From Liolophura sinensis (Eukaryota; Mollusca; Polyplacophora; Chitonida; Chitonidae), in NCBI RefSeq assembly GCF_032854445.1, contig NC_088295.1, positions 64,275,249 to 64,339,248 on the forward strand: a stretch of 64,000 nucleotides of DNA, written 5' to 3'. Each line of letters begins with the position of its first letter. Positions within the stretch are counted from its first letter, which is position 1. This document shows positions 1 through 64,000 of the stretch, in pieces. The notes below the pieces were generated by a model, which had not been told where the DNA came from, searched no databases, and was given only the letters and a program-made list of their open reading frames with translations. A program made the position numbers and the translations under genes.

Positions 1-3000
1 ATCCTCCAGAAGTCTACAATTCAAGAGAAAACATGTACACATATAATAGCATATCGTAGTATTATATACACTCATAGTACAAGTCGTCCAGATTTGATTT
101 GAAATTGGAGAGGAACTGCTTCAACTTTACCATCGTCTAAGTGTTAGTAGGAAAGTTTAGAAGGACATGCAGTGGGTAATTTAAAGTCAAGGGAATAAGA
201 AAACCACTTGAGATTTCATGAGACTTTAAGACGGGAGATATAAAATCAGAAAAAAAATCAGCCTGTTTTAAAGACACGGACCTGCGTGTTCGATCAACCA
301 CACATAATGTAATGTCACCAAAGGGCTGTGGCGAACTGACTCCGCTGTTGTTGTTGTTGCTGCCACTGTTGTAAGAAATTAACTATTTATATTTTTCAGC
401 TATTTAAACCAACATAAGCATTAGCCAGTGCTCTAAAGTAACAATGATAAGGATGTGTCGCATTAAACCGCAGCTTCAAACACAATAAAATTATGCGTCA
501 AATAATTTTGAAGTAATGCTTTGAATGTGCGCGTTGCCTGCTCGCCACAACAGCTTGTGCTGGCTATAAGCAAATACTTAACTCTTGATTTGTTCGACCA
601 TACCTGTTGAAAATACGAAATTAGGATTATGTGGATCAACCTCATTGGTGTGTGTCAGCTCTTTCATTTGTGAAAATTGCTATCACTCTTAAAACGTTTT
701 CGCAGTTATTTTGATGAGGCATCATTTCCACATGCATAAGATATGCAGATGAAGATATATAGCTACCGTAGGCTCAGGCTAATTTTTCTGCTGGAGGCAT
801 TCTTTATGTGTATCGGTACACGGAAGTAAACTTTGTAAAGGTAGGTTATACAGCAATGTATAGAAGTGACCTGCTTTAATTGATATTGATCAACAACCTA
901 CGGAAAAAGCGCTGTGTATAAGTACAATAACCAAATCAATAATGAATAAAATGTTAAAAAGATTGTGCAAAAATAGTGTAAAAAAAACCCGTGTAGAGCT
1001 ATATAGCTGCATGTGTTCACATTTTAAAGAAAAATACTAGATAAACACCAGATGTGGTTGTATTCTCGATGTGAACATTTATATACGTAATGGTTGCGTA
1101 ATGATGAATATGTAGGTCAACTTTTGTTAATACATCCAAGGCAGGGCAGTGTGAATTAAGCTGTGGGCATATTGTGTTGTGTCTCGCGAGGTACGGCACA
1201 CGTATGCATGATGATTTTTTCAAGTTTGTCAATTTCGTTCACCGCCTCCCGTTTATATATATTGCGTGAACGACAATATATATGTACCTGTTTAATTATT
1301 TTATGTTGTTTTATGCTGTGGTTGTTTTTTTTTTGTTGTTGTTGTTTTTGTTGTTTTTTGGCATATGATCAGAGGTGTAATATATGAACATTAGTCGACA
1401 TACCGATCTGAAATAATTCAGTTCTTCCTTTCTCTATTTATTTATTGACTGGTGTTTTACGCCGCACTCATTTCACTTATACGAAGGCGGTCAGCATTAT
1501 GGTTGGAGGAAACAAACCGGGTAGACCCCGGCGGAAACCCATGGCCATCCGCAGGTTGCTGACAGATCTTCCTCAACTCTGAATACGTTTTGTGAAATAC
1601 ACAGTATACATGAATAAGGCACGAAATGATGGAAATGACGTTATCGTCCTTCATTGTACATATTTTTTTTCTATACACATTTCAAGATTACGTTCGCTGA
1701 ACAGGCCTATATGTAGGTTACAACATCGTGAAATTTCGTAACAAATCCTATGGACACAACATTAAAGTAAAAGAAAGCCAAAAAGTAAAGGTCATCATAA
1801 AGACAACTGAAAACTGAATGCGTAAAGATACTTTCATTTATTTTTTCAAATTTTGTTGAAAATATTTTAAATATTTGAAAACTATGGTGGCCTTTATGGG
1901 CCATACTGATGGTATATATAGGAACACTGACGTTACATCTGATGTTCATCAGAAAGAAGGAATTCTTGGGAACATTATTTCAGCAATTTTTCACACATGG
2001 ATTAAAAGAGTTATTCCAACATTCAGTGTCTTGATTAGAGTTGAACAAACTTTCTGCGCCATCAGAGTTCCTAACCTCTCATAGTATGGTCCACAAAGCC
2101 CACCTTAATTGTTTGAGTGCCTTTAGCTCTTTTCACAAAAATCTGAAGAAATAAATGAAAGTAATATTTATGCATAGTTTTAATCCCAAGTCGAGAATAA
2201 GGTGCGTTGCCATGCATTCATGCGAGTTTCATAATAATCTGTACGTGATTTAAAAATGGAAGGGAAAAAATAATAACCACTGGCATAAATATAGGGCTAT
2301 ATTAAATAACTCGAGTTAAATCGATTTTGTACTGGTTGTCCTCGCCTCGATCTGATAAAACTTGTATTGCCGAATGCGTAAACGGTGTATTCTTTGGCAT
2401 ATGCACTTTTGTCGATACAGAATATCGACATGTGGCCTCTATAGCTCTGTACATGTATACGCCGGAAAGAAACCATGTGAATGTCTACTGTACCGACAGA
2501 TGTTAGTTTTCAGACGAGGACATGATATAGGTTTGTGTATATAAAAGAGCAAATGACCTAGGTATGTATCATATCTACGTACTTGTCAGAAGTTTGTACA
2601 TGTCGATCACTGTGAAATAGACATGGCTCATTGGATATGGTGTTTCATGAATATGCATAAAGACGACCACGCATACGTGAACACGACTGTCGTACATCAC
2701 CCATCAAATAGAAATGCATATACATGTCAGACATACATATTTAAATTGCTGTAGGCCTAAATATGTATCCAAATATAATCATCAAGTCGGTGACTGCATG
2801 TATATATCGTTGTGTGTCCCAAATCAAAGCAAACCTGCATGCTTGTAGCGAGCTAGCCCTATATGTAGGTCCAGCAAATTAATATACCACGTACAGCATA
2901 AAAGAAAGACTTCGCATATAGACCAACAAATTATAATAAGCAATAAACATGACGAGACAATAAACAGCAAATTAAGTTATAACTGGACAAGCGATTTATT

Positions 3001-4506
3001 TTAAATGGTTATATACAGGATTACGTGTCAGTAGGCCTACATGTATACATGTGCGTAGGCTTATGTCCGTTGTATTTTGCAGGAAATTGAAGTTGGTCAT
3101 GCGTATGGACTTGTTCAGACATGTGCGGATAGAGACGTGAACATGTGTGTCAGTATATGCACCATAGGTCATTGGCCTACGTCACAAAGCCGTATGCCGT
3201 TATTGTATATGGATAGAAGTATAAACATTCAGTACCTGTTGCACAATCTCACTGACAAATGAAAATGTATTTCTAATTTCTGACAGTATATATACTCAGT
3301 CTGTCTGAGGGAGGGGGCAGAGTGGGATCTACATTGTTGTAGCATACATACTGCTAAATTTGGTTAACAGTCGATGTGAGTTCGGATCCTTCTCCAGTGA
3401 TTTTCCTGCCATACATTTAAAGCTCATGCAGCTATCTATATACATTAGAAAGTTATTCATGAAATCGCCGCGGAGGGCCCTTTTGTTTCTTGCACTAAAA
3501 TAAAATATTGGCTATGCGTAATAAAATAGCACCTAAGTAGCTAACTGTGTGGTTTTGACAGTAGCCCATCCCAGTGACGAAAAAGAACCAAAGACATCCC
3601 TCTGCGGTTTGAGCTATCGTACTGAATGTTATTCATGGACACAATTACAGTCGAGAAATTTTATCCCCTTCGGCCTGAGGTCCTGTATGACTGCACATCC
3701 GTGCCCCACGCGCTTATATCGGTAAAATTCAACACGGACTGGTGGTGAACAAAAAAAAAAAAAAAAAATTAAGAAAACCTGCGATGTGACCTGTGCGGGA
3801 TACACGTAGGTGTCGTCAGTTTTAATCGACACCACATGACCCATGAGCTGACCTATATCACAGTCTTATGGCATCATTACCGTGAGTAAATGACTTGGTT
3901 ACAGGGTCTGGCTAGGAAGTGGATTCATGCCAGTTAAATCGGTCAGGAGAATATGAAAGCCGACAGACAGAAGAAGAAGAAATCGATTCTGTTGGCATAC
4001 TAGGTCATAGGTAGTTTTAAATTGATCCAGCTAGTATAATCAGCTGGAACACTAGCTGGTACGCCAAACCAGGTCACTAGCGCAGGGTGAACAAAAGGTC
4101 GGCCACATAGACCTAATTTCTCCTGACAGACTGACTATAGTAGTAAACCTGCCCGGAATCCTAGTCTGCAGAGGCTGATGTAAATATTACGGCCATTGGA
4201 ATCGTCTATGTTGTACATCTGGAGATCCTGGCAGTAAAAGGGGTAGGGGTACTGAAGTACGAGAAAGTGTACTGGCTGCAGAGAAAACTCGACAGCGGCA
4301 ATTTTTGTAGGGGAGACAAGTCTATAAAATATTTACAGCTTTCGTCCAATAGCTGTGACTTATTTATGTTATTTTCAACACACTCGTTTTCTGTGAAATA
4401 TTTCCGCTGAGATTCGAACGTTTATCGATAGAGAAATACGGATTACTTGACATAAGGGGGGAGGGGGCGTTGTTAGGGTTTGACCACTAACTTGAACCCC
4501 CTCAGC
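1..4506. other. intergenic region upstream of MPP8
   Basis: No coding exon, RNA gene or conserved protein similarity was recognised here. All open frames are short, and none has convincing family motifs or paired splice sites. The stretch holds one SINE remnant (1,437-1,573), TA-rich simple sequence and a 19-base A run near 3,751. The last few hundred bases must contain the MPP8 promoter and 5' leader, but no clear TATA box or initiator could be picked out. Confidence 0.6.
1437..1573 (-). repeat. tRNA-derived SINE, family 1, 5'-truncated copy
   Basis: The + strand begins with a TTTATT-rich tail, then the block 'GGTGTTTTACGCCGCACTC', then the CAGCATTATGGTTGGAGGAAA and CCATCCGCAGGTTGCTGACAG blocks shared by at least ten other copies in this window. 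The element lies on the - strand. Its tRNA-like head, which should be on the right, is missing. Confidence 0.8.
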
Positions 4507-4560
4507 ATGAATGGACTCGCTCTAGCTTCCACCTCCCACTTTGGCGATTTCGTTATGTGA
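4507..4560 (+). promoter_or_regulatory. possible upstream ORF in the MPP8 leader
   Basis: An ATG opens a 17-codon frame that ends in TGA only 12 bases before the MPP8 start codon. If transcription begins upstream of 4,507, this uORF would have to be bypassed or reinitiated from. The transcription start is unknown, so its use is inference. Confidence 0.35.
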
Positions 4561-4572
4561 ACTGAAGTCAAC

Positions 4573-5744
4573 ATGGCGGAGTGTAGTGGTGGTTCAGAGA
4601 CGGTTCCTGTTGAAAAATCTTCCGAAGCCGCTTTCAGAGATATGAAGGCTGGAAGTGTACAGTATAACCGGAAAGAAGAAGTGCAGGAGGAACTGTATGA
4701 AGTGGAGAAGATCGTGGGAACGACAAAGATAAATGTAAGAAATGATTTACATGCTACGTGTACGGTTTGACGGCTGTGGCTGGGCCGTGTCACTGACGGC
4801 GAGGCTCGACTCGGTGAAGGAATCTGATTTGCTGTTCTTCTGTTTTGATTGACTCGGCGAAAACGTCTTTGTTCATAAGTAAAGTAGGGGTGTCCCTGTA
4901 TAGCTTTACAGATCTGTTTTGTATTGTGTATGTCAAGGAATACAATATATCTGGCAAAAGGTGATCGCAAACGTTTTCAGAACCCGCAGGCGATGAAAAT
5001 TGCTTACATTTTCTCCCGTCTGCTCCGTGTCCATAAATCAGAGGGTCCATAAGGGGGGCGACACATTAAAGATGTCTAATAGACTCCTAGTTTTCTTCCT
5101 TTAAATTTCAATATTCGGTCTTGCCCTTTGCATGAAATGAAATTTCTTTCTGCAGGTGTATGTTAGACCTTGATTTATTCTTCAGAATTTCGGTAGACGT
5201 TGTAATGGTGCCATAAGTGTACATTATATTTGCTGACATTAGTGCTTCAGGTGTTCACCTTCCACCATAGGCCCAAAGCGTGAGCTCAATCTCCCGATAA
5301 ATCATGAAAAATTTGAATATTTAAAACTGTCTTGTATAGACAAATAAGTGAAACGTCTTTGGTAAATTAGACATTACGACATTTAAATTCATAACTTAAT
5401 TCATTAATTTTCAGTTCATATGCAATTATGAATTGATGCTTGCATGTACAGTAACAATATTACCAGTTTATCACTCGTGTCCTGTGATATACACACAGAG
5501 CAATTTGGATTACAATATTGACCTAACATAATGGTGTTGACAGTAACCCTGTAGATAACATAATACTCCATGTTGGTTTCAGGGCCGGTTATTGTACAAA
5601 GTCAGATGGCGAGGATACAGCCCAAACTGGGACACATTTGAGCCGGAGGAAAACCTCCAGACTTGTCTGGATCTTATTGATGATTTCAAGTCTCGGAGAG
5701 AACAACTGAAACAACAGAGAACATTGGAACGTCGTCGCAGAAAG
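4573..5744 (+). other. MPHOSPH8: MPP8 exons 1-2: chromodomain
   Basis: Exon 1 (4573-4734) ends in LYEVEKIVGTTKIN and exon 2 (5583-5744) continues GRLLYKVRWRGYSPNWDTFE. Both are exactly 54 codons, phase 0. The aromatic cage that holds trimethyl-lysine in this family is present as Tyr42, Trp63 and Tyr66; human MPP8 has Phe59, Trp80 and Tyr83. The domain is followed by a very basic helix-like stretch rich in Arg, Gln and Lys. H3K9me3 binding is therefore expected from family knowledge but not proven. Confidence 0.93.
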
Positions 5745-8700
5745 GTGAAGCATGGTGCACATTAGACACTCTTATTAAGTCAACAGTATTTCTGATCAGA
5801 ATTCTCAGTATTTTATTATCTCCCTTTAAGGAACAAAACTAGGGGAACATTGTTCCCTCAGGAGTCATTTATTTATAAGCCACATTTCTGAATTCACTAT
5901 ACTATTTCAGAAATCACTGGTACATGATCATCTTCAGTTGCTTAGTTGGCATGTAAAGAACTCAGCTGTGTGAGATGCAGCAATGAAAGGATGATTCAGA
6001 GTGAGATACATTGTCACTGTAGGCAAAGTTTTATTTTGGTTACACTAATTGCTTCTTTCAGTACTTAAATCATTTTGAGTATAATAACATGAATATTTGT
6101 TTTTGGACAGGCTTTAATGGAGGGAAGAATATTGCCGGAATCTGTGGACTGTGACAACAAGACAAGCACTTCTACAGGTGTAACAGTTCCAGGCAGTCAC
6201 ATGGCCAGCTCTGTATCTGACCCCGACACACTGAAAGACACTTTCTGGAGAGACTTGGAAGAAGGCAAGGTCAATCTGTTTGAAACAGATATGTATTCCA
6301 AGGTGAAAGGTCAGGGTCGCGCATCTCGACCTACGTCTTTCAAGCCAGAAAGTCAAAAAGGAAAGGATGAGGAAGAGGATGAGGATAGTGACCATGATAA
6401 AAGACGATCCAACAAAGGCAGATCAAAGAATAGCAGACGATCACGCGCAGCAGGACAGAAATCTGCCAGGGCCCAGCAAGGTGGGAGAAAACGAAAATCA
6501 AAAGTGAAAAAGAAGAGCCAAAAAATTAAGGCAGAAACTGCATTTGACAGGGCACAGCTCGACTGTCATAATGGCATTAGCACCCCAGAATCTCTGTGTA
6601 GCATGTCATCGAACAGCCGTAGTTCCTTGTTGTATACAGACGTGTGCAGCGGGAAGACGGTCAAATCCCCTGTGTCTTTGACCTCTGAACTCATGGTGAA
6701 GGTAGAGCGGATTCATGTGGGGCAGGAGATGAGTAGTCCTGCCCTCACCCCCGACATCGGTCTAGGAACGGACTCAAATAGTAATTCAAATAGTGGTGAA
6801 TCCAGTGACAATGTTAATCTTAATTCTAACACAGCAGGATTGAGAGAAGACATAGCTCGATCTGAGGTGAGAAAATACACGCTGTTTATATAATACCCTT
6901 TGTTTTTTCAACATGTTTACATATTACATATTATTATAATATTTACAGGTTAGCGTATGGCAACCTGTTAAAAAAACATGTGTTTTTTGCTTCAGCCTCT
7001 GTTTTTTTCCCCTTCAGCTCTTTTTTTTTTATGTGAGAGCTTAATATTGTTAAGAGGTTTGTCCATTATCTTTTAGATTATTTAACACAAGGTTTGCACT
7101 GCCACAAGCCAGATTTCCTCCGCACATAAACCTGACAGTAGATTGTGATATGCATGGCATCGATGAAGTATTCTTTCATATCAATAAATTAAATAGGGCC
7201 ATTCAACAATCGTCTATGTGCATCTTAGACATGCTACATTAGATGTCTTGATCAGTGTCACCAGCAAGACAGCAACATTAGATTACTTGTAGTTCATTTT
7301 GATGACAGAAGAGAAAAACTAGACATCAAAGGACCCAGTTGTATGAGAGAGCATTGTACCACTAACAAAAATATTTTAGTAGGTTTGTGAATGAGTTAAG
7401 AACCTGAACAAGTGATGATCTTAGCAAGCGCATATTGGCACATTGGAACGATCGGTTTCTTTTCAGTTTTTCAATGCATTATATTTGTGCAAAATTTACT
7501 AGCGTATGGGTTGCATTAGTTTTCACGCCTGTGGATAATGTGATATAAGCTTAATATGTTCAGTCAATTTGAGTGGTGTCTTGAAGTAGGCATATACCTT
7601 TTCTGAAGACACATAGCAGCTGCTTAGAACATATTGAAACAGCACCACATGGTGGTTGAATTATGCAAGGACTGAGGGTATGGTAAATAGCCTACATGTA
7701 CATTATATGGTTGGGCTGTTCTTGCGTTCAGTCTGTGACATACAGTGGCTGTAAGATACTGCCTTCTACAAGCACATGTACATGTACACGTACCCTATTT
7801 TTTCTAAAATTTTGGACACGTGGTCTGCTCATTGTAGCCATTATATATGTAATTCTAGCAGGAATAATGATTTTTTTTTTCTCACATGGTCAGACCACCT
7901 AATGAACAATATACTCATATCTTTACATTTCAAAAAAAGGCTGATAAAGAAATGTAATATTCTACTTTCAACACTACTAATATCTGTCCCAATTTTAGAA
8001 GAATTAGGATATGTATAAATTAGGGTCATCAGGTTTGCAGGCTGACATTTTTCGATCAGATGATTTAATTCTAGTTTGACCTTTATTAAATGTCATGTCA
8101 CTATATTTTGATGAAATGCTGATTGCATTTCTGAAATAGTTGAGTTCAAATTACATCAAGTGTATATCCATGTGTATCTTATATTGAATGCAAGTTACAT
8201 GTTGGCATTATGTGTACATTTATCACAGTATATACAGTAACATGCTTATTACATATTCTACATGTAGGCCAAGTGTTTAGCGTGCCAGCGAGTTGCAATA
8301 ACTCCGAAGCCTCTCACCAATGCGCTCACTGTGAGTTCAAGTCAAGCTCTTGCTGGCTTCCTCTCTGGCTGTACGCGGGAAGGTCTTGCAGCAATCTGTG
8401 GATGGTCATGACTTTCCCCAGGGCCATATTGCTGGCTACAGTCATATAAGTGAAACATGCTTTAGTACGAAGTAAAACAAGAATGAAATAAATGAATATA
8501 TAAATTAATAAATAATATGTATGCTTGCTACATGTATATATTTACGCATGTGTATGCATATACATTTTACATGAACTTCAAACTCACTGGCTTGAAGTTG
8601 TGAGAAATGTCATAAAACTGGAAGCGGTGGCTTGTTAGCCACTTTCCTGTACTAGGTTGAAATACATATTCATGAAATAAGGAGAGTGGAAAAACCCACT

Positions 8701-11700
8701 AGTTATTTTCTTACCACAGGAGGTCTCATCTGCTCTTAAACTCCACTTAGGTCTCTCAACACACACTGTAGAATAAGGAGTAAATGGTTTGCTGAATTTT
8801 TGTGTAGGCAGAAATTCCTTTGGGCATTCCAGGCTTTTAAATTCTCAATGATTTCATTCAGTGGTTAATGTCACTTTCATTCTGCTTTATCAGTGGTGAA
8901 AATTATTGAGCTTCCAATAAAACACACACAGAATTTAACCAGTGAAATTGTTTAGAATTTGACAGGTTGTAGTACTGCCATTTCAACAAAAGTGGAATTG
9001 AGTGTTTTACCAGAAAAATGGAGAAAATGTGGCAAAAGATACCTTGGATTGTGCAGGATGGATGTATTAGTTTGTAACAGAACTTATAAAAGTATAAGGA
9101 ATCAATGTATTATAAGGTTTCACCTGGCGGTGTGTAGACACGACAGTTTTAAATGCTGGGCTAATTTAACATCTTTTTACCTCTGTTTCTCAAAAGGTGA
9201 CTGTTACATTTATCATTTCACCTGTTATATATATATATATGCAGAGTGACAGTTCTCCTGACAAGACTGAAAGTATAGCGAAGCCAGCTGATTATCCAAA
9301 TTTAGAAACTACAGAAAACAGTGCTGCAGGTAAGCTGTTATTATCATCAATCATCTGTGATATACATGTAATCCATCCCAGATTTTTGCTGATATTTGAT
9401 GTATGTCGCTGTATGATACAAATATTCCTGTGTTGGGTATATTGTAAGAACCAGTTTACTGAACTGGAAATGTATGGTTTGGATGGTCTACTTTAACTGA
9501 TAACTGTGAAATTTTGTATGTTAATGCTTCTATGTGAAGTCTTGTTAAATTTATACATACATGTTTTTACGGTGTATAAGGAGGTGCTATGATATGTTTC
9601 TTAATTCACGTATACATGTACTCCTTGGCTTTCTTTTCTTAAATAACTTATTATTTTTTTAATACACTTGTAAACTGGCATTGCCGGCTCTTGGTTAAAT
9701 CACTGGTTTTTTGAGATTACCTAAATGACCGTAAATTTCACCCGCAAATGTGCATTTTTAGAGGCAAATAATGTCACAACGTATTATTTTTGGTGCTGAA
9801 ACTGACAATTTTCTGGTAGAATAGCATCCCATGTTCCAAGCAAACCTCAAAACACCTGTCTAAATTCCATATAACTCTCAGAATCAGTGGAAAATGGGCA
9901 CGTTAGTCATGGCCGAAATTTCTGGTCGTTTAGGGTATAACACCTTTGAATAAGCAGGTTATATGTTCGAATCTTGCTATCACTGCGCTTTTTGATGTCA
10001 AGAGGTTTGTCAGGTACCTGGAGAAAGTTTGTGGTTTACTTTGGTTGCTCCACATTCCTCCACCTTAAAACCTGACTGCCCTCATATAAGTGAAATAAAA
10101 GAAATTGATTGATGCATTGAGCAGCAGTCAAGTTGATATACAAATGAACAGTTTGATATACAAAATAACCATTAAACCTTGACGCATAAAGAGTTTACTT
10201 TCTTTGTCAATATACATGTTCATACAGTTCATAAATGACTTTTTTATTTGTTTTATCAAGCAGCAAGAATGGTACCAAAGAGACCTTCAGTATGTACAGA
10301 GTCGACCTTGGGTGGGAAGAAAATGAGGACAGGAGAAAGTAATACTGCCAGTGCGCATACACCAGCTGATGAGGCAGCCAGTGTTCTCAGGGGAGATTAC
10401 CATGGTTGTACCGAGACATCTGGTGAAAGCCGTGTCAGGGACAAAACCGCTATTAGTGCTACATGTATATCAGAGACAGACTTGCATGGGGTATCATGCA
10501 CCACTAGTAATAACACCACTGGTGCTACTCCACATAGTATTAATTCTACCATCAGTGTTACCTCACCATCATACAGTGACAAGTCTGATGTGGCCTGCAT
10601 CCAGTCGACCATCAGTGAAGGCTCCGACCTGGAGAGCTCTTGCAGGGGAGATAAATTCTCAGACACTTCTCCACCCACAGATTCTGGAGAAGACTGTATG
10701 AAGGGAGATGATGAAGCAAACAGTTACAGTGGTAAGTGAGATATATAAATGCTTGATTTGGTGAGGGGTGGGGTGGGGGAGAGGGGTGAGGGGTGGTGTT
10801 TAAAGATTACCTCAGACTTTTACTAGTAGGCGAGGGCAACTAATCATGCTCTTTTTACCAATCAGCAATTTTCTGTATTTTGCTGCAGACATTTTGCATG
10901 TCTTCTCCAGTATGATTTATATATTTGGAAGGAATTTGACTTTGTTCTTTTGTCTTTTCTTCTCAGAAAACCTGCCACCTAACATTTATTCCATTGCTCT
11001 GGTTACATAAAGTATATGCCTGCATCCCATGTTTATCCATGGTGTAGAATATTGTGATATTTTTGTGGTGTCGTTCATTCTTGTTTAATGAAAAGCATGA
11101 ATTTTAATGACCTAAGATCATGACAGATGCATCATCAGGGGTTGCTGTCCTAACACCTACATGTATTAAGTCAGTGTAGTGCAGCGGCTGTCCTTCAGGT
11201 GCTAGACTTTTGCCAAGAAGGTGCCTGCTTTGAGTCCACCTCCTGTTGGTTTTTCTGCCAAGATATGCATGATTTCTTTTACCTGTAAACCTGAGCATTT
11301 CCAAACTAGTGGATGATTTCTGAGAATAACCTAACTTCAGATTTAGGTAAATTGATTTGATAACTCAAGATGCAAAGCATCCATTTTTTTTTTGTTGTAT
11401 CTGCGCATTAAACACTTTCCTTATATATACATGTATATATATATATATACATTCTCCACAGTCACTGTTTCAGGCTACTGTACATGTTTTTTTCTTTGCT
11501 TGTAGGTATTCTAGAAATAAATGCAGAACAGTTTGACTCAGAAGTAAGTATTAGTAAAATGTAGTATGCTCATGTATTTTAAAAAGTCCAGGATATGGCT
11601 TAAAAACCTAGATAGCCAAACATGAAACTGCACTAGCTCAGCTTGGCACTTAACATGTGGACAGGGTCTTCCGTACGCTTCATTACATCAAGTACAGATA

Positions 11701-14700
11701 AAGATTGTGACAGTTGCTCTAACTACTCAGGATGAAAAGTTTGTGTTACTGTAAAATGGGTTACAACCAGCCATAAGTAAATACAGCTTTGTATTTATGG
11801 CCTTGTGGGGATACACATGACTTGTTTTATCATTGTGTTACACAGAATTGTGCAGGTAATTTTTTGCAAGAAATCAAATAACTTCCTGTTTACTGACACC
11901 AGATGTACATCTTATTCCTTGGAGTAATAAGCTAATCTTAACGGTTCTCATTTTTTTACAGGTGTCCAGAATGAAAGCGAACTCACAGGGGCTAGAAATC
12001 ACTGAGAGTAAGTAGATGGGAAGCTCCTCAGGAGTGTGCTTAGCTGTAAACTGTAATGCATATGAGAGCACATCTACAGAACATCTTTGATGGTAACAGG
12101 ATATCAGCGTATTTGAAACATAAAAAAAAGGTAGAAGCCGTAGCACAGGTGTATGTAATTATATGACTTCAAGTCACATGAGGCACCAGGACACTAAAAT
12201 CCTTAACGGAGAAGAAAATTTAAATATAAATCAAATAACATTGAAAAGAGTATGCATTTCCTCGCAGATGCATGCCATAAAAAACATTCAGTGTACCGTA
12301 AGTAGATAAATTATAAATAAAGGCTGCGTCGCCATCGGCTGTGGGCGATTCCATTTTGCCTAAGAACCAGTCCTGAAGTCTTCTGTGTTAGGAGGAGAAT
12401 TGCTGTCGGAAACCGCTGAAGTGCAGTTCGTACAATTCCGGTAGAAACTTTCTTCCTAAAAGCTAGCGAACAGTACAGTTTATTTTCCGCTTGACAATCA
12501 GGAAACCAGAATGTTCCACACAGGTTCAGAGTTTACACGAAGAAGCCGGCAGTTTTAACGACTTGCATTAGCTGAGAGGCAACACACACCCCTAGCATAA
12601 ATTACAGGGTGTGAAAGATGGAGGACGCGAAGGACTCAGCGATTTATGCCAGCTTTGCCATATTCAGGCTGTACGTGTATGGCAAGGAAAAATTCGCAAA
12701 ATTATGCAGAAGGCACCACCAGATACAAAAAAAATGTGCTCTTTTCAGCCTATAGGTCATGTTCTTAAGTTTTCTTCTCCTTTAAACGTTATGACATCCA
12801 AATGTGTTTTATCAACTTTGCTGCTGGTTGAGCAGCCAACAGAGATTCTTTTTATGTACCAAATCACTGCTGGGTGAAGTATGAAAGGCTCTATCTGTAT
12901 AATATGACATTTGAAATGTACAGGTGATAAGGATCTGTCTGTATGTTTGTTAGTTGATTACAGCAAGAAGAAGGTTTGATATTCCCCATCCACATCATGG
13001 TGACATACAAAGCTACCAAGCTATTGTATTGGACCTAAAATTGTGAACATGACATAGGTTGCTTAGTTTTTTCATCCTATGCTTTAAGTTTTTGTTTGGA
13101 TGACCAGAAATGATGTTATGCAGGTGAAATTTTCAAAGCATATAAAGTACATGCACATGATTTATTTGCTACATCGAATAACCTGTAGTGATTTGCATTT
13201 CACACACCTTAATCTCTTTTGTTGTGTTCAGGGAAGTTCCAGGATGCTGTATCTGAAGGAGATTATGAGACGGTGAAGAAAGCATTAAGCGGTTCCAAAC
13301 AGTACAACCTGGATGCCATAGATGCTACAGGCATGACTTTGCTGATGTACGCTGCTCAGAGAGGTATGTCTCCATTGTTTCCCATACTTGATGGTAAAGT
13401 ATTTTCCAGGTGCTGACAGATCTGTGCTTTTATGTCTTGTATGAGGTTATGTTTCTGTCAGGCCTTTCGGGCTACAGCATTGCTCTTAGTTGTCTCTCAC
13501 AGCTGGCTCATCTGCTTTATGTTTTATGTACCAGGTAATTGGCAGTGGTTTCCTGCAGACACCGCAATTTTTTTTTTTTTTTTTGCCATAAAACCTGTCC
13601 ACTGTTGTATTAGTCTTGAGTGAGGTGTGAAACATTAATCAAATAAATGATCGTTTTAAATGTGAAATGTGTTAATAATTAAATGTCTGTCCTATTTTCG
13701 CCTACAGTAACTTACGGTTTAGCTTGTTGTGCATCAATACTCAGCAAAGTTGTCTTAAATTATATTGCCACTCTCTTTATAATTGCTTTGTGTTTTGATT
13801 TTGTTTAAGTGACATTGTAGGCTGTATTCTAGAATTTGAACTGTTCTTTTTTTTTTTTTTAACTACATCATTGCTTAAGCAGGAAAAGGTAGGGAAATTT
13901 TTTATCCAACTGTTGAAAGTTTGTTTTTTTTCTCCGTCTAAGTGAGTTCATGCAGAACAATTCTGTAGAAAATGAACAGTAAGTAATCAATCACGGTACA
14001 ATTTCTAGGTTATGATGACATAGTGGAGCTGTTGGTGTCACACGGTTCACGGATCAATGCCCAGCAGAGGAATGGGACCACAGCGTTAATGTTAGCCTGT
14101 GAGCATAGTGCCCTACACACGGTGATCTTACTGGTGGAGCTTGGGGCCACTCTGAATCTTCAGCAGACTTCAGGGGAAACTGCACTCATGAAGGTAAACA
14201 TCTGCTTCTGTATCACATAACTGATGTGAAGTATCTATTCCAGTTTCATGGACTTACAGCATGATGTGGGTGTAACTAACACTGAAGCCAGAAATGTTTA
14301 GTGGGAGGTATTAATCCATCATCGTAATTACATGCATGTATTGTTACATGTGCGTTTTTTTTTCAAATTTGTTCAAAATTACCGGACATAACAGTGTTAC
14401 GGAATATTTGGTATCGCTTGGTTAGATCAAATGTCTCAGTGAACCAGGCCCATATTTATCTTACGTCTTAAGATTCAAATGCAGCTACCCTATTTATTCT
14501 AGTTTTTAGGACAGATATTACCAGTGCTGAAAGCAAAGAATTACAATGCTGTCTTAGTTTTTTGGAAAAGTGAAGATTTGAATATGTTCATGAAATGGAC
14601 TAATGATGTTAAAGAAACTAAATATTCCTGCAACAGGTATATGTATATTGGCTAAAAAGAGCAGACCAGGTGGCCCAAAATTAGAGGAATTAGGGTATAT

Positions 14701-17700
14701 TTAAAATTCTTTGCCTGTCTATAATTTAGTACACTCATTGTTTACTGTATTCCAACCACAGTGAGTTTGAGTTTTAAGCACTTGCAAGTTATGACTTGAG
14801 AATTAAGTTGGTTAATAAATACAAGCCCAGTAGATTTACTGAGTAGCAGACTGAGCAGATATGTAGTAAAATTATGCAAATCATGCTGAGAACAAGCTTA
14901 CAATCCATTGGTGGCAAAAATCAGTGTATTATTTAAATTCAAGCTTTAATTGTGTATCATCTTCAGAAGTACTCCAAGTTAATTAGTCCTGAAATGGAGA
15001 CACTGTTTTTGAGGTAAAATCTCCAAACAGGATTACAATATTACATTTGTGATTCAACATTCAAACATAAAACAAAACATTGCAAGGATGTAGTTTCAGA
15101 TTTCTCTTGAATCCTACTTTAATAAGAAATTCTCTGTTATGTTGGCAGGCTGTGAAGCGTGGTAGCCCACAGATAGTGACGTTCCTCTTGGAGAGGGGAG
15201 CTAACTTTGCTTCCCAGACAATTACTGGAAACAGCGCCATGACTTACGCTAAAATGCTACATGTCTGTGATGTGGAGGACATATTGTTTGACCATGTGGC
15301 CAGGTTTGTACTTCATATCATTGTTTAAAGTCTATGACTGTATCCTTATTCATGGAGATTTGTCAGTACATTTTCATTTGATTTATTTATTTATTTATTT
15401 GATTGTGTATTACGCTATACTCAGGAATATTTCGCTTATCCAACAGAGGCAAGCATTATGGTGGGAGCAGAGCCTGTGGGAAAACCCACAACCATCCGCA
15501 GGTTCCTGGTTGACTATCCCATGTCCCATTTTCATTTGAAGTAAAGCAGCTACTACATATATGTCCCGTGTCATTGACAGTCTAAGAGCAGGTTCTTCGT
15601 GGTAAATTCAAGCTATTGGTAGACAGACCTCCATGTCTACATGTGGTCTCGTAATGCATCTCTAGAGAGTAGCAAACTCTAGTGCTTAGTGGAAGGCAAT
15701 ACATATATATGCGAATGCAGATGTTACGTAAATAAATGTACCTTTTTCTTCTTCTGCAGACTGACAGCTGAGTTTGATCGCCAAGTGGCTGTGACAATCA
15801 ACAACACTGCCAAAATAATGTGTGCCTTATTTCCCCTACAGTGTTTTCCACTGTGTGATGGGAATAAGTTTGTCATCCACTTTAAACATGAGCTACAGCC
15901 TATCACACCTGGTAACGTAGTATTTATGTTCATTGTTGTGGGAGTGATACTGAATTACATGTGATTTTGATCTTGACTTTTTAATATCATTTGAAAAATG
16001 TTCAAGCTGTGCTTAAGTTTCACTAAAAATCATGCAGCTTATTTTCTAGGAGTACATTTCAAAAAGTGGGTAAAGCATGTTAAATAAATATTAATTATCA
16101 TGTAATGAACAAGTTATTTTAGTTTTAGTAATATACTAAATAGTTAAATTTAAGTTATCGGTTATTTTCTTTCATATACACATACAAGTTTATATAAATT
16201 TCAAATCCTGATATACTTAAATATGTAAAATAAATGTTCCATTAGTATGTTTCTTTGAAGCAGGACCTCTCGTCGTATGTCTTGACATGTGTTTACCAAG
16301 AGTCAGCTGTTTACAATATACTTTCTATTTGAACTGAAATTTGTGTTTATAATGTATTTTTTGTTTGTATCGGTACTGTATTATTCTGCTTACACCGTAT
16401 GTCCTCAGGCGTGGGTTACCTGTTGTTTGTGGCACACACTCGTATCACTCATCAGGAGATAAAGTGCCGATTCTACGGCCCTTGTGCTGTGACAACAGTC
16501 ATGCTCAATGGTGTGCTGCAGCCCTCGCTTACCCAGGTAGGCATGAAAGCTGTAAGTGCACCCTTTTTTACTAACCTTTTTCCTTTTGTTCTGGTTACAA
16601 TTTTCTGTTCTGCAAACTGCCTGCTGGTCTTTGTACTATATGAACTATGATCTGTCATACAAGAAGTTGTGTAAACATTTAGAACAGATCCAGTTTGAAG
16701 CATTTCGCATCACTGAATCTGCATAAGCTTCAACACAAGCGGATATAGATATTTTACTTTAAAGAGCAATTTTGTAACTCAGATGTCTTCATTACCCGGC
16801 GTTTTTGTTTTGAGATACGGATGTGTGTGTAGCTATCAGTTAACAGATTAGCAGAGCAGAAAGTTGTGACCTGTTTGGGTGATGGTTCATGTAAGGTGAT
16901 GAAGTCATTATACAGAATGCTGATGGAATCTCAAGTTTCGTCTGGATCTGTGGTGCCAAAATAACTGGAAACACTGAGCATCATATTAAGAGAGAACATT
17001 TTTGAAAATTGAAATATTTTTTCTTCAGTGGTCCAGAGATATATATGTATAAAAAAAAGCTAAACAGAGAATCATAAAATTAAGTTTTCATCAGGGGTGC
17101 AAAAAATTATATGCCTGAAAATACTGAGAAGCTTACATGTCGTTTCACCTTACATGAACTATTTAACCCTCTAGTGCTTGGTTAGTGTATTCAGCCTTAA
17201 TGGTGTCCAGTTCTATTTGTTTAATATAGCATTGATTTATTAAGTTTCTCATGTTAAGTGATGTGCTTGTTTAGTGATCTTTTCACAGTATCATCATATC
17301 TGAGTGTACCTAGAACTATGTTTCGCTTCTTTTTTTTTTTAGCATTAATCAGACAATTCTATAAGTTGAGAACTCTTTCAGTGTGGCATTACTGCAGATA
17401 TAAACACTATAATATAGAAAGGAAACAACAGGCAGGTAAATTTTGAGAAAGATTTATGTCCAAGCTCTATCAGACTGTGAGAGTGCTGAGTCCCTTTTAT
17501 GATTTTTAAGAAGTTTATTTCTGTGAGATACCATTGATCTTGGCAATGTGATTGTCAAGATCAGCTGTAAGTTACATGTAGCTTTTCTCCCGTACACTAC
17601 AGTCACACAGTACATATAAGCACTGGCCGTGTGCCTCCATTGCTTACATTGAGCTTTACCCTCGGAGGGTTATGTCAGAAACCTGCTGTATGTTCACCTT

Positions 17701-19490
17701 GGGGCTCATTACAAGTAATACTAAATTTAGCATCATATTTTGCCAACATCAGTATTTTTTTAGCGTACGTTGTTTACATTCGGTTGACAAATTTGTCAAG
17801 TTCTTCAAGATTGCGGCTCTGACAGATTGAAATACATATATAAGGCTTTTCTTGATATTAAGACTTTTAATTTCAAACTCTGTATGGTTTATAGAAGTTC
17901 TTCTGTCAGGAATAAAATTTTAAGGAAGTTGCTTGTGCTTTAGTGGTTTCTGATTTCATTTGTTCTGTTGGGTGACATGTAAATGGGTAGAGTGTGTAGG
18001 ACTTTTTGCATTGCTAATGTGGCTAACACCATACTAGTGTGTGTATTTGCTTTGTTTTATCCTGATTGTTTAAATCTCAACCTTTTTCTTTTGCTGCTTC
18101 AGTTTTCATAGATTTGCCTCTCAACCCCCTTGCTTTTGACAAGTGAGCCAGAGAAATTCTGTGAGCCAGTCAAGTCTTTTAAGAATTAAATTTTGTGAAA
18201 AAATAATTTATGTGGATCTTAATCAAGATAAATACAGAGTTGAATAATCACATCAGAGGTCTATGGATATTTTCAAGAGAGGAACAGTGCGATGGTTGTT
18301 TACCTGATTACAGATGAGAAATTCAGCTTATCTGTATGTATTTAACAGATGACCAGTTGTCTGAAATCCATGACGTCCTTTCATTTTCACTACCATGGCA
18401 AATTGTGGGTCATTATGCTCAGGACTAGTCATATGCTGTATTGTAATAGATGTAAATATAAAAGGCAACATTTCGTCATCCGTAATGCTGTAAGGCAGGA
18501 GAAAACAAATGATGCAAACTCAGCATTAAAGGCTTTGAATTTATTTATTTGTATTTGTTTCTTTTTGTTTTTTTTTCTTCATTACGGGAAAAATTACATT
18601 TGAAAATTAGTTTTGTATGGTGCATATACGAGACCAGCAGTTGGTTTAATGGAGTGTGATACAATTCTTCATAAATAGGCTCTGAATGAGGTTGTCTTGC
18701 TTGTCCATGTCTAATAAGTGTACAAATGTATATCATTTAGTTTTCTTAAAGTTTCATAAGGTTTGTTTCACTTTTGTAGGAGGCCAATTTTGTATTATCC
18801 TGCTGCCCTCTAAACAATGGAAAGAATGAGTTGGTGATTAACACGACAGCTTCTCCCACCTCTAAGGTAAGATCAATTTGTTGTTGGCAGTGTTATTTTA
18901 TCTCCTGACTTGAAGTTAATCTTTTACTCCTTATATTACATGTGATATGGGTTCACTATCATCTTAATACAGGAAATTTTTATGATTTTACCTCGTTTAA
19001 AAGTTGGCGGTTTACTTGTGGCCCTCTGGTTTCTTTCACTTGTAATATACTAGCTGGCATTGTGTACGGAAAGAATTCCTGAGTATGGCATTAATAAATA
19101 GAAGAAAAAATATATATATATATATCTAATATGGCTGATTAACAAAACTTAAACTTCATTTTGTTCCTTTATCATGCCAGTATTGTAGTAAAGGCCTGTT
19201 GTCCAAAGGATTGTAAAGTCATATGGTGTCAAGAGATATGGAATGCACATTCTCATAAAAATGTAACAAACAAATGTGTCAATAAATATATTGTTGAGAA
19301 AGAGAAAAAAATGTGTTGCATGCTGAACCTCTTTATGGATGTCAGAGCAGAAATTGAGCAGTAAGTATTGAACAGTTACTATTATTTGCAAAATTGTATT
19401 TGGTTGCAATATTATATTCATGTGCTGTTTATTCTTCAATTGCAGTCAAAGCTGGTGATATGTGCATACAAGGCCAAACTCATGGAGTGA
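4573..19490 (+). CDS. MPHOSPH8: M-phase phosphoprotein 8 (MPP8), HUSH-complex chromodomain protein
   Basis: Fourteen coding exons join in frame with GT/AG borders: 4573-4734, 5583-5744, 6111-6866, 9245-9329, 10261-10731, 11506-11543, 11962-12007, 13232-13363, 14009-14193, 15149-15303, 15760-15911, 16409-16536, 18780-18866 and 19446-19490. The product is 867 residues (human MPP8 is 860). Order: chromodomain (about 40-95), basic/Ser-rich region (109-545), ankyrin repeats (about 575-725), C-terminal domain (731-867) ending CAYKAKLME, like the end of human MPP8. In vertebrates MPP8 binds H3K9me3 through its chromodomain and works with TASOR and periphilin to silence retroelements in the nucleus. 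The start has a good context (CAACATGG). Splice sites were inferred by eye; exons 4, 6 and 7 are short and least conserved, so they are the least certain. It converges on SF3A3. Confidence 0.93.
6111..6866 (+). other. MPHOSPH8: MPP8 exon 3: basic, Ser-rich linker
   Basis: The longest exon encodes residues 109-360. It has an acidic run (about 190-205) followed by Lys/Arg-rich clusters such as GGRKRKSKVKKKSQKIK, likely nuclear localisation signals, then Ser/Asn-rich low complexity. Both borders are phase 0 (TTTTGGACAG acceptor, GAG/GTGAGA donor). The matching part of vertebrate MPP8 is likewise Lys-rich and poorly conserved. Confidence 0.85.
8279..8515 (+). repeat. SINE family 1, diverged copy in MPP8 intron 3
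   Basis: The + strand reads AGCCTCTCACCAATGCGCTC, GTGAGTTCAAGTC (B-box-like) and GCTGGCTTCCTCTCTGGCTG, then a diverged body ending TCATATAAGTGAAA and an AATAAATGAATA-type tail. The order is head to tail on the + strand. Confidence 0.75.
9925..10115 (+). repeat. tRNA-derived SINE-like element in MPP8 intron 4
   Basis: It has a B-box-like GGTTATATGTTCGAATCTTG, then TACCTGGAGAAAGTTTGTGG, TTCCTCCACCTTAAAACCTG and CATATAAGTGAAATAAAAGA. The tail resembles SINE family 1, but the body differs, so this may be a sister family with the same 3' domain. Confidence 0.55.
10261..10731 (+). other. MPHOSPH8: MPP8 exon 5: Ser/Thr-rich region with NAGNAG acceptor
   Basis: Residues 389-545 are Ser/Thr/Asp-rich with no recognised fold. 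The acceptor reads AAGCAG, so splicing after either AG (exon start 10261 or 10264) keeps the frame and adds or drops one Ala. Donor GTAAGT at 10732, phase 1. Confidence 0.8.
12618..12758 (+). other. short open frame in a GC-richer island inside MPP8 intron 7
   Basis: A 46-codon frame starts MEDAKDSAIYASFAIFRLYV and ends at TAG. It is preceded by about 290 bases of higher-GC sequence (12,325-12,617) containing GATTCCATTTTGCC, unlike the AT-rich intron around it. There is a possible donor (GTACGT) inside, but the phase would not join MPP8 exon 8. It could be an alternative promoter/first exon, a retro-inserted gene fragment or the end of a mobile element. No function is assigned. Confidence 0.2.
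13232..15303 (+). other. MPHOSPH8: MPP8 exons 8-10: ankyrin repeats
   Basis: Exons 13232-13363, 14009-14193 and 15149-15303 encode consecutive ankyrin repeats. Diagnostic segments are FQDAVSEGDYETVKKAL, TGMTLLMYAAQRG, NGTTALMLACEHSALHTVIL, SGETALMKAVKRGSPQIVTF and LLERGANFASQTITGNSAMT. They line up one to one with the ankyrin block of vertebrate MPP8 (for example SGMTLVMLAA and NGTTALIHAAE). Exon 9 covers nearly two repeats. No repeat is broken. Confidence 0.93.
15378..15530 (-). repeat. SINE family 1 copy in MPP8 intron 10
   Basis: (TTTA)n tail, TTGATTGTGTATTACGCTAT, then AAGCATTATGGTGGGAGCAG and ACAACCATCCGCAGGTTCC on the + strand. The head is truncated. It lies 75 bases after exon 10. Confidence 0.75.
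15760..19490 (+). other. MPHOSPH8: MPP8 exons 11-14: conserved C-terminal domain
   Basis: Exons 15760-15911, 16409-16536, 18780-18866 and 19446-19490. Exon 12 reads GVGYLLFVAHTRITHQEIKC then RFYGPCAVTTVMLNG, matching the LLFIFHANF and RLCGPCSVQAVVLN segments of human MPP8. The last exon is 14 codons plus TGA and would be missed by ORF-based gene finding. This domain sets MPP8 orthologues apart from other chromodomain-ankyrin proteins. Confidence 0.92.
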
Positions 19491-20820
19491 ATGTAGCTAA
19501 AACCTGTCATTATCTCCCCTTATGGTTTACTGTTACAACGCCCCTTGACATTCAGAGTGAAGAAGTCCGTGGTATTGTCTGTAACAAAATTATCACGCCT
19601 CTGTTTTGTATCTGGCCTGACTTCTGAAGTTTGTTTCCTTCTTATGGCTATTTTTTCCACACCTTTCTGTGTTTCCAGTAAAATTCAAGAGGCTGGAGCA
19701 CATTGTTTGTGAGACAGTTTCACAGTGTGGAGTGACAGGCGAGTTCTAATTTTAAATCAGATTTGTATTTAGATGCCATATGAACTTGTACAGATGGCTA
19801 TAGGTATCTTCACAAAGATCGTAATAGATTTAAATCTACAGAAAGTTCATGTATGGGCAACAGACCAGAAAGTGTTTTTCTTGTTGGCCTTTTTTTGTTA
19901 CCATCTCTCACAATTGGACTTCAACATCATATTGTAGTTTTTGTCTTTTGTAAATGGGCATTTATATTTAGGACTGGTGGATTTGACTAGTGTTCTATTG
20001 TGCAATAGAAGCTGGTATTCCTTCAGATGGAGTAAGAATATATTTTCTTCCCTTTAAAAAGAAGTACAGTTTCTTTTGAAAAGATTTTTTAGAAGGGCTC
20101 CTTAAGATAGCAGGACGGTGTGACTTATTCAAATATGTAGAGTAATATAAAAAAATAAAAAAAAAAATAGGAAAAAACAGAAACGAGTGTAAGCTGAAAT
20201 GTAAAGAAACATATATCCATTTTTGGATGCACATACCTTGTTACAACTAGTGTTAATTTTTATATGGGCAGCTATTAAACAGGAAACACAGATGACATTG
20301 GCAGCTCTGTTTGCTGTGGTTTGAAACTAATTGTACGTTAATCACTAACGACGCACACCAATGTTGTACAAGTAAGGCAAGTATGTTGATCAGGCTATAC
20401 AGGCTTCCTCATCTTAGGCCCATTTGTCCTGTTGGAGACAAACATATCAAGGTGGATAAGTGGTTGAGGAGAGATCTGCTATTGCCAGTTGACGATGTTA
20501 TTGAGGAGTATCGTTTTTATCTTCATGAACCATAGCATGAAATCTGCTGGGATATAGCTGAGCAGTAGTAACACACACAGCAGAGGAAAATGTCGTGTGT
20601 TAATGTACCGGAAATTCTTTATGGCTCTTTTGTGTGGCACCTTAGAATGGGAGCTCTTCCATACATGAAAATCACATGTGTGAATGTTAAGGAAGTTTCT
20701 CAGTCATTTTCATTCAGTATGACCTTTGCTCAGCCATAGTCCGAGCAACAAAACAACAACATCAAGAGAGCCTCCACATCATTGCAGAGGCACAGTTCAG
20801 ACCTGCTGGAACTCTTGTGC

Positions 20821-20974
20821 ACTTCTGATGCTGGAGATGCACTTTTGGTGCTGGAGATGCACTTCTGATGCTGGAGATGCACTTCTGATGCTGGAGATGC
20901 ACTTCTGATGCTGGAGATGCACTACTGGTGCACTTCTGATGCTGGAGATGCACTTTTGGTGCTGGAGATGCACT
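20821..20974. repeat. 20-bp minisatellite
   Basis: Seven 20-bp copies of ACTTCTGATGCTGGAGATGC, with variants reading ACTTTTGGTG, plus one 10-bp partial copy (ACTACTGGTG) after the fifth. Variants recur in order, suggesting duplication of a multi-unit block. The protein-like repeats in open frames here are a by-product. Confidence 0.95.
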
Positions 20975-23900
20975 CAGTCTAATGGCGATGCACAAAGTTT
21001 TTAAGTAGTACAAAGATTTATATAAATCTGCACTAAATATCCACATCACAGGTCCTAATGGTACATTTTTTTACATGCTTGTTAAGTGCTACTAGTGTGC
21101 ATTTGTGAAATGGTTCCCAGGAGAGCACCGAGTAATAGGCTAACTGTGGTTCTGATGTGATGTTGCTTATAGTACCGTGAGTGGGTAGCATTGGGTTCCT
21201 GGGATATCCTAGTCTGATCTACAGAGGAGTGGATTATATGTTAATAACATATATGTACATCACATTTGGAGGAACTGTGTGAGGAAATGGGAATTGCGAT
21301 GGTGTGTCTATAAAGCACATGTTAAGTGTACTTCTGTCACATTACTGTACTGAGATAACGGATGAATTTTAACCAGGTCTGTGCTCATGGGTCACTCTCA
21401 TCACCATTTTTGTTGCATTTAAATTCCACATCATCACATTGTGTGCTTGGCATTTCAAGAGCATTACACCGCTCAATAATAAACGACAACAATAATGACA
21501 CTGGTATTATTACCCAGAATACTCTTACCGATAAGGTATTGCTATCATTGGACTTCCCATACTCCGCCAGCAGTATCAATGCAACAAGCTCATTTCAAAT
21601 GTGATTTGTGCACGACTGTTCCACCGATGCAAGTTAATGGATGTTTTTATCCAGTTTTACATTCTAACTTTGATACGATGTCTGCATGCGTATGCATCAC
21701 TTATTGCTGAATCACTAGCCAAAATGATCACAATCTATGGTTTCCATCAGTAGATAGTATAAGCCACTAGCACCCACCTAGAGATTAGTATTGGAATAGA
21801 ATATGGGGATAGAATATAGCACATTGAGATAGAACATTCAGTGTACCATGCCTTGTCTTGTGAGAGGCTTTTGAATTCGTGTCCAATATTCGATAAATTT
21901 TACATGTATTTGTTGGTGGAATGTGTTAAATTTGTGTACAGTTCATAATAAAACCCTGCGACTGGCAGAAATGTTATTTCTGCTACATCATAGTCACCCC
22001 TTATTACACCCAACAGCGGGTTGTGTACTTTTCGTGTCATGTAGCATGAAGTTCTGTACACAATGTTTGTATATTTGAATCTTCACAACATCCATGGTGG
22101 CTTGGAACAGAAAGGTGACTACGTGCAAAATTTGGTGAATATGAGATAGTGTTGATGCCTCCATGTTTAATTTCTCTTTTTGTAATCATGAATGTTGTGA
22201 TCAGGTACATGTGCATGTAGGCGAATAAAGAGACATGTCACATTAAGGTAGTCTTGCCACGATACTGGCACTTGAATTTGGAAGCCCCTGTTTACATTGT
22301 ACATATACTTTCAGTTATCATTACACCTATCACAATTGTACATTTTACCTGTAAAAGAAAACAAAAAGCAATTACTTCCCGCATTAGTAAAGGCTACTGT
22401 GCACAATATTGGCATGGTGGTTTTTGCATGTGACATTGTGTTTATAAGCAGAGATTGTATCAGTTGTGAGGGCAAGAATATACATTTGCGTCTAAGTTTT
22501 GTCAACAACATGAGAGGCTTGCAGGTTATGGGGGAAAATAGGAATTAAAGTCCATCAAACTTATATGGAGCTGACCTAGGTTTCAGTCCAAAATTGGAGG
22601 CACTCAAATTGGAAAATTTAGTTTGAAACTTTGTTTCTGATGAGGTCATTGTTATACTTTTTTATTTTGTTATGAAGAAGTTTTAGATTATAGGGTAAAT
22701 ATTTTTTGAAAGGCAAAGTCAAGATTGTTTTATATGTCCTTTTACTGTCTTTTTATGAACACTACCATCATTTTCAGGTTTTGTTTTTATTTTAACATTT
22801 GCCAATGACAATGTAACCCGTGGACAGTTGATATTTGGATTTTTTCTTCATTATTATTTTTCCTGATTATCTGTAACAGGATAGATACGTTATAAATCAT
22901 CAATCAGCCATTCTATGCCATTGCTGTATCCTGCTTTCATATGTCAGGGTCTGGTTTGCACAAAAAAGCAACACCAATACGTAACCTAAGAAACTTAGTT
23001 TCATCATACACCAATCCTGGGAGTACATCTTCATTGACAGCGAGTTTAAAGACAAAAGGATTTAGATTGTTGGTGTAAAATCTCAAACACTTTCCGAGTT
23101 TTGCCACCAAGGGACCATTTCTGAATTTTTTTTAATCATGAGACCATTAAAGTGATTCCGGTCAAATCCAAACAAATCACTGCCTCCTTAACAAGTGTTA
23201 TGATACCAATTGTCCAAGTCCATGGGTAGGATTTTGTCTTGCACTGCCACACGCTAACATGTATCTACCCTGTGAAATTGCCACAAAAAATGACCATTGC
23301 TATTCTCGCCAGTTTCATCACCCACACACTGCCACCAGTTTGACTGCTGCTTTAAGATGGATTGTCACATCATCGTCAGGTTACCTTCTCATGATGACAC
23401 TGATGCTTATTTTCCTAACCTTGTACTGCCACAAACAACCACTTCTTCCACTCCATTGCTGAATCTGTATCATGTGTTACCAATTTGCCTCTGCTGAAAC
23501 TGTGTCTGGTTTTAAGCCATATTCATTCATTCTGTGTTGCATTGCCATCAGTTTACTCACGGTAACATCTGTTAAGAAATTTTGCAGTGTTTCCCTTTTG
23601 CTATCAGACCATTTTTTATTCTTTTTGTTTTGTTTTTGGTAAATAAAACTTAAGGCTTGTTTGACAAACAGAAATAGGAAGCTTGATTTGTTAGTAAAAC
23701 ATATTTGAGCTTCATGTGAATTAAACCAAATGTAAATTATAAAATTTAACTTAACAACCATTTCCTGTGACAAGCTGCCCTCAATTAAACTTGAGGTTAT
23801 ATGGTTGTCCAGTCCTCAGCATTGTGGTTAATGAAGTGGGCTGGCCTATCAGAAATTTGCATTCACGCAAAGGTTATAAATAGGTTCTGTAAAGTATTTG

Positions 23901-25707
23901 AGGGGGGGGGGGGAATGCCTAGAAATACACTTTGTATGATATTCTACATTCAGAGTATATTCTTAACATTGTAGATTTGAGAATATTTACATGTTTTTGT
24001 CGTGGTTTGTGGCATGTGTCCAGAAAAAGTGATTATCAAGATCTAGAGGGTGCTCAATCTACAATAGTTGCTTAAGCATTGTGATATCTTTGTAGGTTAT
24101 ATGCTTGCTTGTGTCCATAGCACATTGCACCTTTAATTAAGAGATAGTTACTACTCGGCCATCTTGTTGTTGTTTGCTTGATTATCACCAGTTTTTTTTA
24201 CAAATAATTATCTTTGTGTTGCTGTTGATGTACTTGCTGTAGTCAGATATATTTGAAGTGGAGATGTTTCAACCGAAACGTGGATGTACAAATGATTTGG
24301 AGTGGTGTTAATGATTAATAAATATTGTTTTTGTTACTCTTGTGGGGAAATATATTTGTCACTCTTGTGGGGGAATATTTTTGTCACAAAATCTGTGTGA
24401 ATGTATTGAGGGTAAGAAGCTATACACATTTAAATGTTTTAAATCTGTTTTTCTTTCGATAATGTAATTGGTAATTCATTAGTCATGTTTGGCTCAGAAT
24501 CTGATATATAGTACTAAGATCTGTTGTGGACACAAGTTGTAACTACAAGAATGTACTGCTAGTGTATAAATGTTCAGAAACAGTCTATAAGAACATGTAG
24601 ATTCAAAATAAGAGAGTGCAAGTGCCCATAAGAGAGAGTAATCCTGAACACAAAAAGCCATCACAGCTAGCATGGCAGTATTGTGTGATTTTTTACCCAA
24701 ATAAATGTCCCTTATCCTTACATAAATGCAGTTTGAAAGACCCAGTGGTTGCTATGGTTACCAAGCAATCCTATCACGTTTTCTGCACTTATTACCCAAC
24801 TTGTTAACTTGGAGAAAATTGAAGACCACCAGAAATACACAGGTTCATACATGTACCTAAAGAACCAGTACAAAACGCCTGAAATTGATCTCAACAAGAA
24901 GTGGACCAACAGTTTCTCTCTAAGTCTATTTACACTACTTAATTTCTGATCTCATAATTCCTGTTTTCTTACTGATTCAGTGGAAGCTGTGTGTACATGA
25001 ATTAGAACGGCAATATGTGAACTTCAAAACTTGTCTTGCAATTCATCAATTCATCAGCATTGTAAGCGTGCAGAAGTTTTAATTTTAGTCAACATCTACA
25101 TGTACGATCGTTCTCCTGGCAATATTACTATTGTAAAAGGACTCTGCCTTCTTCCTCCACGATCAGAATTTCATGAAAACAAATTGCTTTGTAAGCATAT
25201 TTTCTTTAACTTTACCTGCAGCATAATCTGATTTTTAATAATTTGGCTATGTTTGGAAGGATCACGACTAACACAGTACATACATATATATATATATACA
25301 CACTTATAGAATATTTACAGGTATACCATTACATTGTGTGCAAGATTTGTTATTGTTTGACTTCTAATTTTTCAACTTTTAAGGTCGGCTTTGGAGAAAG
25401 ACCAAGCATTTATTTCCTCAATAAACTCTTGATTATTTGACTTTTGTTTGTGCAGGAATTTCACAAGACAGTAGCTTTGACTAATTTTGATATTTTGGAA
25501 AACTGCTGCTTGAACAGTTTTTATTGAAAAAGGGTGAAAGTCTGGGAAAGGATATCGTTTATTTATTTGTATATTTGAAACCTATACTTTTTCAGATTTG
25601 TATGATTAAACTTGCCAATTAAATATTGTTTATCACAGATGTCAAATCTTGTAAACTTACAAAAGTCAAAAATAAATGTCATAATGATGGAGTGATTTTG
25701 TTGCTGT

Positions 25708-25860
25708 CTCTTGTTTATTTGATGGGTGTGTTACACGGTACTGAAGAATACTTGGTGTATTTCATTTATGCAACTGCTGCCGGTATTATGGAAGGAAGAA
25801 ACTTGCCAGAGCCCTGTGGAAACCACGACCCATTTCCAGGTAGTTGGCCGACCTTCCCAA
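25708..25860 (-). repeat. SINE family 1, diverged copy
   Basis: TTATTTGATGGGTGTGTTAC, then CCGGTATTATGGAAGGAAGA and CCACGACCCATTTCCAGGTA on the + strand. The body is inverted relative to the + strand and the head is missing. Confidence 0.65.
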
Positions 25861-26702
25861 GTACTTTTGTCTTTTATGTAGAAAGGTTTTTACGTGATTC
25901 AATTATATGGTCAGACCAACCACAATACAGTTATCTTACATGGGAAAGCTCTCCCAATAGCTCATCAAAGGTCAGTTCATTCTGGCCAATCCCATCTTCC
26001 CGCCTATAAACCTGGGTGCTGTTGTATAAGTAGACAAATGTGACTTGACAAACAAGTCCTAAAAGATATAAATGAGTAGCATTTCAGTGAGTAACCCTAA
26101 TGCAAAGTCTTTTCAACTAATCTTGTTATCACGACAACCAGGGAAATGGACAAATGTTGGCATGACACTGATCGTAATTTCTGCACATGTGAGTTGTGCC
26201 GAAAAAGTATCGAAAGTGTTCAGGCCAGGCAAAATAGTCTGGACAAGGTCATACCTGTTCAAATAGAGAATACAGGGAATTGCCAGGCTGGTTTTCTATG
26301 GCAAATGTGGAAATAATCAACTGTAAGGCATAACAAATTGTTACCTCTCTACCAAAAATTAAAAACTGCACATGCAAAACACTCGGAGTTTTATCCTGGA
26401 TTCACTGACCTATCCAATTATAGACTGAATAAGGAAAATTGGTTATCTAGTTGCCATGGCAACTGCCCATGATGGAAATAGCTCTGTGGGCCACTGTCTC
26501 CCCCAATGACACCTACACAGATATAGTGAGATCCATACCATGCAATGCTTAGAATATACAGGACAGGCCGTTGCCATCGCATGCATGGAAATATGGCTCA
26601 CATTCGTACAGGCAGGTAAAGAATGTGGTGTTAAAGAATGAAACAACTATTCTGTGGCTACATTCAATGCTTCAGATGTATTAATGAAGTGTATACATAA
26701 AA

Positions 26703-26872
26703 ATGCATTCATTTATTTGATTAGTGTTTTAAGCTGCATTCAAGAATACATGTATTTCACTTATAGAATGGCAGCCAGCATTATGTGGGAGGAAACCGGG
26801 GCAAAGTCCAGTGGAAACCCCGTGACCATCCACAGGTTGCTGTCAGACCTTTCCACATACGGCCGGATATAA
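26703..26872 (-). repeat. SINE family 1 copy
   Basis: CATTTATTTGATTAGTGTTT tail, CAGCCAGCATTATGTGGGAG, GTGACCATCCACAGGTTGCT and CTTTCCACATACGGCCGG on the + strand. Truncated before the tRNA-like head. Confidence 0.75.
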
Positions 26873-27308
26873 AATGTAACGCATGGAATTAGTATTTGGC
26901 ATGCGATCAAATTTTATAGGGTAGACCTATTCACCAAATGTGGTCAGAGAAACATGTACAAGATATACAGTGTGTTTCAGAGAAATGGACCCAATTTCAA
27001 AGCAGCCTATTTTTACAATGGTACAATGGTACACTGTTACAATAAACAAACAGCTTAATGGTTTATCAAACTTTATGAACTATTTTCTAAATGCTCTTAT
27101 CTGATAAGCTGCTTGGGTTTTCTCCACCAATGAACTCAATTACCTTAATAAATGTTTAGGTGAAATACTCTCCGGTACAGTGCACAACAATACTCAAATA
27201 AAATGCTGAAATTCAATCACATTTTAAATCATATCCACAATTCTCTTGTTGATGTCACACAGATAGTGTACATCTCTTCACCCATGTGTTATTTTGAAAA
27301 GAAAGTCT

Positions 27309-27532
27309 ATTCATTTATTTCCTTGATGGGTGTTTCACGCTGTAATTAAGAAAATTTCACATTCCGTGGCCAGTATTATGTTGGGAGGAAATTGGGCAGA
27401 GCCTGGGGAAACCCACAACCATTTGCCGGTTGATGGCAGACCTTTCCACTTACAGCTGGAGATGAAACCAACATGAGCTCACAGCAAAAGCATTGATGAG
27501 AGGCTCCTGGGACATTCGAATGCTAACCTCCA
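27309..27532 (-). repeat. SINE family 1, nearly full-length copy
   Basis: Runs from the tail (CATTTATTTCCTTGATGGGT) through GCCAGTATTATGTTGGGAGG and CCACAACCATTTGCCGGTTG to GATGAGAGGCTCCTGGGACA on the + strand. The head is degraded. Confidence 0.75.
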
Positions 27533-27773
27533 ATCCCCCCACCCCCCCACAAAATCAAACAAACAACAAATATTAATTGTTATCTATTGTGACTGTATAT
27601 GTGTATTCAACAACTTTTTTTTACAACAGACATATAGCTGTTGTATACAGGGTCATAATGACGAGGTTTAAACATGGATGATGAGCTCACTAAATTATCA
27701 ACATCATAAAAACAGTGGAATTCTATGACCGATGATACGACAGAGAGATAATGAATTAAAATGATGTATTACA

Positions 27774-27779
27774 TTTATT
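27774..27779 (-). terminator. SF3A3: polyadenylation signal of SF3A3
   Basis: TTTATT on the + strand is a canonical AATAAA on the - strand, 28 bases past the SF3A3 stop codon. That would give a very short 3' UTR, ending about 10-30 bases further on. Confidence 0.6.
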
Positions 27780-27806
27780 TAGCAATCAGGAACAATAACT
27801 CTGTAA

Positions 27807-30800
27807 TTACAGCAGCCCCTGTCTCTTTAAGTCCTCAAAGGTCTTCCTGTTGACAACATTGCCACTGGAGTCTTCGTACTCTTCCTCAGCGTCTGGCCTC
27901 CAGCGTTCAGACTCTTTCCCCCTTTTGATTTTGTCCCACACTGAAAAAATAACACAGGCTATGCCTCAATTTGTTGACAAGGATTTTAATCTACTTATCA
28001 AGTTAGTATTAAACGTAATGAAGAATATTTCATTTCTAGTACAGCAATTACCTTTTGGGTGGAGGGAATCCAAATAATTGGAGTGAACCACTCGCCTTTG
28101 GCAAGTAACTGATGAATAGTCCCATGTATGACACACGAATTTCTGATGTATCATAAGTCTAAATCAGCTAAATGCAAGGTGACCGCCATAAACTTAAGTA
28201 AAACAACCTAAATGGCATTGTGTGTGCTGTCAATCGGTTTGCTGATTCCTACAACCCACATTGAGGCAAAAAGGTGAAAAACAAAATTCAGCTTTCTGAC
28301 TGTGTAAATTACTACTCATTTGGTTTTCCTGATTTAAGAAAAGGGTGCATTCTGTTGTGTCCATTCATTTCTGTTAAATATTTTCACTCAACTGTAACAA
28401 ACAGCACCCCTGATTTAACTTTCAAGTACTGCACATACTAAGTGTCACATAATTATATCAGTTGACCAGGGCAACACTCACGTGCCATGGCGTCTTCAAT
28501 AGAGGTGACATTCGCAAAATGCGCTGTATTGGGAATTCCCAGACACCTCATGCCGTGGGCATGTCGCCACTCCTGAAAACAGGACACAGGTGCGTAAATT
28601 CATTGGTAAACATACTACATATATAACTGTTACATATCATACCACAATTTTCATGACTACACTGACTGAAGTCTGAAATCTTCCACATACCAGGACATTA
28701 CCCAATATTTAAACAACAATTACACGTACAACACAACACATTTCCTATCAAAGTAGCGGACTACATTTAATATGCAACTTTTTAAAAAAACTGTGACTGA
28801 GTGAGTGAGTGCATAGGGTTTAATGTCGTACTTAACAATTTTTCAGTCATATGACGATGAAAAAGTCCTTAGAATGCATGTAATGTGCCTCCTTGTTTCA
28901 GGACAGATTTCCACCGCTCTTTTATCTAGTGCTTATCCTCATGAACTATCCCGCATGTGATGTACAGATTGGTGGAAGACCAGAGATCTTCGACACACGG
29001 TAGACTGTGCAAACACCCATGTGAGAATCATCAACCTCTTGTTGAAAGCAAACAGTGAGAATGGGGCATCCAGCAATAATACATGTAAGTGAGATCTGCT
29101 TGACTCTAATAACTGTCAAGAAGATCTGACTTACGTGGGATTGTCCTTTTACATCAGTTCTTAACTGGTATGCACGCATAAAAACCAGGCCACTTCAGTT
29201 CTATAAAACTGCGCTAATTAAAATGATGGCACTTTGTTGCAATGATACTACACGCAGGAGTGAAAATACAATTGCACTTACAGCAAAGTGTCTCTGGAAG
29301 GCCTTGGGACCTCTGTATGTGAAGTTACCACAGATCTCACACTGGTAGCTGATGTTCAACCCATGCAGTTTGTAGAGCCAATATGGGATAGGCTGCAAGT
29401 GAAAATAGATAACTTTATAAAACTATACTAGTAAGTAAAAAAGATACATGTATTTTAATGCATTTTTATGCAATAGAGGAACTACATAGAGTGTATACCA
29501 TATTTGACCTAAAATTTTGACTATTACTCATTCTACCGGATTCTGAAAGTTCTGTTTACCTTAGAATGTAGAATGATATCCCAATGGAAAACTGAGTTTT
29601 AAGACAAAATGAAAATTCCTGTCTTTTTTTTTTAAGACTAATTTTAGAGCAAATACAGAATACATGTGACGTACAAAGATAACCAATACAACAGGTATAC
29701 AGACTACCTGACTGTAGCTCAGTATGTGTATTACACACAAACTACTGGTTCAAATACATGGCTAATGAAAGCATCAACAAAGAATTTTTCACTTCTTTGA
29801 TCTGAAATGAATTTGTACGAATACACATCTTTTCGTAACATGAACTCAAGGAAAATATAGTTTACAAATCCCCTATAATAGTTACATCCAATCTGAGCTA
29901 AAACATAGCTATACAGACTATGGGTGATGTAGCCTTTTGGCATGAACCAATGAGTAATGTTCTCTCACTACTAATTCAGCTTAAAAAAAATCCCTCTTGG
30001 CATCAAAACCCCAAAATTTAGTCTGTCACATCAAATTTTTGCTCATCATTCATACATGTATTAAATCAAAACACCTGATGCCTCAGTGGATACCTTTCCG
30101 TCCCAGCCAAGGGGCAGGTTTTTGGGGTTGTACGGGATATCATCGTCATCCTCATCTGAGGATTCCTCACTGAAATTCTCCTCATCTGACTCTTCCCTCT
30201 CTTCACCGGTACGTGCCTGTTTACGCTGGACATTTTCGCGTGTGGCGAAGCGCTGCTCGCTGAGGAGCTCCACGAATCTGTACACCTGTGCCTCTAGGAA
30301 GGCCATCTCTTTCTGCTTCTCTGCTTCACGGCTACAACAGTGATCAGGGATTTACTTCATTTTATTGCAGAGGATATAAGGACAAGCTTGGCAGTTAAAA
30401 TCTCAGTTATCCCACGACATTCTCAAAATTCACACATTCATATTCATGGCATGCAATACGAGACCTGACACTCCAAAAATATGCTACATACGTTACTATA
30501 CCACTGTTCACCCTTTCTCTTGGTTCTAACTCACATGCAGTGAACTTTTGACTACCAGTTCAAGGGAACTCTCCCTTGTCAAGCTTTTCCACATGTAAAG
30601 GCAGCCTAAACAATCTAACGACACCACTATTTTTGTCTACTGTTGTGGATTTCATGGTACAGCATGCTAATTAAAGATTTGTGAATTTATTGCCTACAAT
30701 TCAATGAAAAGGTGTACAGAGGTGAAAGTTACCACCAACTGAACCCATGGATAATGTTGTCAAAACAAGGCAGCTTATTCACTAAGGTTTCAATGGAATA

Positions 30801-33800
30801 TAAGCTAACCTAGTTGCAAGAACATTGTTCCTCACTGTTAATTTCAAATTTTGGTGCATTTGTGTGCCAGCTGTATTCAGCATAGACAAACTAATATGTA
30901 CATTGCACTGCAGTCTACTATTACCTGTAGCCCTTATATTGTTACGGCCACACCAATTTTAATTTATTTTAATTAATTAATATTTTATCAGTGGAATAAA
31001 TCTTTTCTTCATGTTGGAGGAGGGTATTAAAATAAAACTTAAAAATTATCTAGTTTGTAGGAAATGTGGACAAATTTTCTTGTTGAAGACATATTTACAT
31101 GATTGGAAAGCCTTGAAAAACTGGAAAATCAAAAGGTCAATTTTCAATTTAATTTTATACCATTTTCGGACTTTTCCGTCAGCTTGTCGAATGTTGCTTA
31201 GACCCTGGTATGTGCTCTGGCAGTGCCTAGACCCTGGTATGTGCCCTGGCAATGCCTAGACCCTGGTATGTGCTCTGGCAATGCCTAGACCCTGGTTTAA
31301 ATAACAGCTCACCTGTTTTTTCCCACCTTGCCTGGTTTAGAGCGGGTGAAGAGCGAGGGGTCCAGATCCTCCATGTTTTTACCCTTCGTGCTGAACAGTC
31401 GCTGGGCTCGCTCCTGAAGGGTACTGTGTACAATAGACATTCAGAGTTTGATTTATTGGCTTAATTGGTAGCTGAAGAACGAGATTTTATCAAACATATC
31501 AAACAACCATGAAGCACAATGTTGTTGCTTGTTCTTTTTAGCTGCTAAACAAGCCCTGCTGTATTTCTACATTTAGTATGTACAAACATTAGTACTACAT
31601 CTATACATGCACTAAATGTGGAGTTTGTTTAGACACTAACAGGAATCTGTGTTACCTCTTCAATATCGCCCACGAAGACTACATTAGAACCTTGACATTT
31701 TTTTTTCTTTGCATGTTACTCACTTCTAATAAAAAAATTCATGAAAACCATAATGATATCTGCATGAAATGGCCTTTCAAATTATGCATACTTTATTTAA
31801 AATTGATCTGTCACTTTAAGTAATTACAGTCTGTCAGATTTTTCTTACCCTCCACATTTAATCCCCAGAGCCATCAGAGCAGACTTGAGACGATCCAGAC
31901 CAAGGGAGGCTAATTCCTACAAAACAAACCAAAGGTCAACTCCATTATGTTTACGTCAAAAAAATCATGTGAATTTCAACATTATAAGTTATACATGAAA
32001 TAAGAGCAACTGTGTATGACTTCCAACATAAATATTGCAAGCTAGACAAAATGTTCACAAAAACAATATTATTCATTAAATTTACCAAAAACAAAGCAAA
32101 GACCATACTGGAGTATAACTCAGAGAAGACAAATGAATTCACTGTAACAGTTTCACTTGTGTATCACAAATATCCCTTTAATATACATCTACTTTCTCAT
32201 GGTTTACTTATTCCATTCTGCACTTTCTCAGGAACATTATTTCATACACATCATCCTCAAATGCTAATAAAACCATTAGCTTACTAGAATACGTGTATTA
32301 CCCACAAATAACCGCATCAAAAGACAATCTTATAAGCAAATGCACATATGTTGGACACATTTAAATACCAAATCAGCAATGACAGACTGAATTACCTCCC
32401 ATGAAGAGAATGCAGACAGATCTAAATGAGCTCCTGATCGTGTGAGGGCGCCACTGGTCTCTTTCTACAAAACATGACAAAATTTTAAATCAAACAGAGC
32501 TTCTTATTGATCACTTGTTTAGTTTTTAGTTTACATAATATGACAAGATGAAACAGATGTACAGATATACATGTGTATAATATGATAAGGCACATTTATG
32601 CAAAGTTTACATCAATTATCAATTTATCCATCTGATTCTTGTTTAATGGCTTTCTCAAGAATTTTCACTTATATGACTGCCATGAAAACAGAAAGCCCAT
32701 GTAAACCACAATCCTTAGCCAGGTAATTAATCATCTAGAGGTGGATTTGTACTAGAGATCTAATTGGTCAAGGGTCTGACAGTCATAGCGAGCAACTGTT
32801 TTAAATGTCTGAGCCAATGAAGGACCTTACATCAACGGAGAACCATTCTCACCAAAAGTGATTGGGGCCTTAGTTGTGTAGTCTGTTGTTTATAACTACA
32901 TTGACACTGACGGTTCAGTGGCAAGCTGGTTACAATGACAATGACGTTTTGGTGGCAAGCTGGTTACAACGACAATGAAGTTTTGGTGACAAGCTGGTTA
33001 CAACGACAATGATGTTTTGGTGGCAAGCTGGTTACAATGACAATGACTTTTTGGTGGCGAGCTGGTTACAAGGGCAATGACGTTTTGGTGGCGAGCTGGT
33101 TACATCACACCCATGCAAACACAATAGTCAATTCAGCATGTGCGTGAGTTGCAATTGCACTGGAAGAATATCTCCTATATTTTGTAGCTACTGAATACCA
33201 TAATGAAAATTCTTTAGAACATGGGCACAGCAGGGCAACAAAAATCATACTGTAATCAGATTGTTAAACAACCTCACTACACAAAAGACAAGATCAATTA
33301 ACTTACTGGCCAGCCTGGAAACATGCCATCAGTCCACTGTTTGTCAAACTCCTTCTGAACAGATTCCATTTCCTAAAAAAAAAAAACAGTAAGTCATATG
33401 TCAAGGTGAAAACACACATTCTATTCAGCAAATTTATTAAATTTTACTGATCTAATATTTGACCTGTATTTTGAGACCTTGACATCGTATAAATTGGTTG
33501 TGTGCATGAATTCCAAACAGCAAACACACACACAAAACATCTTTAAAATGTACGAATGAATGAAGGAAGGAAGGAAGGAGTGAATATGGTTTAAAGCCAC
33601 TTCAGCCATCACTTCTTGCAGAAACATGTTTACAGCAGCAGAGAGCAAAGCTTGGCATACACGAGAGCTTAAGATGCGAAACAACTCAACCCAACTGGTC
33701 ATAAGCAGTTGGTCCCAGTCGCTGATGGTCATACGGTTTGGATTAAACCAGCATACACACAAAGGAGTGAAGTTCAACTCCAGCTGAGGCGTCAATACTT

Positions 33801-36800
33801 AGCATACACAAGCGCTTTGGACCAGACACAACAGTCACATTGTGTTGTTGGGTCTTAATACTCCAGAGTATGCCAACATAAGGCTTTAAAAATAGTAATG
33901 AGTACATATACATCTTTAAAAACAGACAAAAAAACACAAATGTAAAATGAAAAAAAAACCCCAAAAAACCACAACTTCACACACCAGGATTATTTTATAT
34001 GGAATTTTGTAACTGCCAGAACAGCACAACAGATAAACAACTACCTTTATAGGAGAACGAATCATCTAATACAAACCAACCCACCTCAGCAACATCCATC
34101 AATGGTCGTACACGGTTGATGTAGAACTCCAGGTATTCCAGTAAACTCAGAAGGTATCTACAAATCATATCAACATCAAAATACCGATATGAAGAACAAG
34201 AACAACAAGAATGCATGTATAGATGCTTGCGGTTTGAGCAAGAAGATCTGTGAAAGGCAACATACCCTAAATCCTAAACAAAAATTCAACCACCTACATA
34301 CTCTATGTTATGGCAGATTAGAAAAGTGTTATGTGATCTGGACAGGTTATTATATAGTTTTTATCTGACTGTATCACCCCTCTCCCCCCCCCCATTAAAA
34401 ATAAAAATAAAACAATTTAGTGTTGAAAATCTTATGAATTAAGTTTTCAAACTGCATCCAAATTAATACATTACTGATTGAATTTGTTGATGATACTGGG
34501 TAAACACTTCTAAAAAAGCATCTTCAATAAACACTTAAAACAATCAAAGGGATAAATAAAAAGATGGGTAAGAATGGTCAGTTGTTGTCATTATAAACTT
34601 CCCTGTCTTATCATTCCCATAACAAAACAAACAGCGGAGAATTTTCCCATTGTTCCACATACAGATGATGTAGAACCACTCACTCTCTGTAGCCTGAAGT
34701 TTTCCTGTCCTTGGGTACATCAAACAGCTGATCAAAAGTTGACAGGTAAGTGATATAGTCTATTTTCTGTGAAAAACAAAAACAAAATTTTGCACCTAAT
34801 TAAAATGCAATACCCATTTACACCACTGCATGTCTGGATATCAACTTTGTTCTTACATAGGGTCAAATATAGACTGATCAAAAAAGCATATGCGCTTGGG
34901 TTTAGGTAGTCCTTGACAATTTTTCAGTCCTATGATGTCAAGTCAAGGTGTATGTACATATACTGTCTCTTCTTGTGGCAGGGTGAGCCTATGCCGCCAA
35001 AGTGCTGCTGCCACTGAAGCATCATGCCAAAGACTCAGTCACCTTAAACTGATACCCAGCCCACCAGTCCTGTTTCCTTGCTCTAACCGCTCAGTGCTGA
35101 GCCCCAGGTGAGGCAGCAGCAATTACCATTTTTGAAGTCTTTCGTATGACCCGACCCGGGTTTGATCCCAGGTCTCACTACATCGAGGCAGACGCTGTAA
35201 CCATTAATCCACCAAACCAGTGTTTCAAAAAGTAAATCCATGATTCACATGGGACATACGTGCATGCATAATCCTTAATTTAACCATACTTTTGATAATA
35301 CGTATACAGAACACAATATATACAAGGTGATCTTTATACAATCTCTTTGAAATAACAGATGATTTTGTAGATGCAAGCTTTCTCACATGTCATCTAATCT
35401 TTTCTTTTCCCCTAACCTTTTGGCATATATCAGTATTAGAGTAGAGTTCCTAAATAACACAACTTCATAACATTTTACCGCTAACATAAGAAAAGTGATT
35501 TACATGGCACTAATTACTTGGCATAACAACGCATACTGAAAACTGGACTTACATCAATTCCCTTCAGGTTGATGAATTTCTCATAACACTGATGAAGATC
35601 AAGGTATCTACCATAGCCTTCCTCGTCTGTAAAGTCTGTCATATCTGTTAAACACATCACACAAAATTATTAAGTTCCCGTACACACCTTTAAAGTCTGT
35701 TTCATCTGTTCAAAATACACAGAACAGTATTTTCACCCGGGCTCTACCCAGTTTCCTCCCACTAAAATGCTAGCCGCTGGAGGATAAGTAGAATGTTCTT
35801 GAGTGGGGCATTAAACACCAATCAAATCAATAAATGAATAAATTATGAAGTATGCATCTATGAACAAATAATCATAAAATTATCACTGTGAAATCTGTCC
35901 TATCTCTTCAAATACTAGTCTGACACCACCATCATAATTAACCAGGCACTTCACAAAAAAAGAAAAAAAAAGACAGACATAAAGCCATAGATGACATATC
36001 AAGAGCTGGATTTCCACCTGTGACCTTGGAACAAGATCCTTGCTTCAGCCAAATGAGTCAGTGAGGGTTTCTTTAAGTAATCAAGTTTAAGACATGTACT
36101 CATAAAGGATATTGCACAATGAAAGATACCATAATATTTTTTTTTAAGTGAGAAGGGAAAGTGATAACCTACAAGCCTTGAGTGGTATTCATCCGTCACT
36201 GCGCAATATTATATTTAATATCTATATTTTGACAATATAATGAATCTGTGAATTTCAACAAAGTTAAGCCATGTTTTCAGCTATGTCGTACATTATGTCT
36301 TAAATGATTTTGTCTTGTTGCCTGACATCGTGTCTTAATGCATGGTGAGGAATGTTAAAATTGACTACAGTTGCATTATGACTGGAGTTGCATAGTTAAT
36401 GTTTCTCGTTTGTGACTTACTCTGCAGGTCATCTGGTGGATTCTCTCGCAACTTTGCCAGCTCATCAAACTCCACTGACATGGGTACACTGATCTGAAAA
36501 TGGAACACAGCAAAAAAATTTTAATACTTATTTCAGTTTTCAAAAAACATTTTACTTATACAATGGCAACCAGCATTATGGTTGGAGGAAACCGGAAAGA
36601 CCCCTGAATATTTGCAGGTTGCACGGCCAGTTGGAGAGCATAAAGGCTGCCCACAGCTCCGAAATGTGTTTATGTGATTATGCTACTTTCTTCACCTCAT
36701 TTGGATGCCTCCTGTGGAAGTCCTTGATTGATTTTAGCCGTGTGTAAAACTCCGAAAATTCATTTGGTCCTGAGAGAGCAGCGACTTCTTCTTTCCTTTG

Positions 36801-39800
36801 CCTGAAACAAAAAATTGCGAACATTTGTTCAAACTGAGCGGGAGAACTAAAAAAAAAAAGGAAGAAGCAAATTGAGAGAATGTGTACCCCACATTAAATA
36901 TGCAAACTTATTACTTGGATCATGCTGGTTTTCGACCTTGATCTGAGTTATTGCAGTTATTGCAAAAAACCTATGGGGCCTATTATGAATTCAGGTTCTC
37001 AGGAGTTCCGCGTGGGGGCGCTTGCGCACATGCTGGAAATTGGGGTTAGAATCATGGCGATAACAGCTGCGTACATAAGTGTTGGGCGAATGGAGCGTGT
37101 TCTCAATTAAAAAAAAAAATCAATGCCATCTTTGCTTAGGACTTATTTGTTTTCTTAGCTTTTGTGGCAATATCCATGTGTCAGTAGTTTATTTATATCA
37201 CACTAAGCATTAACCAGCACGGGTGGTAACACACAGGCATAGGGACAAAAAATGTGTATGCCATAGGTTTTTATGAACAAATCCTCAGTCTCGCACAAAG
37301 TCAAAGTCAAAATATACTCCTTTTGATTTAAACAATGTACATCTTCTCGCATTAAGCACTCATATGTACTGAGTACAAATCCAGAACACCATATAAAATG
37401 ATGACTTTCTTCATATTTCACTTACAACAAAATTTGTCATGGATGCATTAATTGAGAACATACTCCTTTTGCCCAACGCTTATGTACGCAAATGCCATTC
37501 ACCACCAGGATTCTAACCGCAATTTCCAGTATCTGCGCGGAATGCCCCTGTGCATATCTCCCGAGAACCTGAATCCGCAATAATGCCTAACTGACTGACT
37601 AAAGGCAAACAGACAGATTTACATAAATATCAATCCATTTTTGCAAAAGCAAGGACTAAAAAATATTTTGATTGGTGTTTTACGCTGTAGGAATAAAAAA
37701 TATCAAGAGGAATAATTGGCAAATTTCATTAAAATGTAGGCATACATAATTTTATTTTGATTTGTTAGTACATGTAAACTTAAACCTTACCCATCTTTGT
37801 CTTCATAAAGATCCCTCAATTGTGTGCAACATTCAACATGCCTCTGAAAGATGAAGTGAAATAAAATAAATAGGATTAATGAAAAATGTGTCCCATGAGA
37901 TGCTTTTATTTGATCATTCCTTTCACTGGTGTTTGGTGTGTTCAGTCCTCTACATTGTTTCCCTGACATGACAGCAATCAGATGTCTGCATGGAGGTAAC
38001 CATTTGTGTAATGGCCAATTGCATCTTATGTACTATAATTTTATTTATTTATTTATTTATTTTTCGAGTATCAACCTGAATGGCATAGCCAACAGCTTGT
38101 ATGTGTATATGCTAAGTTCTGTTAGGGGGAAATAATCATGCACAATAATATATCAGTGAACACTGTTCTTGAGTGTGCCCAGCCAGAACCATACGGCTGT
38201 TTCATCTGCAAATACATGCAATGTATGTACCAGGGTTTGCGAAACGGTATGTGGATTTGTATTTCTGAAATGATTTCTTGTCATTGCCTTACTGATTTAT
38301 GGGTTATTTTGTGTATTTATTAGTCAATGTCGACATGTAAAATGGCGTATCCCTATGGTTGACCATTTAAAGCAAATATGTTAACATCTGAAGGAGTTGT
38401 ATTGTTTACGTCATACAGCCAGCATAGCTGTATTCATTATTCCCAGCATACTTGTAGTCAAAATAATTCATATTTACAGTTTATGATGCTTCTAACTAAG
38501 TCATGTATACCACAGAAGATAGTTTTTCATGTAAATGTTTGTTTATTTGTTTGATAGACTTGTACATTGCCATGCATATGTACAGATGCTTGTGCGCTGG
38601 TTGACTTGTACATTGTTTGACTTTGTTTACTTGTAACTTGTATGTATGTATGCTTTGGGTTTTATGTCGCACTTATTAAGTTTTCAATATGATGTAAGTT
38701 GTATGTGATAGCAGATTAAAATTAAGACAACATAAAGTTAGAAATAATACACTAAAATTATATTTTTATTTATCTTTGTAGTTAATCTGTTCTGGATGCC
38801 AATACAAAGTGTACTGATGTGTTACAGACAGAATATCAGGGAAACTACTACATGTAGTATATCCACTAATCGATAAATGCCCTGACATTAAGTTGCAGAT
38901 GGAGATGCACAGAGAGATGGATCCATACAACTTTATCACTCACATGCTATTATGTCCATCAGTTTCTAGAGTACTTGTTAAAAATAAGTCCTATTTCAAA
39001 ACTACACGCAATCATCTAGAGCTGAAAATCATAGAGGACCAGCATGGCCCTAATTAAACTGACATTAAAATACTTTGCATTTACTTGTACACTGTATAAT
39101 TCTGGAAAACAATGCATAACTGCAAAAACAAAGTAGAACAACTTACATCCAACAGTGTTTTTTTTCTGTGGTCGGAATTAATCTGGTCTCTGTTCTGTAA
39201 TTAAAAAAAAAATTATGAAAAAATAGAAAAAAAAACGGGAAAAACAGAAATGTCACCTTACCAGCATGGTCAATAGTATCAGAAGTCCATTACCTAGAAG
39301 TATGCAAGTATATAAGAAGTCTGTTACGTCATCTGTAGAAACTCGTGAGAGATCAAAAGAAAAGTGTAAAGTGCCATGGAGACTAGTTATAGGGAAGCTG
39401 CATACTTCTAGGTAATGGACTTCTGATAGTATACAGTAAGTTATTCCATTATACGGTGGCACTTCTTACAATAATGTAATGTCGAGCCAAAGTTTTTACA
39501 TTTATCTTCAGGTTTCTTTCTAACAAGGTAGGCCATCAACCACACAATTATGTGTAGGGCGAGTTGGTAGAGCTAGTCTGTTAAGGCTAGCATTAGAATT
39601 GTGCTAGAAATTATCCTTCTTTCTTTATGCACCAATGACAAGTCGACGGGAGCATTAATTTTGGAGACACAGGCGATGTTTTGGGGTTGGTCACTGCCAG
39701 AATTCTGCAGCTGGCAAAACTATATGAATTGTTGTGTATGAGATGATAATGAGTGAGCCACCTCCTATGATAAGTATGTGTAAAAAGACTCTACAATTTA

Positions 39801-40178
39801 CACTCAGATTTTTGGAATACTTGTGGCCATTTCAGTGTTTTCAACCTTTGTACAAAGACAAATGTGGAAAAAGATACGATGCATTTACATGTATATTTAA
39901 TGATCCAGGGCCATGTTTGTGAAGTACATCTATCATTGTCAGTCATAAAACTTGAGGAAGGTTGTACTCCTCCGAGCTGTGCATGTCAAGATGTAGTGTA
40001 CTGTAGTATGTCGCATACGAACTGAATGAAATTCATTTGTTAATCCACACATTACAACAACAACACCATTAATTCACCGTACCGTTTTCTTTGGGTGAAG
40101 TGTCTCCTTCACCATAGCATCCATCAGCCGTTCTCGTTCCTCATGATACCGCCGTTGCTGCTCCAGCAAAGTTTCCAT
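27807..40178 (-). CDS. SF3A3: splicing factor 3A subunit 3 (SF3a60)
   Basis: Sixteen exons on the - strand, 5' to 3' in + coordinates: 40083-40178, 39147-39194, 37791-37843, 36696-36801, 36421-36493, 35553-35644, 34684-34766, 34085-34157, 33307-33372, 32396-32464, 31849-31916, 31313-31423, 30094-30331, 29282-29392, 28482-28572, 27807-27940. All joins are in frame with GT/AG borders. The 503-residue product (human 501) starts [20 protein letters not shown] and ends [13 protein letters not shown]3A3 is a subunit of the SF3a complex of U2 snRNP and acts in branch-site recognition in the nucleus. Visible parts: N-terminal helical region, SAP-like segment (about 253-290, [20 protein letters not shown]), an acidic stretch and a matrin-type zinc finger (Cys410, Cys413, His427, His433). 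No exon is missing. Confidence 0.98.
28482..29392 (-). other. SF3A3: SF3A3 exons 14-15: matrin-type C2H2 zinc finger
   Basis: Exon 14 (29282-29392) encodes [20 protein letters not shown] then [17 protein letters not shown], and exon 15 (28482-28572) continues [20 protein letters not shown]. The zinc ligands Cys410, Cys413, His427 and His433 are split across the two exons, with the break between His427 and His433. Near-identity to vertebrate SF3a60 makes the call secure. Confidence 0.97.
28793..28940. repeat. dispersed repeat family 2, partial copy in SF3A3 intron 14
   Basis: Reads GGGTTTAATGTCGTACTTAA, CAATTTTTCAGTCATATGAC and TGTGCCTCCTTGTTTCAGGA. Its start resembles that of the repeat at 34,893-35,222 (GGTTTAGGTAGTCCTTGACA, ATTTTTCAGTCCTATGATG). 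Confidence 0.6.
30094..30331 (-). other. SF3A3: SF3A3 exon 13: acidic region and zinc-finger approach
   Basis: Residues 313-392. [19 protein letters not shown] and [15 protein letters not shown] are followed by an acidic Glu/Asp/Ser run, then [13 protein letters not shown], as in all SF3a60 proteins. Longest exon of the gene; phase 2 in, phase 0 out. Confidence 0.97.
31197..31296. repeat. 29-bp minisatellite beside SF3A3 exon 12
   Basis: About 3.4 copies of a 29-bp unit beginning GACCCTGGTATGTGCTCTGG and ending AATGCCTA. The block ends 17 bases from the exon 12 donor (left edge 31,313), just inside the intron. Confidence 0.9.
32911..33104. repeat. 34-bp minisatellite in SF3A3 intron 9
   Basis: Nearly six copies of a 34-bp unit (GTTTTGGTGGCAAGCTGGTT, ACAATGACAATGAC), with starts at 32,946, 32,980, 33,014, 33,048 and 33,082 and a diverged first copy. 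Period is constant, with scattered substitutions. Confidence 0.93.
34893..35222 (-). repeat. tRNA-derived SINE, family 2
   Basis: On the - strand the right end carries a tRNA-like head: TGGATTAATGGTTACAGCGT (A-box region) and GACCTGGGATCAAACCCGGG (B-box-like). The left end carries the family 2 3' block. About 330 bp, in SF3A3 intron 6. Confidence 0.65.
35728..35848 (+). repeat. SINE family 1, 3' part
   Basis: CCGGGCTCTACCCAGTTTCC, TCCCACTAAAATGCTAGCCG, GGGGCATTAAACACCAATCA and a tail with AATAAATGAATAAA. The 5' half is absent, as expected of a 5'-truncated retrotransposed copy. Confidence 0.75.
36551..36625 (-). repeat. SINE family 1 fragment
   Basis: ACTTATACAATGGCAACCAG, CATTATGGTTGGAGGAAACC and TTTGCAGGTTGC. 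Lies 58 bases past the edge of SF3A3 exon 5 (ends 36,493). Confidence 0.6.
36976..37588. repeat. long inverted repeat in SF3A3 intron 3
   Basis: The left arm (36,976-37,110; GAATTCAGGTTCTC to GTTCTCAATTAA) is matched in reverse complement by the right arm (37,448-37,588; TTAATTGAGAACAT to GAGAACCTGAATCC). Each arm is about 135 bp with scattered mismatches and indels, and the spacer is about 337 bp. This is the form of a MITE or foldback element. No target duplication was found with confidence. Confidence 0.8.
39247..39465. mobile_element. foldback (MITE-like) element in SF3A3 intron 1
   Basis: Inner arms: AGTATCAGAAGTCCATTACC TAGAAGTATGCA (39,274-39,305) and its near-perfect reverse complement at 39,399-39,430. 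The outer ends GAAATGTCACC and GGTGGCACTTC are also inverted, with two differences. About 219 bp in all. It could form a long hairpin in the SF3A3 pre-mRNA. A target duplication is not obvious. Confidence 0.7.
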
Positions 40179-42773
40179 CCTCACCTTTCTTCACACTATT
40201 AGTTATTGTTTCTTAATTTCTATCTCACGTAGCCGACACGCGAATTTGTAACATCGGATGAGTCCCTTTTTCAGTCTCAGCAGTGCACCTCCTCGCTGGG
40301 ACCGCGTTTGGGGACCGCTGCACACTGGGACTGGTTGCCGCTAACCTCAACCATAAATCACTAACCTGCGCCTTGATGCCTCTTAGTTTTGTGCACACGA
40401 CTAAATCATTAATATAAATCTTTTATTATATATTTTACTATCCCAGGTCTATGTTCTGGTTGCATAGGTCTACGCTTAGTTTATACCACGGTTATATTAA
40501 AAATTCATTTAGAATATATTAGCAAATATTCGTTGTTATCAGAACTTTTATTTTAATGAACCGTAATACAGCAATGACTGCGAACTATCATATTTTCCGG
40601 CATATATTTAGTTACTTATACCATGATTTGGAGTTAATCTTTCAGACTCAATCACAACTGGAGGCTACTGGATTAATATTTTAAATAACTTTTACAGCAT
40701 GAAATCACCTAAACGAGGGAACTATAGTCACCCTTATACATTATAAACACATGTATATACGAATATGCCTAGGCCTATATCATAACACCACCGCCATAAA
40801 AGAACTCATTCTCCTTTTAAACCAAATGTATACATACTTCCATTCTTATAGGCTCGTTGTGAGTTCAAGTCCAGCTCATGCTGACTTCCTCCCCGGCTGT
40901 AAGTGGGAAGGTCTCTCAGCAACCTGCGGATGGTCGTGGGTTTCCCCCAGGCTCTGCCCTGTTTCCTCCCATCATAATGCTGGCCGCCGTCGTAAACGTG
41001 AAATATTATTGAGTACGGCGTAAAAACACCAATCAAATAAAGAAATCAAATAAATCCTATAGGCTACTGTGACTTGAACTTTTAAATTTTACAGTCAGCC
41101 CCACGAGTTATTTGTATACCACCTGTAATCGAAAGGACGAGAGACGCAATCGTGTTAGTGCCGATCTAAATTTAGGAACACCAGTAACGTTTGAATAAGT
41201 TTGAAAGCAAAAACCACTGAAGGTTACATAGAAACGTACTCTAGAAACGGGAAAGAGGTAATCGTCCGTTACTTTTGAATCACACTTTGCTCGGTTAAGG
41301 TGTGTAACGCTCGTCATTTTTGAACTGTATCTAATACCGCTTAACCTGGGTCTAGGCGGCGTAAAGGCAACCATGATCATTACATCTGCATGATGCCTTT
41401 ATGAACAGTTGCAATCAAAGCGCGACTGAGATACCTTGTTTAATTGTTATTTGACATGGAACTCATTCATGGGCTACGAATTTGAACTTTGATGCCTGGA
41501 ATATCCACTGTCTGCCCGGCAACATTGAAAGCTTCTCTCTTGTGTGTTACCGGCTTTATTTCCTATTTGTATAATTTCTTACATACCCTTGTCTTTGGGA
41601 GCTAGTGTTAAACGTTGTTTTGGAAATGGATCTTGCGATTATCGACTTGGAACGCCCTTTACGGACTACGAATGGTACACGAATGTCATGATGCTTATAT
41701 ATATCTACTGGATATGCTCAGACGCTCGTTCCAATTTTGCATGAAATTATCCTTTAAAGAACCTTAGTTTCACCGTAGACAGAAAAACATTGATATTTTC
41801 AGTACTCTGAGCCAGCCATACATCATTAAACACGAAATTATAAAGCAAGTCAAGTAATCACGTACACCGGGTTTTCTGGACTGCGATAAAGATATACACC
41901 ATTTTACATTATATTATACATCTGCTTTGACAGAGTGCGGTCGTCAAAAAACAACAATGTCGTCCAAAATCTAACTATAATGAACACTCATGTACGTTTT
42001 GTGAATAAATCATTCCTTCCGATCAGGTTCACCATAAACAAAGTCATTTTGATTAGTGCGTCTATAGTACACTAATATACTAGCCTACTATAGACCTACC
42101 AGCTAGCATAACAGGAGAATTGTGTTTTTTTTATAGTGACCAATAATCAACTTATAATTTTGCATTCCATGTACAGCAAACTTAGAGAGTTGATTTCTGA
42201 TACATGCCTAATCGTCGACATATTGAATTGCTTACAAGCAATAAACCTAAAGGGTAAAACTGCCAGTTGAAATTCTCTATATTAGAGGCCCCACACACGG
42301 GAGGCTCTTTTTTAGTCCCACGGTCGAGTTTGGTTGATAAATAGGAACGACAACTCTGGAGGATACAACCACGCGCTTGTCTCCTTGGATGTCATGTACC
42401 AAGCTATGAAGCAAATTCATCGTTAGGCGCCATAGAGAGTGCATTTAGATTTTCACAAATGTTAGTTTATTGAGTGCCCACATCCTGTCGACGAAAACTG
42501 CCATTTTAGAGGGATTAGGGCGAGTAACGGTACTTGTCCCAGCGTGGAGCACCAGTCCTCTTGTGCCGGTTCCAGCCTGCGATGGCTGTTGGACCCTACT
42601 CCAGATATCGATAAGGAACAAGGTACTAGTCAAATTGGAAGAGAGCGTGCCATATTGTCGAAATTAGGCAATATGGAAATAAATAATTATTACGTGATGG
42701 AGTCTTCGATGTGTCTTTATACAATTGCAAAATCAGTTATTTGTGTCCGTAAATGAACAGTCTTTTGCATGTA
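40179..42773. other. region upstream of SF3A3, with one SINE
   Basis: The first 150-200 bases past the SF3A3 start codon (to about 40,350) are less AT-rich and should hold its 5' UTR and promoter; no TATA box is evident. A SINE lies at 40,848-41,056. The rest contains no frame with recognisable family motifs. Confidence 0.55.
40848..41056 (+). repeat. SINE family 1, good 3' copy
   Basis: GTGAGTTCAAGTCCAGCTCA (B-box), TGCGGATGGTCGTGGGTTTC, CTCCCATCATAATGCTGGCC, GAGTACGGCGTAAAAACACC, then a tail of AAATAAA. Missing only the first part of the tRNA-like head. Confidence 0.85.
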
Positions 42774-42845
42774 GACTCCGTGGCGCAACGGTAGCGCGTC
42801 TGACTCCAGATCAGAAGGTTGCGTGTTCGAATCACGTCGGGGTCA
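42774..42845 (+). tRNA. tRNA-Trp (anticodon CCA)
   Basis: 72 bases that fold fully: acceptor GACTCCG/CGGGGTC (one T-G wobble), D-arm GCGC/GCGC, anticodon arm TCTGA/TCAGA with loop CTCCAGA (CCA at 42,806-42,808), variable AGGTT and T-arm GCGTG-TTCGAAT-CACGT with a G-T closing pair. A and B boxes are intact. An ATTTTT run 6 bases downstream can terminate RNA polymerase III. It differs at a single D-loop base (C for T) from the intact copies of the tandem array at 56.5-64 kb. Confidence 0.97.
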
Positions 42846-43108
42846 CGACCATTTTTGTTTCTTCTTCCTTCTAGTAATCAGGGCCATATAGTCACTGATA
42901 ACGATGAATACATCAACCAGACCAGTACGAGAATAAGGAAGTGTAAAAACGCATTGCACTGCCGATTACGCACACATTAACCTATGCTGCGTTTTCCGTA
43001 CGATGTACACCCTCGATGTACATAAACCCAGATATCACTACAGACACAAATTCGGACACATTTCTGACACGTAACTTTTATTAACACGGGCATCCTATCT
43101 TTCGATTA

Positions 43109-43287
43109 TTTATTTATTTACTTATGTTATTTATTTATTTGATTGGCGTTTTTACGCCGTACTCAAGAATATTTTCACTCATACCATGGCGAACAGCATT
43201 ACCAGAGGAAACCTAGCAGAGCCTGGAAAACCACGGAAACCACGACCATTGGCAGTCCTTTCCACGTACGAGCGGAGAAGAAGTCTG
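43109..43287 (-). repeat. SINE family 1 copy
   Basis: TTATTTATTTGATTGGCGTT, CGCCGTACTCAAGAATATTT, AACAGCATTACCAGAGGAAA and CCTTTCCACGTACGAGCGGA on the + strand. The head is truncated. Confidence 0.8.
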
Positions 43288-43639
43288 TAAGGGTACCATT
43301 ATCGGAGAAAAGCAATGAGAAACAACTGGCTTATTTAACTGTCAGATGAGTGATAGGCCTTACACAAGAAATAAACACAAAAACGCCTGACTAAGCTCAA
43401 TACACATATTTGAGCAATTTGAGAACTATATTTGGGTTCGTAACACAAACCCCGCCCCCCCCCTCCCCCAAAAGAGATAACTGTACAGATAACTGTAAAG
43501 TACAGTGGTTTTTACAATCACTAAATATAACACATATATACAATAATCATAAAATGATAATACAAGGGATATATGAACATATACAAAGAGATATACATAT
43601 ACAAATCTCAGTCAGGCTCTAGATAGCATGTCAGCCTCA

Positions 43640-44010
43640 ATGTTATCCTTACCAGCACTATGTACAATCTCTCAATCTTAGTAATAAACTTGGCATTTCC
43701 TACCCTATCACTACAATCCTCAATACTGGTAACAGGATAAGAATCCGTCTTGATGACAGCATTGACCTTTCTGTAATCCACACATAGGCACATAGAGCCA
43801 TCCAGCTTAGGGATAACTACATTGGTGAACATCAGTCAATCTGGCCAGGCTCTAGAATCCCGTTCTCCAACATGTGCTGTATTTCCTGGCTAACAAGCTT
43901 TAACCTTGCAGGGTTAATTCTGTAGGAGTGCTGTTTGATAGGTACAGCCCCTCCTACATCTACATCATGTACTGCATCATTAGTGCAATCTGGTACATCC
44001 GAACTTATCT
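43640..44010 (-). pseudogene. reverse transcriptase N-terminal fragment of gypsy copy 1
   Basis: Begins less than 100 bases after the integrase GPY/F module with VHDVDVGGAVPIKQHSYRIN, then LKLVSQEIQHMLENGILEP and VDYRKVNAVIKTDSYPV. Broken by stop codons; the polymerase core with the catalytic aspartates is missing. Confidence 0.85.
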
Positions 44011-44059
44011 TAGGATAATTCTAGAGCAATTTACTAATATCCTGTTTCTTTAGAAAGAT

Positions 44060-44800
44060 GACTTAACACTTCAAATAAAATTAACATCGTTAACTTCCTT
44101 CACCACCTGATATGGTTCACCAAATTTGGCCTTAAGCAGTTCCTGAGGAAGGGGAAACAAAACTAGAACCTGATCCCCAGGAGAAAATTTTCTTGGCTTA
44201 GCCTTCTTGTCACAATATACTTTCTTTTTCTCCTGAGAGTTCTTCAGATTTGCACGCGTTGTCCCCCAGGCTTTATATAACCTGTCCCGAAACTGGAAAA
44301 CGTATTCTAATAAGTTTCCTTCTGTTTACTGGGTCAAGATACGCTTCTTCATCAAAGCTCAAGGACCTCTAACCTCATGACCATACACCAACTCAAATGG
44401 ACTAAACCCAGTGGACTCATTGGGAGTATCCCTAGTGGCAAACAATACAAATGGAATCCCTTTGTCCCAATCGTTAGGAAATTCCATACAATATGCTCGT
44501 AGAGCACTCTTCATGGTTTGGTGGTATCGGTCCAAAGCACTTTGGGATTGAGGGTGATAAGATGTGCATTTAAGCTGCTTAATCCGAAATTGGCACATAA
44601 ATTTGACACCTGGTCAGATTGTGTATTCTTAGGTAAACCATACCTGGTGAAAAACTGTAACAGGCTATTGACTATCTGAAGAGTAGTTATTTGTTTCAAT
44701 GGGATAGCATCCGGAAATCTAGTAGCTGTATCCATAATAGTAAAAAGATACTTGTATCTTAAAAATGTCCACCTTTAACAATCTAATGAGCTATTCTAAG
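44060..44800 (-). pseudogene. integrase fragment of gypsy copy 1
   Basis: Core motifs MDTATRFPDAIPLKQITTLQ, FFTRYGLPKNTQSDQ and TSYHPQSQSALDRYHQT, then WDKGIPFVLFATRDTPNEST and FELVYGHEVRGP. These are followed by a GPY/F-type module (SPGDQVLVLFPLPQELL, PYQVVKEVNDV). The residue in the usual catalytic Glu position (before RYHQT) is Asp. The frame shifts between the two core segments. Confidence 0.88.
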
Positions 44801-46801
44801 TACTTTCTGTCTATAACTTGGAGGTAAGACAACCTGACTAAAAATTGCCCAATTATCGTTAGTTGATACACAAACTGATCTATATTTTCTTCTCAACATC
44901 TCACCCTTCATGTAATAATCAACAGGTACCTCAGCTATTTCTTCCAAAGATAAAGCGGACTTACTTAATCCTGTTCTTGTTGTTTAACCACATCAGATCG
45001 AGAGAACACAGGACTGTCAAACTCCTGATCCTCCTCTACACCATCAATATCAAGAAAGAAAGTTTCAGTCAAATTAATATTGCCCACTGAATCCCCAGTG
45101 GTAATAGAAAAATTGTCTTCCTTCTCCCTAGCCCTGTGACCTGGTAACCACACAAGAGGGAAATATACCTGGAAACTCCTCCGGTAGGCCTTCTGTATTT
45201 CTTCCAAAAACCGGAATACCACAGACATGACGACACACCTTCACTGATAAGTCATTACCCAGGTCAAAGGAAATACCTTCCACAGACAAAGTATTAACAA
45301 CCCCTACAGTTACTAAACCAGCCACCAAATCAGAACCAAGGGTAACCTCCAGTAATGGAACCGACTTCCCCGGGCTCTGTCCGCTTTCCTCCCGCCATAA
45401 CTGCTTTACAACTAGAGTTAACAAAAGCTACTGACTTTCGATCCTCTCTCCTTTCTACGACTGGGCACGTGAATAATAGATGTCCTGTGGCTTTACCCTA
45501 ACGGCAAGAAGGTGGACTTACATCTTGAGGTTTGGACTGGACGTCCTTGACCTCCAGCTCACCCAAATAAACCTTGACCTCAATTGAATTCCTCCAAGAG
45601 AACAACCTGCTTTAAATCCTTAAGAGAATGATCTACCTTCAGAACCTTGTACCAGCTATCAAACAATGTTTCTTTACCTCTGGCAAACTCCACGTAAGTT
45701 TCACCAGACAGTCTCCTTATCTCTCTGAACTTCTGCCTATAAGGCCTTCGGCCCAAGCTCTTAGGCAGACAAGACAACTGCCTTAACTCTTTTGTAATCA
45801 GCCTTTCCATCGCTAACTAAAGCTTAATTTACTCAATATGATCACTTTGGCTCCAAGTGTCCACCATTTCACCTTTTCTAATACTCTGGCTTAAGTCTAA
45901 TTCCAACTTGTCAGACGATGTTTCCTTAAATTCTTTATTTATTACACTATATTGTGCCATTATGGCTGGAAAATTTAATATAGATTCATTCCTTGATAGT
46001 AAGGATTTGTCAGCTGTTGAGCTGTCTGAGTTAAGAAAGGCAGATTTAAGGAAAATATCTAAATTGGAATTAGATTTATTTATTAATTTATTTATTTATT
46101 TATTTGACTAATGGACAAAAACTTCAACCCAAATTTCAGAAGAAGTGGAATTCACTGACTTCAAAATTTAGCACTTACAAACAGACTGGAGAGAAACATA
46201 AGTCAAATGTGCGTTCTTCTTCTGACAAGAGGACCTTCCAGTCCAAACGTCAAGATGTAAATCCACCTTCGCTACTGTAAAACCACACTACACCTACTAT
46301 CCACGTGCCGAGTACTGAAGAGAGGAGCGGAAGTCAGTAGCTTTTGTTAACCCAGTTGTAAACGTGCGAGGCCACAAGTAGAGATAGGTAGTGTTGGTCC
46401 TATCGTTAAGCCACAAGTTAAGGAGGTAGGGCAGACTCCAAAGACTGGGGATTCATGTCTGATCATGTGATTATTGGTAATGGAGTTAATGTGTGTCCTC
46501 ATGTCTGTAGTTTTCTGGTTTTGGACGGAAATACAAAAGACCTATCGGAGAAGTTTCCAGGCATATTTCCCTCTTGTGTGGTTACCAGTCACAGAAAAGA
46601 GTTAGGGAGAAGGAAGACAATATTTCTATTACCACTGGGGATTCAGTGGGCAATTTTAATTTGACTGAAACTTTCTTTCATGTTATTGATGATGTAGAGG
46701 AGGATCAGGAGTTCGACAGACCTGTGGTCTCTCGATCTGATGTGGTTAAATAACAACAGTCAGATCCCGAAGATAAAGTCTGCCTTATCTGTGGAGGAGA
46801 T

Positions 46802-47730
46802 GTGGTTACTTTCTGTAAGTCATGTCACATCTGTCAGCTGGTAGGAAAATCACACCACAATGTAAGACCTGCACTAGTTATCCGCATTCTTGCTTTTGAT
46901 GATCCCTTTAGTAAGGTACTTATTGATTGCGTTGGTCCATTATCTAGAACTAAGTCAGGATACAAGTATCTTTGGACTATTATGGATACAGCTACTACAT
47001 TTCCTGACGCTATCCCACTGAGACAGATAACTACTCCTCAGACAGTTACTAGTCTGTTACCGTTTTTCACTAGGTATGGTTTACCTAATGAAATGCAATC
47101 TGACCTGGGGTCAAAGTTTATGTAAGGCTTATTTCAGGAAGTTATGTATCAGTTGGGGATTAAGCATCTTAGATCCACAGCTTATCACCCTCAATCCCAG
47201 GGGATTTTGGACCGATACCACCAAACCATAAAGAGTGCTCTACGATCGTATTGTGCGGAATATCCTGAAGACTGGGACAAAGGGATTCCGTTTGTATTGT
47301 TTGCCACTAGGGATACTCGTAATCAGTCCACAAGGTTTAGTCCATTTGAGTTGGTGTATGGTCATGAGGTTAGAGGTCCTTGAGCTTTGATGAAGGAACG
47401 TATCTAGGCCCAGGAAACAGAAGGAAACTATGAAGAGTATGTTTCCCAGTTTCGGGATATGCTGTATAAAACTTGGGAGATAGCTCGTGCAAATTTGAAG
47501 ACCTCTCAGGAGAAAATGAAACTGTACTACGGCAAGAAGGCTAAGCCAAGAAGTTTTTATCCTGGGTATCAGGTTCTAGTTTTGTTTCCCCTACCTTAGG
47601 AACTGCTTAAGGCCAATTTTAGTGGACCTTGTCAGGTGGTGATGAAAGTTCACGATGTTAAGTATATTATTAGCACACCTGATCATAGGAGAACTCAAAG
47701 AGTATGTCACATTAATATGCTCAAGAAGTA
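46802..47730 (+). pseudogene. integrase fragment of gypsy copy 2
   Basis: Zinc-binding end FCKSCHICQLVGKSHHNVRP, core VLIDCVGPLSRTKSGYKYLW, FFTRYGLPNEMQSDLGSKF, YHPQSQGILDRYHQT and FELVYGHEVRGP, then a GPY/F module (CQVVMKVHDVKYIISTPDHR, VCHINMLK). Two core Asp are present; the expected Glu is Asp (GAC codon), as in copy 1. One stop splits the core at about 47,125. Confidence 0.9.
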
Positions 47731-47939
47731 AAATTCCCGTGACGCAAGTTAGTCAGTAGCTGTGGCTAACACAGTAGTAAATCATGTAGAGGAGAGCGGT
47801 GAGTTGTCTACTACAGGTACTGAGTCGAAAGAGCCAGGAAACATTGATTTGTGAGATGATAGGTTGGATAATTCATGTGTATTGAGCAATTTAAAAGAAA
47901 GTGTTAAATCATCTTTCTAAAAGTCAGAGAGAGGATATC

Positions 47940-48990
47940 TGTTAGCTGCTCAAGACTTATCCTAAGATATGTTCGGATGTACCAGGTTGTACTTATACTG
48001 CAGTACATGATGTAGATGTAGGAGGGGTGGTACCTATCAAACACCACTCCCACAGAATTAACCCTGCTAAGTTAAAGCTTGTTAACCAGGATATTCATTA
48101 CATGTTGGACAATGAGATTATAGAGCCTAGCCAGAGTGGCTAGTGTTCACCAATTGTAGTTATCCCTAAGCCCGATGGTTCTATACAGCTATGTGTAGAT
48201 TACAGAAAGATCAATGCTGTAACCAAGACCGAATCTTATCCTGTTCCCCGTATTGATTGTATTGATAGGGTAGGAAATACTAATTTTTTTCCATTAAAAT
48301 TGATCTTCTTAAGGGTTACTGGCAGGTACTATTAACAGATAGGGCTAAAGAGTTATTTGCCTTTGCTACTCCTTCAGAGTTTTATCAGTTTCGTGTCACA
48401 CCGATTTTCATGAAAAATTTTAGAGGTTTTAGAGGTTAGCCAGTAAGATTGTAGAAGGGCTGGACTTCTCTGAAGCCTATGACATTCTTATTGAAAGTGA
48501 CAAGTGGGAAACACCTGGAGAAAATATCCTCTAGATTGTCTACATTAGGTTTAGTAATTAATCTGAAAAAACAGAATTTGCCAAAGGACAAGTGACATAC
48601 CTTGGTCATGAGGTTGGCGGTGGACAGGAAGTCCCTCGTCCACCTTAAGGCCAGGCCATACTGGATTTACCAGTACCTACTTGCAAGAAGGACATTCTTA
48701 GAGTGCTTGCAATGTGTGGCATTTACCGCAAGTTTGTACCCAATTTAAGCGATGTTGCTGCTCCACTGTCTCAGTTGCTTGAAAAGAATGTGAAGTTTAT
48801 ATGGTCGGACAGTTGTCAATCAGCTTTTGATGGGTTAAAGGCCATTCTATCTAACCCTCCTATTTTGAAAGCTCCAAATTTTACCCGTCCTTTTAAAATG
48901 GCAGTGGACACTAGTGACATGGGAGTTGTTTTGCTCCAGGGAGAAGAGGATGGGATAGAACAGCCTGTGAAGTTAAAGGAGAAGAAAACT
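47940..48990 (+). pseudogene. reverse transcriptase and RNase H start of gypsy copy 2
   Basis: VHDVDVGGVVPIKHHSHRIN, PIVVIPKPDGSIQLCVDYRK, IDLLKGYWQVLLTDRAKELF, TYLGHEVGG, then the connection and RNase H start CGIYRKFVPNLSDVAAPLSQ, FTRPFKMAVDTSDMGVVLLQ. A deletion removes most of the catalytic core, and the YxDD box is destroyed (only YDILIESD remains). Frames change several times. Confidence 0.88.
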
Positions 48991-49819
48991 TAAAAACATG
49001 ACACTATAGGCTGAAAAGAGCACATTTTTTTCTATCTGGTGGTGCCTACTGCATAAACCATCCAAACTTTTCTTTACGTTAGTATAAGCGATGGAGTTGT
49101 GAAGCTCGAAGTCATTCATTCAAGAACACTTGTCAGCAGTCATTAATTTTACTCACGTCCATTTGAGAGCAGTCATGTTTATGTCATCCACTATGAATGA
49201 TTTTACAGGGTTTATGTCACCCACTATGAATGATTTTACAGGAGAAATCAACTTTCACGCCATTCCTTATTCGTCATTTGTACTCCATTGTCTGTACGTA
49301 GCACTTGCTATATTTGAGACGTTATATTGGAGCTTGTATAGCTTATTGTCTCTTTGTGCGATGACAAACATTTCATCCCAGTTTACCCTGAAAGTGACTT
49401 TGTGAATATTTCCGGGGAGTGAAACTAACATCACCAGTTTGGCATCACGGACGCTACTGTCAACCTGTCCGCCCTGAGAAATTACACATTCACAGGCAGT
49501 TGGGGAATAAACCATCGTCAGCGTGCCATGCTCGGCATTGTCATCCTGTCATCCGTCGACTGAGAAATTCCTCTGGACTGTAGATTCTATATTTACGTGG
49601 AATGGCTCGCCATTTTGAAGCCGGAAAATTCCATCCGGATTTAGATGCTGTCATCTGTAAGAGACTATACATATATATTTGTAATTATATATATTGTTTT
49701 ATATAGTTGTGAGATTGTCATTTGTAATATTTGTTGTTTTTTTGTTTAAATATATGTATTGAACTTATTCAAGCGTCTTCGTGTTTCTCTGTTTGATCTT
49801 CTGTAAAGCCCAGCGCTGA
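48991..49819. other. unassigned sequence between gypsy copy 2 and a SINE
   Basis: No recognisable coding motif. It contains a 31-bp sequence repeated twice in tandem (about 49,178-49,243; TTTATGTCACCCACTATGAA TGATTTTACAGG) and ends in AT-rich sequence with TTGAACTTATTCAAGCGTCT. It might include a diverged LTR of the adjacent element, but no second copy is present to test that. Confidence 0.4.
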
Positions 49820-49830
49820 TCCGAGAGTTA

Positions 49831-50093
49831 CTTATTTATTTATTTGATTGGTGTTTTACGCCGTACTCAAGAACATTTCACTAATACGACGGCGAACAGC
49901 ATTATGGTGGGTGGAAACCGGGCAGACCCCTGGAGAAACCCACGACCATCCGCAGGTTGCCGACAGACCTTCCCACGTTCGGCCGAAATTGGAAGCCAGC
50001 ATGAGCTGGACTTACAGCGACCGCATTGGTGAGAGGCTCCTGGGTCATTACGCTGCGCTAGCACAATAACCAACTGAGCCACGGAGGACCCAA
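49831..50093 (-). mobile_element. full-length SINE family 1 with target-site duplication
   Basis: The best copy in the window. On the + strand: TTATTTATTTATTTGATTGG tail, GTGTTTTACGCCGTACTCAA, CAGCATTATGGTGGGTGGAA, CCACGACCATCCGCAGGTTG, CGCATTGGTGAGAGGCTCC, and the antisense tRNA-like head ACCAACTGAGCCACGGAGGA. It is flanked by TCCGAGAGTTA (49,820-49,830) and TCTGAGAGTTA (50,094-50,104), an 11-base target duplication with one mismatch. Confidence 0.93.
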
Positions 50094-50104
50094 TCTGAGA
50101 GTTA

Positions 50105-50502
50105 AACACATCAGTTGTTTCTCATCTTTACTCCCCGATAGTGGTACCCTTACATGACGCCTAAAGATAATCATGGAATCAAACACCGATTTTTGCAAGT
50201 GACACAGACAAAAGGAAAACGTTTCTTTAGGAAAGTTTTCTCCGTCTCTCTTAACTAAGACGCAACATACAGCACATCTGCTTGGATTTTTACTTTCCAC
50301 TGGAATAGCCTCTGTAGTGATCCTGAAACGATCTGAGACTCGAAAATGTATTCTGACATCTACCCTTTTCATGATCAGTAGCACCAAAAACAAGATGCCA
50401 CTGCATAGTAAAAAGTGGATGCATAAATATAAAAGTTGAACACACTTGTGTAAAACTGATTTTGACCCCAACGTGGTTCGAACATATAACCTAAACCTTT
50501 TA
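50105..50502 (-). repeat. diverged tRNA-Trp satellite unit
   Basis: Shares in order with the array at 56-64 kb: GACGC..AAGATAATCATGG, TTTTTGCAAGTG, CCACTGGAATAGCC, TGATCCTGAAACGATCTGAG, ACATCTACCCTTTTCATG, CAGTAGCACCAAAAACAAGA and a degraded tRNA 3' half (TTTTGACCCCAACGTGGTTC then GAACATATAACC). It is much more diverged than the array units are from each other, so it is an old unit. Confidence 0.75.
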
Positions 50503-50576
50503 AAAAAAAGGACACGATATTAACACTGCCTCCAGATCAGAATCTGGAGGCAGTGTTAATATCGTGTCCTTTTTTT
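50503..50576. repeat. perfect 35-bp-arm palindrome at a tRNA-Trp remnant
   Basis: Arms 50,503-50,537 and 50,542-50,576 are exact reverse complements with a 4-base loop (CAGA). The right arm begins ATCTGGAGGCAG, close to the antisense of the tRNA-Trp anticodon arm (ATCTGGAGTCAG). It lies between the tRNA 3' half (left) and the LINE 3' end (right). Confidence 0.95.
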
Positions 50577-50577
50577 C

Positions 50578-52990
50578 TTTTGAGAAATGTTTTATTACCT
50601 TCAATATACATGGAATGGTGCAGACATTTTCTTATATTTCCTCAAAGATTAAAAACAGTTTTATCACAGTAGTGGCTTCCCTTAAAATCTTGCACAGCTT
50701 TCTGGTGTCTTATATGGTAAATTTACAGTTACTTCACCAGTAGCATCTAACTTGGTGAAAGAATTATTTTTTAAGAAGTGCTTGTTAAACAAATCTTTGC
50801 GTTTTTCCAATACAAACTTGAAGAGAGTAGATTTGTTTTTAATAAATACTTAAATAAAACCTTAACTGACCCTTGTTTTCCGTCAGACATCATCATATTT
50901 ATTGTTTTGTACATTGCCAATCTGGCTTAACTACAGACAATATTTACAAAAACAAAGTTTACATTTCCCCCCTTCCTGGTTACTCCGAAACGAATCAGTT
51001 CTTAATAAGACATTTGGTGTAAAAAGTTTGGGTGAGCAGATTGATATAATGTTTCCAAAATATCGCATAAATGTTTAGGACAATTAATAAATAAATGAAA
51101 CCCATGCAGATTTGCTTTACATCATGTAAAATAGCATCTGGGACTGGTAAAATGGTCATGTTGTACCAGAATCTAGACAATAATAATGACATTATAATTA
51201 CGACTTTGCCTAGCAAGGAAATTTTGCCTTGTTTCCCCATATTAACAGTGCACTGTACACTTTTGAGCTTTTCTGACCAATTCCGCTGGTTACATATGTT
51301 TTGGTTCTGACCAAGGTGCACGCTTAGGACTTTTATTGAGTCCTTTTACAACAGGAATGTTTTCGATTTTGACAACGTTATCATTAATACCACAGCAGTA
51401 AATTTCAGATTTTTAACATTTACCTTGGCTTTTGAAGCCTTACAATATTTGTCGACAACATGTAACACACTTTTAACGATCATGGACCGTTACAGTTGCG
51501 TCATCTGCATGCTGAAATAGCAAACATTGTGTGTTCCTGCCAGGGACATTAATACATGGCCATTGCACTTTACAGAAGACCTTATGTCGGTGTAGAAAAT
51601 GGAAATCCACCTCCGAAAGTTATTCCCATATCCAAAGTGTGTTAAAACATCATTTAAAAACCCACGTACTACTCTGTCGAAGGCTTTCTCTTGGTGGAGT
51701 TTAATAAAATATGCTTCGGCGTCATCATTCTCTACATAGTATAAGGCATCACGTAGACTACATATTGTGTCAGCCATATCCCTTTATTAACGATTGTTCC
51801 AGGAGTCTCTCACCAATGTGGTCGCAATATGGTTCAAGTTCAGCTCATCCTGGTTTCCTTTCCGGTCATAAGTGGGAAGGTCTGTCAGCAATGGTCGTGG
51901 GTTTCCCCCGGGCTATGCCCGGTTTCCACCCACCATAATTCTGGCCGCCGTCGTATAAGTGAAATAGTACGGCGTAAAAAACAAATCAAATAATAAATAA
52001 ATAAATAAATAAATAATTCGGTTGGCCATACATCTAGAAATAATCTTATAATCCTCTCTGCTCATAAATAAGTAAAACAACTGCACTGTTCAGTACTCTT
52101 GTTAGCTGCCCTCTGCTAAAGATATCCTCATATACATCATACAGAACTGGACCTAAAAGTGGCGATAAAACTCCACATTAGCCCGTCATTACCCGGGCTT
52201 TCATTGCAGGAAATACCACCTAAAGATGTTCTCATTTCTTCCAGTGTTACAGGCTGCACGCACAGGAGCCTATCTTCTTCATTTAAGGCTACCTCTATAG
52301 AATCTAACGCAATTTTCTTGGCTTCTTCATCAAAATCGGATCATACTTGCACAAGTTACTTTAATATGAGTACACTTCGCCTAAAATGCGTCTACAATCT
52401 AGTACAATTTTGCCCTTTGATACCGTCAAGTGTTTATGGTTTTTATCTTGTTTGTGTTTTTCCAAAATCAGAAAATACTTTTTATCACTCTCGTGTAAAT
52501 AGGGGGATTCAGATCGGAAAATCGCACCCTTACACTTCTCCTTTTCAAAAACATCCAGTTTACCCTGCAGTTGTACAATATACTTTAAATCATAACCAGG
52601 CACAACACTGGCACGTCTACATTCACTGTTTAATTTTCTCTGAATATCATTAATTTCTTCATATCTGTCCTTCCCATACAACTGTGAAAAGACCCTGATT
52701 GTGTACTTAAGGTTATCCCACTATGTGCAAATGTCGTAAACATACAACGGACAAGTTAACTGTTTGTCAATTAACTGATTCAAGGCAGAGCCACACTCAT
52801 CGTCATTTAACAACGTGTAATTAAAAACATATGCCAGGGCCTCTTTGCACACTAGAAATGACAAACTTTACATAAACGATATAATGGTCACTATGAGGAG
52901 CATATACTCATATCTATACTCATAAGTCTTCTACTGACGCATTGGGAAACAGCCAACAACTGCCTCGAAATTAAACAATGATCTATTCTG
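50578..52990 (-). mobile_element. L1/Tx1-like LINE remnant 1
   Basis: On the - strand, 5' to 3': endonuclease end (about 52,900; APHSDHYIVYVKF), linker (52,681-52,361; GKLDVFEKEKCKGAIFRSES, HESDKKYFLILEKHK), RT part (51,777-51,560; DAEAYFIKLHQEKAFDRV), HADDATVTVHD as the catalytic box (51,510-51,480), and the C-terminal region (51,260-51,060; NWSEKLKSVQCTVN, KVVIIMSLLLSRFWYN). There is a deletion inside RT before HADD. The 5' part is missing, and a SINE sits inside at 51,797-52,019. The 3' end meets the tRNA-Trp palindrome. Confidence 0.82.
51797..52019 (+). repeat. SINE family 1 nested in LINE remnant 1
   Basis: CAGGAGTCTCTCACCAATGT, GTTCAAGTTCAGCTCATCCT, GGTCGTGGGTTTCCCCCGGG, ATTCTGGCCGCCGTCGTATA and TAGTACGGCGTAAAAAAC, then a tail with five AAAT repeats. 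Younger than the LINE it interrupts. Confidence 0.88.
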
Positions 52991-52999
52991 CTCTGGCGA

Positions 53000-53432
53000 A
53001 AACCCTGACATTTACGCTTAAACCAGCAATATTATACTGGAAAAGACATTGTGTGCAAACATGTGTTATAACTGTCGGTGTATATCTTTGGTAAGAATCA
53101 GTCGCCAGTCAGCAAACCTTTGATTCTTGGTATTTACTTGGTGGCAATGTCAATTTACATGGACATAGGACAACCTGAAATGATGGTGTAATATCAAAGC
53201 ATATACAGCTGGAAGTAAAGTATTTAAATAACAGCTCTTACAGTCTATCAGAAATGTGGCATTCCAAATGAGTTTTGCACAAACGATTATAGTTTGTTTT
53301 GATCAGTTATATGACGCAAAAAGATAATCATGCAATCAAACAACCAGTTTTGCAAGTCGCATCAACAAATATAACACGTTTCTTTTAAATGTTTTGTCCG
53401 TCCCCACTAACTAAGCTGTTACGTGCAACATA
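53000..53432 (-). repeat. partial tRNA-Trp satellite unit (flank without the tRNA)
   Basis: Matches the array units in order: CCTGACATTTACGC, GTGCAAACATGTGTTATAAC, GTATATCTTTGGTAAGAATC, TTGGTGGCAATGTCAATTTA, ACAACCTGAAATGATGGTG, GACGCAAAAAGATAATCATG and GTCCGTCCCCACTAACTAAG. It stops abruptly where LINE remnant 2 begins. It mixes features of the A and B flank types. Confidence 0.88.
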
Positions 53433-53435
53433 ATC

Positions 53436-55162
53436 ATATGTATTTCGTAATAAGTGAAGGTTGTCAAAAATACTTCGGCCTGGTATTCCACATGTCTGAT
53501 TCTGAAGTACAATTGTATCGATCACATTTTTTAACCGATTGCACAAAGCTTTAGAAACAATCTTATAATCTACATTTAGTAAGCTAACTGGCCTCCAGTT
53601 TTTTATGCTTTCGGCATTGTCGGGGTCCTTACATAATAGTGTGATTAACCCAGAACGCTGTGAATTACTTAATCTACCCAAGTTAAAACAGTAATTAACT
53701 ACATCCGTAAACACATCCGAAAACAGGGGCCAAAATTGTACATAAAACTCTGCTGGCAAACCGTCGCATCCCGGCGAACGGCTTTTAGACATATTTTTTA
53801 CTGCAAAAAACAACTCCTGTTCAGTCAAAAGGCCTTCGCAGGCAGTTTTACAATCGTCATTTAACATCGGAAGCGATGACAAGAACTCACCTTGAATGGA
53901 GGAGTCAGTATCTTGTTCAGTATACAATTTCATATAATACGACCTTATACACTTACCAATACCTTCCTGAGATTCATGGGATATCGAAAAATCACCATAA
54001 CAAGTAATACTTTTGATCATCTTCTTTCTGCCTCTACCAACTTCTCGTCTAATGAAATATTTGGTTGGTTTTTCTCCCTGATCAAAATGAACAGCTTTAG
54101 CACGGATAACCGCTCCCGCATGATTCGACTTATCAAGGGCATTTAGAGTCTTTTTCACATTGTCAATACGCTCACAGTTAATGATTGGACTAGATTTTAA
54201 CGCATTTAATTCTTGTTCAAGTTCCAACAAATCACGTTTTTTATTCATAGATTTCTCCTTACAGTAACTCCGAATTCTGTCTTTACATTCCCTTTTAAAT
54301 GTCTCCCATCTGTCTATTAGATCTGCATGACCAGTTGTACAGACAGAGAAAATATCATGGAAGACGAATTTAATATTATCAACAAGCTCCGTGTCATTTA
54401 ACACAGAAGTATTACACTTCCAGTAGAACGGCCCCCATGAAATGACATCTTCAAAAGAAATATCAAAAAACAAACACGAATGATCAGAAAAAGACACATG
54501 TACAGCATCACACTGGGTTACATACTTAAACACAGCGTTAGGGATATAAAATCTATCCAATCTACTGGCACACTGGCGCCTAGACCACGTGTAACAATTC
54601 TTATTCGGATACAGTTTCCTAAAAATATCACAAATACCAAAATCTCTTTTCAAATTATTAATTTCGTCCACTCCATCATTCCTTCCATTAGTGGTACAGC
54701 CAGCTCTATCTAATTCAATGCTCTCAACACAATTAAAATCCCCACCCATAATAACCAACTCACTGCCCTACATCACATTATCCAGATTAGAAATAAACTC
54801 TTTTCTTTCCTTTGGATTATTAGGGGCATATACGCAAACAAGGTTTAAAGCAGTGTTGTTGAGCTCAACCCTAATGCTTATGTAGCGACCGTTAGGGCAC
54901 CTCTGTATTTTCCGTATAAAGCAGTCTACGGTATACCTAATAATTATTCCCACCCCACAACTTCGATTTGACCCATACGCCCACCTTGCATCGCCCGGGA
55001 TTTGCAAATATTTAGTGTCATCATAGTTTTCGAAGTGTGTTTCCTGTAAGAATAGTACATCAATTCCTTTATCGAAAACAAATTGCTTGACATGTTCTTG
55101 TTAGGCGGATCCCGTAAACCATTAATATTTAAAGTCCCAAAACGAATATTATTTAAGCTCAT
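53436..55162 (-). pseudogene. LINE ORF2: endonuclease and partial reverse transcriptase
   Basis: Starts MSLNNIRFGTLNINGLRD. APE-type endonuclease motifs: DVLFLQETHFENYDD, VIMGGDFNCVES, YTWSRRQCASRLDRFYI and VSFSDHSC. RT begins SKSRSPGCDGLPAEFYVQFW and runs through IKNWRPVSLLNVDYKIVSKA to GIPGRSIFDNLHLLRN, where it is cut before the catalytic box. There is one frameshift near 55,090 and one TAG near 54,766; the rest is open for 457 codons. The RT style is that of the L1/Tx1 group. Confidence 0.9.
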
Positions 55163-55215
55163 TATACAAATAAGTAAAGGTAGAGCGTACATACCCATTG
55201 TGGTCAAATAAGAGA

Positions 55216-56250
55216 GTCCTAATTACGCTACAACTGATTTGTCTCTTTTCATTCGCTGCCTCGCACGAGAAGCAAGCGATTTTCTTTTTCTGTATTCCAG
55301 AAGCATGGTGTCCCCCTCCTGAGATGGAGTCGGCGTCATACAGTCTGACGACTGATCGGCATCAACACCATCATAATCAGTAGGATGGGAACTGGGCGGG
55401 ATAGATGACGCTGCCTCTTCGGCTGTACTGCCATTGTCCAACTTAGCTCACTTTTCCTCCACTGGGACTGGTGAACGCACGTCGGGAGCGTACACGTCAG
55501 CCACGACCACATTCTTCACCCTCGGGACAGCTGATGACGTTTCATTATCACCAACATCCACTTCTTCGGTGTTCTTAGTATTCTCCCGGACGTCCATCTC
55601 CTTATCAGACTCGCTGTCGTCGCTGACGTCATCATCGGCGCTGTCGTCACCATTCCCGTCGATTTCGTCTTGAACCAGTTCCATAGCAGGTACGTTGAAT
55701 GGGTCATCATCTTCGCTGACGTCAACATCAACGTCATCTTGTTTAACGGCGTCTTCCTTATTGTACTGGCGCATAGTCGGTAGGTTTCCCTTAACTCGCG
55801 CCGCGTACGACATTGCTCTCGCACAACAGTCACTGACCGTATGAAGCCCTGAGTCACACATTCGGCATGGATCTGTACAGTCCTTCTCTGTATGAGGATT
55901 CTCATGGGGGAGAAACCGCCGCAGTTAGAACACCACAGTGCACAGCACAGATTCAGGTAAACTGACGACGCGGGCATAATAGACCACGTCGTTCCATTTA
56001 TAACAACATTGGATTTACTCACTAGGACATTATGCCCAGCCACTGTAAAAACGCGGAGATAGAAGTGTTTCTTAAAATAATTCTTCTGAAAATTTATTAG
56101 CTCTGTCTTAATATTTAACACACTTGACAGAAAAGGAATAAAGTCCCTCTGGACAGCCGTAGAAAATGCCGGGCTGCTTCGTGTAGAGATTGACACAGGC
56201 AAAGTTCTGCTTGGCCTGTTTACAGGCGAGAACGACACGGGCTTGGACAT
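55216..56250 (-). pseudogene. LINE ORF1 with CCHC zinc knuckles
   Basis: Begins MSKPVSFSPVNRPSRTLPVS. Central part RDFIPFLSSVLNIKTELINF and NYFKKHFYLRVFTVAGHNVL. A knuckle CRMCDSGLHTVSDC (C-X2-C-X4-H-X4-C) follows a second, frameshifted Cys/His cluster. Then comes a long acidic Asp/Glu/Ser tail and a basic end (RKRKSLASRARQRMKRDK). One frameshift near the knuckles and one in-frame stop near 55,450. Presumably a nucleic-acid-binding particle protein, from the family. Confidence 0.75.
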
Positions 56251-56534
56251 ACCTGATCCAACGGGTCACACGCCCTTCACCAAACAGTAACCACTGGCCA
56301 AACTCAAGCTCTGTAAGCAGGACAGTTCACCAAAAAATCGGTTTCAAAAACAAGCGTTGTTGTTGCACAAATGTGTAAACAGCAGACAATAACCGACACG
56401 TCCGTTCACTTCGGCGTCTAGCACACTCTCCTCCCACTTCCATAGTCAGTAGTACAAAAAGCGAGATGCCGCTGCCTCGTTAAAATTGGATCAATATATA
56501 TAAAAGCAAATAACACCTGTTCAAAAAGAAATTT

Positions 56535-56606
56535 TGACCCCGACGTGATCCGAACACGCAACCTTCTGATTTGGAGTCAGACGCGATAACATTACGCCAC
56601 GGAGTC
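56535..56606 (-). pseudogene. tRNA-Trp copy 1, degenerate
   Basis: The CCA anticodon is kept, but there are changes in the D-arm (CGATAACATTACGCC on the + strand against CGCTACCATTGCGCC in intact copies), the anticodon loop (CTCCAAA) and the T-loop (TTCGGAT). First copy after LINE remnant 2. Probably not functional. Confidence 0.85.
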
Positions 56607-57288
56607 TGTCTGACATGCAATTCTTATCTTTCTGTCAACTCCGGAAACAACTGAGACACGCAGTGTTGTAGGGAATCCAGTACACAGCCCGACATTTTAC
56701 ACTGTTAATATTGTGATGAAGACATCGCTGTCCAAACATGTGTTGGAACTATGGGTGTATATCTTTGGTCGCCAGTCAGCAAACCTTTGATTCTTGGCAT
56801 GTACTTGGTGGCAATGTCAATTTACATGGACATAGGACAACCTGAAATGATGGTGGGATATCAAAGCATATACAGGTGGAAATAAAGTATTTAAATAATA
56901 GCTCTTGCAGTCTATCAGAAAGTTAGCATTAAATGAGTTTTACCCAAAGATTTAAAGTTTGCTTTGATCAGTTAAGTGACGCAAAAAAATAATTATGCAA
57001 TCAAACAACCAGTTTTGCAAGTCGCATAAACAAAATTAAAATGTTTCTGTTAAATATTTTGTCCGTCCCCACTAACTAAGATGTAACGTGCAACACATGT
57101 TCGTGTATTCAACCTTTCTAATGGAATAACTTTAAAACTGATCCTGTAATGATCTGAAATTAGAGACGGAATTCGGACATCTACCATTTCCATAGTCAGT
57201 AGCACAAAAAAACGAGATGCTGCAGCCTGGTGAAAATTGGATCAATATATATAAAAGCAAAAAAAAAACACCCATTGAATGGTAATTT

Positions 57289-57360
57289 TGACCCCGACGT
57301 GATTCGAATACGAAAACTTCTGATCTGGAGTCAGACATGCCACCATTGCGCCAAGGAGAC
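57289..57360 (-). pseudogene. tRNA-Trp copy 2, degenerate B-box type
   Basis: The anticodon arm with CCA is perfect, but the acceptor strand GTCTCCT gives two mispairs with CGGGGTC, the D-stem is broken (GCGC/GCAT) and the T-stem has two mispairs (TCGTA/CACGT). It shares these changes with copy 4. Confidence 0.88.
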
Positions 57361-58069
57361 TGTCTGACATACAATTCTTATCTTTCTGTCAACTCCGGAA
57401 ACAACTGAGACACGCAGTGTTCTTGGTAATCCAGCACACAGCCCGACATTTTACACTGAATCCAACGTTAATATTGTGATGAAGACATTGCTGTCCAAAC
57501 ATGTGTTAGAACTGTGGGTGTATATCTTTGGTAAGAATCAATCGGCAGTCAGCAAATCTTTGAATCTTGGCATGCACTTGGAGGCAATGTCAATTTACAT
57601 GGACATAGGACAAACTGAAATGATGGTGTGATATCAAAGCATATACAGTTGGAAATAAGTATTTAAATAATAGCTATTGCAATCTATCATAAATTGTGGC
57701 ATTCCAAATGGGTTTTACCCAAACGATTACAGTTTGCTTTGATCAGTTAAATGACGCAACAAGATGATCATGCAATCAAATTACCAGTTTTGCAAGTCGC
57801 ATTAACAAATTAAAACATTTCTGTTAAATATATTTGTCGCCCTCCCTCCCCCCACCCGCCCCAGTAAGCTGTAACGCGCATCACATGTTCGTGTGTTCAA
57901 TCTTTCCAATGGAATAGCCTAAAAATGATCCTGTAATGATCTAAAATTAGAGACGGTATTCGGACATCTACCATTTCCATAGTCAGTAGCACAAAAAGCG
58001 AGATGCCGCTGCCTCGTTAAATTGATCAATATATATAAAAGCAAATAACACCTGTTCAAAAAGAAATTT

Positions 58070-58141
58070 TGACCCCGACGTGATTCGAACACGCAACCTT
58101 CTGATCTGGAGTCAAACGCGCTACCATTGCGCCACGGAGTC
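58070..58141 (-). tRNA. tRNA-Trp(CCA) copy 3
   Basis: As the intact copies except one change in the anticodon stem (TTTGA instead of TCTGA), which turns a C-G pair into a T-G wobble. Still foldable with full A and B boxes and a TTTCTTTTT terminator downstream. Confidence 0.9.
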
Positions 58142-58831
58142 TGTCTGACATGCAATTCTAATCTTTCTCTCAACTCCGGAAACAACTGAGACACGCAGTG
58201 TTCTTGGTAATCCAGCACACAGCCCGACATTTTACACTGGATCCAGCGTTAATATTGTGGTGAAGACATCGCTGTCCAAACATGTGTTGGAACTGTGGGT
58301 GTATATCTTTGGTCGCCAGTCAGCAAACCTTTGATTCTTGGCATGTACTTGGTGGCAATGTCAATTTACATGGACATAGGGACAACCTGAAATGATGGTG
58401 GGATATCAAAGCATATACAGGTGGAAATAAAGTATTTAAATAATAGCTCTTGCAGTCTATCAGAAAGTTAGCATTAAATGAGTTTTACCCAAAGATTTCA
58501 AGTTTGCTTTGATCAGTTAAGTGACGCAAAAAATAATTATGCAATCAAACAACCATTTTTGCAAGTCGCATAAACAAAATTAAAATGTTTCTGTTAAATA
58601 TTTTGTCCGTCCCCACTAACTAAGATGTAACGTGCAACACATGTTCGTGTATTCAACCTTTCTAATGGAATAACTTTAAAACTGATCTGTAATGATCTGA
58701 AATTAGAGGCGGAATTCGGACATCTACCATTTCCATAGTCAGTAGCACAAAAAAACGAGATGCTGCAGCCTGGTGAAAATTGGATCAATATATATAAAAG
58801 CAAAAAAAAAACACCCATTGAATGGTAATTT

Positions 58832-58903
58832 TGACCCCGACGTGATTCGAATACGAAAACTTCTGATCTGGAGTCAGACATGCCACCATTGCGCCAAGGA
58901 GAC
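58832..58903 (-). pseudogene. tRNA-Trp copy 4, degenerate
   Basis: Identical in kind to copy 2: intact anticodon arm, broken acceptor, D and T stems. Confidence 0.88.
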
Positions 58904-59592
58904 TGTCTGACATACAATTCTTATCTTTCTGTCAACTCCGGAAACAACTGAGACACGCAGTGTTCTTGGTAATCCAGCACACAGCCCGACATTTTACACT
59001 GAATCCAACGTAATATTGTGATGAAGACATTGCTGGTCCAAACATGTGTTAGAACTGTGGGTGTATATCTTTGGTAAGAATCAATCGGCAGTCAGCAAAT
59101 CTTTGAATCTTGGCATGCACTTGGAGGCAATGTCAATTTACATGGACATAGGACAAACTGAAATGATGGTGTGATATCAAAGCATATACAGTTGGAAATA
59201 AGTATTTGAATAATAGCTATTACAATCTATCATAAATGTGGCATTCCAAATGGGTTTTACCCAAAGATTTAAAGTTTGCTTTGATCAGTTAAATGACGCA
59301 AAAAAATAATTATGCGATCAAACTACCATTTTTGTAAGTCGCATAAACAAAATTAAAATGTTTCTGTTAAATATTTTGTCCGTCCCCACTAACTAAGATG
59401 TAACGTGTAACACATGTTCGTGTATTCAACCTTTCTATTGGAATAACTTTAAAACTGATCTTGTAATGATCTAAAATTAGAGGCGGAATTCGGACATCTA
59501 CCATTTCCATAGTCAGTAGCACAAAAAGACGAGATGCTGCAGCCTGGTGAAAATTGGATCAATATATATAAAAGTGTATAAAATGGTAAGTT

Positions 59593-59664
59593 TGACCTCG
59601 ACGTGATTCGAACACGCAACCTTCTGTTCTGGAATCAGACATGCTACCATTGCGCCAAGGAGTC
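59593..59664 (-). pseudogene. tRNA-Trp copy 5, intermediate
   Basis: T-arm and acceptor 5' strand are mostly intact (AAGGTTGCGTGTTCGAATCA), but the D-stem is GCAT-type, the anticodon-stem side is changed (AACAG) and GAGGTCA replaces GGGGTCA. It looks like a mosaic of the intact and degenerate types. Function doubtful. Confidence 0.8.
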
Positions 59665-60137
59665 TGTCTGACATACAGTTCTTATCTTTCTGTCAACTCC
59701 GGAAACAACTGAGACACGCAGTATTATTGGTAATCCAGCACACAGCCCGACATTTTACACTGAATTCAACGTTAATATTGTGATGAAGACATTGCTGTCC
59801 AAACATATGTTAGAACTGTGGGTGTATATCTTTGGTAAGAATCAATCGGCAGTCAGCAAATCTTTGAATCTTGGCATGCACTTGGAGGCAATGTTAATTT
59901 ACATGGACATAGGACAAACTGAAATGATGGTGTGATATCAAAGCATATACAGTTGGAAATAAGTATTTATATAATAGCTATTGCAATCTATCATAAATGT
60001 GGCATTCCAAATGGGTTTTACCCAAACGATTACAGTTTGCTTTGATCAGTTAAATGACGCAACAAGATCATGCAATCAAACTACCAGTTTTGCATGTCGC
60101 ATTAACAAAATTAAAACGTTTCTGTTAAATATTTTGT

Positions 60138-60171
60138 CGCCCTCCCCCCCCCCCCCCCACCCGCCCCAGTA
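60138..60171. repeat. C-tract of B-type satellite units (also 57,838-57,864; 61,681-61,713; 63,233-63,263)
   Basis: In B units followed by an intact tRNA copy, GTCGCCCTC is followed by a run of C (up to about 17) and ACCCGCCCCAGTAAGC. The run length differs between units. It replaces the GTCCGTCCCCACTAACTAAG block of the A units. It could form G-quadruplex or i-motif structures. Confidence 0.85.
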
Positions 60172-60376
60172 AGCTGTAACGCGCATCACATGTTCGTGTG
60201 TTCAATCTTTCCAATGGAATAGCCTAAAAATGATCCTGTAATAATCTAAAATTAGAGACGGTATTCGGACATCTACCATTTCCATAGTCAGTAGCACAAA
60301 AAGCGAGATGCCGCTGCCTCGTTAAAATGGGATCAATATATATAAAAGCAAATAACACCTGTTCAAAAAGAAATTT

Positions 60377-60448
60377 TGACCCCGACGTGATTCGAACACG
60401 CAACCTTCTGATCTGGAGTCAGACGCGCTACCATTGCGCCACGGAGTC
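60377..60448 (-). tRNA. tRNA-Trp(CCA) copy 6, intact
   Basis: 72 bases, all stems paired, loop CTCCAGA, A box TGGCGCAATGG, B box GTGTTCGAATCAC. TTTCTTTTT follows on the - strand as pol III terminator. Identical to copies 7, 8 and 10. Confidence 0.96.
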
Positions 60449-61134
60449 TGTCTGACATGCAATTCTAATCTTTCTCTCAACTCCGGAAACAACTGAGACA
60501 CGCAGTGTTGTAGGGAATTTAGTACACAGTCTTACATTTTACACTGGATCCAGCGTTAATATTGTGGTGAAGACATCGCTGTCCAAACATGTGTTGGAAC
60601 TGTGGGTGTATATCTTTGGTCGCAATCAGCAAACCTTTGATTCTTGGCATGTACTTGGTGGCAATGTCAATTTACATCGACATAGGACAACCTGAAATGA
60701 TGGTGGGATATCAAAGCATATACAGGTGGAAATAAAGTATTTAAATAATAGCTCTTGCAGTCTGTCAGAAAGTTAGCATTAAATGGGTTTTACCCTAAGA
60801 TTTAAAGTTTGCTTTGATCAGTTAAATGAGGCAAAAAATAATTATGCAATCAAACAACCAGTTTTGCAAGTCGCATAAACAAAATTAAAATGTTTCTGTT
60901 AAATATTTTGTCCGTCCCCACTAACTAAGATGTAACGTGCAACACATGTTCGTGTATTCAATCTTTCCAATGGAATAACTTAAAAAAATGATCCTATAAT
61001 GATCTGAAATTAAAGACGGTATTCGGACATCTACCATTTCCATAGTCAGTAGCACAAAAAGCGAGATGCCGCTGCCTCGTTAAAATGGGATCAATATATA
61101 TAAAAGCAAATAACACCTGTTCAAAAAGAAATTT

Positions 61135-61206
61135 TGACCCCGACGTGATTCGAACACGCAACCTTCTGATCTGGAGTCAGACGCGCTACCATTGCGCCAC
61201 GGAGTC
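61135..61206 (-). tRNA. tRNA-Trp(CCA) copy 7, intact
   Basis: Same 72-base sequence as copy 6. The flank to its left has the A-type GTCCGTCCCCACTAACTAAG block, so intact genes occur next to both flank types. Confidence 0.96.
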
Positions 61207-61922
61207 TGTCCGACATGCAATTCTAATCTTTCTGTCAACTCCGGAAACAACTGAGACACGCAGTGTTCTTGGTAATCCAGCACACAGCCCGACATTTTAC
61301 ACTGAATTCAACGTTAATATTGTGATGAAGACATTGCTGTCCAAACATATGTTAGAACTGTGGGTGTATATCTTTGGTAAGAATCAATCGGCAGTCAGCA
61401 AATCTTTGAATCTTGGCATGCACTTGGAGGCAATGTTAATTTACATGGACATAGGACAAACTGAAATGATGGTGTGATATCAAAGCATATACAGTTGGAA
61501 ATAAGTATTTATATAATAGCTATTGCAATCTATCATAAATGTGGCATTCCAAATGGGTTTTACCCAAACGATTACAGTTTGCTTTGATCAGTTAAATGAC
61601 GCAACAAGATCATGCAATCAAACTACCAGTTTTGCAAGTCGCATTAACAAAATTAAAACGTTTCTGTTAAATATTTTGTCGCCCTCCCCCCCCCCCCCCC
61701 CCACCCGCCCCAGTAAGCTGTAACGCGCATCACATGTTCGTGTGTTCAATCTTTCCAATGGAATAGCCTAAAAATGATCCTGTAATAATCTAAAATTAGA
61801 GACGGTATTCGGACATCTACCATTTCCATAGTCAGTACCACAAAAAGCGAGATGCCGCTGCCTCGTTAAAATGGGATCAATATATATATAAAAGCAAATA
61901 ACACCTGTTCAAAAATAAATTT

Positions 61923-61994
61923 TGACCCCGACGTGATTCGAACACGCAACCTTCTGATCTGGAGTCAGACGCGCTACCATTGCGCCACGGAGTC
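61923..61994 (-). tRNA. tRNA-Trp(CCA) copy 8, intact
   Basis: Same 72-base sequence as copy 6. The downstream terminator reads TTTATTTTT rather than TTTCTTTTT. Confidence 0.96.
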
Positions 61995-62683
61995 TGTCTG
62001 ACATGCAATTCTAATCTTTCTGTCAACTCCGGAAACAACTGAGACACGCAGTGTTGTTGGTAATCCAGCACACAGCCCGACATTTTACACTGGATCCAGC
62101 GTTAATATTGTGGTGAAGACATCGCTGTCCAAACATGTGTTGGAACTGTGGGTGTATATCTTTGGTCGCAATCAGCAAACCTTTGATTCTTCACATGTAC
62201 TTGGTGGCAATGTCAATTTACATCGACATAGGACAACCTGAAATGATGGTGGGATATCAAAGCATATACAGGTGGAAATAAAGTATTTAAATAATAGCTC
62301 TTGCAGTCTATCAGAAAGTTAGCATTAAATGGGTTTTACCCTAAGATTTAAAGTTTGCTTTGATTAGTTAAATGACGCAAAAAATAATTATGCAATCAAA
62401 CAACCATTTTTGCAAGTCGCATAAACAAAATTAAAATGTTTCTGTTAAATATTTTGTCCGTCCCCACTAACTAAGATGTAACGTGCAACGCATGTTCGTG
62501 TATTCAATCTTTCCAATGGAATAACTTAAAAAAATGATCCTATAATGATCTGAAATTAAAGACGGTATTCGGACATCTACCATTTCCATAGTCAGTAGCA
62601 CAAAAAGCGAGATGCCGCTGCCTCGTTAAAATTGGATCAATATATATAAAAGCAAAAAAAAAACACCCATTGAATGGTAATTT

Positions 62684-62755
62684 TGACCCCGACGTGATTC
62701 GAACACGAAAACTTCTGATCTGGAATCAGACATGCCACCATTGCGCCAAGGAGAC
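62684..62755 (-). pseudogene. tRNA-Trp copy 9, degenerate
   Basis: Acceptor and D-stem are broken as in copies 2 and 4. The T-arm is nearer the intact form (TTCGTGTTCGAATCACG), and the anticodon loop starts TTCCAGA. Confidence 0.87.
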
Positions 62756-63470
62756 TGTCTGACATACAATTCTTATCTTTCTGTCAACTCCGGAAACAAC
62801 TGAGACACGCAGTGTTCTTGGTAATCCAGCACACAGCCCGACATTTTACACTGAATCCAACGTTAATATTGTGATGAAGACATTGCTGTCCAAACATGTG
62901 TTAGAACTGTGGGTGTACATCTTTGGTAAGAATCAATCGGCAGTCAGCAAATCTTTGAATCTTGGCATGCACTTGGTGGCAATGTTAATTTACATGGACA
63001 TAGGACAAACTGAAATGATGGTGTGATATCAAAGCATATACAGTTGGAAATAAGTATTTAAATAATAGCTATTGCAATCTATCATAAATGTGGCATTCCA
63101 AATGGGTTTTACCCAAACGATTACAGTTTGCTTTGATCAGTTAAATGACGCAACAATATGATCATGCAATCAAACTACCAGTTTTGCAAGTCGCATTAAC
63201 AAAATTAAAACGTTTCTGTTAAATATTTTGTCGCCCTCCCCCCCCCCCCCCCACCCGCCCCAGTAAGCTGTAACGCGCATCACATGTTCGTGTGTTCAAT
63301 CTTTCCAATGGAATAGCCTAAAAATGATCCTGTAATAATCTAAAATTGGAGACGGTATTCGGACATCTACCATTTCCATAGTCAGTACCACAAAAAGCGA
63401 GATGCCGCTGCCTCGTTAAAATTGGATCAATATATATAAAAGCAAATAACACCTGTTCAAAAAGAAATTT

Positions 63471-63542
63471 TGACCCCGACGTGATTCGAACACGCAACCT
63501 TCTGATCTGGAGTCAGACGCGCTACCATTGCGCCACGGAGTC
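63471..63542 (-). tRNA. tRNA-Trp(CCA) copy 10, intact
   Basis: Same 72-base sequence as copies 6-8, last copy before the window ends. Confidence 0.96.
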
Positions 63543-64000
63543 TGTCTGACATGCAATTCTAATCTTTCTGTCAACTCTGGAAACAACTGAGACACGCAGT
63601 GTTGTAGGGAATTTAGTACACAGTCTTACATTTTACACTGGATCCAGCGTTAATATTGTGGTGAAGACATCGCTGTCCAAACATGTGTTGGAACTGTGGG
63701 TGTATATCTTTGGTCGCCAGTCAGCAAACCTTTGATTCTTCGCATGTACTTGGTGGCAATGTCAATTTACATCGACATAGGACAACCTGAAATGATGGTG
63801 GGATATCAAAGCATATACAGTTGGAAATAAAGTATTTAAATAATAGCTCTTGCAGTCTATCAGAAAGTTAGCATTAAATGGGTTTTACCCAAAGATTTAA
63901 AGTTTGCTTTGATCAGTTAAATGAGGCAAAAAAATAATTATGCAATCAAACAACCATTTTTGCAAGTCGCATAAACAAAATTAAAATGTTTCTGTTAAAT

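Follow-up and report, generated by a model that had tools for sequence, protein, structure and literature searches.

A tandem array of alternating intact and decayed tRNA-Trp(CCA) genes in the chiton Liolophura sinensis

The analyzed stretch of 64,000 nucleotides of Liolophura sinensis DNA (the window) contains in its terminal part a tandem array of tRNA-Trp(CCA) sequences, which is probably a real gene array that was locally duplicated, homogenised by unequal exchange and kept under selection in its core intact copies. The true repeat of this array is a dimer of ~1.55 kb, in which a unit with an intact tRNA (A) is paired with one whose tRNA is decayed (B). In the window, ARAGORN predicted ten tRNA-Trp(CCA) copies on the minus strand (56535-63542) and one isolated copy on the plus strand at 42774. 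The successive copy-to-copy distances in the array are 754, 781, 762, 761, 784, 758, 788, 761 and 787 bp, which confirms the ten same-strand copies at 754-788 bp described in an earlier note. The units are arranged head to tail with even spacing and alignable spacers, as in tandem tRNA gene arrays, and every unit in the continuous run contains a tRNA sequence. The array does run past the window end, as had also been claimed, with tRNA places found up to extended coordinate 77005 (extended coordinate p corresponds to C1:64275248+p). The parts of the locus that lie in the window are as follows.

50149..50492, minus strand: older array-spacer remnant, 71-75% identical
53004..53430, minus strand: detached array-spacer remnant, 84-86% identical
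53431..56430, minus strand: non-LTR retrotransposon fragment (endonuclease and the start of reverse transcriptase) between array remnants; no functional part of the array
56431..64000, minus strand: window part of the tandem array, with 754-788 bp monomers in ~1.55 kb A+B dimers; it continues to 77005, then as an older tail past a mobile element to 94731

The earlier claim of four identical copies accompanied by degenerate ones was borne out by the individual tRNA sequences, of which four (60377, 61135, 61923 and 63471) are identical and the rest carry 1-8 substitutions relative to this core sequence.

56535..56606, minus strand: tRNA-Trp copy of the left edge unit, A type; 5 substitutions, D stem with 3/4 pairs
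57289..57360, minus strand: tRNA-Trp pseudogene, B type; 8 substitutions, with 5/7 acceptor, 3/4 D and 3/5 T stem pairs
58070..58141, minus strand: tRNA-Trp gene, A type; 1 substitution, a wobble pair remains
58832..58903, minus strand: tRNA-Trp pseudogene, B type; 8 substitutions, in a unit with a chimeric A/B spacer
59593..59664, minus strand: tRNA-Trp pseudogene, B type mosaic; 6 substitutions
60377..60448, minus strand: intact tRNA-Trp gene, A type, core sequence
61135..61206, minus strand: intact tRNA-Trp gene, A sequence with a B-type upstream spacer
61923..61994, minus strand: intact tRNA-Trp gene, A type, core sequence
62684..62755, minus strand: tRNA-Trp pseudogene, B type; 8 substitutions
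63471..63542, minus strand: intact tRNA-Trp gene, A type, core sequence

Stem pairing is complete in the core A copy but incomplete in the B copy for which pairs were counted (57289). Eight of the ten copies pass the gathering score of the Rfam tRNA model, with 57289 and 58832 falling short. The 61135 copy, which joins an A tRNA to a B-type upstream spacer, is apparently a product of exchange between the unit types. A run of at least four T is present within 45 bases downstream of 21/21 tRNA places left of an assembly gap in the array, including all B copies there.

This 200-N gap (73340-73539) separates 21 tRNA-Trp places on its left from five on its right, and two more are located in the older tail of the array in the 609-Mb genome; spacer remnants begin at 50149 and the tail extends to 94731. 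Exact intact copies number eight left of the gap and two right of it. Excluding the copies after the gap, 13 exact intact tRNA-Trp genes were detected, eight in the array and five dispersed. All five dispersed copies have the same sequence and are set apart from the array by a single base in the D-loop, which is T in 28/28 array and tail places and C in 5/5 dispersed copies; thus, the T/C difference from the 42774 copy proposed in the earlier note holds array-wide. The window contains one gene of the dispersed type.

42774..42846, plus strand: isolated tRNA-Trp gene with the dispersed-type D-loop base C; likeness to the array stops ~9 bases outside the gene

The gap raises the question of whether the array was produced by the assembly. 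The DNA on its right side (74411-78320) is 99.1% identical to 69414-73336 on its left, and both stretches carry an inserted element at one and the same position, ~1.3 kb of which is 99.4% identical. Hence the raw count of places overstates one haplotype, and the five places on the right side appear for the most part to be haplotype duplicates or a false duplication, most of their copies being probably allelic. This part of the concern stands, and the rest is mostly answered: the array is present on both contigs that meet at the gap, the 20 units on the left are 0-13% apart, with one chimera and decayed edges, and remnants diverged by up to 25-30% occur on both flanks. An origin of the whole array as an assembly artefact is almost certainly wrong.

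The dimer was recognized from spacer divergence as a function of unit lag. In the 11-unit core, the divergence at successive lags is 12.37, 2.09, 12.36 and 2.16% (~12.4% for neighbours and ~2.1% for units two apart); for all 20 units it is 11.29, 3.65, 10.61 and 4.57%. Apart from one chimera, units differ by 0-6% within A or within B and by about 9-13% between the types. These patterns support the concerted evolution, comparable to that of rDNA, with alike spacers and pseudogene units, that the earlier note had suggested. One nuclear tRNA-Trp gene with its flanks would have been duplicated locally into a tandem array, which unequal crossing-over and gene conversion would then have amplified and homogenised as a two-unit A+B block. 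Each intact A copy would be transcribed singly by RNA polymerase III, with its internal A and B boxes as the promoter and with termination at the T run beginning 8 bases downstream, and the array may have a dosage role. Selection would preserve the core A copies, with the B copies carried along near the spacer rate and the edge units decaying.

The alternative that the intact copies lie silent in inactive chromatin, with the dispersed copies supplying the cell and with identity due to recent homogenisation rather than selection, has some points in its favor. Five dispersed intact copies are available, clustered tRNA genes in Arabidopsis thaliana are reported as silent (PMC10701932), and some unit pairs are identical throughout (u65017 and u68103 show 0.0% difference over the whole unit). 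Nevertheless, this reading is unlikely given the distribution of variation within units. In the interior A units (seven of ten, a subset picked by us and the only one in which the contrast is seen), the tRNA is variable at 0/72 sites and the spacer at 59/685 (Fisher p = 0.004; this and the other p values are optimistic, since units of recent common ancestry do not provide independent variable sites). None of the 614 overlapping 72-bp spacer windows is invariant, and the B tRNAs of the same array have decayed. Once the edge units are counted as well, this contrast is lost: across all ten A units, 6/72 tRNA sites vary vs. 68/682 in the spacer (p = 0.84).

For the B copies, the tRNA differs from A at 9/72 sites in the multiple alignment or 6/70 in pairwise alignment, compared with 80/683 in the spacer (p = 0.85 and 0.55, respectively); therefore, the B tRNA as a whole shows no sign of being constrained. 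The promoter boxes appear to be largely retained, with one of the 13 changed positions falling within the 22 box bases where 4.0 are expected (P = 0.043, from a test done after the fact with assumed box limits). Such sparing would suit tRNA sequences that serve as TFIIIC/pol III sites organising chromatin, with the tRNA product being secondary, as proposed for the human 1q23.3 tRNA repeat as a boundary (PMC4041453). This boundary role is improbable, because the box evidence is weak and post hoc and the divergence of the whole B tRNA from A is not detectably below that of the spacer. Also improbable is that the A+B dimer itself is selected, with A making tRNA-Trp and with B, which can no longer fold as a tRNA, retained only for its promoter, so that pol III/TFIIIC binding there would space or insulate the active copies; this suggestion draws on the same box sparing, on the T runs of the B copies left of the gap and on a dimeric layout of another tRNA array in this genome.

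Several other comparisons of tRNA and spacer were set aside. A first count over all nine B units implied that the B tRNA evolves faster than the spacer (17/72 vs. 52/704, p = 6e-5), but its alignment mishandles a one-base deletion. The pairwise recount gave 13/72 (p = 0.006), 10/72 without 61135 (p = 0.057) and 9/72 without 61135 and 59593 (p = 0.080), and the claim was dropped. The older tail was also considered as evidence of constraint. The tail at 93339 yielded 22/135 for the tRNA vs. 256/1006 for the spacer against A (p = 0.019) and 27/129 vs. 183/871 against B (p = 1.0), and for the tail at 88705-89629 the p values were 0.28 against A and 0.11 against B; neither tail is used as support. 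In another tail comparison, made along with the count of invariant spacer windows, the rows for A and B are not separate tests, since every target stretch covered both unit types.

The even spacing and the higher-order dimer are satellite-like, and the earlier note had offered a satellite that captured a tRNA gene as one possibility. This idea, including a tRNA-derived SINE turned tandem, found no support and is very improbable. In two genome searches with spacer-containing queries, the lists of which are incomplete (even the window's own units are absent from them), no spacer away from the array locus was found among the matches listed; in one of the two, this locus accounts for 15/15 spacer matches. 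The dispersed tRNA-Trp copies match the unit over just ~73-89 bases. Unlike satellite DNA, the unit occupies one locus among the matches listed and carries conserved gene sequence; unlike a tRNA-derived SINE, it has no dispersed retroposed copies of a tRNA head and body among those matches. Moreover, no unit without a tRNA sequence occurs in the continuous run, and the interior A tRNAs are conserved. A hidden RNA in the spacer was rejected after Rfam, run permissively over 1.7 kb, returned the tRNAs and weak matches far under gathering scores. The spacer was also considered as a protein gene, where the open frames run across the tRNA or vary between unit types.

A Polinton-like element (77006-88704) is located within a B-type tRNA copy; Dada transposon identity was considered first and was set aside in view of the integrase and polymerase matches. 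The insertion suggested a tRNA-targeting transposon (pol III targeting), which was rejected. When the genome was searched with the terminal repeat of this element (40 of 409 candidates scored), 42 matches were listed and 12 loci obtained, three of them at the array. Around the nine others, neither ARAGORN nor Rfam detected a tRNA in roughly 3.2 kb each, and those nine thus give no indication of targeting. For cryptophyte polinton-like viruses, one report likewise describes insertion sites without tRNA genes nearby (PMC12220804).

Tandem rows are a known but uncommon arrangement of tRNA genes; outside Entamoeba they have been described as unusual, and few cases are on record in animals (PMC11067881). 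The array was called unexpected in the earlier note; it is real, but less unexpected here because the genome contains at least four further arrays of this kind: two Thr, one Arg and one Thr/Arg, the last also dimeric in layout (63 of 76,031 candidates scored). Judged by its sequence, the tRNA-Trp array belongs to the known Hydractinia-type class of tandem tRNA gene arrays. Those of Hydractinia and Nematostella have the same layout, with several isotypes arrayed per genome; however, Hydractinia is reported to have arrays for all 20 amino acids, compared with at least five arrays in our partial survey, and the tRNA-Trp array differs in its dimeric alternation of intact and decayed units (PMC11067881). 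The human 1q23.3 repeat is likewise a macrosatellite-like tandem repeat of variable number, but its units, 98% alike, are 7.3 kb long and each hold five tRNA genes plus a CTCF site, whereas those described here are ~0.76 kb with one tRNA sequence (PMC4041453). The Arabidopsis tRNA-Cys cluster shares a single isotype in tandem (units of ~0.4 kb, 84-94% alike), variable copy number, an edge pseudogene and putative transposons; it differs in being from a plant, in having four to six units, in its reported silent or low expression and in apparently lacking an alternating pseudogene (PMC10701932). The oocyte-specific tRNA genes of Xenopus are also tandem and are reported as active in early development (PMC11500080), and Entamoeba has tandem tRNA arrays as well, but with almost all tRNA genes arrayed and short tandem repeats between them (PMC2652664).

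The L. sinensis genome thus adds another animal with at least five tandem tRNA arrays. The single D-loop base tags the array copies, so that their expression is measurable separately from that of the dispersed genes. With intact and broken copies alternating and the edges decaying, the tRNA-Trp array is a natural test of the interplay of selection and homogenisation.

The earlier note described ten tRNA-Trp(CCA) copies in the window (C1:64275249-64339248), and both their positions and their spacings were borne out, as was an isolated copy at 42774. All ten lie on the minus strand. Of these ten, 8 pass the Rfam test, the units in the window can be aligned over most of their length, and chance is no sensible rival explanation for the tandem tRNA-Trp pattern. 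The array continues beyond position 64000, where the window numbering is carried on below. A search of the genome (609 Mb) with the core tRNA, i.e. the exact intact sequence, as a query gave 34 candidates, all of which were scored, and 34 matches: ten exact copies, every one in the array; six copies with a single base difference, comprising array copy 58070 and five dispersed copies; more diverged array copies; and one match at C1:62268967, typed as tRNA-Cys by ARAGORN. Counted by position, the array has 28 places: 21 to the left of a 200-N assembly gap (8 of them exact copies), 5 to its right (2 exact) and 2 in the older tail. Two of the 28 (71957 and 76947) are shortened by an insertion.

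Dispersed tRNA-Trp copies one base from the core tRNA (core-tRNA genome search)
C1:62278590, C1:62280441 and C1:62284576
C1:64318022 (window 42774)
C12:12269675

The three dispersed-type genes within C1:62276001-62286000 lie in ~6 kb, have an upstream stretch in common and represent a small separate duplication.

Two unit types alternate along the array: A units, in which the spacer accompanies an intact tRNA-Trp, and B units, in which the tRNA-Trp is decayed. The unit alignment covered 20 units, all from the left side of the gap. In the core (11 units, 62684-70416), spacer divergence at lags 1-6 was 12.37, 2.09, 12.36, 2.16, 12.35 and 0.97%; across all 20 units, it was 11.29, 3.65, 10.61 and 4.57% at lags 1-4. 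Unit 58832 is a chimera, being ~7-10% divergent from the A and B types alike, and 61135 combines an A tRNA with an upstream spacer of the B type; unequal exchange or conversion would be expected to produce units of both kinds. Recent exchange in the core is indicated by units 65017 and 68103, between which there are no base differences.

In the seven interior A units, variable sites were found at 0 of 72 tRNA positions versus 59 of 685 spacer positions (Fisher p = 0.004), and not one of the 614 overlapping 72-bp windows taken from their spacers was invariant. This contrast is gone when all 10 A units are taken (6/72 versus 68/682, p = 0.84); the six tRNA changes all sit in edge units 56535 and 58070, while edge unit 71196 has two length changes. 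The B consensus tRNA differs from A at 9 of 72 positions by multiple alignment or 6 of 70 by pairwise alignment, which is not distinguishable from the divergence between A and B spacers (80/683; p = 0.85 and 0.55, respectively). Individual decayed B copies carry 6-8 substitutions each, with as many as three gaps. Stem pairing is complete in the core A copy, whereas B copy 57289 retains 5/7, 3/4, 5/5 and 3/5 pairs, and the newer B form (65779) gives no cloverleaf by minimum-energy folding. Together, the stem pairing and the divergence pattern give A the appearance of a gene under selection and B that of a pseudogene.

Using promoter-box limits that we assume for the array tRNA sequence, changes in B copies fall within the boxes at 1 of 13 positions versus 4.0 expected (P = 0.043, a post hoc and weak result), and in edge and tail A copies at 5 of 14 changed positions (P = 0.79). 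Pol III terminators are downstream T runs, and a run of at least four T within 45 bases downstream is present in 21/21 places left of the gap, starting at base 8 after A copies and at bases 10-21 after B copies. At one position, T is present in all 28 places of the array and tail and C in the dispersed genes (5/5), whose 72 bases are otherwise identical to the core copy. Thus, the one-base difference from the 42774 copy noticed earlier extends across the array and all five dispersed genes, and this split upholds the suspected concerted evolution. The same base makes expression of the array testable.

The assembly gap (73340-73539) likely marks a false haplotype duplication with ~4 kb repeated, two haplotypes having apparently been joined end to end: 74411-78320 on its right matches 69414-73336 on its left at 99.1% identity, and both stretches contain ~1.3 kb of an inserted element at the matching site (99.4% identity). 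The 5 array copies right of the gap are therefore probably mostly allelic. The best match of the first stretch right of the gap (73540-74402) is 67031-67892 (99.5%), so unit order may also differ between the haplotypes. The last A copy of the left contig (71196) carries an extra A and lacks a base at the anticodon, and its right-contig counterpart (76189) is exact; the two may be different alleles, or one may contain a sequencing error.

Array remnants and bordering elements
50149-50492: array spacer remnant, 71-75% identity
53004-53430: array spacer remnant, 84-86% identity
53431-56430: left border, fragment of a non-LTR retrotransposon matching endonuclease and reverse transcriptase
77006-88704 (C1:64352254-64363952): right border, putative Polinton-like element of ~11.7 kb inside a B-type tRNA-Trp copy
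88702-94731: array tail, 72-91% identity

The diverged spacer remnants and the tail reveal an old array that once extended further. The label Polinton-like is suggested by terminal inverted repeats and by five protein matches, all below curated cut-offs: retroviral-type integrase (31.9 bits, cut-off 32.6), endonuclease VII, DNA polymerase B, A32-like ATPase and capsid. The element is flanked by ATTGC on one side and ATTAC on the other, which can be read as a 5-base target repeat. Between its terminal repeats there are differences at 14/161 sites, and the adjacent tail is ~7-8% divergent from the core (11-14% in one 123-base piece); these figures fit the tail being split off by the insertion. 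No tRNA was found in 9 other loci with the terminal repeat, of which ~3.2 kb each were examined. Within the tail, at 89600-89850, partial units that start with no more than the initial portion of the tRNA form a second-level repeat with a period of ~168 bp. In the window, a fragment at 46754-47125 weakly matching retroviral-type integrase (20.5 bits, cut-off 32.6) is probably an LTR retrotransposon remnant.

The earlier note considered such an array unexpected; it is not special in this genome, which has at least four further tandem tRNA arrays. A tRNA family search, in which 63 of 76,031 candidates were scored and 58 listed, revealed runs on at least C10, C1, C9 and C12, and the figures below come from parts of each array.

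Other tandem tRNA arrays
C10:35308001-35316000: tRNA-Thr, 10 genes in 8 kb, spacing mostly ~660 bp
C1: tRNA-Thr, 6 genes
C9: tRNA-Arg(TCG), 6 genes, spacing 721-736 bp
C12:24448501-24455000: 5 Thr(CGT) and 5 Arg(TCT) genes, opposed pairs in tandem

The C10 array mixes anticodons AGT, TGT and GGT on near-identical tRNA bodies in units ~90% alike, which points to anticodon switching within a homogenised array. On C12, 2.8-kb dimers repeat at 98.5% versus ~95.5% for single units and pair-to-pair distance alternates, which makes two arrays with dimeric repeats, Trp and Thr/Arg.

Tandem tRNA arrays are already known. Published papers describe a layout termed unusual, with tRNA arrays covering all 20 amino acids in Hydractinia and a number of arrays in Nematostella (PMC11067881), a further case in the human 1q23.3 repeat (PMC4041453), oocyte-specific arrays in Xenopus (PMC11500080), clusters in Arabidopsis (PMC10701932), arrays in Drosophila (PMC7919458), and clustering that varies widely among eukaryotes, with pseudogenes interspersed in some clusters (PMC2888827). 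None of the titles and abstract openings searched, mostly of non-subscription literature, named a tandem array of tRNA-Trp in which pseudogene units alternate. The alternating live/dead dimer is the distinctive detail of the Trp array. The locus is a real, old and still-exchanging tRNA-Trp gene array, one among several tandem tRNA arrays in the genome.
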